From: a virus
DNA length: 64,000 nucleotides
Virus record (IMG/VR): IMGVR_UViG_3300017963_000197
Span: 1-64,000 of that record
Reading direction: 5' to 3' (one strand)
Shown here one piece after another: positions 1 to 64,000 of this stretch (within the stretch, counting starts at the first letter, position 1; each line of letters starts with the position of its first letter). The position numbers and the translations under genes are program-made. The notes under the pieces were generated by a model. The model was given only the letters and a program-made list of their open reading frames with translations. It ran no database searches and was not told where the DNA came from.

Positions 1-6047
<6,047 letters not shown>

Positions 6048-6053
6048 CTACCT

Positions 6054-6686
6054 TTATCGAGGGAAAGCCAAGGTGAACGAAGCCGAAAACAATACATCGC
6101 CTCCAACTCCTTCGACCCAAAGCGAACCCAGCGCTCCGAGATGGCCCATACTCTGTGTGCCAACCAGCGGTAAGAACGCAGTCATCGGGCCGCCGTTTTC
6201 GGTGCCAACCAAAAGATTGTTGGCTCCGTCTTCGTTTGTGACCTGGAAGTCCTGCATTCTGCGAGGCAGGTCTATCTGCAAAGTCGAACCGTTCGGAGCC
6301 TCTCCTTTGATGGTTATGATATTTGTTCCATAGTGGGCCGCATCCGGCATAACCAACGTCGGCGCTCCCGGTGTGCCCGGCACGCCGTCGGTCACAGGAG
6401 TGAACTGCAACCAGAACGGGTTGTTGTCGTTTATGGCGTAGGTAGCAGGATCGAAAACAATCCTGACATCCTTTCCGGTGGTCGGCTGAGTCTCGATCTT
6501 GCCCCTCGGGATGTTGCTGTCGTAGAACCCGGTATTGGGCGCTGTTATGAACGTGGCAAACGCCGCGTCGAAGTTGAGAGCGAACCCAAGACGATACTCG
6601 TCCACGACCCCCGCGTTCATGGCTTGCGGAGTCATAATGTCCACAACGTTCTTCCGCCTACGCCTGATGCTAAATAGTCGGTCCAT
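6054..6686 (-). CDS. Unrecognised probable virion protein upstream of the fibre
   Basis: A 210-residue protein with no family I recognise. It starts at an ATG with AGAGGA at a good distance and ends 9 bases before the fibre start. The N-terminus is basic (MDRLFSIRRRRKN). The rest is rich in Gly, Pro, Asn and Thr with alternating hydrophobic residues, suggesting an all-beta fold, and the C-terminus is hydrophobic (VLFSASFTLAFPR). Tight linkage to the fibre suggests a partner such as an attachment or baseplate component. That role is an inference from position only. Confidence 0.6.
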   Translation of the reverse strand: MDRLFSIRRRRKNVVDIMTPQAMNAGVVDEYRLGFALNFDAAFATFITAPNTGFYDSNIPRGKIETQPTTGKDVRIVFDPATYAINDNNPFWLQFTPVTDGVPGTPGAPTLVMPDAAHYGTNIITIKGEAPNGSTLQIDLPRRMQDFQVTNEDGANNLLVGTENGGPMTAFLPLVGTQSMGHLGALGSLWVEGVGGDVLFSASFTLAFPR

Positions 6687-6694
6687 ACGATCCT

Positions 6695-7135
6695 CTACTT
6701 AATAAGGGGGTCATAAGTTTTTGCGCTCTTAGACGCCGCTTCCGACGCCGCGCCAACTCCATGCTCACCCTTTACTTTTTCATAGGTAGACTTGTGCGCT
6801 AAATCCCGCGCCTCCTCCCAAGAAGAGGTCACTTGGCCCTGAAAATTGGGTTGCAAACGGTTCGGACTGACATGATCCCGTTGGCGTTGAGTCATGACGC
6901 GCCTACGGTCTGCGCGATAAGCGTTTTCTTTGGCGGCTTTCGACACCCAACCACCTGACTCGCCGTCCTTGAGAACGAAGTCCACCCCGCCTGGATCGAA
7001 CACTAACTGGACGTGGCCACCGCACGTGCAGTCCAGTATGAGATCCCCGTCCTTCACGAGATCGTACTGCGCAAATGTCAGCTTGCGGTCTTCCCGCTTC
7101 TGACAATCCTTACATTCTGTGTTGTATACAGGCAT
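6695..7135 (-). CDS. FmdB-type zinc-ribbon protein
   Basis: A 146-residue protein whose first 40 residues form a small zinc ribbon of the FmdB type: the start MPVYNTEC, a C8-x2-C11 knuckle, then C-x-C followed by GG near residue 36. The rest is charged and helical with an alanine-rich stretch near the end. Ribbon proteins of this kind are common in phage head and tail gene clusters, where their role is unproved. The gene lies 11 bases after the SWIM-finger gene and 8 before the next, so it is probably co-transcribed with them. Confidence 0.65.
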   Translation of the reverse strand: MPVYNTECKDCQKREDRKLTFAQYDLVKDGDLILDCTCGGHVQLVFDPGGVDFVLKDGESGGWVSKAAKENAYRADRRRVMTQRQRDHVSPNRLQPNFQGQVTSSWEEARDLAHKSTYEKVKGEHGVGAASEAASKSAKTYDPLIK

Positions 7136-7146
7136 TTTGATCCGAT

Positions 7147-7986
7147 CTATTTTTTAGCTACCGACCAATCCTTGGCGTGGGTTAGGACCGCTGCCACGTG
7201 CTTACACACACGATTGACGCCGGAAGGGTCTCTGATGATTGGAAAGCTCGCCGTCCCACGAGGTTTTCCATCGATATATTCTTCCGTCTTGGCGTGGTAT
7301 TCCGGTCCCTGCCAACGCCAAGCCGGGCACGAACACTTTATATCCAAGTCCATCTTGGAGAACTTCGTGATTCTCCCTTTACGAGACGCCTTGATCTTGA
7401 CGACCTTGGCTCCGTTGCCGCAATCGACAGAGAAAACCCAACGCAAATTCTTCTTGTCCACACGTTTGGTGCTCACAGCGCATCGGCTGGCACGCTCGAC
7501 ATACCGTGGGTTAAGGTTTTCCGTTATGGTGTCCATCCGAAGAGCGACCTTGACTCTGGCACCGCTTTTCAGACGGAGTGTCGGGGAGTTGTGTAATGTG
7601 TATAATCCGACAACAAATTCGGCAGACGCAGACTTTGTATTAGGAATCCCGTCGCGGTAAGGGTACTTCGTCTTAGGGCCTACCCACTTACCCTTGCCGA
7701 AGGCTCCGATACCGTCATTCTTGTCCTCGTTGTCGTCGTTAATCTCCGGACGTTCTTGGTCTTTTAAAAGATCGTCGGCCTCGTCCACTCGATGGATAGA
7801 CTCGTCCTCAGGTTTGTCAAAGTTACGAGTTTCGTCGAGAGGTTTCACATAGGTCTTGGTGCCGGGAATATCCGACTCAAGAGGTAGCCCCTTGTCGCGT
7901 GGCTCGCCCCCCGGCAACGCCGACTCTGCCACCGGTCGTCCGTACGCCGGTCTAGTGGTAAGAGGTTGTGTTAGCGAAGTCTTCAT
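7147..7986 (-). CDS. SWIM zinc-finger protein
   Basis: A 279-residue protein. Residues 1-95 are polar and probably disordered, with many Asp, Glu, Pro and Gly. Residues 120-279 hold an alpha/beta domain ending in a SWIM-type finger: C218-x-C220 followed about 40 residues later by C261-x-H263 with the usual hydrophobic tail (CKHVAAVL). SWIM fingers bind nucleic acid or protein in transposases, MEKK1 and bacterial helicases. Here the gene lies among probable virion genes, so a DNA-binding packaged protein is possible but unproved. The start is an ATG with the weak site GAAAAGAG. Confidence 0.7.
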   Translation of the reverse strand: MKTSLTQPLTTRPAYGRPVAESALPGGEPRDKGLPLESDIPGTKTYVKPLDETRNFDKPEDESIHRVDEADDLLKDQERPEINDDNEDKNDGIGAFGKGKWVGPKTKYPYRDGIPNTKSASAEFVVGLYTLHNSPTLRLKSGARVKVALRMDTITENLNPRYVERASRCAVSTKRVDKKNLRWVFSVDCGNGAKVVKIKASRKGRITKFSKMDLDIKCSCPAWRWQGPEYHAKTEEYIDGKPRGTASFPIIRDPSGVNRVCKHVAAVLTHAKDWSVAKK

Positions 7987-7992
7987 CTCTTT

Positions 7993-9168
7993 TCAGGCTA
8001 TGGCCGTTTTGAACTTGTCCTTGTTCTTCTGGTGTTCCTCACGCCATTTCTTGGCGTCCTCAGGACTCATGTTCTTGGTCGGATCAGCGGGCTTACCCTC
8101 TTCAAATCGAGACTCTTTCTCTTCGGCTGTCTCGGCTGTCCGCTCCAACGGATCAAGACGATCATGACGGCCAAACTCCCGCTCCTCCGCTTCCAGAGAA
8201 CGTGCGTCGCCTTCTATGTCATCGGCCAACCGTTGCATCCTGGTGGCCAACGACATCATCTGGTTGCCGATGGTGCTCTCGAAAGCGGCGGCCTTCTTGG
8301 CGGAACTGTGTAAAGTCTTTGGGAGTCCCCGTAGAGGCCCGGTCTCAGACCACCCGGCTATGGAGTCCTGTAGAAGTTGGGCTACGCCGCGTTGCTGGTC
8401 CAAGGTGGCCCAAAGGTTGTCAGCGCTTTGACGTAAGGCCGCACAAAGATCCTCCGGGAACAACCCCTCCCCATGACGGCGACTCTTGATCCTAATTGGC
8501 CTGAACGCGGCCGTTGCCTCCATCGAGAAAGCTGCGATGTGGCGAAGCGACGACGCCAACGATAACCGACTGGGCCGTTCTTTCTCAGGATCGGCTTCCG
8601 TGATATCCGAAGCCAACTTCCGCAGAACACCAGCAATCTCATCGCCATTTTTGGCAGCGGCTGTCTTGGAATCCCCTTCAAGATCATAAATAAGGGCTAT
8701 CAAGTCCTGGGTTTTGAGGGTCCCCCCTTGTGCCGATGCTGCCAGCCTCTCTAACCGTTCCACGGCCTCTGGAATGTTCATAACTTTCTCCTCAGATTGT
8801 CTTTTGACTCGTCGAATTCGGACATCCTCTAGGGCGTTCTCAAGCTCCTCGACCTTCTCTGGGCGTAAGGTGTCCTTGATCTCTTCGTAATCCAGCTTCG
8901 ACGCTGCCAAGGCGGCAGCGCTCAAAGCCTTGTCCATCCGCATCAAAGTGTCCGGAATTCCGTGGATCAGGTGGGCGGCCACCTCGAAGAAGTGGTCCCG
9001 ATGGTCTGATTTGTTGACGAGCGCTACAGCCTCGTCCACGTACTTCCGGAGTTGGGCGCACCTCAACCTAGCGTCCCCCAACTCCTCAAGGAGAAACACG
9101 GATATACCGCTGGCATCTTTGGCAGCGGCGGCTTCTTTTTTAGGGCGTCGCAGACAGGAGTCTTCCAC
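7993..9168 (-). CDS. Unrecognised helical protein, probably virion-associated
   Basis: A 391-residue protein, mostly alpha-helical and highly charged. It starts at a GTG with GGAGAG eight bases upstream. Long amphipathic helices run through residues 20-330. The C-terminal 60 residues are very polar and end in a Lys-rich segment (HQKNKDKFKTAIA). No enzyme motif was seen. It lies between the SWIM-finger gene and the motif-sharing protein at 9242-10357 in a run of same-strand genes with short gaps. A structural or internal head protein is the simplest reading, with low certainty. Confidence 0.55.
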   Translation of the reverse strand: MEDSCLRRPKKEAAAAKDASGISVFLLEELGDARLRCAQLRKYVDEAVALVNKSDHRDHFFEVAAHLIHGIPDTLMRMDKALSAAALAASKLDYEEIKDTLRPEKVEELENALEDVRIRRVKRQSEEKVMNIPEAVERLERLAASAQGGTLKTQDLIALIYDLEGDSKTAAAKNGDEIAGVLRKLASDITEADPEKERPSRLSLASSLRHIAAFSMEATAAFRPIRIKSRRHGEGLFPEDLCAALRQSADNLWATLDQQRGVAQLLQDSIAGWSETGPLRGLPKTLHSSAKKAAAFESTIGNQMMSLATRMQRLADDIEGDARSLEAEEREFGRHDRLDPLERTAETAEEKESRFEEGKPADPTKNMSPEDAKKWREEHQKNKDKFKTAIA

Positions 9169-9241
9169 CGTAAAATCTCTCCGAAACGAGCGTAGTCACG
9201 GGAGAGGTTTCACAAGAGAAAACCCAACCTTGAAACGGCTG

Positions 9242-10357
9242 TTAACTTTGGAAGACCTCTGGAAACTCCGCCATTAACTTAGCTTTGAACTCATCTGACT
9301 CGGCTACGAACACAGCCCTGATGACATCGGGGCGGTCGTCGAAGTCAGCTTGCAGCCGGGCCAGCTTCTTCTTTGGAGTAGCCGAAAAATCATAGGACTC
9401 CGGGAAATCATCACACATGCTGCGTGCGATCTGAATTCTGGCGTCCCCGGTACCGTCTTCCAACATTACAGCTTTCTTCTCTGCGGCTCTCGGATGAGGC
9501 TGCGCCCGTTTGGTCTTCTCGGAGACGTTCGTGGTCTTGAACGTAATACCGTCTTCTTCCCGGACGGCCTCCTTGGCCTTGCCGTCACCGCTTGTGGGGT
9601 CCGCCACCGCAGTGCCGCCACCGACCTCCTGGGTAAGCTTCATCCCCTCCTTCTCCTGCTTCTTCTTACCCTTGACCGTGGCCACCTTGGTAGGCTGGTC
9701 TTTGTCGGAAGTAATATACTGCGAGCGCAGAGAACGCTTCTTCTCCAGGTAAGCCTCCCGATCCTCTGGGGTCATACGTTCCAGGGCCTCTTCTTCTGAG
9801 ATACCCTCGCCCGGATCGATCTGGACATTCTCCGCTTCCCTGAGGGCCGAACCAGCGGACTCTGCCGTCAACTGGCTCTTGGATTTAGCCGCTGTCTTCA
9901 AGGCTCGAACCGGAACCCCGTCCTGAGGCTCGACTACCTCCGTGCCCACCTTTGACTTACCGCCCATTTTGGACCGCGCCGCCTTGTTCTTCTTCTGAGT
10001 AGAAGAAGCGTGCTCAGCGGTGCTCATCACAACCTGTTCGTCCGAGTCAGTTGTAACAGGTTCGATGGGTTTGGCTTCCCCGTCATCACTCGTGGCTGGA
10101 CGAACCTTGATGTTGGCCGAAACCGGCCTACCATAATCAGGGTTGTCTTCCTCATAGACCTCGGAAGGCACAATCCATTCAGCCGTGACAGCGCTCCGAA
10201 GTTGAGGGAAGTTATATTCCGCCCCAGCGTATTTAACGGTTGAGCCGTCGAACTCTACTTCCGAGTCCTTTGCGACAGTTATGTCGAAAGCACCTAAAGC
10301 AAAGCTACGAGTAGCTGTGAAACTATTGAAATCGCCTGATTTATATTTGATCTCCAT
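9242..10357 (-). CDS. Low-complexity probable virion protein sharing a motif with the 30478-32052 protein
   Basis: About 371 residues. I prefer the ATG at 10357 over the one at 10369: GGAG lies seven bases before 10357, while the upstream ATG lacks a site. Residues 1-70 look like a small beta domain; the rest is Lys-, Glu- and Ala-rich and likely disordered. At 9809-9913 lies a segment of about 35 residues (VRALKT..KSK..T..S...L..AE.VQIDP) that closely matches one in the protein at 30478-32052. No enzyme motif was seen. Confidence 0.6.
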   Translation of the reverse strand: MEIKYKSGDFNSFTATRSFALGAFDITVAKDSEVEFDGSTVKYAGAEYNFPQLRSAVTAEWIVPSEVYEEDNPDYGRPVSANIKVRPATSDDGEAKPIEPVTTDSDEQVVMSTAEHASSTQKKNKAARSKMGGKSKVGTEVVEPQDGVPVRALKTAAKSKSQLTAESAGSALREAENVQIDPGEGISEEEALERMTPEDREAYLEKKRSLRSQYITSDKDQPTKVATVKGKKKQEKEGMKLTQEVGGGTAVADPTSGDGKAKEAVREEDGITFKTTNVSEKTKRAQPHPRAAEKKAVMLEDGTGDARIQIARSMCDDFPESYDFSATPKKKLARLQADFDDRPDVIRAVFVAESDEFKAKLMAEFPEVFQS

Positions 10358-10412
10358 TGTAATCTCCATTCGAGGTAAGAACCGCCCCTTCTGAAAAACG
10401 ATAAATAAACTA

Positions 10413-11069
10413 TTAAAGACGCCAATCGATGGGCCGACCCCCGAACATTTCGAGGGCGACGTTCACCTTTGAAAAAGGCTTGCTTCCGAAGAATCCCTTG
10501 TTTGCGCTCATAGGACTTGGATGCGCTGACTCGACAACCACGTGTTTCTCGGCGTCAATAAGAGACGCCTTGTCTCTCGCGTAACGACCCCAAAGGACAA
10601 AGACCATCGGGCGGTCCCGGTCACTCAAGAGTCTGATCACCGCGTCGGTGAATGTCTCCCACCCCTGGTCTCGATGAGATCCGGCCGCGTGCGCTCTCAC
10701 GGTCAAGACAGAGTTGAGGAGAAACACGCCCTGTTCAGCCCACTTGAGTAGGTGGCCGTGGGTAGGGATAGGGCAACCAACATCGCTCCGAAGCTCCTTG
10801 AATATGTTTTGGAGACTAGGAGGAGCCAACGTTTCCGGTAGAACAGAGAAGCACAAGCCGTGGGCTTGCTTCCGACCATGGTACGGGTCTTGCCCCAGGA
10901 TAAGAACGCGGACCTCGTCGAGAGGCGTGGCGTTAAACGCTGCGAAAACAGCCCCGGACGGTGGGTATACGGTGGTTGTTGCTCGTTCTTGTCTTACGAA
11001 ATTGACGAGAGCTTGGAAGTAGGGCTTCTTGAATTCGGAGCCTAAAGCGGTTTTCCAAGAGGGATGCAC
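10413..11069 (-). CDS. ung: Uracil-DNA glycosylase, family 1
   Basis: Removes uracil from DNA to start base excision repair. All family-1 landmarks are present: the catalytic loop GQDPYHG near residue 60, the PPS loop near 83, the LLNSVLTV uracil-pocket strand near 117, and the C-terminal HPSPMSANKGFFGS DNA-intercalation loop. Length (218) is normal. The start is a GTG giving the usual HPSW opening; it has no clear ribosome-binding site and lies 18 bases after the stop of the gene at 11088, in the same frame, so translation probably depends on coupling or stop-codon readthrough. It shows that this phage does not use uracil-substituted DNA. Confidence 0.95.
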   Translation of the reverse strand: MHPSWKTALGSEFKKPYFQALVNFVRQERATTTVYPPSGAVFAAFNATPLDEVRVLILGQDPYHGRKQAHGLCFSVLPETLAPPSLQNIFKELRSDVGCPIPTHGHLLKWAEQGVFLLNSVLTVRAHAAGSHRDQGWETFTDAVIRLLSDRDRPMVFVLWGRYARDKASLIDAEKHVVVESAHPSPMSANKGFFGSKPFSKVNVALEMFGGRPIDWRL

Positions 11070-11087
11070 GTGCTGGACTACACCGTG

Positions 11088-11489
11088 CTATTGGAACTTG
11101 TCCCCCACATTCTTACTGGTCGTAAAACCCAAATACCACCCTTTGTCCCGGTTCTTTTTGACGACCTTGAGCATGTCCCGCTTACTGCCTTGTTCCTGAA
11201 TGACATCGCTCTCATCCACGGCGCTGTATGCTTTGCTCTTAGGGATGGCCGCCTCCTTGCCCTTCTCCTTGTTCTTCTTCTGTTGCGCTAAGAACTGAGG
11301 CGGGATCTTTCCTTTACCTTTCTCTTTCTTCTTGCCGTCGTCTTTGTCGTCCTTCTTGCTGTCGTCTTTCTTACCGTCGTCCTTGCCCTTGGATTTTTCC
11401 TTCATCTTCTTCTGTTGCTCCAAGAACTCGGGGGGCAATCCCTTTGAGTATCGTTGAAGGACGCGCTCAGCGGAAATCTTGATAGTCAT
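11088..11489 (-). CDS. Lysine-rich low-complexity protein with duplicated PPxFLxQQKK motif
   Basis: A 133-residue, strongly charged protein. It starts with the shared N-terminal motif ISAERVLQRY. Two copies of a short motif (LPPEFLEQQKKMKEK and IPPQFLAQQKKNKEK) flank a repetitive KDD/KDDGKK linker at residues 34-60. AGGAG lies upstream of the ATG. No enzymatic features were seen. The stop is TAG, followed after six codons in the same frame by the uracil-DNA glycosylase start. A virion or DNA-condensing role is conceivable from the charge but unproved. Confidence 0.6.
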   Translation of the reverse strand: MTIKISAERVLQRYSKGLPPEFLEQQKKMKEKSKGKDDGKKDDSKKDDKDDGKKKEKGKGKIPPQFLAQQKKNKEKGKEAAIPKSKAYSAVDESDVIQEQGSKRDMLKVVKKNRDKGWYLGFTTSKNVGDKFQ

Positions 11490-11515
11490 ACCTATATGCT
11501 CCTATAAACCAAAAC

Positions 11516-12124
11516 CTACTCGACCTTGATAGAAGAGATGAGTTGGTAGATCAAATCCTTCTGGTCGCCCGTGAACTTCCATCTGACGTTCACGTTCTTG
11601 TCGGCCCACTTCTTCGGATCACTCTTCTTCTCTTCTGACATAGCCAACCAGTCGGCGCACATCTCTGCGACATCCAGGTCGGGCATCTTGGTCGCATCCA
11701 CCATTTCAGACGGAGGCTTATCCCGGTCGTCGCGATTTATCAGATCCACTTTCTTGGTGCAGTGGAACTCGGGGTGGTGCCGGTTGTTTTTGACATGATG
11801 CTCCGTCGCAGCATTCATCTTGTCTTCAAGGCCCTCGGGAGTGTCGAAGTCCTTGCCGTCATCCTTACACTTGTACTGCCACGTGATCCAAATGTAAGGA
11901 TCGATTTCCGGCTTCTTGAGTTTACTCTGGTCGTGGTCCTTGGCCTGATCAGTTAGACCCTTGAACTTCTTAGGGTCGTGCTTCTCGATCTTCCGGCAGT
12001 ATTTCTGGACCCTCTTGATGTGCTCGCTGGTTCTCTTGTCAAACCAGTCCTTCATCTCCTTAGTAGGGAGATCAGCGTCGGCGCGTAAGAATCGCGCCAC
12101 AATACGTTTGGCTGAAACACCCAT
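11516..12124 (-). CDS. DUF5662-like protein with N-terminal RIVARF motif
   Basis: About 202 residues. The ATG at 12124 is chosen because it forms a TAATG overlap with the preceding gene's stop; a longer frame to 12172 would overlap by 49 bases. After the shared N-terminal motif (SAKRIVARFL) comes a domain resembling DUF5662: SEHIKRVQKYC, then HDQSKL, YIWITWQYK and AATEHHVKNNRHHPE. The His and Asp spacing recalls HD-type metal sites, but the activity of this family is unknown to me. It is coupled to the gene at 12124-12768. Confidence 0.65.
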   Translation of the reverse strand: MGVSAKRIVARFLRADADLPTKEMKDWFDKRTSEHIKRVQKYCRKIEKHDPKKFKGLTDQAKDHDQSKLKKPEIDPYIWITWQYKCKDDGKDFDTPEGLEDKMNAATEHHVKNNRHHPEFHCTKKVDLINRDDRDKPPSEMVDATKMPDLDVAEMCADWLAMSEEKKSDPKKWADKNVNVRWKFTGDQKDLIYQLISSIKVE

Positions 12125-12768
12125 TAGTGACCGTACAACGGGCTTGTTTGGTACAAGGGTTTGCCGCCCCACTTATGGGCGCTGGCGTAGCTGGTGATCT
12201 TAACAGAGTCGCCCGGCTTTACACGCTTCTTCATGGGCTTGGAGTTTCTGGCGTACCGACCTGGGATAGGTACTACATAATCAGCCGTCTGGTCCTGCCG
12301 GACTGTCTTTTGGGCAAGCCCACGGATTTCTACGAACTTGGGGCCAATGACCTTCGTGACTTCATAGAAGTCGATATTGGTCTGGTCGTACCCCCACGAC
12401 GAGTAAAGAATATCCCCGACGTTAAGGCTGTGTTGAAACTTAAGCCTCTCCTGCCGCCTCTTCTCCTTGGCTTCCAACTGCTCTCTACGATCCTTGGCTC
12501 TCTCTTCTATCTCTCGCTCCCGATGCCTCTCGTCCCGGTAGCTGTAATGGAAAAGAGGCTTGTTCTGCTTGCCCACGAAACCTATGGCGAAGTACTTGAT
12601 CTTGCTGCCCCTCGGAACTTCATAGGTCCAAACAGCCATGTCTGTCCCCTTGGGGATGTAGGGGTCGGTGCCCCGAACCTCCGGGGGTAGATAAGAGGAA
12701 CGAGGTAATGTGATCCGCCCTCTGTAGGCGGCGACATACCGTTCGGCAACTCGACTGGCTGTAGGCAT
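12124..12768 (-). CDS. Conserved-type phage protein with RVAERY N-terminus
   Basis: A 214-residue protein. The N-terminus (TASRVAERYVAAYRG) carries the motif shared with several neighbours. Residues 75-110 are a charged helix (repeated Arg/Glu), followed by a beta-rich domain with GDILYSSWGYDQTN and DFYEVTKV, a combination I have seen in hypothetical phage proteins. The C-terminus ends in a basic, Tyr/His-containing tail. Function is unknown. It is coupled by TAATG to the following DUF5662-like gene. Confidence 0.6.
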   Translation of the reverse strand: MPTASRVAERYVAAYRGRITLPRSSYLPPEVRGTDPYIPKGTDMAVWTYEVPRGSKIKYFAIGFVGKQNKPLFHYSYRDERHREREIEERAKDRREQLEAKEKRRQERLKFQHSLNVGDILYSSWGYDQTNIDFYEVTKVIGPKFVEIRGLAQKTVRQDQTADYVVPIPGRYARNSKPMKKRVKPGDSVKITSYASAHKWGGKPLYQTSPLYGH

Positions 12769-12769
12769 A

Positions 12770-13060
12770 TTATTTCTCGACTAGCTTGAGGGCGTCCACG
12801 TTCACCGTGTCGCTCTCGGTCTCTTTATTCAGGTCCTCGACGCTCTTTTTCTTAAGCTCTTTCACATCCAAATAATCAGCCCCGTCTCCATCCCAACCGA
12901 ACCGGACTTCACGGCTTGCGCCCCAGCCGCCAAGCATACTCATCGTGACCATGACCTTCTCAAGTCGGTCGAGCATATCCGGAGCGCTAGTGACGGTATA
13001 GGTCCTGGTTTCCTTGGATTGTTGAGCAGTCAAGAACCTGTTTAGGACTCGCTGGCGCAT
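12770..13060 (-). CDS. Small unrecognised protein with RVLNRF N-terminus
   Basis: A 96-residue protein opening MRQRVLNRFLTAQ, another member of the N-terminal motif set. The middle looks like a ferredoxin-like beta-alpha unit (TYTVTSAPDMLDRLEKVM), followed by an acidic C-terminus. It is the first gene after the terminator at 13088-13124 and lies one base before the next gene. Function is unknown. Confidence 0.55.
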   Translation of the reverse strand: MRQRVLNRFLTAQQSKETRTYTVTSAPDMLDRLEKVMVTMSMLGGWGASREVRFGWDGDGADYLDVKELKKKSVEDLNKETESDTVNVDALKLVEK

Positions 13061-13087
13061 CTTGTCTTAGTCGAGAGATGAAAGGGT

Positions 13088-13124
13088 TAAATACAAAGGC
13101 CGACCCCGGAGGATCGGCCTTTGA
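13088..13124 (-). terminator. Rho-independent terminator after the capsid gene
   Basis: A nine-base-pair stem (AAAGGCCGA with TCGGCCTTT, plus inner CC/GG) at 13095-13122. On the minus strand it is followed by TTTGTATTT. It lies 22 bases after the stop of the putative major capsid gene and would end that transcript. Confidence 0.85.
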
Positions 13125-13145
13125 GGGAATGTTCCAGCCTTACGA

Positions 13146-14024
13146 CTAGACGCGAGTGACCACGATCCTGGTGAGGCCACGCGGGTTGAAAGCACCGATG
13201 CCCAGATTCTCGAAGCACGAGAAGCCGATGGTACGGGCCTTCGGATCGTCCGCCGACAGAACGGTGATCTCGGTGCGAACCGGGATACGGCCGAACTGCT
13301 CAGGCTCGCAGCAAACATACGCGAAGCCGGACGGTACCAGCCTGGATGTGATGATCTGAGCACCCCACAGAACGGCCTGGAGACCGGTCTTGAGCAAGGT
13401 GGCCTGACTCTCGATATCCAGAATGTCACGACCGAACTTACGGATGTCCGCGTAATCGACGGCGTTCATGTAGATGCGAGCGACACGGAGATCGTGCCTC
13501 TCAACCTCTGCGAACGCATCAGCGAGCACTGCGGGCGAAATGGGCGCAACCACCGGTACGTCTGGGTTGGTCTGGCCCGGAAGTGTGTCGAAGCCCGAGA
13601 CAGCGATGCTGTCAAGGATTGCAAACACACGCTCGTCCTCTGCCGCCTGAATCTGAGCCTTGGCCAGATCCTGAGCACGCTCGATGAGATCGAAACGACG
13701 CTCCTTGATCTGGGTCAGGGGGATTTCAGGGTTCGAGGCAATCTCAAACAAGGGGAAGATCACGCGACGCGGCTTCTGAATGGCGAGAATGTTCTCACCC
13801 TCTTCACCCACGACGAACGCCGTGACATCCGGGTCCTTGTCATAGATCGGCAACGCACCGTCGGGCAGTTGCTCGACGAGGAAGGTCTTGCGACCAACGG
13901 CCGAGTAGTCCCGACGAAGACGGAGCGGTTGAATCATGGAAGCGGCGAGCTTCGCACGTCCAGCGGCCGTCTTGATGTACTCGCTGATGACTTGTTGCTT
14001 GACTTGGTTAGAAACTTGACCCAT
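13146..14024 (-). CDS. Putative major capsid protein (HK97-like)
   Basis: A 292-residue candidate for the main head protein. The order portal, protease, acidic scaffold-like protein, decoration-like protein, this gene, terminator is the classic head cluster. The sequence fits an HK97 fold: an N-terminal helix, a long E-loop-like beta region (GRKTFLVEQLP to VVGEEGENIL), a long helix near residues 105-135 (RAQDLAKAQIQAAEDERVF), and a late beta segment with the Tyr/Asn-rich IYMNAVDYADIR. It is followed by a strong terminator, as expected for a highly expressed gene. No long cleaved N-terminal delta domain is evident. Confidence 0.75.
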   Translation of the reverse strand: MGQVSNQVKQQVISEYIKTAAGRAKLAASMIQPLRLRRDYSAVGRKTFLVEQLPDGALPIYDKDPDVTAFVVGEEGENILAIQKPRRVIFPLFEIASNPEIPLTQIKERRFDLIERAQDLAKAQIQAAEDERVFAILDSIAVSGFDTLPGQTNPDVPVVAPISPAVLADAFAEVERHDLRVARIYMNAVDYADIRKFGRDILDIESQATLLKTGLQAVLWGAQIITSRLVPSGFAYVCCEPEQFGRIPVRTEITVLSADDPKARTIGFSCFENLGIGAFNPRGLTRIVVTRV

Positions 14025-14034
14025 GGCTATCCTC

Positions 14035-14673
14035 CTAGGCCCTCATGTCAAGCACGAGTAGCGAACTGTTGGCGTCTGGAGCGACCTTGACAACGCCCAT
14101 CAGGGTGCAGAACTCGATGGCGTTCTGACCTGCGACGTTGTACTCATAGGCGTCCGCGAGTTGGTTAGTGAGGTATCCGTTCGCGCTGGCCCAGAGCTTT
14201 TGGCCCGGAGCGTACGTGATCGGGTTTCCAGCACCACCGCCAAGTAGGACCTGCGTCTCGTAAATCGAGACCGCAACACAGGAGCCGCTACCGCACACAT
14301 ACGGCCCTCGTCCCGAAGCCACACCAGGGGTGTTCTCGAAGGGGTTTCCCAAGGAATCGTTGAGATAGACTCCAAGGGGCAAGAGCGTGGCGCTGTAATC
14401 GCCGCCGATCTTGACCGGTCCGCCATGATAGTTGTTGCCAATATCAGGGCGCGTAAAGGCAATCGAGGCACCAAGGATACCTACCTTGGAAATCCCCGAA
14501 AGCGTCGTGGAGACGGTGTTGGCTGCGGTGACGACAGGAGGATTCGCTTGCGTGAACGCATCCGGCGTCAACATACCCACTGAATTGCGGGTCATGACGT
14601 GGAGGAGTTGCACGCGACCGGAAGTCTCCCGGAAATCACCCGAGCTTTGACCGCCGATGGCAAAAGATGTCAT
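14035..14673 (-). CDS. Putative head decoration or minor capsid protein
   Basis: A 212-residue, Gly/Ala/Thr/Val-rich, probably all-beta protein just upstream of the capsid gene (10-base gap). It has a very good site (AGGAGAGAGG). The C-terminal part (PGQKLWAS, GYLTNQ, then GVVKVAPD and LLVLDMRA) resembles the end of phage lambda D-like and other decoration proteins, where a small beta barrel closes the sequence. It contains three Cys in a short stretch (CGSGSCVAV). Assignment rests on position and this weak similarity. Confidence 0.5.
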   Translation of the reverse strand: MTSFAIGGQSSGDFRETSGRVQLLHVMTRNSVGMLTPDAFTQANPPVVTAANTVSTTLSGISKVGILGASIAFTRPDIGNNYHGGPVKIGGDYSATLLPLGVYLNDSLGNPFENTPGVASGRGPYVCGSGSCVAVSIYETQVLLGGGAGNPITYAPGQKLWASANGYLTNQLADAYEYNVAGQNAIEFCTLMGVVKVAPDANSSLLVLDMRA

Positions 14674-14778
14674 ATTTGACCTCTCTCCTTTTTCACAGGC
14701 GTTTCACTAGGGTGCTTTACATTCGATCTGATCTAAGCACCTTAGACCCACACAGAGGTCAAGGTGGGAAAGCGTTGA

Positions 14779-15984
14779 TTAGCGAGTTCCGAAAACGTCC
14801 CGAACGTCAGGGGCCGACTTCCAGAGCTTGGACAGCTTGTCGATACCTTCGTCTCCACCAGCGGACGAAGCGCCGCCCAGCTTAGAGACACCCTCGGTAG
14901 GCTTGGTACCAACTGTCCGGGTGGAAGCGGTACGAACGGCCGCCTCCTTCTTCTCGCCCTCGTCCTCGTCCTTCTTCTCGTCCTCGCCCTGTTCAGCGGC
15001 GAAAAGCTGTTGAAGGACCTCGTCTTCTGGACCCAGGTCTTCGACGGTCACATCCATCTGGGCTGGCTCCATTTGGATATCCGTCTCAGCCGTCTGGCAA
15101 CCAGCACCGGCCAGCATGTCGTCCAAAACCTGCTCGTCGGTCTGGATCACTTGCTCCTGGGGCTGAGCAGTCTGTGTCTGTTGCTGCAAAGCCTCCTGGA
15201 TCATGTCCTGGACCTGTTGGCTGACTTGTTGAACGTCCTGGACCTGGACCTGTTGGTCCTGGGCTTGCTGGGCCTGAGCTTGCTGGGCCTGGACCAGTTG
15301 CTGAATCTGCTCCTGGGCCTCTGTGAGATTCCCGGCCTGGATGTTCTTGACCACCTCTTCGGCTGTCACATCCTTGGCTTTCTTCTCCTGGCCCTCCTCG
15401 TCGTCGTCCTTCTTCTCGCCTTCGTCTTCGGCGGCGGCTTTGTCACCCTCTTCGGCGGCGGCTTTGTCACCCTCGCCCTCGTCATCGGCCTTCTTGGACG
15501 ACTGTTGATCTTGGTCCTGATCGCCACCCTGATCATCGTCATCGTCATCGTCTTCATCGTCGCCCGCCAACCGCTTGTGGGTATCGATCAACTCTTGATC
15601 GGGCAGGTGCATGAGAGACACGGACTGATCTTCGATGGCTTCCTCAGAGGCGTCCTTCATCATGAGCTTCGCAACAGCGATGCACAGATCCGCCTTCTTG
15701 AGTAAGACCTCTTTCGACGCCGTCTTCTCCGGATGATTGAAGGTATCGCCCCTCATCTCAGGCATACCAATCTCATTCCGACGAACGTCGTCACCAGCGT
15801 ACTCGGACTCCCAGGTGTTAGGAGTGTGTACGTCTTCAGCGAACGTTGACGGATCGCCTGTGACATACTCATCCGCAGGGGGCTGGGTACGGGTCTGGTT
15901 CATGGTGTAAGGATCTGCCACTTTGTTTAGAGCAGCAGCCTTCTTCATTACTTCTTCTCGATTCCAGGTAGAACGCTCACGCAT
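14779..15984 (-). CDS. Acidic Gln-rich scaffold-like protein
   Basis: A 401-residue protein between the protease and capsid genes, the usual place for a scaffold. Residues 140-205 are almost all Asp, Glu, Lys and Ala, including a run of Asp and a duplicated EGDKAAAE unit. Residues 225-285 are Gln/Ala/Val-rich and helical (QAQQAQ-type repeats), typical of a coiled coil. The last 20 residues form a separate basic helix (DKLSKLWKSAPDVRDVF), a candidate capsid-binding tail. The start ATG has AAGGAA upstream. No catalytic motif was seen. Confidence 0.6.
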   Translation of the reverse strand: MRERSTWNREEVMKKAAALNKVADPYTMNQTRTQPPADEYVTGDPSTFAEDVHTPNTWESEYAGDDVRRNEIGMPEMRGDTFNHPEKTASKEVLLKKADLCIAVAKLMMKDASEEAIEDQSVSLMHLPDQELIDTHKRLAGDDEDDDDDDDQGGDQDQDQQSSKKADDEGEGDKAAAEEGDKAAAEDEGEKKDDDEEGQEKKAKDVTAEEVVKNIQAGNLTEAQEQIQQLVQAQQAQAQQAQDQQVQVQDVQQVSQQVQDMIQEALQQQTQTAQPQEQVIQTDEQVLDDMLAGAGCQTAETDIQMEPAQMDVTVEDLGPEDEVLQQLFAAEQGEDEKKDEDEGEKKEAAVRTASTRTVGTKPTEGVSKLGGASSAGGDEGIDKLSKLWKSAPDVRDVFGTR

Positions 15985-16029
15985 GGCAGAGTTCCTTTGT
16001 TGTTATGTCTGTGTGTTTGTATAAAAGAT

Positions 16030-17490
16030 TTACGACCGTCCTAAGGCGTACAGCCGACCTTTTTCCAGCAATTGGGCAGCTTCGCTGCCTGTCACTGCCC
16101 GGCCGAGCACCTGACGACAAGCCGTCAGGTAGGTCTCTACATCTTCATATGGGCCTGTCCCACCTACATTAAGAACGGCCCTATAAACTCTATTTTCGCC
16201 AGCCATTGAGGATTTCTTAGTCAGCAAGTCAAGAACTCTGGATACAGCTAACACCTCTCTACCCGTAAACCCAGCTTTCCTAACTAAGGACCAACCTCCG
16301 TACCTATGTAGAATTACTCCGTGAAGAACCTTTCTAGCCTCTGTCTTTCCAACAAAAGAAATCACCATTTTGGCGACCTTACGCCATCCGGGGTTCTTCA
16401 AGGCTGACCGGATCAACGTCTCATTTTGTTGGTTAGGATCGATAGCCCGGACCTTATCCACTTCTTGCTTGTTAAGTTCTTCTCTAATGTTTTCAACGAC
16501 TTGGTCGCGGACCGCGTCCGTTAAGTCGGTAATAGCTTTTTGAAGAGGGGCCTCCTGTTTAGGCTCCTCTTTCGGGGCGACATCGTCGTCAGGCACGAAC
16601 TGTTGTTGCTGACCCAGCCGGGCGGCCTTGGGCATATGGTTAGGATCAGCCACCGGAGACGGACGCGAGAAAGCTATGTTCATTCGTGTTTCAAGGCCCT
16701 CAAACCCGTCGGCCGAGAGAATGTTCCTGAGGACAGCGCCCTTGAACGCCGGGTTGGCAACCCACGAGGCTTCGATGAACTTAACAGAATCAGGGTCCGA
16801 AAAATGACCACATAGCTCAGCGATTATACGTTCGATGCCCTGTTCGTCCCTGAACTTATTACCCTTGAAGTATCGTACACAGGAACATAGCTGGGCTTCG
16901 TCCAGCGCCACGTTTCCACACTTCGTGCATGTGGTGGACGAAGTGGAGCATCCCATGGACAGGGTGCCCAACTGACCGCTCTTGATGGCCCGGATCAGAG
17001 GAGCGTGTCTAAGATCGTTAGCAATCAGGATGTCGATGTATACAGAGTCTCCAACATCCCTGGCCGCAGCATCTATGATTCGACCTTTGGATAGCTCCGG
17101 GATCTGGACGTGCTCAACATAGGACTGAGCGCCTACAAACGTCTTGAAGCTGGCCAGTAAGAGCTTGCGCTCGAAAGCGTCGTTATTGTTGTTAACAAAC
17201 GGGGCCGTCTTCGGGGTAATGTAATAATCGGTATACTTACGATCCACCTCAAAGCCGTCCACAAAGTGGCGGCCGAGAGGAGCCGTTGCCTCATCAACAT
17301 CCACTGACGCCACGATGGTCGCGTGGCTCAGCATGTACTTGGCCGGATCATACTCCTGTAGGATGACCTTGGCTGTACGCTTCTGAAAGTCTGGCGAAGG
17401 AATTACGGCGTTGCTGCGCAGAGCATCCCACTCCGAAAAACTTACGTCCGGCTTTTGAACAGTTGCTTTTGCGTACTTGAGAAAAGCCAT
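16030..17490 (-). CDS. Putative prohead protease
   Basis: About 486 residues; I prefer the ATG at 17490 (AAGG upstream) to a TTG at 17505. Residues 60-200 match the capsid maturation protease pattern: a beta strand with DGFEVDR, then FKTFVGAQSYVEHVQ (candidate catalytic His), KGRIIDAAARD, DLRHAPLIRAIKSGQLGTLSMGC (candidate catalytic Ser), then two Cys pairs (CTKCGN and CSC). In tailed phages with large heads this serine protease cleaves scaffold and capsid. Residues 290-486 form an additional helical region that may be a fused core protein. It sits between portal and scaffold genes, as expected. Confidence 0.65.
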   Translation of the reverse strand: MAFLKYAKATVQKPDVSFSEWDALRSNAVIPSPDFQKRTAKVILQEYDPAKYMLSHATIVASVDVDEATAPLGRHFVDGFEVDRKYTDYYITPKTAPFVNNNNDAFERKLLLASFKTFVGAQSYVEHVQIPELSKGRIIDAAARDVGDSVYIDILIANDLRHAPLIRAIKSGQLGTLSMGCSTSSTTCTKCGNVALDEAQLCSCVRYFKGNKFRDEQGIERIIAELCGHFSDPDSVKFIEASWVANPAFKGAVLRNILSADGFEGLETRMNIAFSRPSPVADPNHMPKAARLGQQQQFVPDDDVAPKEEPKQEAPLQKAITDLTDAVRDQVVENIREELNKQEVDKVRAIDPNQQNETLIRSALKNPGWRKVAKMVISFVGKTEARKVLHGVILHRYGGWSLVRKAGFTGREVLAVSRVLDLLTKKSSMAGENRVYRAVLNVGGTGPYEDVETYLTACRQVLGRAVTGSEAAQLLEKGRLYALGRS

Positions 17491-17497
17491 CTGACCT

Positions 17498-17785
17498 TTA
17501 GCCAACCCTACGCTTCAGTTCTAACACTAGCTGAGACAGCTTTTCGAACGACTGTCTAGCCTCTTTGCTGCTCTCGTAGGACTCTGACCACCCTTCGTCC
17601 AATAGAGGGTTCACACCTTTCAGATCCTTACCCAAATCTTTGAGGGACCCCTCAGTCTTACCTACAGAACGCGCTAAGTCCGTCATAGCTTTGTCGATAT
17701 CACGGACCAACTCGTGTAAGCTCTTTCCAGCGCTTCTTGAAAGACCCCGACGGTCGTAAGTCGTATTTCCGCCTCTGCTCACCAC
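17498..17785 (-). CDS. Small helical protein of unknown function
   Basis: A 95-residue protein (94 if it starts at the second GTG, 17782, which makes a GTGA overlap with the upstream stop). After a basic N-terminus it is a continuous amphipathic helix with heptad-like spacing (SLHELVRDIDKAMTDLARSV), suggesting a coiled coil. It lies just before the protease gene. No family was recognised. Confidence 0.5.
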   Translation of the reverse strand: MVSRGGNTTYDRRGLSRSAGKSLHELVRDIDKAMTDLARSVGKTEGSLKDLGKDLKGVNPLLDEGWSESYESSKEARQSFEKLSQLVLELKRRVG

Positions 17786-18501
17786 CCTAACGACTCCCCC
17801 TCAGGATTCAGAATGGAGTCAGATTTGATGAGGAACAAATCCTGCGGGCACGCAAAAAGCCGCACACATGCGCCATCCTTCATCTTGTAAGTGGTGCGAC
17901 GCATCTGGGTTCCACACTTGGGGCAAGAGGGCTTCCCAGCATCGATTTCCCTCTGGGTCGCCCGGTATGTGCGGTTCAGGGCAACCCAGTAGGCGGCGGT
18001 TTTCTCTACGTGTTGCTGAATCCTAAGGTCTCTCAGCCGCTCTGAGACGCGATAAAACTTCTCGACTTCATCGCGTAAGCTATCGTCCGAAACTCCGGAG
18101 GCGGCGTAACGATGCCACAGCGCATCGTAGGCTCCCACCTCATTCGCGCCATCCTTCCAGAGTTTCGCCAACTCATGATAAAAACCAGCGGGTAATTCAG
18201 ACCCTCTCCACGGGGAAGAGGATGCCCAACGTTTTCGAGCTTCGGCAATGTCGTAGCTCATGTAAGATTGATCGAACTCCGGAGGCATGTAACATGTGAG
18301 TTTGGGGTCCACCCGGATGATTTCGTCCGGCGACATCCGTTCGTTGCCATAAGGCCACTGAACGTCAACTTGCCCCAACCCACGGTGGACCGCTGTTACG
18401 CGGCCCACGAACGGAGAAAGCGTAGATCCAGACGCCGGGGCGAATCGTTCAACGACATCCCCGATGCTGTAATCCTTAACGAGTTTCCAGAAGTCGATCA
18501 A
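17779..18501 (-). CDS. Unknown protein with SH3-like N-terminus and C-terminal zinc ribbon
   Basis: A 240-residue protein starting at a TTG with GGGA upstream. Residues 10-65 look like a small beta-barrel (GDVVERFAP, FVGRVTAVHRG, VDVQWPYG), as in SH3/KOW-type domains. The middle is helical. Residues 190-225 contain CPKCGTQMRR and a later Cys pair position (CVRLFAC), a probable zinc ribbon. It lies between the 944-residue protein and the protease; function is unknown. Confidence 0.55.
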   Translation of the reverse strand: MIDFWKLVKDYSIGDVVERFAPASGSTLSPFVGRVTAVHRGLGQVDVQWPYGNERMSPDEIIRVDPKLTCYMPPEFDQSYMSYDIAEARKRWASSSPWRGSELPAGFYHELAKLWKDGANEVGAYDALWHRYAASGVSDDSLRDEVEKFYRVSERLRDLRIQQHVEKTAAYWVALNRTYRATQREIDAGKPSCPKCGTQMRRTTYKMKDGACVRLFACPQDLFLIKSDSILNPEGESLGW

Positions 18502-18518
18502 TTTGAATCCCGCTTACG

Positions 18519-18923
18519 TTATGGAGCGAGAGGGCGGCCGTTCTCTGCCTTGCCGTGATGCACGCCAGAGGAATCATCGTTCCCGTAGGCTTGCATATAC
18601 GGCTCGTCAGCTTCCGTCTGATGCGGCTGCGACGGATTCTGGAAGGTGTCCATGTACGGCTCATCGCCGTCACGCTGAAGGACCTCCGCCTTCTTGTCGC
18701 TGGCTTGCAGAATCTGAGCTTGCCGAACGGTCATAGACTTCTCACCGTAGGCGGCGGTCTCGAAATCGTCAGCAACCCGATCGATCTCGTTCACGAGTTC
18801 CTTGGCTTCTTCGAACTTCATGCCCCACTTCTCGTGATTCTCCTGGATTGTGCTGGCAATACGATCCAGACGAGCCAGAACGCGGTCGGCAGCGCTTGTG
18901 TCAAACTCCACTTTGTTGGACAT
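18519..18923 (-). CDS. Possible internally initiated C-terminal protein (134 aa)
   Basis: Within the 944-residue frame an ATG at 18923 is preceded by GCGAGGAGAAAG, a better ribosome-binding site than that of the full gene. The product would begin MSNKVEFDTSAADRV and form a compact helical domain (DRIASTIQENHEKWG, then EIDRVADDFE) plus a tail with two DEPYM repeats. Similar small helical proteins occur as stand-alone phage genes in my recollection. Either a gene fusion kept the old start, or both products are made. Confidence 0.45.
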   Translation of the reverse strand: MSNKVEFDTSAADRVLARLDRIASTIQENHEKWGMKFEEAKELVNEIDRVADDFETAAYGEKSMTVRQAQILQASDKKAEVLQRDGDEPYMDTFQNPSQPHQTEADEPYMQAYGNDDSSGVHHGKAENGRPLAP

Positions 18924-21353
18924 CTTTCTCCTCGCTAGTTTCTCTGTGGTTGTTAACAACGTCTCATCTTGAGGTTGTGGTTCTCCTGCAAGACGAGCTA
19001 ACAAACTATTATAGGCGGTCGGATGGATTACACGGTCGTACCCCTCTGTCCGAATCGCCAAATCTAGAGCCGCCCGATACTGAGCGTCACGAGGCACTCC
19101 CTCGATGTTTACTGTCAACACCGGAGCCTGGAGCCATCTCTGAGCGGACGCCAAAATCTTGGAATACTCACGATCAGTTAGGTCTTGATCCCTAGGTTGT
19201 GACCACCCTCGATAAGGATCGACCGCGTTGGGTTCAACACCCCAATAGACAGCCTGACGATTTTTACCCATCGCAGAAGTATTGAAATAAATAGAAAAAG
19301 GATTGGCTGGCCTTAATTTTCCAGCGGCGTGAAGATGCCGGACCACCACCCTGACCCTGGCCGAACTACTGGCAGTCCGACTCCTGAAAGAGTCCCAAAA
19401 CTCTTTGGCCGTCGCTTCTAACTCCTGCGGCTCCTTGCCAAACAAGTCATATCTAGGCGGTTTTCTAGGTTCTTGCGGCTCAGAAACACCCTGCTTCGCC
19501 AACCGATCTTCGGTGGACAGGGGCACTCTGGCTTTCTTACCCTCTGCTTTTCTTTCCCTATATCTGGCCATGGCTCTCTTGAACGCGCTCTTCGCTCGAC
19601 TCAATCGTTTCTTATACGCACGCATCTCTTCTTGGTACTTTTTGAGGGCGGCTTCGTATTGGCGATTGTCTTCTTCGTCTAATAAATCTTGAATTTCCCT
19701 CTGTTTGTCGGGCACCAGGGCACCCAGGTTCCGCGTGATCCTTAGTTTAAAAAGTGTAGGAATATCGTTATCGACGCTGGGGTAATTTCCCTCTCGCTCC
19801 CTGAGGAAACGCATAGCCTTACCCAGTCTTGAAACGATTTCCTTTGGGGTTTGGTACTCAGATATATGTTCTTTGGAGTCCGGGTCTAAGAACCTCTTAC
19901 GGGCGTCCTGGTAATCCATAGCCTGTAGATAACCCGTGGCCACCTTCTGAGCGGCCGGGTCGGCCCCGAACCTCTTCAAAAGTTTCTTCACGGCTTCCGG
20001 TTCGACGGGCTTGTGATCGGTCTTTTCCAAGCCGCTATAAAACAACACTTCGGACATTTTGGCGGCTCGTTGGGATCGAGCACTTGGGTTCTCGTCCTTC
20101 CCCGACAAAGTGAAACCAGCTAACTCTTCGGCCAAGTCAGGCGGGATTCCGTCTTTCTCTATACTTTTGGCTACTGCGTTTCGGGCCGCCAAATTCATGG
20201 CCACGGTCTGGACTTGATGCCGACGCTTGGCCTCTTCTTTTTCCTCCCCCTCAGGTAGCTCGTCATAACTGACACTTTTACCGTCGATCTCCACCATCTT
20301 GGGGTCCGGGACCTCGGAGGGGTCCATCGTGTAAGACTCCAAGTTCTCGCGAAGCTTGTCGAAATCCTCCGTCTCAACAGGAATCGACTTGGCGACGTTG
20401 AAGTCCGAGATCATCTTGTTAACTTCGTCCGGGTGGATCGGCGGCCTGATCAGCATCAAATCGAGCGCCACCTCCGGAGAAAACGTTCTCCGTAGCTGGT
20501 CACGAGAGTCCTTAAATTCAGCCTGAGTGTACGGACGAGTAGGAGAGCCAGGAGGAGGTGGAAGCTTCTTTTTCTTCGAAGGCTTCTTCTTAGGTTTTTC
20601 GTCCGAGACCTCCTCTGGAATTTCCTCTTCGCTCTCCTCGTCAGGAGCCTCCTCCTCGTCAGGAGCCTCTTCGGCCGGTACCTCGCCGGACGGTGGTGCG
20701 ACCGGCTTCGTTGGCCCTTTCTTTTTCTTCGGCTTGAGCTTGAGGACACGCACCAAATCGCCCAATGTCTCAATTTCCTTGGGCAATGTACGGCCGTGGA
20801 AAACGTCTTTGACCTGATCTATGGAGGTCTCCGGGTTCGATATAGCCCACGACCCCATGTCTTTCTTCGGGTTCAAGAAATCCTTGAGAAAATTGTCAAA
20901 TTGGGCGTCGTTCGCCCGCATCGCGGCCAGAGACTTAGCCGCTTCAAGGTCCGTTTCCGGGGTTTTGACAGCCTTGGGTTTCGCTTCTTCCGGTTCCGCT
21001 TCTGGCTGTGGCTTCTCTTCCGGCTCTGGTTCCTCTTTCTTGATCTCCTCGTATTTATGAGGCTCTTTCTTGAGCTTCTCTTTCGTGACCTGGACAGTCT
21101 TACTGGGGTCCTCCTTCAACCTAACAGTAATCAGGTCCTGCCTCTTCTTGGCCGTATGGACTGACCCGCCGACATCCTTATAATTATGAGAGAGGTCCTC
21201 GTCCTTCTGAGACAAGTCCTCGTCCTTATCAGGCTCTACCCGCTCACGACGCTTGTCGTGGCGAGGGGGCTTCACCTTGGGACTCTCTCGAACCAGACGC
21301 TCAGTCTCTTCGTCTTCGCGCTGAGAATCTGACTTGGTGGCGAACCGTTCCAT
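18519..21353 (-). CDS. Large charged modular protein downstream of portal
   Basis: A 944-residue protein with no recognised enzyme domain. Residues 1-290 are extremely charged and low in complexity (Lys, Glu, Pro), probably disordered. Residues 290-560 look helical. Residues 580-650 are a Lys/Arg-rich coiled-coil segment. Residues 660-810 are a globular domain with Trp and Tyr (PFSIYFNTSAMG, AVYWGVEP). The last 134 residues could also be made separately from an internal start. Its place just after the portal suggests a head-interior or head-completion protein. The start ATG has no clear ribosome-binding site, so the true start may differ. Confidence 0.6.
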   Translation of the reverse strand: MERFATKSDSQREDEETERLVRESPKVKPPRHDKRRERVEPDKDEDLSQKDEDLSHNYKDVGGSVHTAKKRQDLITVRLKEDPSKTVQVTKEKLKKEPHKYEEIKKEEPEPEEKPQPEAEPEEAKPKAVKTPETDLEAAKSLAAMRANDAQFDNFLKDFLNPKKDMGSWAISNPETSIDQVKDVFHGRTLPKEIETLGDLVRVLKLKPKKKKGPTKPVAPPSGEVPAEEAPDEEEAPDEESEEEIPEEVSDEKPKKKPSKKKKLPPPPGSPTRPYTQAEFKDSRDQLRRTFSPEVALDLMLIRPPIHPDEVNKMISDFNVAKSIPVETEDFDKLRENLESYTMDPSEVPDPKMVEIDGKSVSYDELPEGEEKEEAKRRHQVQTVAMNLAARNAVAKSIEKDGIPPDLAEELAGFTLSGKDENPSARSQRAAKMSEVLFYSGLEKTDHKPVEPEAVKKLLKRFGADPAAQKVATGYLQAMDYQDARKRFLDPDSKEHISEYQTPKEIVSRLGKAMRFLREREGNYPSVDNDIPTLFKLRITRNLGALVPDKQREIQDLLDEEDNRQYEAALKKYQEEMRAYKKRLSRAKSAFKRAMARYRERKAEGKKARVPLSTEDRLAKQGVSEPQEPRKPPRYDLFGKEPQELEATAKEFWDSFRSRTASSSARVRVVVRHLHAAGKLRPANPFSIYFNTSAMGKNRQAVYWGVEPNAVDPYRGWSQPRDQDLTDREYSKILASAQRWLQAPVLTVNIEGVPRDAQYRAALDLAIRTEGYDRVIHPTAYNSLLARLAGEPQPQDETLLTTTEKLARRKMSNKVEFDTSAADRVLARLDRIASTIQENHEKWGMKFEEAKELVNEIDRVADDFETAAYGEKSMTVRQAQILQASDKKAEVLQRDGDEPYMDTFQNPSQPHQTEADEPYMQAYGNDDSSGVHHGKAENGRPLAP

Positions 21354-21382
21354 CGGTAGAACAAATCTATCGAAAGACTAAT

Positions 21383-23176
21383 CTACCACCGCTCCTCTTC
21401 ACCGCCGCCCTCGGGTTTCGGCACCTCTTTAAGCTTCAATGCCTTTTGGACCCTATCGACCACGTCTGTGTTTTCGATGATACGGTCTGCCACGCCATTG
21501 TAGATGCCCCGGAGAGCTTCGTTGAACAGGGCGTCGTTGACCGTAAACATGTCCTTCTCTAACTTGAGCTTGGTGTCGTCCGGATCGATGTTGAACATCT
21601 CCAAAATGAGACTGATGTCGATCGACCCCTTCTGGTAGAGATTGAACAGGGCGTCATAAGTGTCCTGGGAGTCCCGCAGCGGTAGTCTCGTGAACGAGAG
21701 ACGAGGGTATAACACCACCTCACCACCCCAGGCGTTCTTCTCCACAAACCCCTTGCGCCGGGCAATGGGCTTAAAGAGATAGTTCTCCACATATTCCTGA
21801 ACCATCTCCCGCAAGAACATGTACCGGGTGTTTATGACTTCGAGCTTGAGCCTGTCTCCGGAGTACAACGTCTCTCCGGATAACAGGCTCTCAGTGACAC
21901 CCAGACCCGCGTACAGTTGCTTGTCCGTGATGTCATATTCGCTCGACAAATCCAGAAGCCGGTCCCTGGCTCCGATTTCTTCCCAACGGACTTCATAGTT
22001 GGTGACAATCGAATAGTCAGGATCGACGAGGGCCAAATCGACTTGCTCCCTCAAATCGTTAACATCCATCTCGGAAATTCTGTCGCCCCAGACGATACGC
22101 TTGGGCGTCATCGCCCTGGAAGCAATCTGGGTCTGAGCCTGACGTAGCTTTTCCCGGTAGTACAACGTCCGGAGAACGCGGTCTAAGATGCTCTGCCCCA
22201 GGTCTTCGCCAGCACCACGTCGCCCGGCTAGGTAATAACAGAATGACCCCTCATCCGGGTCTGTGCCCAAGGGAATGAGTTTACCGTTTTCAATATGATC
22301 CCGTACCTCTTCAGGCATCTCGCGGACCATCTCTTCCGCGAACTCGTCACCGGACTTAGCCTGATTTATAAGAGCGCGGTCCCGCTCGGCCGGTATCAAC
22401 TCAACACGTAGCTTATCCGTGAACGAATAAGTCGTGACTTTTACCTGATCAATGGGCAGGAGGATGAGCCGATCCCATCCCTGATAGTACTCCTGGTAGT
22501 AAGATAGCTCCTGATCCTCACGGTCCTCTCGTTCGACCAGACCTACCTCAGGCTCTTCTTTAGCCTCACCTGACTCCGTGACAATCGACTTAACACCAAT
22601 AGCCTTCTCGTCATATCCGATGTCATCCGGAACCTTGACCTCGGAGTCTTCAGCAAACACGAAGACTCCGCCATCCAACCAGTAGTGGTGAACCATTGTG
22701 ACGAGCCGCTGGAACAACTTTATACGGTCACACATGGTCGTGAAGAACCACAGAATGTAGTTGGCGTAGTCGTGAGGGTCTTTGAAGCCTTCCGGGCAAG
22801 TAGTTGGCTTCGGGGTAGCCAACCGGACCTTCGACAAGGGTAGTTCCGTATGCAGATCGATGGACTGCCCCACGATCGGGTCGGTGTTATAAAAGTGCCT
22901 GTAGATCTCCCGCTTCTCACGTAGAGACTGCGGCAACTCCAGAAAATCGGTAGACAACTGCGGGGAGAAGAACTGCCCGGCAGAAGCCATCGTCGTATTC
23001 CCGCTGCCGTAGCCGCCAAAGTCGCAATTGGCTATCTTCTGGAGCTTACGAGCCTCTAGCTCCTTTGGGGTCAAAGAACTGACCGGGCCTTTGGCAATGT
23101 ACGGGGAAGGCATCGCCCGTGTGACCACGGTCGCGTAAGGAGCAGAAGTGGCGTTCGTGAACTTTCTAGTGGGCAT
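21383..23176 (-). CDS. Portal protein
   Basis: The 597-residue portal forms the head vertex channel for DNA packaging and joins head to tail. Supporting features: REIYRHFYNTDPIVGQSIDLHTELPL-type opening of the clip/stem domain near residue 90, a long alpha/beta wing region, the segment DLSSEYDITDKQLYAGLGVTESLLSG near 400, then the stem helix ending YVENYLFKPIA. This arrangement is typical of T4 gp20-like and SPP1-like portals in large phages. It overlaps the upstream gene by TAATG and lies between the terminase and protease genes. Confidence 0.88.
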   Translation of the reverse strand: MPTRKFTNATSAPYATVVTRAMPSPYIAKGPVSSLTPKELEARKLQKIANCDFGGYGSGNTTMASAGQFFSPQLSTDFLELPQSLREKREIYRHFYNTDPIVGQSIDLHTELPLSKVRLATPKPTTCPEGFKDPHDYANYILWFFTTMCDRIKLFQRLVTMVHHYWLDGGVFVFAEDSEVKVPDDIGYDEKAIGVKSIVTESGEAKEEPEVGLVEREDREDQELSYYQEYYQGWDRLILLPIDQVKVTTYSFTDKLRVELIPAERDRALINQAKSGDEFAEEMVREMPEEVRDHIENGKLIPLGTDPDEGSFCYYLAGRRGAGEDLGQSILDRVLRTLYYREKLRQAQTQIASRAMTPKRIVWGDRISEMDVNDLREQVDLALVDPDYSIVTNYEVRWEEIGARDRLLDLSSEYDITDKQLYAGLGVTESLLSGETLYSGDRLKLEVINTRYMFLREMVQEYVENYLFKPIARRKGFVEKNAWGGEVVLYPRLSFTRLPLRDSQDTYDALFNLYQKGSIDISLILEMFNIDPDDTKLKLEKDMFTVNDALFNEALRGIYNGVADRIIENTDVVDRVQKALKLKEVPKPEGGGEEERW

Positions 23177-23586
23177 TAGCCTTCGCTACCCGTGCCGGTT
23201 GGCACTTGCGTAAGGGACTCCTCTACATAGGTTCTAATCAAAGATTCCATAGGGCTGCTTGTCGCCAGTCGTCTTTCCTCCCGCTGTTGCTGCCGTTGCT
23301 GCTTATGTTGCCGCTCACGTTCACGGTCGGCTGATTCAGCCCGTACCTCGGATAACCGGTCTAACACCTTCGAGGTCCGTATGGTCCGGTTCGAAACCTG
23401 CCGAACAGCGCCCGCGTACCTTATTACGGCGTTGGCGTAAGTCATGTAAATCGTTGTGCTATCGTCCACCGGGCTTCTCCTAACACGACGGTACAATGAG
23501 TCTGCCAAGGCGTGTACCCGGAAAGCCCGCGTCTTGATCTCATCCTGGAGAGTGGCGACCTCCGAGACCACTTCTTCGTTACTCAT
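23176..23586 (-). CDS. Small coiled-coil protein coupled to portal
   Basis: A 136-residue protein if started at the ATG at 23586, the first start after the previous gene's stop at 23604; a longer frame would overlap that gene by over 120 bases and encodes an atypical Arg/Ser-rich head. It is helical throughout with a Gln/Arg-rich segment near residue 95 (QHKQQRQQQREERR). TAATG coupling to the portal suggests matched production. Function is unknown. Confidence 0.55.
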   Translation of the reverse strand: MSNEEVVSEVATLQDEIKTRAFRVHALADSLYRRVRRSPVDDSTTIYMTYANAVIRYAGAVRQVSNRTIRTSKVLDRLSEVRAESADRERERQHKQQRQQQREERRLATSSPMESLIRTYVEESLTQVPTGTGSEG

Positions 23587-23603
23587 ATGGTCAGGATTGC
23601 GAT

Positions 23604-24167
23604 TCACAGAGTGACCTGGATACCTAAGAAATGCTGATTGACGGGCTGTGGCTTTTGTGCCGTCCGCCCAACGTTGAGTGCTGGAGCGAGAGGACTTCCA
23701 GAAAGGGTCAACTCGTCCTCCTTGGTCCACAGACCGCGCAACGAGAAATACAAAGTATCGTTGACGTTATACACCAGTGGAACGAGCGGGCCGCCGCCTG
23801 TCCGAGACGCATACGTGTAATGCTCGTACGAAGAAGTCGATATTAAGGCGCTCCCTCCACACAAGACAGCGTCCCCGTAGACAAGTTGTTGGCGGGTCAT
23901 GGCCGTGTACTGGTCGGCCGACTCGTCCGATCCCCACAATAAGAACCCACCGAACTGCCCAGAGGAATACGTTACCACGAACTCGTCGGCGTCTGAGTTC
24001 ACCCACTGGACCCCTTGGCCTCCCGGCCAACCGCCTTGTAACATCGCGTCGTCTACGCGAACCATGAAGGTGTCATCCTTCATGAACATCACGCAATCTC
24101 GGCCCCGGATTATATCAAACCCGTGAAAATCGACTTGAAACGAACCTATGGGCGGTGGAAAAGGCAT
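23604..24167 (-). CDS. Tandem paralogue 3: GWxGGQG-type protein
   Basis: A 187-residue beta-rich protein, one of three neighbouring paralogues. Shared blocks: GWPGGQGVQW, GFLLWGSDESADQ, STSSYEHYTYASR, and LYFSLRGLWTKEDELTLSG. Compared with the other two it has extra Cys (CVMF, LCGG) and a 10-residue N-terminal extension. Start and stop are coupled by TGATG to the upstream copy. No known family recognised; position between terminase and portal suggests a virion component such as a head or neck decoration. Confidence 0.65.
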   Translation of the reverse strand: MPFPPPIGSFQVDFHGFDIIRGRDCVMFMKDDTFMVRVDDAMLQGGWPGGQGVQWVNSDADEFVVTYSSGQFGGFLLWGSDESADQYTAMTRQQLVYGDAVLCGGSALISTSSYEHYTYASRTGGGPLVPLVYNVNDTLYFSLRGLWTKEDELTLSGSPLAPALNVGRTAQKPQPVNQHFLGIQVTL

Positions 24168-24685
24168 CAGATCAACGGTTGAACCATAAGGTATTGTTTG
24201 TTGTCAGCACTGGGAGCGTGAATCACGGTCCCCACGAAAATAGTGTTCGGCGCTCTCGGGTCCCCACTGATGGTCCACTCATCCTGGGGTGTGAAATACC
24301 CTCTCAGAGAGAAATGAAGCCGGGTTCCCGGCACATAAGCATTCTCCACCAAAGGAGGAACCAGCCGGGACTGCAATGTGTAACGTTCGTACGTTAACGT
24401 TGAGATGATCCAGGTCCCAGCGCCTATAACCCCGAAGTTGTACTTCGTCTGGTTCCCGGTATAGGAGATGAACTGATCACTGTCTTCATTGGAACCCCAC
24501 AGCAAAAAGCCAGCGGCTTCTCCGTCCGAGAAGGTCACGGTGAAATTATCCGACCCGCTGTCGAACCATTTGACCCCCTGGCCACCGGGCCAGCCAGCTT
24601 GTGACATCGCCGCAGACAGATTGACCGGGACGGCCAAATCCTTGACGAATATAATCACATCTCGTTCGCGGACAATTTCTGTCAT
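24167..24685 (-). CDS. Tandem paralogue 2: GWxGGQG-type protein
   Basis: A 172-residue paralogue of its two neighbours, sharing GWPGGQGVKW, GFLLWGSNEDSDQF, STLTYERYT and LHFSLRGYFTPQDEWTISGDPRAPN. It is the most divergent copy in the middle, replacing the ASR-GGGP segment with SRLVPPL. Both ends are joined to its neighbours by TGATG overlaps, so the three are translated as a unit. Confidence 0.65.
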   Translation of the reverse strand: MTEIVRERDVIIFVKDLAVPVNLSAAMSQAGWPGGQGVKWFDSGSDNFTVTFSDGEAAGFLLWGSNEDSDQFISYTGNQTKYNFGVIGAGTWIISTLTYERYTLQSRLVPPLVENAYVPGTRLHFSLRGYFTPQDEWTISGDPRAPNTIFVGTVIHAPSADNKQYLMVQPLI

Positions 24686-25206
24686 CAGAGAATAGCCTGT
24701 ACAGTCAAATAATTATTACGAGATGGGACAGGACGTTGCACGACTGATCCCACGAAGTTCCTGTTTGGCGCTCTAGGATCTCCCGAAAGCGTCCATTCGT
24801 CCTCGTTCGTCCAATAGCCTCTGAGCGAGAAAAGAAGACGGTCACTCGCGTTGTAGACGATTGGCACAAATGGACCACCCCCTGCCCTCGAAGCGTAGGT
24901 GTAACGTTCGTATGTTGAGGTCGTCATGAGCCAACCACCGACACCCAGAACAACGAACCTATACGTCGGCATGTTCCTGGTCATGGCTGTAAACTCGTCG
25001 GAAGATTCGTCAGAACCCCACAAGGCAAACCCGCCAAAACCGCCGTCGGTGATCGTGGTCAAGAAGTTGTCCTGTGTGGGTGGCACCCAGTTAAAACCCT
25101 GACCCCCAAGCCATCCAGCGGTGGCCACGCTTTCGGGCACTTCCGCCGTGAAGGTGAGAGCCTTCTGGAAAACGACAACATCACGTGAACGGAAAATTTC
25201 GGGCAT
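24685..25206 (-). CDS. Tandem paralogue 1: GWxGGQG-type protein
   Basis: A 173-residue paralogue, started at the ATG at 25206, just after the previous stop at 25209; the longer frame to 25257 only adds a hydrophilic stretch overlapping that gene. Shared blocks: GWLGGQGFNW, GFALWGSDESSDEF, STYERYTYASRAGGGP and LLFSLRGYWTNEDEWTLSG. It is closest to the copy at 23604-24167. Function is unknown. Confidence 0.65.
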   Translation of the reverse strand: MPEIFRSRDVVVFQKALTFTAEVPESVATAGWLGGQGFNWVPPTQDNFLTTITDGGFGGFALWGSDESSDEFTAMTRNMPTYRFVVLGVGGWLMTTSTYERYTYASRAGGGPFVPIVYNASDRLLFSLRGYWTNEDEWTLSGDPRAPNRNFVGSVVQRPVPSRNNYLTVQAIL

Positions 25207-25208
25207 CG

Positions 25209-25463
25209 TTATACCAGTTGATCCGACTTCTTCTTGCGTTCGGGCATCTGCCCCCAACCAGTGACAATCTCTTTCAACAGTTCAATATGAACCTGATCAC
25301 CATTTACAATCTTCTCCCAAGAGCCAGCGCACCTCCTAAACACCGATCGTATTGCCGAATAATCACGGAACCCCACCACGGTGTCGTCCGACACCATGTG
25401 CTTCACCATCTCCTTGATGACCTTATTGGCAAATACCTTCGGTTTTTTAGCTTCTTTGTACAT
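25209..25463 (-). CDS. Small basic helical protein after terminase
   Basis: An 84-residue, lysine-rich, mainly helical protein (KVFANKVIKEMVKHMV). It lies 2 bases after the terminase gene and 2 before the next gene, so it is part of the packaging operon. No family was recognised. Confidence 0.5.
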   Translation of the reverse strand: MYKEAKKPKVFANKVIKEMVKHMVSDDTVVGFRDYSAIRSVFRRCAGSWEKIVNGDQVHIELLKEIVTGWGQMPERKKKSDQLV

Positions 25464-25465
25464 AC

Positions 25466-27508
25466 CTATCTCACACCACGAAGACGTAACCCCAAACGGC
25501 GCGGGTCTACACGATCCGTGAAACCTCCATGCTTGCGTGCTCGCATCATTTGATAGCGACCCGGCGTCATGCCCGCGCCCATGTGGCGGGCACCCTCCTT
25601 GCCGTACACGAATTTCTCATCGCGCATACGCTCCGAAGTTAACCATACCGCTCGCACAAAAGCGTCACTACGGTCGTCGTGGTGGCCCACGGTCTGCGGA
25701 GCCTCCACGACCACGATGTTCCTGGACATCTGTTGCGCTTGAAGTTCCAGTAGCTCCTCAATGAACGCCGAATGCCTACTACCTTGTTTGACTGGGAAAT
25801 CGTACAAACGGAGACTCTCGTCGAACATCAGCATCTTCGTGTTCTGGTAGATACGTGACGTGAGGTCCCTCTGGAAGTACTCGCTCTTGAACTGTGTCAG
25901 CCCCTTCTTGAGAAGAGCCTGTTCCAACGGAATCCCGTTCCAACGGTCAAAAAGACCGTGTGTTATGTGGAACCTCTTTGTTAGAACGTCGATCCAGTGG
26001 CCGATTTCGTCGAAGTCTAGACGGCTCGCGTCGCCCAAGAGTTTGCAGTACGGGGTTGTGAAATTATTACCCAGGTGTGGGTTCGACTCGCGCCAGTCAA
26101 CACCGGCTTGCCAGTATTCGTGGTAAGCCAGCACAATCTTGTTGTTTTCGGCGCATGTTATCGCGATGGCCGTGCCGTCTCCCATCAACCCGATATCTAT
26201 ACCCATCTGGTAAGGGTAACGCGGAATCCCGACGACCTGAGGACGCAAGTTGGGATCTACACATGAAACAAGATCCTCTTCCCGCTCGATCCAACCACGC
26301 ACACGATCCGAGAACTGCGCTCCATGCTCTGTCATGAACACGTTGGCGTCCTCGTGGTACTTCTGCTTGTAGTAAGACTTCGGGATTGTCGGGTTCACCT
26401 CCCAGGTAGGGGCCTGGATTGCCAAAATGTTCTCAGACCCGACACCCCTGCTCATCGCCAGATGGAATAGATCGTAGAACTTACCCACCTTATTGAGCGG
26501 AGACGAAATTGTGATGATTCGAGACTCGACAGGGTACATTTCCCCGTCGGACATCTTCATCGGCATCCCGTCGTCTCCCTTGGGAGAGAAGGCAGCCGTG
26601 CTGGGCGTTACAGCGTCGTATATGTCCTTGGCCGACGACTGGCCCGTGTCCTGGTAGTGGGCCATCTCGTCCATAATCACGACGATATTACCCGACCCAC
26701 GAAGGCCCTTGGCTATACAACTCTTGAAGGTGACACGTAGAGTTGCCTTACCATTGAAACTGACGAACTTGCCGTCTTGGTGACGAAGCGTGGGTCCGTA
26801 GCGATCCAGGTCGTAGGGGGTCCTGAACTGAATGTGTGACAGGGTGTTGTTGGCGATATACGGCTTGAAGTAGTCACACTTCGCTAAGTGTGTAGTCACC
26901 TCGTTGAAAAGAATACCCGCCTGATCCTTATCGGTGGCCACCGACGTGATCTGGATGCGGTTCCCGTTAGGTAGCCCGTAATACTCCTGGGGGTTGAATA
27001 AATTTAGTAAACGGTAGACTTCGTAGCTGGCGAATATACCACTGAGTGTTGTCTTCCCGGCACGACGGCCGATGGCCAAAACTAACTCGCGCCGTTCGTG
27101 ATCTTGCTCCCCGATGTTACAACGACCCTCGTTGTACAGATAATGGAGATACTCTTTCTCGGTGAACTCGTAGAGGAGATCCTCACCGAACATGTCGGTG
27201 ACTCTTATGGTCTTTTCTTCGTCGTCTAACGGAAGATGGTAGTAGAGCTTGACGATAAAGCGCTGGGCCGGGAACAACTTCATCCCGATTCCCCAGGCTT
27301 GCTCGATGTACTCTATGATATTAAAAATACGGGGCTGAAACGGACGTACCTCGTCCTCGTCAAAACCGTCCGGGTCGAGTTCCCCGTCCGCTATCTTGTT
27401 CTGTAGCTGGATATCAAGCTGTTTTTGCTCTACAGCTTGCTTGGCGCGAACTCCAGCATCTCTAATGAGTGCTGAAACCCCTGCTCCGGATCGCTTTCTC
27501 TGTGCCAC
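25466..27508 (-). CDS. Terminase large subunit
   Basis: ATP-driven DNA packaging motor with a C-terminal headful or site nuclease. ATPase part: Walker A GRRAGKT at residues 147-153, and Walker B IVVIMDE with D280-E281, followed by a coupling motif ISSP near 335. Nuclease part: RNase H-like first Asp in GIDIG (D438) and the late acidic motif HHDDRSDAF near residue 635. Length (680) is normal for large phages, with a 75-residue N-terminal polar extension. The gene lies upstream of portal in the usual order. Confidence 0.95.
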   Translation of the reverse strand: MAQRKRSGAGVSALIRDAGVRAKQAVEQKQLDIQLQNKIADGELDPDGFDEDEVRPFQPRIFNIIEYIEQAWGIGMKLFPAQRFIVKLYYHLPLDDEEKTIRVTDMFGEDLLYEFTEKEYLHYLYNEGRCNIGEQDHERRELVLAIGRRAGKTTLSGIFASYEVYRLLNLFNPQEYYGLPNGNRIQITSVATDKDQAGILFNEVTTHLAKCDYFKPYIANNTLSHIQFRTPYDLDRYGPTLRHQDGKFVSFNGKATLRVTFKSCIAKGLRGSGNIVVIMDEMAHYQDTGQSSAKDIYDAVTPSTAAFSPKGDDGMPMKMSDGEMYPVESRIITISSPLNKVGKFYDLFHLAMSRGVGSENILAIQAPTWEVNPTIPKSYYKQKYHEDANVFMTEHGAQFSDRVRGWIEREEDLVSCVDPNLRPQVVGIPRYPYQMGIDIGLMGDGTAIAITCAENNKIVLAYHEYWQAGVDWRESNPHLGNNFTTPYCKLLGDASRLDFDEIGHWIDVLTKRFHITHGLFDRWNGIPLEQALLKKGLTQFKSEYFQRDLTSRIYQNTKMLMFDESLRLYDFPVKQGSRHSAFIEELLELQAQQMSRNIVVVEAPQTVGHHDDRSDAFVRAVWLTSERMRDEKFVYGKEGARHMGAGMTPGRYQMMRARKHGGFTDRVDPRRLGLRLRGVR

Positions 27509-27511
27509 ACG

Positions 27512-28123
27512 TCACCGAACCAAATTTTCTGCTTTCTCTTCCCAACCCTCCATCTCGGTCTGGAGTTTGTTGAAGAAGAGATCAAGCTGCTCAGGGGCTA
27601 AGGTTTCCTCGGCGGCGACACGAATCATATCGGTCCACAGTTTGAAAATCTTTTGGAACTTCTCGCTGTAGATATCCACCTGATCGAAGCCGATCTTACG
27701 CATCTCCATTTCAATGTCAGCGATTTTCTTCATCGCATCGATACGACGCGCCGAGATCCTGGTGATGTCCTTCCCCATTATCTCGTTCTGTTTACGCTGA
27801 TAATGCAAAGCCGCTGCTTCGCGGGCGACCTCTGCCTTAAGGGTCGCCAACAGCTTTATAGGATCGGCTTCTGCCGCGCTCTTAACGACCGGGTCATCCG
27901 CGATGAACTCTTCCCGCTCCTCAGAAGTCTCCTCGTAGTAGTCCAACTGATCCTGGCTCGGCTTGTTGAACTTGCTGCCAGGGGGACGAGTGCGTTGCCC
28001 GGCCGCTCGACCGCCAGCCGGTACCTTGTCCTTGTTGTTCGCGGCCAGGAACAGCTTCGGACGCGGTTTCTCCTCTGTCCCCTCTTCCGGTACCTTTCCT
28101 TCTTCGTCTGGCATATTAGTCAT
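27512..28123 (-). CDS. Candidate small terminase subunit
   Basis: A 203-residue protein directly before the large terminase (3-base gap), the common place for the small subunit. Residues 1-85 are polar and disordered; 85-203 are helical, with a long coiled-coil-like helix (RISARRIDAMKKIADIEMEM) and a second helical hairpin (TLAPEQLDLFFNKLQTEMEGW). No clear HTH was seen by eye. The packaging role is inferred from position and the helical oligomerisation region. Confidence 0.45.
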   Translation of the reverse strand: MTNMPDEEGKVPEEGTEEKPRPKLFLAANNKDKVPAGGRAAGQRTRPPGSKFNKPSQDQLDYYEETSEEREEFIADDPVVKSAAEADPIKLLATLKAEVAREAAALHYQRKQNEIMGKDITRISARRIDAMKKIADIEMEMRKIGFDQVDIYSEKFQKIFKLWTDMIRVAAEETLAPEQLDLFFNKLQTEMEGWEEKAENLVR

Positions 28124-28520
28124 TACCTTCTACCGGAGGAGTCCCACCCCCGCCTTCCGTTTCGATCAGGTATTGGCTCAGGTTGCTTACAGTGTCGTAC
28201 CCCTTGTCTTTGGGGACCTGTTTGTCCAACACCTTCTCCATGTCCGTGTAGTCGTCAGCGTCTCCCGGCCACCCCTTGGTAACGTAATTGTATACGCTGA
28301 CCTGAGAGGGTAACGGTTTGAAAACGTCTTTCGGACGGACATCGTCTTTGTCTGGTTTCACCGTATCTTCACGCTCGTCCGTCGAGCCGTAATCCTCAAC
28401 GACCTCGCGAGAAAGATCCTTTGGCTTGTTTACAGGCTGGGTAGAATCCCGCGCCTCTTCGCGGGCACTTTCCGCGATTTGAAAACGAGCCGCGACACGT
28501 AATGTTAAAGGAGATGTCAA
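28116..28520 (-). CDS. Acidic protein with RVAARF N-terminus
   Basis: A 134-residue protein, mostly polar and acidic, starting at a TTG with AAGG upstream and a TTGA overlap with the previous stop. The N-terminus (TLRVAARFQIAES) matches the motif found on proteins at 11-13 kb. It overlaps the next gene by 8 bases. Function is unknown; the motif suggests it belongs to the same virion-associated set. Confidence 0.5.
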   Translation of the reverse strand: MTSPLTLRVAARFQIAESAREEARDSTQPVNKPKDLSREVVEDYGSTDEREDTVKPDKDDVRPKDVFKPLPSQVSVYNYVTKGWPGDADDYTDMEKVLDKQVPKDKGYDTVSNLSQYLIETEGGGGTPPVEGND

Positions 28521-30475
28521 AGCTTGACCTTCCCGGTTCCGAGTTGCACATCCACGATGTTAGGGTCCGGAGCCTCGTTAACAGAAACATCCATACCCTG
28601 TTGCATCTGGAACTCAGCCAAAGCAGAAGCCCCGTTGTTGACCAATGAACCATATGAAACGTCCGTCGAGCGGCCGGACGCCAAGACTTCGCGCTGTTGG
28701 GCGGCCTTGTCCACATACGGAGGCTCGTCCACCAGACGCTTGTTGAGCTTTGAGCAGACTCCGGTGTTGACCTGATGGATACAACTTTCGCACTTCGAGC
28801 CTTGCTTCACATACCCGACCATACGAGTCCGGTGGAGACGGACAGCTTCTTCACAACCCTTGCCGTAGTCGTCGTAAACCGACGGGTCCACGTAGAAGAC
28901 GCCCTGTAGTCCTTGTTCGGCTACAACCTTCTTGAGTTCGTCCTTCGCGGCGACGAGATCCCGAACCTCAAACCGCGTCTTGAGAGCATCCAAAAGGTCG
29001 TTGCCGTACAAACCCTCGTTCATGTATTTTGACGCTTGTTTTGCCACGTCCTTCCGGGTCAAACCACTGGTCACATGGCCAACCTCCTGACCATGAAAAC
29101 CTTCCATGAAACCCATACGGGTCGGGGCCACTTGAGAGTACGAAGCCTTCTTGGTCGCTTCGTGGATGGTCCTAAGCGCTTGTGCGGGGGTGTCGCCCCA
29201 CTTTCGAGGAACGGCTTCCCATGGCGGCAACCGGCCAGCGGTTCGGTGTTCCTGGAGAACGGCATCTACTGTGTCCTGAGTAACGACCTCAGACGCATCC
29301 TTAATTAAAGGCTTGCCGTAAAGGAGGCATCGAGTCTTGTTGTAGATACACGAGGCACACTTGTCCCCGGCCACAATCGCCCTGACACCAGGGTTGTGTT
29401 TGGCCAGGAAATCAGCACCCGTGTGACAGTCGGCAAAACTGGCTTGCTTCGAGTAGACCACACCGTAGAGGCCAGACTCCTTGAACGTAGGTCCCCAGTA
29501 AGTGTGGGTGCGAGTCAGGAGGTCGGTATCAAAAGCCAACTTGAGCGAGCGCACCAACTCCTCGTGAGACAACCCCTTCACCATCTCCCGGTGAAGGAAA
29601 GCCACAACAGGACGGCCCTCTGCCGCCTGTTTGTCCCCCACGGGCTGGGACAACTGCTTTCGCACCTCTTGTTCGGGAACGGTGGCCTTGACCGTCCGGT
29701 CGAGACCCTGGCCCTCGTAATCATCCGTGCTCGACGTTTTCGGGGCAAGGAACGCTTGTCTGATCCGCTCTTTCGGGTCCGACGCCGAAGCTTTTACAGA
29801 ACATCCGCAACCCTCTTGGTTACGCTCGATCGCTTCGGCCAATTCATCAGAATACGGGATCTCGAACTGGATCTCTTTGTGGAAGACACCACAGTGCTTC
29901 CCGGTAGCTGTCTGACAGGCGTGAGAACAACCTTCGCACGCTTCTTTGCCCAAAATATACAGGGCCTTGTCCGCGTACCGTCGGACAAACTCCACCTGTT
30001 TGCCGCCTTGGGCACAGGCCGGGAAATCAGCGGCCGAAACGTAAAGGTCGCCCAAAAGCCCTCTCTCTTGCATGACTTCGGCAAGAACTTCACGATGATT
30101 GTGTAAATCGTCCATCGCGAAACGCTTTGTGAGTTCATCCCGAATCCGCCGAGAGTCGCTCGACTGCATCAAGGTAAACCGGGCGATCCTACGGATGGTA
30201 TCGGCCTCTTCCCTGAGACGCCCGTGAGCCTGAGACATATCCCCCATGGTCCTCGGATCGTCGATGCCAGGGTTGGGAAGCGAAGAATTTGGGGTCAGAT
30301 ACGCGGAAGGGGACTCTCCTTCCCTGGCCCACAGAGCTTCAAGATCGGGCTGGATGTCCAAATTTTGTTTGGGCAACGTATCCATCTCACGATACGAGGT
30401 CTCGTCCACGTCGAGCCAATCCAAATTGGACACAGACGAGTCTTTCAAGAAATTATCGAGATCAAACGCTGACAT
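28517..30475 (-). CDS. Cys-rich protein with three helical plus four-cysteine modules
   Basis: A 652-residue protein with an internal triplication. Each module has a helical segment followed by GL.G..Y and a four-cysteine array: C154, C180, C183, C195; C350, C373, C376, C383; C541, C562, C565, C574, i.e. C-x(20-25)-C-x2-C-x(6-11)-C. Such spacing can hold a [4Fe-4S] cluster or zinc. Module one has an extra Cys (C187), and CGC follows at 223-225. Linkers are polar. No known family was recognised. The gene lies in the packaging/head cluster. Confidence 0.65.
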   Translation of the reverse strand: MSAFDLDNFLKDSSVSNLDWLDVDETSYREMDTLPKQNLDIQPDLEALWAREGESPSAYLTPNSSLPNPGIDDPRTMGDMSQAHGRLREEADTIRRIARFTLMQSSDSRRIRDELTKRFAMDDLHNHREVLAEVMQERGLLGDLYVSAADFPACAQGGKQVEFVRRYADKALYILGKEACEGCSHACQTATGKHCGVFHKEIQFEIPYSDELAEAIERNQEGCGCSVKASASDPKERIRQAFLAPKTSSTDDYEGQGLDRTVKATVPEQEVRKQLSQPVGDKQAAEGRPVVAFLHREMVKGLSHEELVRSLKLAFDTDLLTRTHTYWGPTFKESGLYGVVYSKQASFADCHTGADFLAKHNPGVRAIVAGDKCASCIYNKTRCLLYGKPLIKDASEVVTQDTVDAVLQEHRTAGRLPPWEAVPRKWGDTPAQALRTIHEATKKASYSQVAPTRMGFMEGFHGQEVGHVTSGLTRKDVAKQASKYMNEGLYGNDLLDALKTRFEVRDLVAAKDELKKVVAEQGLQGVFYVDPSVYDDYGKGCEEAVRLHRTRMVGYVKQGSKCESCIHQVNTGVCSKLNKRLVDEPPYVDKAAQQREVLASGRSTDVSYGSLVNNGASALAEFQMQQGMDVSVNEAPDPNIVDVQLGTGKVKL

Positions 30476-30477
30476 AG

Positions 30478-32052
30478 TTATCCTTCTCTCTCGTAAGGAC
30501 CTTCTTCAACCTCTCTCTGATATACATAGTCACATTCCATGTTGCGGGTGTCTGAGTCCCACTTGATGTACGGCTGGTTCCCCTGGTCGTAGCTGTACGC
30601 AGTCCCAGGTATCATGTCTCTCGGGGTTTCAACGGGAGCGCTCTCGACCTCAGGCACCTCACTGGTGGCGTTTACCTCATTGTCGGCCTTGTCTCCCTCG
30701 TAATAGTCCGAACGGGCGACAGAAGGCATGACATCAAGAGGGAGCATAGAACAAGCGGTCTTCCACTTCGCGTTACGACCGCCTACAGCCAGTTCAACGG
30801 TCGGTGTCGTGTCATCACGCTCTGTCGATCCGCCATCCAGGTCGCCGGGTAGTTCCGAAGACGGCCCATAAACACCACCATCAGAGTCAACAGTCCCATA
30901 ACCTCCCGCGCCCTGGCCATGAGCATCGTTGCCATCGCCGTACCCGATTCCGAAGTCGTAGCCTTTTGTGGGAGTGGGGTCGGTGTCCTTGTCCGGGAGA
31001 TTTGAGGCCGCGCTTCGCATTGGTTCGATCTGAACACCTTCCGCAGCCTCAAGTTCCGCCTCTACCGATCCCGGCGTTACCAGGGTCTTAGACTTGGTCG
31101 AAGTCTTCAGGGTGCGGACAGTAGTACCCCGCACGCTGGCCGCTAACTCCCGATCCCGCTCCGCTGTCTTGTCCAACAGGTTGTTGTCCCACTCGCTTTG
31201 ATAGAGGTACTCGTTCGGGACGCCGTCAGTCCGGCTCCATTCGTCGTGTGTGGACATCGGCTCTTCTGTGTTATGAGAGCCAAAAGGGCCAGTCTGATCC
31301 ACATCGGCCCGGTCCAGGTGTTGGACACGAGGTCCAGGCAACGTCTGGGTTGGAAGGGAACTACCCCGTCGATCGTAACCATACTCAGAAGCCTGTTTGA
31401 CGTGCTGCCCGGACTCGACGACCTCCGCAGCGTCCGGCAGGTTAGCGTTATCAGGTAGCTGGGATTTCGGCTCCCCCTCCCCTTCTTCCATCTCCGCCCG
31501 CTCACCGCTCTGCTCTGCCTCCTCCATACCTTCTTCGACTTCTTCTTCCGGGTTCTCCATGATTTGCTCGGCCTCGCCCACGAGCCTTTCCACGCTTTCG
31601 ATGTCGTTTCTTTCCAACTCTGCGAGCTTCGGCTTCCAGTGAGGGGCGTTGATCTCATCGTGAATGGTGTCGGAAATCGAAGACAACCCTTCAGCGGCGT
31701 TATAGAGCGCCTTACGTACCTCCTTGATGGACATCACATAACCCTGGCCGCCGATGAGGCCGTCAGGGGATACTGTAGAAGACTTGATCTTGGACAACTG
31801 CCGATGAGCCGTCAGTGTGTGGCCCAGAGCAACGCTCATCGCCCAGAGTGTCTGGGCCAACGGCTTGAGAGCCTTGGGATCATAAGGAAAGTTCTTTGGG
31901 ATCGCACGCTTCATGAAGCTGCCACCGCCGAAGTCATCCTTAGACTTGAACTGGTCTGGATCGAACTCCGCGACCTTTATTCGAGGTTCGAGGTGAGCCT
32001 CTCGCAAATGGCGGTCCAGAACGGCCTTTGTCTTTTCATACGCTTGCGGCAT
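30478..32052 (-). CDS. Acidic low-complexity probable virion protein
   Basis: About 524 residues from the ATG at 32052 (AAGGGAT upstream; the longer frame to 32085 overlaps the previous gene). Residues 1-165 are helical and structured. Residues 165-215 are nearly all Glu with Met, Ala and Gly. The rest is Gly/Asp/Pro/Tyr-rich and probably disordered. A segment at 31021-31122 (TVRTLKT..KSK..T..S...L..AE.VQIEP) repeats the motif found in the protein at 9242-10357. The overall composition suggests a scaffold-like or head-interior protein. Confidence 0.55.
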   Translation of the reverse strand: MPQAYEKTKAVLDRHLREAHLEPRIKVAEFDPDQFKSKDDFGGGSFMKRAIPKNFPYDPKALKPLAQTLWAMSVALGHTLTAHRQLSKIKSSTVSPDGLIGGQGYVMSIKEVRKALYNAAEGLSSISDTIHDEINAPHWKPKLAELERNDIESVERLVGEAEQIMENPEEEVEEGMEEAEQSGERAEMEEGEGEPKSQLPDNANLPDAAEVVESGQHVKQASEYGYDRRGSSLPTQTLPGPRVQHLDRADVDQTGPFGSHNTEEPMSTHDEWSRTDGVPNEYLYQSEWDNNLLDKTAERDRELAASVRGTTVRTLKTSTKSKTLVTPGSVEAELEAAEGVQIEPMRSAASNLPDKDTDPTPTKGYDFGIGYGDGNDAHGQGAGGYGTVDSDGGVYGPSSELPGDLDGGSTERDDTTPTVELAVGGRNAKWKTACSMLPLDVMPSVARSDYYEGDKADNEVNATSEVPEVESAPVETPRDMIPGTAYSYDQGNQPYIKWDSDTRNMECDYVYQREVEEGPYEREG

Positions 32053-32053
32053 T

Positions 32054-32326
32054 TTATCCCTTGAGAGGTTCACCGTTATCGTCAAACAAGCGCTCGATGA
32101 AGAAGCTGCCGTCGCCCTCCTTCTTGAGCGCCCAGAGGTCGCGGTCGCTCTTATGGATCAGAGTGTCCGACGACAACCGAACGAAGTTGTGCAAATCCTT
32201 GATCGAGGCGACCTTAGCCCGCCCTGTCATGGTTTGCGGACGTAAGATGTGTTCTTCGCGCTTGAACAGAGCATCCAAGCCCGTGGCACCCGATACTTCC
32301 ATTTGACCAAGATCAAAATCTGCCAT
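32054..32326 (-). CDS. Small conserved-type phage protein
   Basis: A 90-residue protein. The ATG at 32326 is preferred because GAGG precedes it; an ATG at 32338, overlapping the upstream stop by ATGA, would add four residues. Residues 40-85 have a compact domain pattern (KVASIKDLHNFVRLSSDTLIHKSDRDLWAL, then GSFFIERLFDDNGEPL) that I have seen in hypothetical proteins of large phages. Function is unknown. Confidence 0.55.
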   Translation of the reverse strand: MADFDLGQMEVSGATGLDALFKREEHILRPQTMTGRAKVASIKDLHNFVRLSSDTLIHKSDRDLWALKKEGDGSFFIERLFDDNGEPLKG

Positions 32327-32334
32327 CCCTAACC

Positions 32335-33252
32335 TCATGTGATATTGAGCGTCACCGGCACGTCTACGCTCATGTTAGAACTATATCCTGTGAATCTGAG
32401 AGTCTCATTGTAAGAACCGGAGGCCAGACTAGCGGACGGCGCTACCGTTACCGTAATCGGTTGAGAAGCACCTCCATTAAGAGACCCGTAAACAGGTGAA
32501 TAACTGGTCAGCCATGTGGACCCCACCAACTGACGGATCTGATAGTCGAGAACCGACGTTGGCGGACCGGAGTTCGTGAGATTAATTTGTTGTGACGGAA
32601 TCGGCGGGTATGGTCCCGTCAGGGGCTTTGCCACATTGAACGTCAAACTCGTCGGCAACACCGTGATTTCGGAAAGCGGGCGCACGACAATGTTAACAGC
32701 CACCGTTTGCGGGCTGTTTGTGGCCGACGAACTCTGTACCGTCAATGTAGCCGAGTAAGGGCTGTTTATGGCCAGAAGGCTGGCGCTATCCACCGAAACA
32801 TCGAAACGACCCGACTCGTTGGAAGCCAGACCACCTATGTTTGCCGGTAAGGCGGCCACATACGCGGCCGACGATGTAATCGTGACCGCCAGAAGCGAAC
32901 CTAAGATTCCGTTGTTAGTGACCGTTACCGACTTGGCTTCCGAGACACCCCGACCTTCGTCTACGACGAAATCCAGAGTTAGAGGCGCGAGTAAGATGCT
33001 GGGCCGGTAAGCTAACAACATCTCCACAATGGAGTCGGCCATCGCCTGGACGACCTCTCCTGGGATCGGTATGGAATCTCGCAAAAGGCCGTACGGCGAG
33101 ACTATGTCCCTGACTTCCGTCGATACCGTTGACTGGGACACGTCGATGCGAGTCACCCACTTCCACGCACCGCACGGCAGCGAAACCTGAAATTGGTAAT
33201 CTTGGTATTGGAGTGTAGACAAGGGAATAGTCCTCGTCTGATCCCACTCCAT
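32335..33252 (-). CDS. Protein with two BACON/Ig-like beta domains
   Basis: A 305-residue protein. Residues 1-95 form an N-terminal module with a helix (GEVVQAMADSIVEMLL) that may anchor it to the virion. Residues 95-195 and 200-305 are two immunoglobulin-like beta sandwiches with the pattern LTLDF or LTFNV, then VTVTNNG or INLTNSG, and a closing strand with YSATLTV or YNETLRF. The second resembles BACON domains used for carbohydrate or mucin binding. A surface-exposed head or baseplate fibre is likely. A TATAAT hexamer on the minus strand lies just upstream (33269-33274). Confidence 0.65.
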   Translation of the reverse strand: MEWDQTRTIPLSTLQYQDYQFQVSLPCGAWKWVTRIDVSQSTVSTEVRDIVSPYGLLRDSIPIPGEVVQAMADSIVEMLLAYRPSILLAPLTLDFVVDEGRGVSEAKSVTVTNNGILGSLLAVTITSSAAYVAALPANIGGLASNESGRFDVSVDSASLLAINSPYSATLTVQSSSATNSPQTVAVNIVVRPLSEITVLPTSLTFNVAKPLTGPYPPIPSQQINLTNSGPPTSVLDYQIRQLVGSTWLTSYSPVYGSLNGGASQPITVTVAPSASLASGSYNETLRFTGYSSNMSVDVPVTLNIT

Positions 33253-33268
33253 AAAAGAAAACCCTATA

Positions 33269-33274
33269 ATTATA
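33269..33274 (-). promoter_or_regulatory. Isolated TATAAT -10 hexamer before the BACON-like gene
   Basis: Minus-strand TATAAT followed by TATAGGG, about 17 bases before the ATG at 33252. No convincing -35 box is seen at 16-18 bases (best is GTTCGA-like). It could be a phage-factor-dependent late promoter next to the sigma-like gene, or chance in an AT-rich gap. The leader would be only about 10 bases. Confidence 0.25.
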
Positions 33275-33282
33275 CGACTTGT

Positions 33283-33429
33283 TCAGTCCGCTCGAACCAA
33301 TGTGTAGGCGGTCCGGGACTCGTCAAGTTCCCGCTTATAGGTCTCTTCTAACTCCTTCTCGGCCGCTTCCATCGCCGCGAGTGCGTCACTCTCAGCCTCT
33401 ATTATAGGGAGCGGCTCCTTCTCACACAC
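33283..33429 (-). CDS. Small acidic helical peptide (48 aa)
   Basis: A 48-codon frame starting at GTG (33429) and overlapping the end of the sigma-like gene by 8 bases, ending TGA at 33283. The product is one amphipathic, Glu/Ala-rich helix (EAAEKELEETYKREL). It fills most of an otherwise empty gap, and its codon usage resembles its neighbours. Plausible but unconfirmed. Confidence 0.5.
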   Translation of the reverse strand: MCEKEPLPIIEAESDALAAMEAAEKELEETYKRELDESRTAYTLVRAD

Positions 33430-34063
33430 AGCGGTCCACGCCCCTATCACTCCACTGCGGTAGGCTCACGGCCCTGAGAATATTGAAATTCTTGGATGCG
33501 ATTGAGGAGAATATCTTATGGTATGGTTGGAACTGGTCATCACCCTCGGCCGCATCCTTAAGAACCTCAACGGCCTTGAAAAACCGATGGCGGACACGTC
33601 CTTGTGTTAACTTCAACTTGGACGCCACTTCTGATTGGCACGTTGTCTGCCACATCCCCACCAAAATATTGATGTCGATTTGCTCAAAGATCTCGGCAAG
33701 ATCCTTCCGCATGTCCTCTTCCGTGACCGTAGGAATGGACAGCAAGAACTTGATGCGTTGAATCCCCCGGTCCAGCCGGTAACTGATAGCCGCCTGGGTT
33801 ACATCGAAGATTTCGGCTATGTCGGCTTGGCGTTTCTTACAGACGTAATAGAGATATATAAGATCTGCCTCGCGTTCTGGTATCCGGTCAAGAAGGGGCG
33901 CGACAATCGTTTCATAGTCATCAGTGGAGAACAACGCCTCCATCTCAGCCTCTTCTTCTTCCCTCTCTAGTCTCTCTCTTTCGTCTATAGGTGTTGGATC
34001 AGGTGCTGCAAAACGGTTAGCTAACTCAGCGGGATCGACCGGAATAACATAGCCACTTGACAT
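33422..34063 (-). CDS. Sigma-like DNA-binding regulator with two HTH motifs
   Basis: A 213-residue protein starting at an ATG with AAGGAG eight bases upstream. Residues 20-45 are strongly acidic. Residues 60-108 match sigma-70 region 4: IPEREADLIYLYYV, then the HTH QADIAEIFDVTQAAISYRL and RGIQRIKFLL. A second HTH follows at 131-170 (CQSEVASKLKLTQGRVRHRFFKAV). No region 2 is seen, so it is not a full sigma factor; it could be a promoter-specificity or late-gene activator working with host RNA polymerase. It lies at the border between replication and head modules. Confidence 0.75.
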   Translation of the reverse strand: MSSGYVIPVDPAELANRFAAPDPTPIDERERLEREEEEAEMEALFSTDDYETIVAPLLDRIPEREADLIYLYYVCKKRQADIAEIFDVTQAAISYRLDRGIQRIKFLLSIPTVTEEDMRKDLAEIFEQIDINILVGMWQTTCQSEVASKLKLTQGRVRHRFFKAVEVLKDAAEGDDQFQPYHKIFSSIASKNFNILRAVSLPQWSDRGVDRCV

Positions 34064-34112
34064 CGACTCGACTCCTTGTAACGGCCATCGTAGCCGTATC
34101 AGAGGCTCTCCT

Positions 34113-35897
34113 CTAAGGTTGTTTTGGGAAGAACGCAGCTAGAATAGACTTAGGCTTTACCTCAATACCCTCTAGCTCGGCTTCTGCCCTACTCTGATCT
34201 GGATTCGATTCGATCTGTCTGAATGGTACGTCTTTCAGAGCTAACAAGTCAATGTTTTTAATAACCCGATCCTCGTTAGCACGCAATTTGGAAACCTGAC
34301 TTTTTCCTAACCCGGCCAAATTAGATCCTAACAGGGCCTCGACTGAACCATACAGTTTGATGAGTTTGGAGGCTGTCTTAGGACCAAAGCCGGGGACTCC
34401 GGGTATATTATCTGAGGTGTCTCCGCTCAACGCCCGTAGGTGGATCATACTCTCCGGAGCCACTCCATACTCCCTCTTGACGAGCGCCGGGTTGTATAAC
34501 CTTTCCTTACCCATCCCCACCTTTGGGCACAACTGGTGAGTGAACTCCGATACCAACTGTAACAGATCCCTGTCCGTGGAAATCAGCACGTTTGGGCGGC
34601 CTTCGAGCGGCCCTCTCACCAGGGCGGCCATAACATCGTCAGCCTCTTCGTCTGGATTAAACGCCTGAATGACGCCGAATGACGGCAAATTATCTCGAAG
34701 CCAATCCATCTCGAAGGTGTTGGCCGCTGCCCCGGACCGCGAAATCCGGTTGGCCTTGTAGTCAGGGAACATAGCCTTCCGCCGTTGCGACGAACCATCC
34801 CAACACACGAAAACCCGCGCCTTCGGGAATCTCTTTTTGTAGGAGCCAAGGCTTCTTAGAAACCCAACGATGGCACCGGTCGGTCGGCCCTGAGAGTCCG
34901 TGAGGTCGCTCAAGCCGGGAGCGGAAAGACATCGAATGTATAATTGGGTGCCGTCCACGACCAAATTCATAGGAGTAGGTTCTGTCATTTCTCTTACGTC
35001 CGAGTATATCGTAAAGATCTTGGCGCAAGCTTCTGATAGAAACCGCACCTCCTGGTGTTTCTGAGACATGAAGCTTAGGTCCGGGAGAGGAGCGCTAACA
35101 GTATGAATCTGACTCCGTAAAGAAACCCCTGTCTGTAGGTTTCGTAGCTCCTGGAACTTGGCCCACAAGGGGTCAAAATCTATCCGGGAATGGTACGCTC
35201 TTATAAAATGGTACGTGGCCCGGCTCTTTTCGATCCAACCATCCATACGACCGAGATTCCGATGGCCTTCCCGGACCCCTTCCAACTCGGAACCGGACCA
35301 GCGGGCTAACATAAGAGCACCCCGCGCCCACTCCGTTAGCTTTTCCAACTTCGTCCGGTGGACCACGTGAGGAGGTTTTGATTTCAACCTCAAGAACGCT
35401 CTGGGTAATGTTACCAACCGATCTGTGGATCTTAATTGAATGTGGACCGTCACCGAATCGTGCTCATGAATCTCCTCCCGCACGACAGCTTCGATGTTTT
35501 TGTAAGGGCCTGAGGTTATAACTACGATGTCGTCAACCTCTATGCCCTGATCCACCTCAACCTTTATCTGCTTACGCAGTTGGTCTATCTGCTCCGGGGA
35601 GACAGTCGCCAGACGCTTGTCCTTCTTAACTCCGGTCGGAACGTATAAAGGTCCCTGGACGTATTTCGTGTCTACCAGCCGGGCGTAGTGGGTCTCCGTG
35701 TGCCTGTGTTGAACGAAGGCGTACCCGTCCACAAGGTAATGGAAAACCCTCTGCTCCCCACGTTGAACCACTGACGCCGGTACGAAAACTTCGGCGTCCC
35801 GGATATGATGACGGATCGAATTCCGTACCATATCCGGATCTTCATTTTCTGCTTTAGAGGTAAGCTCTAATACTACCCACTGGTTTTCCGTACCCAT
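34113..35897 (-). CDS. NusG-like (NGN-KOW) domain fused to 5'-3' flap exonuclease
   Basis: One uninterrupted 594-residue frame. Residues 5-90 match the NusG NGN domain (WVVLEL, VFVPASVVQRGEQRVFHYLVDGYAFVQ, including the usual PGY-like turn as DGY). Residues 117-170 are a KOW/SH3 barrel (VDDIVVITSGPYKNIEAVV). Residues 175-305 are a helical linker. Residues 310-590 are a complete T5/Taq-type 5' nuclease: D315, D367, the EEADD cluster at 417-421, D442 and D444, D493 and D496 in SGDTSDNIPG, and the helix-hairpin-helix GVPGFGPKTA. All catalytic acids are kept. This type of nuclease removes RNA primers and flaps. A weak internal start at 34988 could give a separate 291-residue nuclease. Confidence 0.9.
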   Translation of the reverse strand: MGTENQWVVLELTSKAENEDPDMVRNSIRHHIRDAEVFVPASVVQRGEQRVFHYLVDGYAFVQHRHTETHYARLVDTKYVQGPLYVPTGVKKDKRLATVSPEQIDQLRKQIKVEVDQGIEVDDIVVITSGPYKNIEAVVREEIHEHDSVTVHIQLRSTDRLVTLPRAFLRLKSKPPHVVHRTKLEKLTEWARGALMLARWSGSELEGVREGHRNLGRMDGWIEKSRATYHFIRAYHSRIDFDPLWAKFQELRNLQTGVSLRSQIHTVSAPLPDLSFMSQKHQEVRFLSEACAKIFTIYSDVREMTEPTPMNLVVDGTQLYIRCLSAPGLSDLTDSQGRPTGAIVGFLRSLGSYKKRFPKARVFVCWDGSSQRRKAMFPDYKANRISRSGAAANTFEMDWLRDNLPSFGVIQAFNPDEEADDVMAALVRGPLEGRPNVLISTDRDLLQLVSEFTHQLCPKVGMGKERLYNPALVKREYGVAPESMIHLRALSGDTSDNIPGVPGFGPKTASKLIKLYGSVEALLGSNLAGLGKSQVSKLRANEDRVIKNIDLLALKDVPFRQIESNPDQSRAEAELEGIEVKPKSILAAFFPKQP

Positions 35898-35923
35898 CCC
35901 ACTTTTCGACTACACTGCGAAAA

Positions 35924-37330
35924 TTACTTTAGCAACGGAGACTGTATCTTTTTTCGTAAAAGGGCTTCGAATTTCCTACGCCACTCAGCCGGTGACATCA
36001 CCTTGTGTTCCCGGTTTCTCGGTGGCCGCGCTGTCATATCTGACTCTCTGCTTCGGGGCATCTCCGCGTTAACGACGTGCTTCTCGATGTCCGTTGGTAC
36101 AGTAGGGTCCGCGAACTCGTCAACAATTTGAGGAGGCGGATCTGACTTTTTAACGGTCTCGGCCTTCACTTGTTCTTGCTCTTGAGGCTTAGGCTGCTCC
36201 TGTTCTTTGGGTTTGGGTTGCTCTGGCTCTGGCCCGTTGGATTGCTTCTTACTGCCCGAGAAGACCACAGGAGGCGACGGTTTGTCTGTTGGAAGGTTGC
36301 CTGGGAGTTGAGAAAAAACGACGGCGTCTCTGACGAGACTTAACTTGGTCGTGTACTTAGAACCCAAGAACCAGTAAGCAAAGCGGACAACATCTGAGCC
36401 GTATTTGGCGTGAACCTTCTCAGCTAACCCTTTATCAACGAACGAGAAATCAGCGTAAATGCCACTGGCCACCCGGTACGTGTTCATGGCCGCTTCGGCT
36501 ATACCCGCAGACACTTCTTCCGGCGTCACCATCTCACACGCCTGATCGATTAGCTCTATGGTTTGCTTGGGATCGTCCAGATGTAACAGGATCTGGTAGT
36601 AGAGGGTAACAACAGACAAGTGGAGATAGGACCGCACGTTGTCTATCGTCACGTCGCCCAACTGCGAAATCATCTCCAGCTTGTTTATTACGTCCCGGAC
36701 ATGGCCGTCAGAATGGTCGATGACGATGTAGACAGCGTCATCCTCGAACTTGACCTCCTCCTTCTCCAGAATCATACGCATCCGTTGGAGGACCTCGTCC
36801 CTTGTGACCTTACGGATCGTGTACTCCTCGCAACGAGACCGGATCGCACCACGGATCTTTTCCGCCTCCGTGGTGCAAAACATCCCGATCATCTTCTTGT
36901 CCTCGATCGGTTTCAGGAGCACATCTTGAGCCGCCACGCTCATCCGGTGGGACTCGTCAAAGAGGTAGATACGCTTTGGGGCGTTCTCCAAAACGTAAGG
37001 CAATTCCTCTATGATTTTACGAACGTGCTCGACGGTACCGTGGCTCGCAGCATCCCGCTCCGTGAACGGCCCCGGCTGTTCTTCCAGGATCGTGGTGCAA
37101 TTATCACACTTGTTACACGGCTCAGGATCGCTGGTATCCAGGTCTTGACAAAGCATCGCCCTCGCGTGAATCCGGCTTACGGTGGTCTTACCCCGGCCGA
37201 AAGCTCCCGCGAAGATATAGCTTGTGTCGAAAGCCGTCCCGTTCTTTAGGCGAGCCTTCAGGAGACGGACGTTACCGTCTTGACCTAGGACATCAGCAAA
37301 CCGTAAAGGTCTGTAAACAGTATCCCACAA
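35924..37330 (-). CDS. dnaX: DNA polymerase III gamma/tau-like clamp loader ATPase
   Basis: The ATPase of the sliding-clamp loader. AAA+ features: RPLRFADVLGQ opening, Walker A GAFGRGKTT at 42-50, zinc module C61, C72, C75, C78, Walker B IYLFDESH at 121-128 (DESH where bacterial DnaX has DEVH), sensor 1 FCTTE near 151, and the arginine-finger motif SRC at 165-167. A collar domain follows (residues 240-330), then a Pro/Gln/Glu-rich linker with PKPKEQEQ repeats and a basic end, comparable to tau. The start is a TTG. The partners delta and delta-prime lie at 56196-58109. Confidence 0.92.
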   Translation of the reverse strand: MWDTVYRPLRFADVLGQDGNVRLLKARLKNGTAFDTSYIFAGAFGRGKTTVSRIHARAMLCQDLDTSDPEPCNKCDNCTTILEEQPGPFTERDAASHGTVEHVRKIIEELPYVLENAPKRIYLFDESHRMSVAAQDVLLKPIEDKKMIGMFCTTEAEKIRGAIRSRCEEYTIRKVTRDEVLQRMRMILEKEEVKFEDDAVYIVIDHSDGHVRDVINKLEMISQLGDVTIDNVRSYLHLSVVTLYYQILLHLDDPKQTIELIDQACEMVTPEEVSAGIAEAAMNTYRVASGIYADFSFVDKGLAEKVHAKYGSDVVRFAYWFLGSKYTTKLSLVRDAVVFSQLPGNLPTDKPSPPVVFSGSKKQSNGPEPEQPKPKEQEQPKPQEQEQVKAETVKKSDPPPQIVDEFADPTVPTDIEKHVVNAEMPRSRESDMTARPPRNREHKVMSPAEWRRKFEALLRKKIQSPLLK

Positions 37331-37347
37331 CCCCTTGGTCCCCCGGT

Positions 37348-37830
37348 CTACTGTTCTTGCGTGTCTACTGTGGAATCGACAACCTCTTGAACGCGCTCTT
37401 CGATGTTGAGCCGCTGGGCGACCTCCACCATACCCATCAAGGTGTCGGTCCAGGCCCCATGCCGATGAAGGATACTCGTGAACTCCCTTACATCCGGCTC
37501 ACGCATAGACCACTTGAACTCTCCGGTATCCTCATCTTCGTCCCCGGTGCAACACTCCAGAAGGTGGTCCACAAGGGCCGTTTGCTGACGCTCAGTCATC
37601 TCGTTCCAGACCTCAAGAGCCACCTCGATAATGAAATCCTTCTCAAGTAGGAACTCCATCGCGCCAGTGACCTTTTTAGACTTCCCGCCGACAGGAACCC
37701 CGTTTTTCTTGCTGGCCACGTCCACACAAATGTATTGAATTCGGGCGGTCGCCAGTTCCGGGTGGTACGACGGAATCAGTTTTTTAGCGATCTCTTCCAC
37801 CATCTCGGCGGGGCCATACAGTTTTGGCAT
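37348..37830 (-). CDS. Phage metallopeptidase-like fold with altered active site
   Basis: A 160-residue protein resembling the putative phage metallopeptidase family: ARIQYICVDVASKK, then a strand FIIEVALEVWNEMTERQQTALVDHLLECC. In the family the last helix usually carries DHELcH as the metal site; here it reads DHLLECC, so the canonical Glu and second His are missing. It may be inactive or bind metal through Cys. It lies between DnaX and primase genes. The family call is from memory of the pattern. Confidence 0.55.
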   Translation of the reverse strand: MPKLYGPAEMVEEIAKKLIPSYHPELATARIQYICVDVASKKNGVPVGGKSKKVTGAMEFLLEKDFIIEVALEVWNEMTERQQTALVDHLLECCTGDEDEDTGEFKWSMREPDVREFTSILHRHGAWTDTLMGMVEVAQRLNIEERVQEVVDSTVDTQEQ

Positions 37831-37841
37831 GTTACTCTCTC

Positions 37842-38549
37842 CTAAAAAGGGTTTTCGCGTTCTATTGCGGACCGGATGAAAGGAATAATTTGCCTGTCAC
37901 CCCATTCTTCCCATAACTCGCCTGGGTCTTTTACTCGCTCCCCGTTCGCCTTGAGCACTTTGGGGTACTCCACTATATACACCTCAAAGTCACGCTTATT
38001 TTTCGAACGGAAGATTTCGCACCCTTTTCTTCCCGGCCCGTCCATGTCGTAACCTACCCAGACCCGTTGGACGAGGCGACGGAGAAGCCGCACCGTGGCC
38101 TTGTTCGTGAAAGCCGTCATCGTGGAGACCACGAACGGGGCCGCCCTCTGGATTGGCGGAAGGTCAAAAGGCCCCTCAACCAACCAGACAGACCTGGACT
38201 CCCACATGGCCTCAATGGCTTGGGCCAGCCCAAAAAGACAAGGTTCCCGACGATCTAACAGAAAGTCCGTGTACCCTGTACGTTCTTTGACCACATGCCG
38301 AAACTCGAAGCCCCGCACCTCCCCCAAGGTTGTGGTCAAAGGGAAGACGAAAACATCGTCCAGCTTGTCCCCGAATTTGGACCACTCAAGAAAATGACTC
38401 GGGAGACCGCCCGGCAGCACCCGATTTAGATGGCCGATCTGATACGTCTCGATCTGGGCGTCGGACACCCCTCTGGTTAACAGGGCCTTCCGCTCCCGCT
38501 CAGAGAGCCGGTCCGCTGCGAACCGGGCCAGATCGTCCGCCCACGTCAC
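37842..38549 (-). CDS. TOPRIM-type DNA primase catalytic domain
   Basis: A 235-residue primase-like protein. An N-terminal DnaG-like segment (RGVSDAQIETYQIGHL) and a core strand region (FVFPLTTTLGEVRGFEFR) precede the TOPRIM domain: VWLVEGPFD with the catalytic Glu near 124, and VWVGYDMDGPGRKG with the DxD pair near 170. The zinc-binding CHC2 domain and a fused helicase are absent, so primer-site recognition may need a partner. It overlaps the next gene by ATGA and lies near DnaX. Confidence 0.8.
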   Translation of the reverse strand: MTWADDLARFAADRLSERERKALLTRGVSDAQIETYQIGHLNRVLPGGLPSHFLEWSKFGDKLDDVFVFPLTTTLGEVRGFEFRHVVKERTGYTDFLLDRREPCLFGLAQAIEAMWESRSVWLVEGPFDLPPIQRAAPFVVSTMTAFTNKATVRLLRRLVQRVWVGYDMDGPGRKGCEIFRSKNKRDFEVYIVEYPKVLKANGERVKDPGELWEEWGDRQIIPFIRSAIERENPF

Positions 38550-39076
38550 GTGACCACCACAAACGCCCTATCAACACTCTGGGCCAGTATTGAGACGTGC
38601 CCCCCGATCCTGACGTAAGAACCAGCATCCTTGGGGTCAGCGACAACGAGAGCCTTACAAGGTAGGGCAGAAATAACTACCCGAAGGCCCTCCGGAGGGT
38701 CGAGAAGCTCCTCCGGGACCACCACTACAGCCGGGGTAAGACCCGCTCGCCTCATCCTTTCCAAGGCACCCTGGATGGAGTCGGAGGTGTTGTCCCACCC
38801 GGCTCGTGATCCTTCTTTAACTAGGGTCCGGCAGAACTCGCTAAGGAGTAACGTCTCCTGATCCAGGGGGCACTCATAAAACCCATGACGCGCATACCCT
38901 TCCCCGGACACCCGCGTCAGTAGAAAATTACCCCCCATATTGGTTGTCAACAACGGCTCGACGGAAGCGTCCTCCGGAACCTGACATTCCCCCATTGCCG
39001 GAACCGAGAAGCCAACGTTCGCGGCTCGTTGCCGGTGACGTTCTACGATGAACAACTGAGAGAGAGCAGACAACAT
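38546..39076 (-). CDS. Unrecognised protein between primase and Cys-rich gene
   Basis: A 176-residue alpha/beta protein with GGAG five bases before the ATG. The N-terminus is helical. The C-terminal half is a series of beta strands and short helices (PAVVVVPEELLD, RVVISALPCKALVVADP, YVRIGGHVSILAQ). No family could be named with confidence. It overlaps the primase by four bases and may be functionally linked. Confidence 0.5.
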   Translation of the reverse strand: MLSALSQLFIVERHRQRAANVGFSVPAMGECQVPEDASVEPLLTTNMGGNFLLTRVSGEGYARHGFYECPLDQETLLLSEFCRTLVKEGSRAGWDNTSDSIQGALERMRRAGLTPAVVVVPEELLDPPEGLRVVISALPCKALVVADPKDAGSYVRIGGHVSILAQSVDRAFVVVT

Positions 39077-39078
39077 AA

Positions 39079-39591
39079 CTACTCCGAAGGCAAAGTTGGG
39101 GTTGTTATTTTCACGAGAGGGTCCGGCCGAATTCTAAGGAACCAGAACCAAATAGCTTTCCACCAGGGGAGTGACGGCATCGTCTCAGATCCTAACGCCC
39201 AGAGAAGACCGTAAACTTCGGCCATGTTCTCGGCCACCCAATCGAGATCGGTTATCTGACGGTAAAACTCCTCGCTGATAGACTCCCGTGTGGAAGCCAG
39301 ATCGAAGTAGGGGCACCGTTGAGCATCAATCGGATCTTCGCAGATTGTCCCTCCCCACTCCGCTGGGTCAGACGAATTAAGCATACACAACCCGATGACA
39401 GGCGAGGAAACGGATGTCCGGTTGTAATTTTCGTTTGGCTCCCCCGCCACCTCCTTACGCAAATCCAACGGCTGCCGATGGTTGTGTATGCAGTTGTACG
39501 GCACACGGGCACACGCCTGAGACACCCTACGATCTAACTCCTCCGACAACAGGTGTCGGATTCGGTTCTGGATTTCAGATTCAGACCGCAC
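39079..39591 (-). CDS. Cys/His-containing conserved-type phage protein
   Basis: A 170-residue protein with a helical start (IQNRIRHLLSEELDRRV), then a probable metal site: CIHNHRQPLD, later GLCML, and TICEDPIDAQRCPYF, giving four Cys plus two His. The C-terminus is Trp-rich (LPWWKAIWFWFL) and hydrophobic. I recall similar hypothetical proteins in large phages near recombination genes; function is unknown. It overlaps the SbcC C-half gene by 11 bases. Confidence 0.55.
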   Translation of the reverse strand: MRSESEIQNRIRHLLSEELDRRVSQACARVPYNCIHNHRQPLDLRKEVAGEPNENYNRTSVSSPVIGLCMLNSSDPAEWGGTICEDPIDAQRCPYFDLASTRESISEEFYRQITDLDWVAENMAEVYGLLWALGSETMPSLPWWKAIWFWFLRIRPDPLVKITTPTLPSE

Positions 39592-40258
39592 GTGTTTCCC
39601 GTTGTAGTTTCAGATAACGCTGCCCGTCGTCTGTGGTGATCTCGGAGCCTTTGTAGCCAATCACAGCATGTTCAAGGAAAGCCGCCTTGTGGGTCACAAG
39701 CAAAACCTCTATCCCAGTCTTGGTGGCCAACTGTTTCAGAAACAGACCCGTCCGATCGATGTACTCATCCGACACGGCAGCAAGAGTCTCGTCGAGCGCC
39801 AATAAAGGCCACTTGTTGAGACGCCGCAAAGCTAACACTCTCAAGATAAGCGACGCGATACTCGCCGGGCCTCCCCCAAACGCTTCCAGCGGGTGGCCCT
39901 TAATCTCTGCCTTCTGGTCGGCCTGTTTCAGACAGAAGTCTATGGCCAGTTTGTTGTAACGCTGCCCTACTTCGGCCTCAAAGGATAAGTTTTGGTCCAC
40001 GAAAATGGTGCGTAAACCCTCCGTGATCACACTCTCTATTGAACGCACGTGATCCATGACGAGTTGATCCATCAATACCCGGAACAACTCGCCAACCTTT
40101 GACAAAACGTCTATCTTCCACGCGAGATCCTTGACCTCCTGTTCCCGCGTGTCCAGGTCCCGTTGAGTCTGGTCCCGCAGGGCCTGAAGACCGGAAGCGG
40201 TTTCCCTAAGCGCCTTGACCCTTAATCTATTCCCGGCGTGAAGCGTGTCACATTGCAT
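39581..40258 (-). CDS. SbcC/Rad50-like C-terminal half (signature and Walker B)
   Basis: A 225-residue ATPase half. Residues 1-80 are coiled coil. Then the ABC-type signature EAFGGGPASIASL at 125-136, Walker B PLLALDE at 151-157, and the His switch VTHK at 188-191. There is no Walker A; that motif lies in the gene at 43654-44859. The two halves together equal a Rad50/SbcC/T4 gp46 ATPase. The ATG has AAGGGG seven bases upstream, supporting a 37-base overlap with the clamp gene. Acts with the SbcD-like nuclease in end processing or recombination. Confidence 0.85.
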   Translation of the reverse strand: MQCDTLHAGNRLRVKALRETASGLQALRDQTQRDLDTREQEVKDLAWKIDVLSKVGELFRVLMDQLVMDHVRSIESVITEGLRTIFVDQNLSFEAEVGQRYNKLAIDFCLKQADQKAEIKGHPLEAFGGGPASIASLILRVLALRRLNKWPLLALDETLAAVSDEYIDRTGLFLKQLATKTGIEVLLVTHKAAFLEHAVIGYKGSEITTDDGQRYLKLQRETRAV

Positions 40259-41478
40259 ACGTGTACCCCTTCCGCCACGTTCTCTGCCCCGCTCCCACCA
40301 GCAATGGTGCCGTCGTCGCTCAGAAGGAACTCATCGATCGTTCGGAACATGTAGAGGTCCTTCGGCCGCTTCTCACCGGCTTCCAGAATATAGATTCTGA
40401 ATTCCACCCACTCGCCCTTCACATTCTCGAAGAGGTGAAGCATGTGGTTGACGTTGACGTTGGCCGCGAGTTCCTCTTTTACCTGGGACTCTATGACTTG
40501 GTCGATGTTGACCGGGAGACTCTTTATGGTGTTACCCTCATCAACACTTGAGAACCAGAACTTTTCCGATGACGGATCGAAATGAAGACGGATCTTCTTC
40601 TTCTCCTTGTGCAAACCAGCCCTCATGAATTGCAACTGGTAGTGCATCCTCTTACAGTTGACCTTCACAACAACCTGATCGGTCTTTGAGTAGTATCCGA
40701 ACTTCTTCCACGTGTCCTCGTGGTGCGGCCAACCGATAACGTCCTCCTTCTCGTTAACGGCGTACGTACACTTGGCCGTCTTGTATGCCTTAATACTTCC
40801 AGACGACTGGCCCATGAAGGATTCTAACAACGGGAGGTGTTGGCCCGGCGCTACCAACCCCTTTCCCAAAAACGCCTCACTGTAAAAGTAAAAGGCTTCG
40901 GTGCCGTTGGACGAAAAGAGAAACCCATTAGCCTTCTTGGCTAGTTCCGGCTCGCCGTCGTCCCCGAATATCTGGATGGTTTTATAGAACTCGTTTGAGA
41001 CCGCCTCATTGGGCTTGGCCGCGAAGTTCTTAGCCATCCCAATGGCCATTTGTAAGGTCTTTATGTTGTAGACCTTAGGCTCGTCGGACATGGCGTTCTG
41101 GATGTCCTTCTCAAACAAGTTCATCGAGCGTGGATCGAACGAGGCGCGAACCGTCTCACCGGAAGAACCGAAAGTGTACTTGACTTTGAAAGTCTCTCCC
41201 TCAGACGTGGCCGTGAACGTAATAGGTTCCGACACGAACGCGAACTCGCCTATATAATCGGCGGGGTACATGAACGAGCCTTCGCCTTCCACGTCCGTAA
41301 CAGGGAAGCTGGTCCGGACTTCGTGGCCGCCATTCTTAGAATAGATCTTGCACACGTCCCCGCTCACCACGAAGAGAAATCCCCTCTCCTGTTCCGCAGT
41401 CATCTGCGGACTGATGATAGAGGACATCTTGAGTGCTTTGTTCAGTTGCTCAGCATCAACCGTAAATTTGATTTCCAT
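40222..41478 (-). CDS. dnaN: DNA polymerase sliding clamp (beta-like)
   Basis: A 418-residue processivity clamp candidate. The opening (MEIKFTVDAEQLNKALKMSSII) is typical of DnaN, followed by repeated clamp-like beta-alpha-beta units such as FVVSGDVCKIYS and SFMYPADYIGEFAF. It is longer than usual (about 370) because of inserts near 160-250. The DnaX, delta and delta-prime clamp-loader genes in the same window support this call. GAGGAA precedes the ATG. Similarity is moderate, so the exact clamp type is less certain than the fold. Confidence 0.75.
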   Translation of the reverse strand: MEIKFTVDAEQLNKALKMSSIISPQMTAEQERGFLFVVSGDVCKIYSKNGGHEVRTSFPVTDVEGEGSFMYPADYIGEFAFVSEPITFTATSEGETFKVKYTFGSSGETVRASFDPRSMNLFEKDIQNAMSDEPKVYNIKTLQMAIGMAKNFAAKPNEAVSNEFYKTIQIFGDDGEPELAKKANGFLFSSNGTEAFYFYSEAFLGKGLVAPGQHLPLLESFMGQSSGSIKAYKTAKCTYAVNEKEDVIGWPHHEDTWKKFGYYSKTDQVVVKVNCKRMHYQLQFMRAGLHKEKKKIRLHFDPSSEKFWFSSVDEGNTIKSLPVNIDQVIESQVKEELAANVNVNHMLHLFENVKGEWVEFRIYILEAGEKRPKDLYMFRTIDEFLLSDDGTIAGGSGAENVAEGVHVCNVTRFTPGID

Positions 41479-41485
41479 GTGTTCC

Positions 41486-41755
41486 TCATTTCTGTTGGAA
41501 TTGCGCGAGAGCCTCTTCGACCTCGGTCAAAGACTCATCCAGTCTCGTGATCATATCCTCCAACTCCTTCTTCGCCTGATCACGTTCCTGGGCAATTTTC
41601 TTAGGGTCATACCCGGCGTCTTTTATCTCCTGGACAATGGCAGCCAACTCTTGTTTCTTGGCTTCCAGTTGGCCAGACAGACTCGCCTTTTTCTGGACAA
41701 CGTCGTTGTATCTTCGTTGTAAGTCCTCGATTCTCTTTTTAACAGTATCGGCCAT
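41486..41755 (-). CDS. Small coiled-coil protein
   Basis: An 89-residue protein that is nearly all coiled coil: two long heptad helices (VKKRIEDLQRRYNDVVQKK and KKELEDMITRLDESLTEVE) joined by a short turn with DAGYDPKK. It lies between the two halves of the split SbcC. It may be a chaperone or arm piece for that complex, but this is only an inference from position and shape. Confidence 0.55.
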   Translation of the reverse strand: MADTVKKRIEDLQRRYNDVVQKKASLSGQLEAKKQELAAIVQEIKDAGYDPKKIAQERDQAKKELEDMITRLDESLTEVEEALAQFQQK

Positions 41756-41788
41756 AGATGTCGCACCTCGTGGTTTATCCCAAGGGGG

Positions 41789-42688
41789 TCAGAAACTGAC
41801 CTCCCCCTCCTCTACACCACGATTCCGGTCTTCCAGAATCTGGGTTTTAGTATTATCGGACAACACTCTTGTGCCCTCCGGACAGACGGCCTGGAAATCA
41901 CAAAGACGGCAATTGGAACCCGGCGAAGCCAGAAAACACACGCCCGGCTCACTTCCCCGGAGCTTCCGTTTCGCCCCCTCAATCTTGCCGATGGCTTCCA
42001 GCGCCGCGTTTTTAAGGTCGTCCAATTGCTTCTGGGTCGCGTCAACCCAATCCAGGCACTCCTTTGGCTCGAAACGCCAGTAAAGGAACGCCAGCCGGTC
42101 GGGGACCACACCCTTCTTCATCTGGTACAACATGGCGTACCACCGCAATTGGCGCTCGTCTGTGTACCTATCCCGCCAGCGGGACCCCTTCCCATCCAGG
42201 AGGACCAAATCGTTATGAGGTTTGATGCGACGAATTATGAAGTCAGCCCGACCAGCAAGGGTGTGCCCTCGGACAGAAGTATTTAGAACAACCTCGGCGT
42301 GTGCCTCTACCCCCATGAGCCGGTGTGCTTTGATGCCCCGAATCCCTCTAGGAATGGTCTCTCTGACCTCTTGTTCTACCTCCTCTATCGACCTCGAACC
42401 CGGTTTCAGACCCGGTTCGTTCCAATCGAAGACACCGCCCCTCCGAATCTCCTGGACGACAACCTTGTTCAACACAGGCCGCACAAGATCCAACATATGG
42501 AGTGCGGCGTTGCGCTTAGTCCAGATCCTATCCTCGTAATACTTTTCGAAGAGCTTTCCGACCACGTCCCCATAGAGCATGTGTACACGATTACCCGGCT
42601 CCGGGAGTTTCGGTTTACCGATATACCGGTAGTAGTAGGCTCTTGCGCACTGTCTAAAGACAGAGAAACCGGAGTAAGATAAATACAC
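41789..42688 (-). CDS. PD-(D/E)XK nuclease, RecB/Cas4-like with Fe-S cysteines
   Basis: A 299-residue nuclease of the RecB/Cas4/AddB type. Motifs: opening FSVFRQCARAYYYRYI with the first cluster Cys, H-like segment MLYGDVVGKLFEKYY, core LAGRADFI (Asp), LVLLDGKGS (the usual D/E-x-K appears as DGKGS), QLRWYAMLY near the active site, and the C-terminal CRLCDFQAVC, giving four Cys for a [4Fe-4S] cluster. Such enzymes trim DNA ends. It is directly followed by the coiled-coil gene and preceded (1 base) by the SbcD-like gene. Confidence 0.85.
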   Translation of the reverse strand: MYLSYSGFSVFRQCARAYYYRYIGKPKLPEPGNRVHMLYGDVVGKLFEKYYEDRIWTKRNAALHMLDLVRPVLNKVVVQEIRRGGVFDWNEPGLKPGSRSIEEVEQEVRETIPRGIRGIKAHRLMGVEAHAEVVLNTSVRGHTLAGRADFIIRRIKPHNDLVLLDGKGSRWRDRYTDERQLRWYAMLYQMKKGVVPDRLAFLYWRFEPKECLDWVDATQKQLDDLKNAALEAIGKIEGAKRKLRGSEPGVCFLASPGSNCRLCDFQAVCPEGTRVLSDNTKTQILEDRNRGVEEGEVSF

Positions 42689-43666
42689 TTAGTCCTCTCC
42701 GCGAGCGCGTTTCAGGTAGACCAGGGCCATCTCCCTGACTTCGGCGGCGAAATCAAGAGACTTCACATTGTCCTCGATAGTCGCAGTTGGGTCGAACGAT
42801 GCGTCCTCTTGCAACCGTTCGATGAAACCCTCGATGCTACGGCTTTCACCTTCCATCCGCTCTTTCTTCTCGAAATCGAACACCTCCTCAGGCGGTAACA
42901 CATCCAACGGGAACGTCTCGATGTTGATCCCCTCTGGTTTGAACTCCAACAACGCCACTTGAGGCGTCCGTTTGATGTTCTCGTGTATGAGAGCGCCTCG
43001 TGAAACAGCCCCCTGGTTCACGAAATGCTTGCCGCCTATGTGAGAGACGCCCTGATCTTGGTGCCAGTGCCCAAACGCCCAAACATCTGGCCCGTCGGGT
43101 GTTATAAGATCTGCGTACTTGAACACCGGTTCCTTGAAGAACCCTTCTACATTAGGAGGCGGGGCCTCCCCCGCCAAGGCGTGAACCACCGCTACTAGAA
43201 AATCGTCCCCCGGTTGTTTCTGGACAGCACGAAGCTCATCTACCGTTCGCTTCAGGCTGTAAGGAACTCCGACGACTCTGACCTGAAACCCTTCGTCTTG
43301 AAACACCTCTTCCCGCAGTCTCCGGAAAGCGTTGAAGACATACAGGACCCCAAGAGGTTGTTTCTCAATGCTGTCGAGATTGTTATATGTGATGTCGTGG
43401 TTGCCTTCCACACAATAAACAGGGCAGCCGTACTGGCCATGGATCAAGCCCGTCCGGATATTCAAAGCATGAGGGTTCTTACTCGGCGTCTTTATATGGA
43501 AGTAGTCCCCGCCGTCCAGAACGGCGTCAACCTTGTGTTCGTTGGCCAGCGCTCCTATCTGTTCCAGGTTGGACCAAATCTCTGCCGGATAGTCGCCCTT
43601 CCACGACGCGGGCGTCTTATCCGTCAGATGCACATCCGTGCGAAAAATGAAAGCTACTCTTGACAT
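42689..43666 (-). CDS. sbcD: SbcD/Mre11-like nuclease
   Basis: A 325-residue metallophosphoesterase. All five metal motifs are seen: RTDVH (D11, H13), LDGGDYFH (D54), VEGNHD (N89-D91), VVHAL (H162) and FGHWH (H200, H202). It is the nuclease partner of Rad50/SbcC (T4 gp47/46) in double-strand break processing. It overlaps the Walker A half of SbcC by 13 bases, so the partners are produced together. The C-terminal 60 residues form the capping helices that bind the ATPase. Confidence 0.92.
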   Translation of the reverse strand: MSRVAFIFRTDVHLTDKTPASWKGDYPAEIWSNLEQIGALANEHKVDAVLDGGDYFHIKTPSKNPHALNIRTGLIHGQYGCPVYCVEGNHDITYNNLDSIEKQPLGVLYVFNAFRRLREEVFQDEGFQVRVVGVPYSLKRTVDELRAVQKQPGDDFLVAVVHALAGEAPPPNVEGFFKEPVFKYADLITPDGPDVWAFGHWHQDQGVSHIGGKHFVNQGAVSRGALIHENIKRTPQVALLEFKPEGINIETFPLDVLPPEEVFDFEKKERMEGESRSIEGFIERLQEDASFDPTATIEDNVKSLDFAAEVREMALVYLKRARGED

Positions 43667-44859
43667 TCATGCCCCGAATCAAAAGGCCGTTCACAAAAGG
43701 GACATATACCCAACTCTGCTTCCAACTGGCGCTTCTCTTGGATAGCGTCTTTCAATTCCTTTTTCACCTGGAGCAGTGCCCGAGACACTTCGTACACACG
43801 AGTCGCCCACGAATCGAGACGAAGGTAAGACTCCTTGTTCTCTTTCAGCGGCTCGATGTCCGGGACCACAATAAGTTCAACAGGCTGGAACTTGCCGAAG
43901 AACTCTCGCAACAGTTCGACCTTGGAGGCCCACTCAACGAGTTTGTCGTGCGCGGCATCTGATGACAGGACTTGGAAGCTCGGAAGCTCGATAACATCCA
44001 CCCCCTCCAAAGCGAGGACCGCCGCCGCCCTGTTTTCATGATCCTCTACGAACTCCTCCAAGGCGAAGAAGGCTTCTCCCCCGTTTGTTAGGGAGTCGAT
44101 GCTTGGAATCTTGACCAAATTTACGTCCTTGAGGTCCCGGATTTGCTGGCCCACACTGAGCACAGAAAACAGGAACCGCTCTAATTTCTCGGATTTAACA
44201 CGAACGCTTTCGGCCTTCCGGTCAAGCTCTTCGAGTTCCACCACGCGCTCGACGACCCCGTCCAACCCGTCATAACCAGCCAGGGTCATCCGCAGATCCA
44301 GAACGTCCTTCTCTCGGACCTTACGGGTCGCTTTGGCCTCCCTCCGATCCTTGTCCGCCAGCCGGATGGCAGAGTTGATTTGATCCAACTTCGCCACATC
44401 CGACAAAATATCAGCGGCCACAGTGCCCGGTTTGTTCAAGATGAAGATGGGCTTGAACTGATCTGACACCTGCAAGATTTCCTTCTCGTCGCCCAGCTTG
44501 ACCGGGCCGAAGTCTTCCAGGAGGAAATCGGGAGTCCCCCTCCCTACGACGGTGTGTTCCGTCCCGTTGTACTCATATCGGTTAACCGCGTCGCCCTTTT
44601 CCCACAGGAGGTCCAGGCCCTCAGTCTCGATGTGGACCAAACAAGAGCATTTACAGGTCTTGGCACCCCGTAGCAATCGGAGACAGTTGGGAGAGTGCCT
44701 CACATAGTTGTCTACCGGAGAGCCGGTCAAAGCCGCCTTGACGGCCCTGACGATAGCACTCTTGCCGATGTTACTTCTCCCAGCCAAGGCCGAGAAGCCG
44801 TCCACCTCGACGACTTCATGGGCCACAGACTGGAAATTCCTGATCTCTATCCGAACCAT
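43654..44859 (-). CDS. sbcC: SbcC/Rad50-like N-terminal half (Walker A and zinc hook)
   Basis: A 401-residue protein with Rad50-type opening VRIEIRNFQSVAHE, Walker A GRSNIGKSA at 27-35, and a Q-loop-like region near 130 (EILQVSDQFKPIF). Residues 160-380 are coiled coil. It ends right after a zinc hook or ribbon: C386-P-F-C389 and H397/C399. No signature or Walker B exists here; these are in the gene at 39581-40258. A second Cys cluster (CKCSC near 68-73) sits between Walker A and the Q-loop. The start overlaps the RecA stop by one base. Confidence 0.88.
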   Translation of the reverse strand: MVRIEIRNFQSVAHEVVEVDGFSALAGRSNIGKSAIVRAVKAALTGSPVDNYVRHSPNCLRLLRGAKTCKCSCLVHIETEGLDLLWEKGDAVNRYEYNGTEHTVVGRGTPDFLLEDFGPVKLGDEKEILQVSDQFKPIFILNKPGTVAADILSDVAKLDQINSAIRLADKDRREAKATRKVREKDVLDLRMTLAGYDGLDGVVERVVELEELDRKAESVRVKSEKLERFLFSVLSVGQQIRDLKDVNLVKIPSIDSLTNGGEAFFALEEFVEDHENRAAAVLALEGVDVIELPSFQVLSSDAAHDKLVEWASKVELLREFFGKFQPVELIVVPDIEPLKENKESYLRLDSWATRVYEVSRALLQVKKELKDAIQEKRQLEAELGICPFCERPFDSGHECQE

Positions 44860-46154
44860 TAAGCACCGCTGTCTTCGGCGCTCTCTATCTCTATTTCGGT
44901 CTCGGTCTCGGAGATAGCTTCTTGAACCTCTGCGACGATTTCATCGTCCACGCTATCGCTCTCCAAGTCGAACCCTTCCATCAGTTCGTCTTCTTCGTCG
45001 AGGTCGGACCCAGCATCCACGCCCGAAGCGTTAACGGCCTGAGCCAACTTATCCCTTAGCGCCGTGAAAACCTTGGGGTTGTCGATCAGGAACTGGCGGA
45101 ACTTCTCCTTACCCTGGAACCTCTGTTCTCCCAGAGTGTAATAAGCTCCTTGCCGTTTAATCAGCTTCTGGACGACCCCTGTCTCAATGATCGAAAGGTA
45201 ATCGTCGATGCCGACGCCGAACCGAATGAACATCTGGGTCGAGTGTCCCTGTTTCGCGTCGAGCTTGGACTTGACCACTTTGACATCCGTGACGTTACCG
45301 TAAGGGAACCGCCGCTTCTTACCACTAAGCTGATCCTTACGCTCGACGAATTCGGACTTGATACGGGCCGTACGCAAACGCAGATACGCGAAGAACTTGA
45401 TAGCCTTGCCTCCGCTTGTGTTCTCAGAGTCACCGCCACCGCCCCAACCCCCACTCGTCTGAATCAACGCACGGGTCTGGTTGACAAGGATCAGGGCTGT
45501 GCCTGGATGATCAGGGTTTGGTGTGTCCTTATCGTCAGGCAAACGGGGGTACTTCCGCAGCCACATGACAAACTTCGGCAGAGCGTTGGAGAACTTGGCC
45601 GCGACAGCGCCGATTTTAGCTGCATCGTCGAAGCCCTTCACAATCTCGTCCTTGGGGACCATCGAAGCCACAGAGTCCACCCCGACGACATCCATGCCCG
45701 CCACGATGCCCACGAACATCATTTTGAAGCCCTCTTCCATGGAGTCCGGCTGGTAGACCAACAACTTGTCCTCGTCGTAGTCCAGACCCAAGGCTTTGGC
45801 GTAGCTGTGGTCCAGAGAGTGCTCGAAATCGATGAACATGGCCGAACCACCAGCCTTTTGCGCCTCGATCATACTATGGATAAGGAGTGTGGTTTTGCCG
45901 CTGGACTCAGGACCATATAACTCCGTGATCCGACGCCGGGGGAAACCAGGACAAATCAGGCCCTTCCCATCCTTGGTCGGAGTGCCTCCGATCAACATAT
46001 CCACAGGGAAAGAACCCGTAGACACATAGGGTAACGGCTCATCGGTAGGTGACAACGGCTTCTGCTTAGTCGCCTTGAGGATGGTCCTTCTGGCTTTGGC
46101 TACCGCCTCCGCCGTCGGATTAACAAGCTTTTTCTTACTGGCTTTCTTTGCCAT
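44859..46154 (-). CDS. recA: RecA recombinase
   Basis: A 431-residue RecA/UvsX-type strand-exchange ATPase. Walker A GPESSGKTT at 81-89, catalytic Glu strand FIDFEHSLD near 110, Walker B VVGVDSVA near 155, L1 region and ATP-sensing LILVNQTRA near 230, L2 with GGKAIKFFA near 260. It is closer to bacterial RecA than to T4 UvsX in motif wording. The last 55 residues are very acidic (Glu, Asp), a longer autoinhibitory tail than E. coli RecA. The start has GAGGAA upstream. Confidence 0.95.
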   Translation of the reverse strand: MAKKASKKKLVNPTAEAVAKARRTILKATKQKPLSPTDEPLPYVSTGSFPVDMLIGGTPTKDGKGLICPGFPRRRITELYGPESSGKTTLLIHSMIEAQKAGGSAMFIDFEHSLDHSYAKALGLDYDEDKLLVYQPDSMEEGFKMMFVGIVAGMDVVGVDSVASMVPKDEIVKGFDDAAKIGAVAAKFSNALPKFVMWLRKYPRLPDDKDTPNPDHPGTALILVNQTRALIQTSGGWGGGGDSENTSGGKAIKFFAYLRLRTARIKSEFVERKDQLSGKKRRFPYGNVTDVKVVKSKLDAKQGHSTQMFIRFGVGIDDYLSIIETGVVQKLIKRQGAYYTLGEQRFQGKEKFRQFLIDNPKVFTALRDKLAQAVNASGVDAGSDLDEEDELMEGFDLESDSVDDEIVAEVQEAISETETEIEIESAEDSGA

Positions 46155-46160
46155 AATTCC

Positions 46161-46838
46161 TCACTTTGGAAGTAGCGAGAACCTAAAGTACCTCTGGTTC
46201 TCTTTAAACATTGCGCCCTTCATGATGGTTTGCCCCTTACGCTTGCCACGTTTGAACGTGTGGATCTTGGCAAAAGCCTGATACTCGGACGGAGTTAAGT
46301 CGTCTACACCAATCTCACCCCGCAACAATTTCCAAAATCTGGCGGCGAACCGGGCGACATGGTAGGCGTCCGCCACGTCAGAGTTCCACCTTGTGATCCC
46401 CGTATCCGCTCTGGCAGCTTCGACCATATCGGACTTGAACATCTTTCCTTTTCGTATCTTGGGGTCTTCTTTCGCCAGCATCTTGAGAGTACCGGGATCG
46501 AAGTACACCACGTCCTTGCGCCGACTCCAGATAGCCTCGTTGACCACCAGGAACAGGGCGTAAAGCCCCTCACTCCACAATTCTCCGAAGGGAGGGGACT
46601 CCACGCCCACGTTCTCGATTAACAGATACTGGTCCAACAAGTCCTGTAGCTCCCGGCGCAAGGTCACGTAACGTTCTACCCAAATGGTCTTCGGTGACGT
46701 GGACCAACGGCCTTTCGCGAAAACACGATCCTTACCCACAACCACAGAGTTGTGGATACACCAGCCGAAGCCGGTAAGGGACGGATCAAGACCTAACGTG
46801 ATCATGAGCAAATGACGGGAAAACCCGCCCCCGATCAC
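46161..46838 (-). CDS. RuvC-like Holliday junction resolvase
   Basis: Predicted junction-specific nuclease of the RuvC/RNase H fold. Motifs: TLGLDPSLTGFGW with the first Asp, VGVESPPFG with the second acid, and SDVADAYHVARFA with the last Asp pair. The gene lies just after RecA in the operon order. The GTG at 46838 overlaps the previous stop (GTGA); the ATG at 46805, giving the usual MITLGLD start, is an alternative with no clear site. The C-terminal 60 residues are basic (KRGKRKGQTI). Confidence 0.85.
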   Translation of the reverse strand: MIGGGFSRHLLMITLGLDPSLTGFGWCIHNSVVVGKDRVFAKGRWSTSPKTIWVERYVTLRRELQDLLDQYLLIENVGVESPPFGELWSEGLYALFLVVNEAIWSRRKDVVYFDPGTLKMLAKEDPKIRKGKMFKSDMVEAARADTGITRWNSDVADAYHVARFAARFWKLLRGEIGVDDLTPSEYQAFAKIHTFKRGKRKGQTIMKGAMFKENQRYFRFSLLPK

Positions 46839-47725
46839 ACTTGGTCGAGCATGTCCTGGAAGCTATCCGACGAAATGTCTTCGGTAGCGGAGCCGCCAAG
46901 CCCCAGCTTGGTCCGAAGCTGATCCGTGGTCATCTCACGGAACGGGATCAACTTCTCGTACATGGGAAGCGCCTGGGCCAACACGGCGTTCTTGAACGTA
47001 TCGTTCTTCTGCCAAATGGCCGGTCCGGCAGCGGACGGCGAGATGTTCTGGAACTCCACAACCTTACACTCCAGCCTGATGTCCTGGGAAGCCAGGGAAA
47101 GGTTGTTCTCCCGGAGACCGTCGTTGAGCTTCCAGATATCGTCATAGACGCGAGTGCTGAAACGCCACGGGATGAGCTTCAGCTTCCCGTCCTTGATCTG
47201 CTTTCCAAGAGCCTCCTTGTTGAGTTGGCCCTCGTCCGTCGTCGGGTAGATCAACAGAAGGGTGGTGAAATACGTCTTGGGTTCCGGCAGCCGCTTCCAG
47301 ATGGCGTCGTCTTCCGGGCCATCCTTACCCAGACGAGAAAGTACGTACCCAAGACCCTCTTGGTAGTGGGCCTTCATGACCTTGAAGTGCGAGACGGAGA
47401 CATCCAACAACTCAGTCGGAGATAGCTCGTCCACACTCTTGCTCAGTTCCTTGGCGCGGGCTTCTACCGCCTTCTTACCCACAGCCACTATCTCTTCACG
47501 AGTCGGCTTCTTGTCGCCCTCCTCCTTACGAGCCGCCTTGATGGCAGCGCGAATGGCGTTCGACTCGTAAGTGTAGAAGTAGACAAAAGCACATCGAATG
47601 GTCTGACCCTTGGAGGTCATTTTCAACCACTCTTGTTTGGTCCCCGCAACGTCTCTCTCGTCAGCGTCGAGAGCAACATCGTCCTCGTACGAATACCCAT
47701 CAATATCAAATATATCGTCTGACAT
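46835..47725 (-). CDS. Possible ssDNA-binding protein
   Basis: A 296-residue protein started at the ATG at 47725, with AGAGGA at good spacing. It sits next to the RuvC- and RecA-like genes, a common place for an ssDNA-binding protein. Predicted features: acidic N-terminus (DDIFDID), a beta-rich region with aromatic residues (TIRCAFVYFYTYES, RVYDDIWKLND), and an acidic last 20 residues (DISSDSFQDMLDQV), as in gp32-type proteins. I see no diagnostic motif, so the role is inferred from context and the acidic tail only. Confidence 0.4.
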   Translation of the reverse strand: MSDDIFDIDGYSYEDDVALDADERDVAGTKQEWLKMTSKGQTIRCAFVYFYTYESNAIRAAIKAARKEEGDKKPTREEIVAVGKKAVEARAKELSKSVDELSPTELLDVSVSHFKVMKAHYQEGLGYVLSRLGKDGPEDDAIWKRLPEPKTYFTTLLLIYPTTDEGQLNKEALGKQIKDGKLKLIPWRFSTRVYDDIWKLNDGLRENNLSLASQDIRLECKVVEFQNISPSAAGPAIWQKNDTFKNAVLAQALPMYEKLIPFREMTTDQLRTKLGLGGSATEDISSDSFQDMLDQV

Positions 47726-47739
47726 GGCTTTCCTCTTTT

Positions 47740-47898
47740 TTAGGGTCGCTCCAACCACAAATTATCAAGTAGGAGGTTAGAAACGACAGTTTCGTTAGCT
47801 GACAGACTTGAGGACCATCTCCAGAGGTATCTATATGAGCCTAATGGTATAGGGTTTCCAAGCCTGTCAGGAGCCTCTACACCAGGGATACAAAACAA
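47740..47898 (-). CDS. Possible small protein (52 aa)
   Basis: A TTG at 47898, two bases after the previous stop, with GGAGGA eight bases upstream, opens a 53-codon frame filling the gap before the next gene. The product (FCIPGVEAPDRLGN, then SSLSANETVVSNLL) has varied composition and Trp/Tyr residues but also a lower GC content than its neighbours. No family; may be real or chance. Confidence 0.35.
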   Translation of the reverse strand: MFCIPGVEAPDRLGNPIPLGSYRYLWRWSSSLSANETVVSNLLLDNLWLERP

Positions 47899-47899
47899 T

Positions 47900-48727
47900 T
47901 CACAGTTCCTCCAAAAGAGACAAAACGTCTTCCACTTTTTCGGCATCGCCGTTACCCGTAGTGTCAGACGACTTCTCTTCCACTACGGGTTGTGGTTCCC
48001 CTTCTGCGGGGGAGTCGAGAAATTGGGCGACATCTTCTTCTGTTACCTCCGAAGTCTCCTCGCTCTCGGGTTCTTTTTCTGACTCTTTTACATCCGGCTC
48101 TGGCTCGCCCGACTCTTCTTCCCCTTCATCGGCCTCCTCGTCAGGCTCGTCCAACATGTTCGCCAGTTCCTCTTCGTTCAAATCATCCAGGGCCATCCCG
48201 CCAGAAGGCGATCGAATCCCTTTCGCCTTTGTTCGACCCGTCCGCTCGTCCCCGTAAAAAGACCCGGAATCGATTTCGATCTGGATCAACCGACGCTGGT
48301 CCTTGATGGCGGTCATCGTCGCGTGTAACTCTTTGTTGCGGTAATTCACCACCTTGTAGACCGCGTCCAACTGGTGCATCCGGTCCTTCAGTTTGTTGAT
48401 TTCTTGTTGTTCCTCACGGAGCATGAAACCGACAGTGGCCTTACGGTCTTCCACGCTGGCAAGAAACCGAACGCGCTCGTTATTAGCCAACAGATTGTCG
48501 TGCTCTAGAGCGTAGGCTGCTTCTAACTTCCGAAGCTCGCTACTGACCTCTAGCTTCTCCCGGTTCAATTCAGAAATTACCAAACCAACCGCGTTCAGGT
48601 AATTCCGGCACGTGGCTATGACGTTTTGAAAATACTGGGGACCCAGAGATGCCGGGTCGCTTTCCAACTCCAAGATATAGGAATCCATCTCCTTGAAGAT
48701 GGCGTCTACACGATCCTCGGTGAGCAT
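47900..48727 (-). CDS. Coiled-coil protein with acidic C-terminal tail
   Basis: A 275-residue protein. Residues 1-160 are a series of long helices (FKEMDSYILELESDP, AVGLVISELNREKLEVSSELRKLE) with heptad spacing. Residues 185-275 are almost all Glu, Asp, Ser and Pro. I recall similar hypothetical proteins in large phages near DNA metabolism genes. The composition could suit a DNA-mimic or partner-binding role, but no function can be named. Confidence 0.55.
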   Translation of the reverse strand: MLTEDRVDAIFKEMDSYILELESDPASLGPQYFQNVIATCRNYLNAVGLVISELNREKLEVSSELRKLEAAYALEHDNLLANNERVRFLASVEDRKATVGFMLREEQQEINKLKDRMHQLDAVYKVVNYRNKELHATMTAIKDQRRLIQIEIDSGSFYGDERTGRTKAKGIRSPSGGMALDDLNEEELANMLDEPDEEADEGEEESGEPEPDVKESEKEPESEETSEVTEEDVAQFLDSPAEGEPQPVVEEKSSDTTGNGDAEKVEDVLSLLEEL

Positions 48728-48751
48728 CCCCCCATCTACACCACCGATGAC

Positions 48752-49480
48752 TCACACTGGTGCTTTTATGGGCGTTGTTTGCAAACGAAAAAGAAGTTGA
48801 TCCACGGACATATCGGCGTCGCGCCACTCTTTCACCGCCTGGATAAGCTGTAGCCGGGTCGCGGTCTCGACTTGTTTGTCGCGTCTGCTCTTCTCACCCC
48901 CCACCGCGATTAGCTCCTTGGCGACGGGGGCACAAACCTCCATTATCCGGCAGAATAAGGCTCCTTGTTCGATCGCGTCGTCCACGGCTTTGTGGGTATG
49001 TTTTGGTAAACCCTCGAACCACTCTTTCGGCATATTTCTTTTGCTCGTCTCTCGAAAGGGTTTCCGAAGAACGGCCATGGCCAGGGTCTTGATATCGAGA
49101 GCCTGAAAACCAAAAGGGCTTTTCCCCGTAAATTTGATCAGGTACCAATACACGAAAGTGAAATCGTACCCCGCCGGGTAACAAACACAAACAGGTTTTC
49201 CAGGCAAACGATTTAACCACTCGGTAAAACGTAGCATGACCGATTGAGGGGCTACTGGGTTGCTTCTACACGCCTTCCAGGCTTCGGGTTGTGTTTCCCA
49301 CCAAGCCATCGTTTCAGGGTTCCCGGACGCCCCCTCCAAGGTCTTCAAGTTGGCTGAAAAGGTGTCCACCAGAGTTTCATCCAACTGGTATGCAGCGGCT
49401 CCCAAGCTCAACATAGAGTTAGGACCCGGAATAGGCCCATCTGACTCCACGTCAACGCTTACATAAATTTCCCTAGCCAT
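48752..49480 (-). CDS. DnaQ-like 3'-5' exonuclease (DEDDh)
   Basis: A 242-residue proofreading-type exonuclease. Exo [11 protein letters not shown] (Asp, Glu). Exo [19 protein letters not shown] (Asp). Exo [16 protein letters not shown] (His, Asp). The ATG at 49480 is chosen for GGAG upstream; it overlaps the helicase stop by 8 bases. In a phage with Pol III-style loader genes it may act as epsilon-like proofreader, or as a stand-alone DNA/RNA exonuclease. No clamp-binding or alpha-binding tail is evident. Confidence 0.88.
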
Positions 49481-51653
49481 TTTCACTCCCCACCAGATCA
49501 CGAAAGATGGTGTTGCGTTGAACCACCTTGTCGTTCGCTACAGCCTTTAACACAGCGTCTGACTGTCCTAACAACCACACCTTATTCCTGGCCCGTGTTA
49601 TTGCCGTATAGAACAGATTTCTTTGCAACATACGCCCCTGTCTCCGTACTAGGGGTAAGATTATGGTCTCGAACTCTTCTCCCTGGCAACGGTGTACCGT
49701 TACCGCGTACGCCAACTTGAGCATCAATCTAGCTTCGTCCTTGGGGACTTCAACGTTCGTGTCCGGAGTGTTCCCAACCCCATGGATTCGAAGGGTGAGA
49801 CTATCCTTTTTGATAGCCACTAACTTGCCAATGTCTCCGTTATAGACATTGAGTTCGTAGTTGTTCTTGATAACCATGAGCCGGTCGCCCACCCGTGTTT
49901 GAAACTCGGGGAGGCTCCACCGCGCCTGACCTTTGTCCGGGTTTAACTCGTCTCGCAAAAGATTGTTCAGATTGTTGACCCCGACAACGCCTTCGTACTT
50001 AGGAGACAACACCTGAAAATTGGCGTCGCGCCCCTTGAGCTTGGCGGCCATCTTAACGATAAGCCCCGCAATCTGGCGCTCCTCGGATATCTCCCGGAAT
50101 TGGAACTCAGTTTGTTCCTTGACCGGAAGGTCTAAAGGCGTCTTTCCGGCTCTGATCCGGTGGGCAGCCTTTACAATGTCACTCGTCTCAGCTTGTCGGA
50201 ACACGTGCTCCAACCTGACGTGGGAGACGGCCTCACACAACAGTAGTTCTCTCAACACATTTCCAGGTCCGACGGACGGAAGCTGTGCGTCGTCTCCGAC
50301 CAGGACAATCATCGTCTCCGACTCCAAAGCGTCCAGGAGACGATAAAACAAACCTTGGTCAACCATCGAGCATTCATCGACGATAATAGCTTGAGTCCGT
50401 AACGGTTCGTGCCTGTTGTGCCACCACTGGAAGCCGTCGTATTTTAATGCCCGATGGATAGTTGAGGCGCTGTCTTCCGTCACAGCCGCCAGACGCTTTG
50501 CGGCGATCCCCGTGGGTGCCATAAGGTTGTAACTTACCCCCAACTGTCTGAACAGATGGACAAAGGCACGGATCAACGTCGTCTTCCCCGTCCCCGGTGC
50601 CCCTGTCACAACCAACACCCTGTTTGCTATGAGCCTTTCTATGGCTTCTCGCTGTCTGTCGGATAACGTTATACTGTTGACGGACTCATAGTTCCGAAGA
50701 AAGATTCCGACATCGATAACCAACTCAGACGGGGACAAGAACTGTGTGAGTAACGACGCCCCCTCCCGCTCATAAAGATACATATCCGGCAAGTAGACAC
50801 CCACACCAGGGTCCACCTTTACCTTCTCATCCCTTTCCAGTTCCTCTATAGCCTTGGTAACTTCGCGGGGGAGATCCGTAGCATCGAATGGCGCTACACC
50901 ATTAGAGGCGGCTACGACGTTCATGAGTTCCGCGATATCACCACGCCTCGCGAATAGGTGTCCCTGGTAAGTCTGTTCTCGAAGAGTCCAAAGAACACCA
51001 CCCTTGATGCGCCTGGGGTCGCCAAGTTGAAAACCTCTTTTCATGGCCAGAGTGTCAACTTGCCGGAAGGGGAAACCCTCGATCTCCATCAAGCGGTACG
51101 GATCGTCCCGGATGATATCTATCGAGTCTTCTCCAAACTTCATGAATATCTGGGCCACCATCGTTGCCGACAGGCCGTGTTTGCGAAGGAACTCGGCCAG
51201 CGTGGCTTCACCGCGAATCCGCCGCCAACGGGTACACGCCAGTCTCAACACCTCCTCTTCTTCTTCGTCCGCGCTCAAATCATGCCCGTTCAACAGGGCA
51301 TCATAGGTTTCGGTTCCAAACACCTGGACTGTTTTGCTCAGAACCTTCCAGTTATCGAACACCTTGACACAATTACCCAAGAAGAAGCGGACCTCGTTTT
51401 CGTCTCTGGCCCAAGGTTGCCAACCCGACGCCTTGTATTGCAAGCCATACTTCTGGTGGATTTCCCATTCCCCTGAAATTTCCAGAACCGCTCCTTCGAT
51501 CAACTTCTCGATACCGAAGAAGTACCCCGACACTTTGACATTACGGGGACGACGCTCCTCGCCCTTGGCCTCCAAGACCTTAAAGGAGAAGGCGTGGTAG
51601 GGAGAGTCCCCGCCGAAGAACACCTTTTTGATACAGCCACGGTAGTATCCCAC
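49473..51653 (-). CDS. RecD2-like SF1B DNA helicase
   Basis: A 726-residue 5'-3' helicase. N-terminal 320 residues include an OB-like start, a helix-hairpin-helix region ([19 protein letters not shown]) and RecD2-type linker. Helicase motifs: [11 protein letters not shown], Walker [10 protein letters not shown] at 351-359, Ia [22 protein letters not shown] near 424, [18 protein letters not shown], the SH3-like insert, [15 protein letters not shown] and [13 protein letters not shown]. Likely role is recombination or replication restart. It lies between ligase and DnaQ-like genes. Confidence 0.93.
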
Positions 51654-51672
51654 CGGGCTTATCTACACCAAC

Positions 51673-53589
51673 CTACCCTTCGAGGATAGCCAAAAACTCG
51701 GCCTCCGAGATGCATTTGGTGTTATTTTTACGCGCCGCCTGAGCTTTTGAGGTATTGGAGTTAGGATCGGCCATAACCAGATAGCTCAGTCTCTTGCCAA
51801 CCGACTTCTTCACCTCTCCGCCAGCGTCCTTGACCATCTTCTCGAACGTGGGACGAGGCTTGCTCAACGCGCCAGTGAAACAGAAACTCTTACCGGTAAG
51901 GGTGCCCTGGATCTTCGCCTCGATCTCGACGCCAAGTGAAAGGAGTCTGTCAACGACCTCACTCTCCTCTTGGAGCCACGTGTGAAGAGCCTGAGCCTTC
52001 ACCGGCCCCAACCCTTCGACACCCGACAACTGGCTCATGCTGGCCGCCTTGAGCTTGTCGAAGGTGTCGTACCCGGCGTCCATAGCCATCTTGATAGTGC
52101 TCGAAGCACACAGGGGGATAGACAGAGAGCCAAGAAGCGTCTCCAGCGGAACCTTCTTCTTGACCCAGAGGGTCTTGATGACCTTGGCAGCCGATTTCTT
52201 ACCCATCCGCTCGACATTGGTTAACTGCATATCCGTCAGCCGGTAGAGATCGGACACGTCCTTGACCAGACCCGAAGAGACCAGTTTCTCGATAAGAGTC
52301 TCGCCCCACTCCTTGATGTCCATAGCCGCCACGTAACGTTTGATCCGGCCGACCGACTGAGCGGGGCACCCGTCCGCGTTGGGGCAGATCAAATACTCCC
52401 CGGCCGCTTCCGTTAACGTACCACAAGCGGGACACTCGGAGGGTGGGTTGGCGATCGTACCCACTCCTTTCACCACCTCAGTAACACGTGGAATCACATC
52501 CTGAGCACGAGACACGATAATGGTTGCGCCCACGTCCAGGCCCAGCGACCGGATGTAGGCCACATTGTAAAGACTGGCGTTCGTGATCTCGGCCCCCAGA
52601 ATGTTGACCGGCCGGAAGATGGCAACGGGCGTAATACGGCCGGTTCCCCCGACCTGCCACTCGATACGCTGAAGGACCGACTCCCTGGTCGTCGCCGCGA
52701 ACTTGAAAGCGACCGCGCCTCTCGGACAGTTGTCTTTCTCTCCAAGAGCCAGTTGCGCGGCCATGTTATTGATGCGGACCACGAGACCGTCGATGTCGTA
52801 ATCGAGTTCGTCTCGCTTGAACTGTTGATACTCCAACCACAGATCCTGAGGCGTCCTTACGCCCGGCACCATGGCGGTCACGTACCAGTTGGGGGTATCG
52901 AAACCGTGGTCTTCGAGCCACTTGAACTGGTCGGCCTCAGTCTCGAAGTCCTGTCCGTCGGCCACCTGATAAAACTTGACGCTCAAGTGTTCGCAACCCT
53001 GGCCGTCGTAGCGTCTTGCAATACCGCTGGCGGCGTTTCTGGGGTTGGCCTTCTCCGGGAAATACTTGGCGTGGTAGCTTCTCTTCAAGATGATCTCACC
53101 ACGCAACGTCCCCGTGAAGCTTCTGGGTAGTTTCCCCCTGACACCCTCCATCTTGGAGACGTTGACCGTGATATCCTCTCCGATGTTACCATCGCCACGA
53201 GTCGCCGCCTTGTCCAACTCGCCTTTGACGTAGTCCACGGCGATCGAGATGCCGTCGAGCTTCTCCGAAGTCATCAACGGAGCGGTCTGGGACTCGCCAG
53301 TGCCCGAAAGCCAGGAGGTCAGTTCGTCGATGGTCTTGACGTTGTCCAGGGACCCCATGGGGATCGAGTGCTCGACCTTCTCCCATTCAGAGACCGGGGT
53401 AGCTCCAACGGCGGTTACGGCGTCGCTGTCGGGTTTGACTTCGGCTAACTCGGCTACCCAGGCGTCGTAAACATCGTCCGAGACTGTCGGAGTTCCATTG
53501 TAATAATCGTGCCGCGCCTTCTTGATCTTGGCCTCTAACTCGGAGGCACGTTCGGCGGACGGTTGAGAAATTAGATCAAAAAAGTCCAT
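51673..53589 (-). CDS. ligA: NAD+-dependent DNA ligase
   Basis: Joins nicks, using NAD+. Started at the ATG at 53589 (638 residues); the longer frame upstream adds an unrelated Arg/Gly-rich stretch. Ia domain: ARHDYYNG and SDDVYDAWV. Adenylation: SEKLDGIS with K110, RGDGNIGED, GEIILK. OB fold near 320-380. Zinc finger C386, C389, C402, C408. HhH domains near 480-540. BRCT from about 560. Full domain set, slightly shorter than bacterial LigA (about 670). Phages more often carry ATP ligases, so this is a bacterial-style gene. Confidence 0.95.
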   Translation of the reverse strand: MDFFDLISQPSAERASELEAKIKKARHDYYNGTPTVSDDVYDAWVAELAEVKPDSDAVTAVGATPVSEWEKVEHSIPMGSLDNVKTIDELTSWLSGTGESQTAPLMTSEKLDGISIAVDYVKGELDKAATRGDGNIGEDITVNVSKMEGVRGKLPRSFTGTLRGEIILKRSYHAKYFPEKANPRNAASGIARRYDGQGCEHLSVKFYQVADGQDFETEADQFKWLEDHGFDTPNWYVTAMVPGVRTPQDLWLEYQQFKRDELDYDIDGLVVRINNMAAQLALGEKDNCPRGAVAFKFAATTRESVLQRIEWQVGGTGRITPVAIFRPVNILGAEITNASLYNVAYIRSLGLDVGATIIVSRAQDVIPRVTEVVKGVGTIANPPSECPACGTLTEAAGEYLICPNADGCPAQSVGRIKRYVAAMDIKEWGETLIEKLVSSGLVKDVSDLYRLTDMQLTNVERMGKKSAAKVIKTLWVKKKVPLETLLGSLSIPLCASSTIKMAMDAGYDTFDKLKAASMSQLSGVEGLGPVKAQALHTWLQEESEVVDRLLSLGVEIEAKIQGTLTGKSFCFTGALSKPRPTFEKMVKDAGGEVKKSVGKRLSYLVMADPNSNTSKAQAARKNNTKCISEAEFLAILEG

Positions 53590-53618
53590 ACCGGTACTAC
53601 ACCCATGCCCGGCTACAC

Positions 53619-53864
53619 CTAAGACTTTTTGAGCACAGGAGCCAATTCGGGAGGAATTTCGCCGCTTTCCACCATCTCGGCTATCTCGGCTATCGTCCGG
53701 AGAGGTGTCAAGATGAACCGAACCTCCTCTCCCTTGTATGTCTCCAAGCGTTCCTGGATATCGACGAACTCGTTCGTACCATCCTCCTGGGGAACCCGGA
53801 GAACCATACGCCCCGTCATCGGGTCCAACTCGATGACGCCTTCTAAGAGAGTCCCTAAATCCAT
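53619..53864 (-). CDS. Small acidic protein between RNR and ligase
   Basis: An 81-residue protein with a beta-strand half (GVIELDPMTGRMVLRVP, VRFILTP) and a helical end (RTIAEIAEMVESGEIPPELAP). It starts 3 bases after the RNR stop and reads in a different frame from the spurious upstream extension of the ligase. Function is unknown, but the composition and tight spacing indicate a real gene. Confidence 0.6.
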   Translation of the reverse strand: MDLGTLLEGVIELDPMTGRMVLRVPQEDGTNEFVDIQERLETYKGEEVRFILTPLRTIAEIAEMVESGEIPPELAPVLKKS

Positions 53865-53867
53865 TTC

Positions 53868-56186
53868 CTATATGGAACAGGTACCGCCCGCACAAGCCGG
53901 TTCCATCTTCACATCAGTGGTGTCGTCGATCTCTATCAAAGACTTGTAATCGACTGGCTCGTACTTCCGCAGAATGTTGTTCCACCTTCTCTCGTTTGCC
54001 GGTGTGGTGATGGCCTCGTTGGGGCTGAATGCGTAGTCCTTGTCCCCGCTGACCGGGAGTAAGGAAACGCCCGTGAAGAAGTTACGGTGCGTCCATAGGT
54101 AATCAGCGATACCGTCCCATTCCTCTGGGCAGACTGTGACCGTGTTAGAAACGTTGTGATTCAAGCCTGGGGAGACGGCCTCCTCTGCCGTGCCAGGGAT
54201 GACCCAGTTCTGTTGAGTGGACTTCACCATGTCGAGGAACTGAACGGCGGTAAGGTCCTCTTTGATAATAGCCTGAGGAGGAGCTTCAACCGGGAACTCC
54301 ACAACCCACTTGCCGTCCGGCTTGCGGACACACATATGAGGATTGACGGCCTTGAAGGCTTGGAAGACTGGCTCCAACTCGTCAGCCACCACACGGCGGA
54401 AATACCTACGCGCATGGTGAGCATGGTGCCCGGAGCCGACGCACCCCAACTCAAGAGAAGTTGTACCGGAGGGTTTCACACAAGTCGTCCTGGCAGCGGA
54501 ATTGATTCCAAGACGTTTGGCGTACTCAGCGTTCCACTTCTTGATCTTGAGCGCCACCTTCTTCTGGTACTCCGGGTTACAGGCGACATCCGGAGCGTCC
54601 AGCATACCGGTCATACCAATTCCCAGAAGAGCTTCGCGTTTCGAGAGTTGTTCCGAGACCCAGCCCAAATAAGGCATCTCCGTGTAAGTAGCCTGTAAGG
54701 TTCCAATGAGTGTGGCTGCTTTCGCTGCCGTCTCGAAGTCCTCGTAACACGTGAACTCGGCAGCGTTGATTTCACAAAGGTTGCAAAAAGCCCAGCCGGT
54801 GTAAACGTCGCCTACCTTGACGAAGACACCTTGCTTCTTGAGTCGCGCCCTCAACTTAGAATCGACTTCGAGCTTCGGGTTCATCCCTATCTCGCCACAC
54901 GGATTCGTACCGTAGTCGTAATCGTTCGTGAAATAGAACCCAGGCTCACCCCACTGTTTGGTCATCTGGAAGATTCGCTTGAACTGCTTTTTACGAACCT
55001 CGTCACGCTTCAAGGCCACGGAGATGTTAACGTTAGCAAACCAAGGGTCTTTCTCGTACCAGTTTCCGGTCTTGGAGTACATCATTTCACTGTCGTCCAA
55101 AGAGAACAGACAGATCATGGCCGACCGACGGATACCACCCGACAACACAGCGTCGGCGGAGTGACATAAAATCCTATGACATTCGATGGGCCGAAGCTTA
55201 CGACCTTGGGCGGCCGATAGCACAGAGCGGACACATTCCAAGGACTCTTTGAGCTTCAAGTGCCCTGGAGCACGACCCCCGGAAGTTGCGAGCGGCGAAC
55301 CAGCCGGACGGATCAGGTGATAACTAAACTCGATGTTCACACCATCCTGGTAACTTTGTAATAGAGCCTTCAGAGCGTTGGCCCACCCCTCGATGCTGTC
55401 TCCTATCACATGATGGACCACCTTCTTCGCGTCTATATACTTGACGGACGGCAACCTCTCGATGTGATCAAACTGGACGGAGTAGCCCACACCACACCCA
55501 GACAGGAGTAGGAACAGGGCCTCCGAGAAAGCGTCGAAACGGTCGATCAACGTGAAACTACAGTTGTAGATACGGTTGTTGTTAGCTAACACCGCCTTGC
55601 CGCCGAACTGCATCGACCTCATCGACGGAAGAACTTTCTTTTTACGAACAAGGTCGAATGCCTCTTTGATCTCCTCACGCATCTCCGGGAACCGGTCGTG
55701 GTGCATCTTCTCGACTCTCGCCACGGTCTCTGAGAACACCTCACGCCGTTTCTTGTTAGGCAGGTACCGGGCATACTTGCTGGCATGGATATAATCAGCC
55801 AACCCTCGTGGGTCCACCGCCTTGGCTCGTAGCTCTCTAAGCTCTTGCCTCTGATGGCGATAGAGAATGTACGCCTTGGCTACGGCGAACTCCTTATGCC
55901 TCATAAGAGAGGTCTCAACAGCGTCCTGGACGATTTCAACGTCCACAACCTCTTCCCCTATGGTGTTTAAAACTGTCTTAACCACCCCCGAAATAGACCT
56001 TGTGTCCGAAGAGGGTAGTTCCCCGTTCTCAGGAGTTTTGACACTCACCCAGGCTGAATGAATGGCGCTACGTAGTTTACCCTCGTCAAAAGACTGGAGT
56101 GTTACGCCGTCCCTCTTTCTAATGTATTTGATATCAACTGGCATATACAAAACTCGGGGCTGAGCTTCCTGAGTTTGGGCTTGCAT
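53868..56186 (-). CDS. nrdJ: Class II (adenosylcobalamin-dependent) ribonucleotide reductase
   Basis: Makes deoxyribonucleotides using a B12-derived radical. A 772-residue single-subunit enzyme. Residues 17-110 form an N-terminal ATP-cone. Catalytic elements: C209 in RIYNCSF, NPCGEI with C430 and E432, the partner Cys in FCNLCEI (C468), and the C-terminal pair C765-x4-C770 (ACAGGTC). The gap between C430 and C468 is about 26 residues longer than in common enzymes. PSGTTSLELG matches the phosphate-binding region. No separate NrdB gene is near, as expected for class II. GGGAG precedes the ATG at 56186. Confidence 0.9.
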   Translation of the reverse strand: MQAQTQEAQPRVLYMPVDIKYIRKRDGVTLQSFDEGKLRSAIHSAWVSVKTPENGELPSSDTRSISGVVKTVLNTIGEEVVDVEIVQDAVETSLMRHKEFAVAKAYILYRHQRQELRELRAKAVDPRGLADYIHASKYARYLPNKKRREVFSETVARVEKMHHDRFPEMREEIKEAFDLVRKKKVLPSMRSMQFGGKAVLANNNRIYNCSFTLIDRFDAFSEALFLLLSGCGVGYSVQFDHIERLPSVKYIDAKKVVHHVIGDSIEGWANALKALLQSYQDGVNIEFSYHLIRPAGSPLATSGGRAPGHLKLKESLECVRSVLSAAQGRKLRPIECHRILCHSADAVLSGGIRRSAMICLFSLDDSEMMYSKTGNWYEKDPWFANVNISVALKRDEVRKKQFKRIFQMTKQWGEPGFYFTNDYDYGTNPCGEIGMNPKLEVDSKLRARLKKQGVFVKVGDVYTGWAFCNLCEINAAEFTCYEDFETAAKAATLIGTLQATYTEMPYLGWVSEQLSKREALLGIGMTGMLDAPDVACNPEYQKKVALKIKKWNAEYAKRLGINSAARTTCVKPSGTTSLELGCVGSGHHAHHARRYFRRVVADELEPVFQAFKAVNPHMCVRKPDGKWVVEFPVEAPPQAIIKEDLTAVQFLDMVKSTQQNWVIPGTAEEAVSPGLNHNVSNTVTVCPEEWDGIADYLWTHRNFFTGVSLLPVSGDKDYAFSPNEAITTPANERRWNNILRKYEPVDYKSLIEIDDTTDVKMEPACAGGTCSI

Positions 56187-56195
56187 GTGGACTCC

Positions 56196-57158
56196 CTAAC
56201 GAGCTATAGACAATATTGCCAACTCGACCAGGGTTCTTTTTGATCGAGATGGGCCTTTCACATCTACATCTAATCTGCACAGCCGCCTCATGTAGTCCAC
56301 TAACGATTTAGGATCATGTTTACGCGCTATGGGTGCCGCAATGTTCTTGTACGGCCACTCCTTCATTCCCACGGTGGCCGCTATATTTGATTCTTCTACA
56401 CCTCTATCTTGAAGGTTTCGAATAACTACCGTTTTTTCTACCTGCTTCATGATCGAGCGTACGACCGGGATGAGAGCATCATCCCCTGAGTTCCTGTACA
56501 ACACCGAAAACAAGCTTAGCGCCCCCTTCAAATTCTTTGCTATTACTTGCTCGGCCACCTGGAACGGTTCGGCCTTCGGGGTCGGGCTTGTTATTAACTT
56601 TATATGCTCCTTTTTGACGCTTCCCGCCTGACCCACATAGATTGCGAGTTTCCGCAATTCGTTTTCCAACCGATATAGGTCCGGGCCAACGTATTGATAC
56701 AGTGTTGAAGCTACGTCCTTGTCGATCGCCACACGAAGACGGGTCGCCTCCGTCTTGACGAACTTCACATAGTTATCCGTCTCCCACGGCTTGAATCTAC
56801 GCCGTTCGACTTTCTTACCCTTAGAGGCAGCGAGTTCCCACACGTCCGGAAGCTTGGAACTCCGGACGACCGCCATGAGAATGAGGGATTTGTCAGAACG
56901 GTCTCGGGTGCCTACAAACGTGCGTAAAGCGTCGTTCGCCCTTATTTTCTGGGCGTTATCTAAGATTATGGTACGCGGGATCTCTGAGTAAGCCTCGCAC
57001 AGGTCAACGAGTTGAACAGGCTTTAGATCCCCGCCGTCAACACGAAGGATATCTCTCTTACCTTGACGTGCTCGTTCTATGTCACGGTCAAGATAGAAAT
57101 CCTCATCACCAAAGGCGATCACAAAGGGATTGAATGAGGATGACTTAGAGGAGGCCAT
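56196..57158 (-). CDS. holA: DNA polymerase III delta-like clamp loader subunit
   Basis: A 320-residue HolA-type wrench subunit. The N-terminus has FVIAFGDEDFYLDRDIE, like the GDEPLLLEE motif of bacterial delta. Later: RTIILDNAQKIR, then LILMAVVRSSK, FKPWETDNYVKFV, the collar helices with VGPDLYRLENELRKLAIYV and EPFQVAEQVIAKNLKGALSLF. The order matches bacterial delta along its length. It lies next to delta-prime and completes a DnaX/delta/delta-prime set. Confidence 0.85.
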   Translation of the reverse strand: MASSKSSSFNPFVIAFGDEDFYLDRDIERARQGKRDILRVDGGDLKPVQLVDLCEAYSEIPRTIILDNAQKIRANDALRTFVGTRDRSDKSLILMAVVRSSKLPDVWELAASKGKKVERRRFKPWETDNYVKFVKTEATRLRVAIDKDVASTLYQYVGPDLYRLENELRKLAIYVGQAGSVKKEHIKLITSPTPKAEPFQVAEQVIAKNLKGALSLFSVLYRNSGDDALIPVVRSIMKQVEKTVVIRNLQDRGVEESNIAATVGMKEWPYKNIAAPIARKHDPKSLVDYMRRLCRLDVDVKGPSRSKRTLVELAILSIAR

Positions 57159-57164
57159 GTCCCA

Positions 57165-58109
57165 CTAAAAGGTTTCAACAAGAGTTGTCTTGAAATGGAA
57201 GGGGAGGTTTATCCGAGTTATCCGATACCGGCTCTGTAGATCTCTCGTTTTTTTGGTTAACTCGTTCCATGTTTGTAGAGAGGCTCTCTTCCCTATCTTC
57301 TCCAGATCATCAGAACGATCCGCATGAATAACTCGGGTAGTATCTACACGGCCTACAAATATATCGTGGACGATTTGTTCCAGAAATTTCAGAGCTAGTA
57401 GCAAATCCTTGTCCATAGCATCCACGGCCGCAAACAACGTCGAAAGATCCTTGTCCAAGGCTGCCTGGAGAACAGCCACGACTTGATCTCGAAGGGCCAA
57501 TCGACCCGAACCCCAGTAGCGGAGAGCGTTGCCTACCGAACCCTCTCCCATTCGCGTATAGACAAGAGCTTTAGCGCTCGTATCGTATTGCTGAACTACC
57601 GATAAAACGAACTCTTCGGGAAGCGGAAGGTATTGTACGCGCCCGCACCTCGAACGAATTGTAGGCAACACACGATCGATATCTTCAGCGATCAAGAAAA
57701 AACGTGACCGGGCTGGCGGCTCTTCAAGAGTCTTTAAAAAAGCGTTGGCGGCCGGTCCCGTGAACCGGTCCGCCCCGTCGATGACGAAGCATCGAACCGA
57801 AGCGACCGACGGATAGCTCTTGGCCTCACTGATCAATCGACGTATGTCGTCGATACCAATGTCTTTTTCGCTGGCGTCCAGCGTGAGGATATCCGGGTGG
57901 ATGTTTTTCGTTATCTGGTAGCAAGACGAGCACGGACAGTCCGGTTCTCGATTCTCCTGGCAGAAAGCCTCTTGTGCGGCCTTGAGCACAGAAAACTTCC
58001 TACCAACCCCCGCAGGACCAACCAGCAAAATCGGTGACACCAGACGCCCTTCAACAAAGCGTCTAAGGAACTTCACCCCCTCCGTCTGGTGCTGAATCTC
58101 CTGTAGCAT
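57165..58109 (-). CDS. holB: DNA polymerase III delta-prime-like clamp loader subunit
   Basis: A 314-residue AAA+ protein. Degenerate Walker A GPAGVGRKF near 30 (Arg-Lys where GKT is expected), zinc-type Cys (CPCSSC), Walker B-like FVIDGADRFT, sensor-like EEPPARSRFFLIAE and the arginine-finger motif RSRCGRVQYLPL. It is the stator of the clamp loader; loss of ATP binding is normal for delta-prime. I chose the ATG at 58109 over a TTG at 58121. It overlaps the upstream zinc-ribbon gene by 47 bases. Confidence 0.88.
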   Translation of the reverse strand: MLQEIQHQTEGVKFLRRFVEGRLVSPILLVGPAGVGRKFSVLKAAQEAFCQENREPDCPCSSCYQITKNIHPDILTLDASEKDIGIDDIRRLISEAKSYPSVASVRCFVIDGADRFTGPAANAFLKTLEEPPARSRFFLIAEDIDRVLPTIRSRCGRVQYLPLPEEFVLSVVQQYDTSAKALVYTRMGEGSVGNALRYWGSGRLALRDQVVAVLQAALDKDLSTLFAAVDAMDKDLLLALKFLEQIVHDIFVGRVDTTRVIHADRSDDLEKIGKRASLQTWNELTKKTRDLQSRYRITRINLPFHFKTTLVETF

Positions 58110-58278
58110 TTCCTGGCCCAAGCAGATCTTTCGTACGCTCCACAGGATCTACCGGGACAAATTGGAGCACCCCATGATAATGCTGACCGCAGTCCTGGCA
58201 GATGTATCTGTGGACCTCTACACCACTGGGTGCCAGACGGCCCTCGCACTTGAGGCACTTGATGAAGTCTTCTGTCAC
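58063..58278 (-). CDS. Small zinc-ribbon protein A
   Basis: A 71-residue protein from the GTG at 58278 (GTGA overlap with the preceding stop). Two knuckles, CLKC and CQDC 20 residues apart, give a zinc ribbon, with an unstructured acidic/Gly-rich tail. Its 3' end overlaps the delta-prime gene by 47 bases. It may be a nucleic acid- or protein-binding accessory; no family named. Confidence 0.6.
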   Translation of the reverse strand: MTEDFIKCLKCEGRLAPSGVEVHRYICQDCGQHYHGVLQFVPVDPVERTKDLLGPGNATGDSAPDGGGEVP

Positions 58279-58487
58279 AATTCGACAGAACCCCCGACGG
58301 GAATACCCCACGATCGCTTACACTTGCAACACTGGTACAAACGTCTCCCGCCCGCTTGACCGGCTACCTTCAATTCGATCGCGAGAATGGAATCACAATC
58401 GGCGTCTTTACAGCGAATATGAACCTTCTTGGGTTCTTCTTCTTTTTCTTTAAGGCCGGGAACCGTTCCCGCTGGATCGATAGGCAT
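58275..58487 (-). CDS. Small zinc-ribbon protein B
   Basis: A 70-residue protein with a polar N-terminus (KEKEEEPKK) and a zinc ribbon formed by IRCKDADC and QCCKCKRSW. It is next to another ribbon protein (58063-58278) with which it is coupled. Two neighbouring ribbon proteins before the clamp loader genes may be replisome accessories, but this is speculative. Confidence 0.6.
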   Translation of the reverse strand: MPIDPAGTVPGLKEKEEEPKKVHIRCKDADCDSILAIELKVAGQAGGRRLYQCCKCKRSWGIPVGGSVEL

Positions 58488-58494
58488 TGTTACC

Positions 58495-59091
58495 TCAATA
58501 GGTTGTTGGGTAATCTACAGGGAAAAGTTGTTGGAGAATTTTCACGAGTTGGTTGTAAAGAAAAGTGCTCGTGAACGATGAGAAGTCCGCACGGTGTTCC
58601 GGGGAAATTAATGAAGACCCGTCCGGACGCGGGTTCGGAGTTGACGCCTTGGACCAACTTGAAGGTCTGCCAAAAGCATCGACTCGTAATGTCGTTAGCA
58701 ATTTTTGAATCTTACTATACTCGTCAAACGGCAACCCATCTAAGAAGGACTTTATACCCCCAGCCGGATTCTCAGGCGGCTGCTTCATCGTACGGTTAGG
58801 TTGCGGAGACATTACAGGAGGAGGCTCGTTCTCCGGAGGAACGACAGGCTGGTACCTCTTGGTGCTGTACCGAAAGACCGGGAAAATCTTACGCCAGTCG
58901 TCCCCTCGGATAACTACAGTGTAAGCTTGATCCCTCACGATCTCGACATACGGTGTGTCATGAGACTGGCCTGATAACACTCTCGCTCGGCCGTCGGCGG
59001 CATCCACAATGGCCTGAGCGACCCTAGGAGCGTCAGAATATCTCAAATGGGTCAGCCGCGTTCCGCCTACTCTTTGAAGTCGTGAGTCCAT
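58495..59091 (-). CDS. Unrecognised protein after chaperonin
   Basis: A 198-residue protein. Residues 10-75 form an alpha/beta unit (RVAQAIVDAADGRARVL, PYVEIVRDQAYTVVIRG). Residues 80-115 are Pro/Asn-rich linker. Residues 118-198 are helical. No family was recognised. It lies 25 bases after the chaperonin stop and 7 before the zinc-ribbon gene. Confidence 0.5.
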   Translation of the reverse strand: MDSRLQRVGGTRLTHLRYSDAPRVAQAIVDAADGRARVLSGQSHDTPYVEIVRDQAYTVVIRGDDWRKIFPVFRYSTKRYQPVVPPENEPPPVMSPQPNRTMKQPPENPAGGIKSFLDGLPFDEYSKIQKLLTTLRVDAFGRPSSWSKASTPNPRPDGSSLISPEHRADFSSFTSTFLYNQLVKILQQLFPVDYPTTY

Positions 59092-59116
59092 CCCATATAG
59101 GTATCCGACAAAGACT

Positions 59117-61149
<2,033 letters not shown>

Positions 61150-61165
61150 CTTTTCTCCGTTACAC

Positions 61166-61201
61166 CAAAAAATAAGGGAGATGGTCTGAGACCATCTCCC
61201 T
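61166..61201 (-). terminator. Rho-independent terminator after VWA gene
   Basis: A perfect 11-bp stem, GGGAGATGGTC with GACCATCTCCC, and a 3-base loop at 61176-61200. On the minus strand it is followed by TTATTTTTTGG. It separates the VWA gene from the chaperonin/replication operon, so that operon needs readthrough or its own promoter, and I see no clear one. Confidence 0.92.
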
Positions 61202-61271
61202 CGAATTGACTCATGCTATCAGTTCAGCCAGCGCCTACGACTCTAACGCCCTGGCCTCTTAATGGCAACAG

Positions 61272-62852
61272 TTACCACCGCTTTGACTTCTGGGCGATCT
61301 TACGCTTCTTGGGCTTCTCGACCGGCTTCTCCTCAGGTTGGCCTGGGATGGTGATCGGACTTGGCACCACCACCGAATCCGGGCTGGTCAGCGTGTCGGG
61401 ATTGGCGGTCCACGTCAGAGGCTGATTATCGCCCGCCTCGATGTACAGGTCGGAGCTATCCACCGATGAGTTCCCACCCGAAGAGATAGAACCGTCTCCT
61501 GTACCATCCGCAGAGAAGGCGTCGGCCGTGGCGTCTTGGGCGGCGTTGGAGAGTGTTACGCCCGCGTTGGCGAGATCCTCCGCTGCCGACACCTCGTAGG
61601 TGCCTCCCATACCCCGCGTGGCTCCACGAGTGACGCTGGCGAAGTACGCGGCGTTGGCCGTGTAAGAAGTCCGGCTACCCATCCGCGAGCTAATCCCCTT
61701 GGACATCGCCGCAGCACCGATCAGGCCACGAGTCTTGAATTCGTCGCCAATGTCGTTCATGTGCTGGACAGCGTAGTCGTAGTTGCCCGCTTTGGCGTGC
61801 TCTTCGGCCTCGATCTGCGCTCGAACAAGCTGGGCCAGCCCCACGATGTTGTCCAATTCCTCGTCCGGCTTCTCCTGGTGCTCACCGGCCTTCACGAACT
61901 GGACCTTGGCCTTGGCTTCGACCTGTTTGTGCTCCTTCCGGAGGTTTGCGTCCAGGGTGTCATAACCTGCCTTGACCTCGAAGACATTCATCTCACGAGG
62001 AAAGGCGTTCTTCTGGGCCTTCAACTTGACAGCCAAAACGATGTTCCGGACCTCGTCAGACAGGATATCCGGGATCTTGATAGTCACTTGGCCCAGATCC
62101 CCTTCGTCGGCGTCCACGTCCGAAACCACCTGAGCGATCTCGTGACCGGCCAGCGGGTTCACGTCGATTATCAGGTTGGTGGCGTAGGTGCTGAGCAGAC
62201 CGCCCAGTTCCTTACCGAAGGCCGACAGCGCGTCGTCAGGGTTTTGCACGAAGGCATAATTGCCTTTGCCTCTCTTGGACATATCGAGAAGCATGTCTTG
62301 ACGAACGTCCGACCCGTAGCCGAAAGCGCTAACAGTGCTCGTCTCCATGTTGGACCCAACCAACTCCACGAGATCTTCCGGCTCTGTGGCGGGACCCCTG
62401 TTGGCGTTGCCATCCGTGAAGAGAATGACCCTTAGGATGACCTCCGACGACAGGTCCGCCTCTTGGGCAAGTTCAAAACCCTTGAGAAGCGCGTCGGCAA
62501 TGTTGGTGGACCCTCTCGTCTGAAGATCGCTAACCTTACGTTTCAGATCCTCCTTGGCTTCGGCGGTACAAGGTACGGGCCTTGAGATCACCTGGGCAGA
62601 TTCGGAGAAGTCGATCAGGCCGCAGTAATCGTTCGGTGAGAGGTGCTCGATCAACTTGGTCAGCGAGCGTTTCGCGTAGACGAGCTTTGACCCCATCATA
62701 GAGCCGGACACGTCCACGAGCGGTATGATGCACAACCGGGGTCGCTTGTCTTCGACCGACACCGACGGTGCTGACAGCCCTAGGACAAGGTGGGCTTCGT
62801 TTTCCAGGTCAAACTGGACTTTATCAAATGTGAGTTTCGCACTAATTTCCAT
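61272..62852 (-). CDS. VWA-domain protein with MIDAS site
   Basis: A 526-residue protein from the ATG at 62852 (GGAGG upstream); the longer frame to 62966 is unlikely. Residues 45-240 are a von Willebrand factor A domain with MIDAS motifs: DVSGSMMGS, later Thr in RGSTNIADAL, and FTDGNAN. A beta-sandwich follows, then a helical region (AQIEAEEHAKAGNYDYAVQHM) and a Ser/Gly/Asn-rich tail ending in a basic stretch (KPKKRKIAQKSKR). VWA proteins bind metal-dependent ligands; in phages the role is unproved. It has its own promoter and terminator. Confidence 0.88.
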   Translation of the reverse strand: MEISAKLTFDKVQFDLENEAHLVLGLSAPSVSVEDKRPRLCIIPLVDVSGSMMGSKLVYAKRSLTKLIEHLSPNDYCGLIDFSESAQVISRPVPCTAEAKEDLKRKVSDLQTRGSTNIADALLKGFELAQEADLSSEVILRVILFTDGNANRGPATEPEDLVELVGSNMETSTVSAFGYGSDVRQDMLLDMSKRGKGNYAFVQNPDDALSAFGKELGGLLSTYATNLIIDVNPLAGHEIAQVVSDVDADEGDLGQVTIKIPDILSDEVRNIVLAVKLKAQKNAFPREMNVFEVKAGYDTLDANLRKEHKQVEAKAKVQFVKAGEHQEKPDEELDNIVGLAQLVRAQIEAEEHAKAGNYDYAVQHMNDIGDEFKTRGLIGAAAMSKGISSRMGSRTSYTANAAYFASVTRGATRGMGGTYEVSAAEDLANAGVTLSNAAQDATADAFSADGTGDGSISSGGNSSVDSSDLYIEAGDNQPLTWTANPDTLTSPDSVVVPSPITIPGQPEEKPVEKPKKRKIAQKSKRW

Positions 62853-62927
62853 GGCTTTGGTCCTCCCGTAGCCGTCTGGCCTAGCAACTTCCCCTGGTGC
62901 GGGCCTGGACTGACCCCAAAACCAAAG

Positions 62928-62942
62928 GACCGCTAAGCGGTC
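62928..62942 (-). promoter_or_regulatory. Leader hairpin upstream of VWA gene
   Basis: A six-base-pair perfect inverted repeat (GACCGC-TAA-GCGGTC) in the leader of the VWA transcript, followed on the minus strand by CTTTGGTTTTGG. It could act as a weak attenuator or RNA-stabilising hairpin; it could also be chance. Confidence 0.35.
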
Positions 62943-63037
62943 ACAGAACGTCCACCGCCTTTCCAAACCTCGGATTTTCCTTAGGCGCGATCAGCGGCAC
63001 GAGAGACCCAACCCGGAGGCGCGGCCTCACGCTTACC

Positions 63038-63065
63038 ATGATATACACCGGAAAAGGGAAGTCAA
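63038..63065 (-). promoter_or_regulatory. Sigma-70-type promoter for the VWA gene
   Basis: On the minus strand TTGACT at 63065-63060, a 16-base spacer, and TATCAT at 63043-63038. This is close to the bacterial housekeeping consensus. Transcription would start near 63030, giving a leader of about 180 bases before the ATG at 62852. It lies in the 243-base gap between oppositely oriented genes; I see nothing else convincing there apart from the leader hairpin. Confidence 0.65.
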
Positions 63066-63095
63066 GTTCTTATTTGTGCCGGTGTAAGATCCAAG

Positions 63096-63407
63096 ATGAG
63101 CCTCCCGGATAAATTCTTCGCTGGGTTCCCGGATGAAACTCAGGCTTCAAGATCCACGGTCCTCGACTACATCTACGACACCTTGGACGATTGGATGTTG
63201 GAAGGGAACGGGACCGCCGTTGACGAGGTGCTCGACCGAGTAGATGTGGACTCTTGCGAACTCGTGTACCTGATCGGGTACCTCACGATCACGGGACAAT
63301 GGAAACATAAGCTGACCAAACGGGACGAGTTCTACAACCGGGTAAGGAGCAGAGTCTTGCAGGAGGAACCAGAACGAGTCATTCCCCTCCTGCAAGGACT
63401 ACGCTAA
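63096..63407 (+). CDS. Unrecognised 103-aa protein, only plus-strand gene
   Basis: A 103-residue protein starting MSLPDKFFAGF. It is mostly helical (VLDYIYDTLDDWMLE) and ends with a basic helix (KRDEFYNRVRSRVLQEE) and IPLLQGLR. The pattern (a helix with Cys-Glu-Leu followed by KHKLTKRDEFY.RV) recurs in phage hypothetical proteins I recall. It is divergent from the VWA gene. No strong ribosome-binding site was seen. Function is unknown. Confidence 0.6.
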   Translation: MSLPDKFFAGFPDETQASRSTVLDYIYDTLDDWMLEGNGTAVDEVLDRVDVDSCELVYLIGYLTITGQWKHKLTKRDEFYNRVRSRVLQEEPERVIPLLQGLR

Positions 63408-63562
63408 TCCGACAGTTGAGCCTGAATCTCGGCCTTAGCTCGACGACGAACCCGCGTTTCGATAGCCTTTTCAGCGGCGTTCGGAGCACGCTTCGGGGCA
63501 TGACCATGACGGACAACCCAAGACTTGCGCCCACCCGCCTTACGATATGATCCGTTCCTCAT
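63404..63562 (-). CDS. Small basic protein (52 aa)
   Basis: A 52-residue, Arg/Lys-rich protein (MRNGSYRKAGGRKSW, then AEKAIETRVRRRAKAEIQ) in a short frame that overlaps the end of the plus-strand gene tail-to-tail by 4 bases. A longer frame to 63700 would run through the terminator and the HNH gene, so the ATG at 63562 is preferred. No clear ribosome-binding site. Confidence 0.4.
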   Translation of the reverse strand: MRNGSYRKAGGRKSWVVRHGHAPKRAPNAAEKAIETRVRRRAKAEIQAQLSD

Positions 63563-63592
63563 GTTTGGTCTACCGCTGGGGTCCCAAAAACC

Positions 63593-63636
63593 TAAATAAA
63601 ACGCCCACGAACCTAAGCTCGTGGGCGTTTGAGGGT
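63593..63636 (-). terminator. Rho-independent terminator after HNH gene
   Basis: A 12-bp stem, AAACGCCCACGA with TCGTGGGCGTTT, and an 8-base loop at 63599-63630. On the minus strand it is followed by TTTTATTT. It begins a few bases after the HNH stop at 63637. Confidence 0.9.
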
Positions 63637-64000
63637 TTATCCAGCCGCCAACATGTGCCGGGGCGTGCCTCCCAGATAGAAGGACCACTCCTCCGGACAC
63701 ATCTCGATCGGAATCGCTGGCATGGGAAGCGGTAGAGACTTGGGCCTGTACGGTTTCCTAAGCAACCTCATCTTGGCTTGCCTGGGAGTACGACCGGCCT
63801 TACGGGCATTACAGGCGTAGCACGCCGTGACAATGTTGATCCAGTTAGTCTTACCGCCCTGGTTCCTCGGGGTCACGTGATCGTAGTTCAACTCACGACG
63901 CGGAAGCCGATTCCCACAGTACTGGCAGGTGAAGTTGTCACGAGTCAGAACGTTGATCCGCGAGAACTTGACACCCTTCTTGTGGGTCGGGATTTTGGAC
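63637..64000 (-). CDS. HNH endonuclease, 5' end beyond window
   Basis: Partial protein of at least 120 residues. The frame is open to the right edge. It has the McrA-type HNH pattern: INVLTRDNFTCQYCG, then LNYDHVTPRNQGGKTNWINIVTACYACNARKAGRTP, with zinc knuckles CQYC and CYAC and the HVTP His motif. A polar/Pro-rich C-terminal tail follows. It could be a homing-type nuclease or a phage packaging/host-degradation nuclease. Same strand as the main operon, but with its own terminator. Confidence 0.88.
   Translation of the reverse strand, partial: SKIPTHKKGVKFSRINVLTRDNFTCQYCGNRLPRRELNYDHVTPRNQGGKTNWINIVTACYACNARKAGRTPRQAKMRLLRKPYRPKSLPLPMPAIPIEMCPEEWSFYLGGTPRHMLAAG

Follow-up and report, generated by a model that had tools for sequence, protein, structure and literature searches.

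The window, a stretch of 64,000 nucleotides (positions 1 to 64,000) of the 173-kb virus record IMGVR_UViG_3300017963_000197, carries a single minus-strand open reading frame in which a NusG-type module is followed by a 5' nuclease, and this gene is flanked by a DnaX-like gene upstream and a sigma-like gene downstream. The features of the locus are as follows:

35924-37330, minus strand: DnaX-like clamp-loader gene, upstream neighbour (Pfam DNA_pol3_delta2, 1e-19; phrog_5846, 2e-50)
34113-35897, minus strand: NusG-FEN fusion gene, ATG start, 594 aa, uninterrupted open frame
35604-35897, minus strand: NGN (NusG N-terminal) domain, residues 1-98, with the invariant GYAF at 58-61 (phmmer, profile, fold and alignment)
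35379-35537, minus strand: KOW beta-barrel, residues 121-173 (KOW match and a five-strand barrel in the model)
34983-35372, minus strand: helical connector, residues 176-305 (AlphaFold2 helices, pLDDT 47-90, partly low confidence)
34986-34988, minus strand: candidate internal start ATG (M304) for a free nuclease (conserved near here in the subclade; weak SD)
34116-34982, minus strand: PolI/T5-type 5' nuclease (FEN) domain, residues 306-594 (Pfam, PHROG, PDB, fold and alignment)
33422-34063, minus strand: sigma-like gene with a region-4 type HTH, downstream neighbour (Sigma70_r4, 5e-14)

The first-pass annotation had described positions 34113-35897 as one frame and had left the strand unstated; coordinates and frame were right, the strand is minus, and the 594-aa ORF has no stop. 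The protein is 100% identical in three further IMG/VR records (416, 73 and 25 kb), which makes a local assembly frameshift unlikely, and neither a frameshift nor a stop lies between the domains, confirming that NusG and FEN are joined in a single real gene.

Residues 1-173 are, by homology and predicted fold, a NusG-type NGN-KOW module, with an NGN fold and then a KOW barrel in the same order as in NusG/Spt5 (phmmer, profile, PHROG, Foldseek and model). With the single sequence as query, the Pfam matches to NusG (E = 0.011) and KOW (E = 0.016) were both under the cut-off, and the curated cut-off of PF02357 was missed (16.7 bits vs 22.2); this cut-off is set for typical NusG proteins and marks no biological feature, and homology is supported by the profile and fold searches. 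The NGN/KOW similarity that had been proposed for residues 1-170 was found by phmmer against T. maritima NusG (E = 6e-6), by a 28-member family profile searched against the PDB (NusG 2lq8, E = 6.6e-10), by PHROG 6386 (phrog_6386, transcription antiterminator; matched by 25 of the 28 members) and by Foldseek with the predicted model (best NusG fold match 6gov_G, E = 3e-9 to 4e-9); KOW was detected in 19 of the 28. The GYxF core motif at the RNAP-facing side of the NGN domain is present in the alignment, and its residues G58, Y59, A60 and F61 are the same in each of the 28 members, whether free or fused. In bacterial housekeeping NusG an aromatic KOW residue (F165 in E. coli) contacts S10 and Rho; the equivalent position here, taken from the phmmer alignment with T. 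maritima NusG, is R156, invariant among the orthologs, so that this contact feature is not kept. A role as an RNAP-bound elongation factor is well founded by homology.

The nuclease identity of residues 306-594 is, on homology, beyond doubt: they matched the Pfam families 5_3_exonuc_N (1e-24) and 5_3_exonuc (2e-18), with PF02739 and PF01367 both over their cut-offs (87.4 and 67.2 bits), phrog_107 (E = 3e-31), and Taq and Mycobacterium PolI in the PDB (E down to 4e-32). Nine catalytic-type acids (D315, D367, E418, D420, D421, D442, D444, D493 and D496) do not vary among 20 aligned orthologs, bearing out the earlier description of a complete T5/Taq-type enzyme with all catalytic acids, and a 5' nuclease function is likewise well founded by homology. 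The C-terminal stretch KSILAAFF is kept in most orthologs. Its reading as a separate PIP-box or clamp-binding motif was rejected because it folds as a helix (residues 582-589, high confidence in the AlphaFold2 model) and is similar to the last residues of the nuclease domain of PolI (in Taq, ...LEFGSLLHEFGLL).

The AlphaFold2 model (29-row alignment; mean pLDDT 84.8, pTM 0.52; N-terminal part remodelled separately) contains both the NGN-KOW part and the FEN part that the first-pass annotation expected of a structure prediction, and its low pTM makes the relative placement of the domains uninformative. Between the domains, the interdomain length varies about two-fold across orthologs (~98-203 residues). 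All three segments (NusG part, connector and nuclease) are under purifying selection, and the connector is the least constrained (dN/dS ~0.15-0.19 vs 0.03-0.09 for the other segments, from two close pairs, synonymous sites being saturated in the remaining pairs).

The proposed position between a sigma-like gene and DnaX was upheld by the Pfam and PHROG matches on both sides, and DnaX upstream and the sigma-like gene downstream recur in nearly all related loci. The cassette forms the end of a minus-strand replication block (clamp-loader delta and delta', NAD ligase, RNR, UvsX, and SbcCD-like, RuvC-like and primase-like genes), ahead of terminase and portal; promoter and terminator scans around it gave scores at shuffle level. 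No match to the RNAP subunits beta and beta' was found (PF00562 in 20 records and PF00623 in 12, records that may be incomplete), and host RNAP should therefore be the target of both the NusG and the sigma-like protein; a phage RNAP of very divergent sequence may remain beyond these two models. PolA was present in 8 of the 10 records searched and is devoid of a 5' nuclease domain, and PF02739 had no more than one match in a record, always to the fusion or to the cassette FEN, so that this FEN probably serves the phage as its replicative 5' nuclease. Records with NusG only gave no PF02739 match, and these phages presumably borrow a host 5' nuclease.

Several other features of these genomes were recorded. 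A clamp loader (DnaX, delta and delta') is encoded in the window (35924-37330 and 56196-58121), yet a beta- or PCNA-type clamp went unrecognised in the whole records (PF00705, no match; PF02768, only a structural-looking protein, E = 0.07), and the phage would either rely on the clamp of its host or have one of its own that has diverged too far. A GroEL-like chaperonin gene (59117-60772; phrog_5725, 6e-136) lies near the replication block. The DnaX genes of two related loci (L021:5233-7971 and L009:3161-5044) contain inteins, with LAGLIDADG/intein-splicing Pfam matches, and those of L036 and L037 are inferred to do so from gene length and split alignment. A TnpB/Cas12f-like gene (PF07282; L021:9970-11376) is inserted between fusion gene and sigma-like gene; two tandem sigma-like ORFs follow the free NusG gene in L115, L117 and L119 (4152-5603), and an additional partial sigma-like stretch lies downstream in L030 and L031. 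In LR745208.1 (W01), the PolA frame at 285077-288784 (1763 aa) has its polymerase domain in three pieces, as if split by two inteins.

Relatives, gathered with profiles of the NusG part and of the downstream sigma-like protein, are jumbo-phage contigs of up to 529 kb. The sigma-like profile had 203 relatives, of which the best 80 were kept. Home-made profiles classified at least 57 loci as fused (at least 49 distinct fused proteins), at least 18 as having NusG and FEN on separate ORFs, at least 6 as NusG only and one as cut by a contig end; further NusG-only loci came from the NusG-part profile set. The search for the same architecture in other phages that had been suggested was thus positive, and the fusion is a clade-wide trait of jumbo phages, not a peculiarity of the window phage. 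In annotated phages, no tblastn record covered 80% of the fusion protein, and the NusG part matched LR745208 alone, as a free gene. One match among genome contigs, considered as a bacterial copy, was rejected as an ordinary Treponema PolI with a chance peptide. The architecture had been called unusual, and indeed no NusG-nuclease fusion was found in the PDB, BFVD, annotated phages or the open-licence literature.

On a tree of the sigma-like proteins (76 rows, quick method, midpoint root), the three states fused, separate and NusG only require four changes, with the NusG-only loci forming one side of a branch. In a distant clade (L116-L134) NusG and FEN are two genes that keep this position and order, overlapping by 4 nt (ATGA/GTGA) in L122, L123, L127, L131 and L134. 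Neighbouring genes of one operon, coupled in translation, are thus the most likely source of the fusion. Within the fused clade, 46 of 48 sigma-distinct members (from the best 80 of 203) are fused and two are split, L074 (= L031) and L100, each known from one assembly; L031 shows the same 4-nt overlap of its NusG and FEN genes, and trees of NusG, of sigma and of the nuclease all give good support to its pairing with L030. The simplest and most likely history would be a fusion of coupled neighbours followed by two fissions; as the root of the tree is unproven, we infer the direction of change. The two split members and the consistently separate genes of the distant clade indicate that covalent linkage is dispensable.

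A weak internal start at 34988 had been suggested to give a free nuclease. The ATG (M304) exists, and every member of the window's subclade has an ATG 6-9 codons ahead of an N-x-x-x-D-G anchor, but anti-SD pairing there is no better than about the 5% level; the annotated N-terminal starts of this subclade are equally weak in SD. The site is strong in sister lineages: in divergent fused phages, ATG, GTG or TTG stands exactly three codons ahead of the conserved N-x-x-x-D-G in 27 of 34 distinct nuclease junctions (~7% expected per codon), related rows not being independent and the count being conservative (L025 belongs to the window's subclade, and the anchors of L101 and L113 are mis-set). The residue at -3 varies (M, V, L) while the codon remains a start codon, and the best anti-SD pairing upstream of it averages -5.5 kcal/mol vs -3.2 kcal/mol over all positions after the NusG domain, below every one of 20,000 random means. 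A start codon at one exact position with an SD above background suggests that these lineages probably also make the free nuclease; its production is likely there and possible in the window phage.

The different ways of accounting for the fusion are not equally probable. That gene calling or assembly merged two genes has practically no chance of being right: nothing at the window was found to support it, and it is refuted by the identical ORF in three other records and by the at least 49 distinct fused proteins from independent assemblies. It is improbable, too, that the NGN-KOW part no longer binds RNAP and has become a nucleic-acid or clamp-loader adaptor steering the nuclease in the replisome near DnaX. 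Such an adaptor would fit with the adjacency of DnaX in all clades, the low single-sequence similarity to NusG and the lack of the S10/Rho contact residues, but none of the 28 free and fused members departs from GYAF, which aligns with the side of NusG that faces RNAP, a sigma-like gene adjoins, and a free form of NusG occurs with no nuclease at all.

A far stronger contender, to which we give somewhat less than an even chance, is that the fusion is a convenience of co-expression, in which NusG antiterminates host RNAP, the nuclease serves replication, and the link sets only stoichiometry or timing, with no RNAP-coupled cleavage. Relatives with separate or split genes, a third clade with NusG but no FEN, the variable and fast-evolving connector and the conserved internal start that would release the nuclease all agree with it; however, a neutral fusion should break more often than the two times counted in the fused clade, which has 48 sigma-distinct members, given the saturated synonymous divergence.

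The explanation that we favour, with about an even chance of being correct as a whole, begins with an in-frame fusion of operon neighbours, a phage-encoded NusG paralogue and the one PolI-type 5' nuclease that the phage has, in a conserved DnaX - NusG - FEN - sigma cassette, from which two products would probably be made. In the full-length protein, the NGN domain would dock on the clamp of transcribing host RNAP, the NusG part would keep the polymerase processive through long phage operons, and the helical arm would carry the nuclease on RNAP, where it could cut RNA/DNA 5' ends (primers, flaps, R-loop edges) at sites where transcription meets replication; the free nuclease would remove Okazaki primers for the phage's own NAD ligase and PolA, the latter having no 5' nuclease domain. 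Consistent with this explanation are the domain and fold matches, the invariant GYAF and catalytic acids, at least 49 fused proteins in one cassette, a sigma tree on which the fusion arises once and is later split twice, the ATGA/GTGA-coupled separate genes, the 27 of 34 NTG codons at -3 with their SD, the absence of an RNAP match, the presence of PolA with PF02739 confined to the fusion, and NAD ligase, delta and delta' in the window. The splits and the separate clade, the variable, fast-evolving connector, the weak SD in the window and the lack of the F165-type contact speak against it. The domains, the active site, their conservation, the cassette, the evolutionary series and, in the sister lineages, the codon-level mark of the internal start are established; RNAP binding, antitermination, a free product in the window phage and RNAP-coupled cleavage are predictions. 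Joint action of NusG and nuclease on RNAP appears plausible, though unproven: long retention of the fusion and the conserved neighbourhood support it, and the splits and the internal start weaken it. Taken as a functional claim, that an elongation factor with a flap nuclease on host RNAP cuts primers, flaps or R-loop ends at transcription-replication encounters, with free nuclease for Okazaki maturation, is put forward tentatively, at well short of even chances.

Like NusG, RfaH and LoaP (NusG/Spt5; PHROG 6386), the phage protein has the NGN and KOW order and fold and the GYxF core motif, but it adds a C-terminal helical arm and a nuclease, its KOW domain is without the FGR-type S10/Rho contact, and it is phage-encoded beside DnaX and a sigma-like gene. 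It shares the full active site and two-domain fold, at ~30% identity, with PolI/T5-type 5' nucleases (Taq and E. coli PolI N-domain, T5 D15, Mycobacterium FEN, ExoIX), which are fused to a polymerase or stand alone, whereas here the nuclease lies behind NusG. The NusG proteins of T. maritima and A. aeolicus have also gained an extra domain; unlike the phage nuclease, these inserts are non-enzymes located elsewhere in the protein. Phage T4 likewise combines host-RNAP factors (gp55, gp33), a clamp loader and a flap nuclease (RNase H) in its late-transcription/replication set, but has no fusion, and in the window phages a PCNA- or beta-type clamp was not identified with the PF00705 and PF02768 models. 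A jumbo-phage survey treats flap nucleases as enzymes that remove primers, and sigma factors as recruiting host RNAP, and does not contain the terms NusG and KOW (PMC7824862); a review of NusG diversity covers added domains, the T. maritima insert among them, and does not contain the term nuclease (PMC7819879).

The fusion is thus a real and widespread domain architecture, apparently not described before, made from two known families. No NusG/Spt5 form carrying a replication nuclease was found in the open-licence literature or the structure libraries searched. NusG/Spt5 is, to our knowledge, the only universally conserved transcription elongation factor, and the fusion points to a possible direct physical tie between transcription and replication. 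The natural series of NusG alone, coupled NusG and FEN, fused and re-split genes provides matched natural controls, with which one can test whether it matters that transcription is physically linked to the processing of primers or R-loops.
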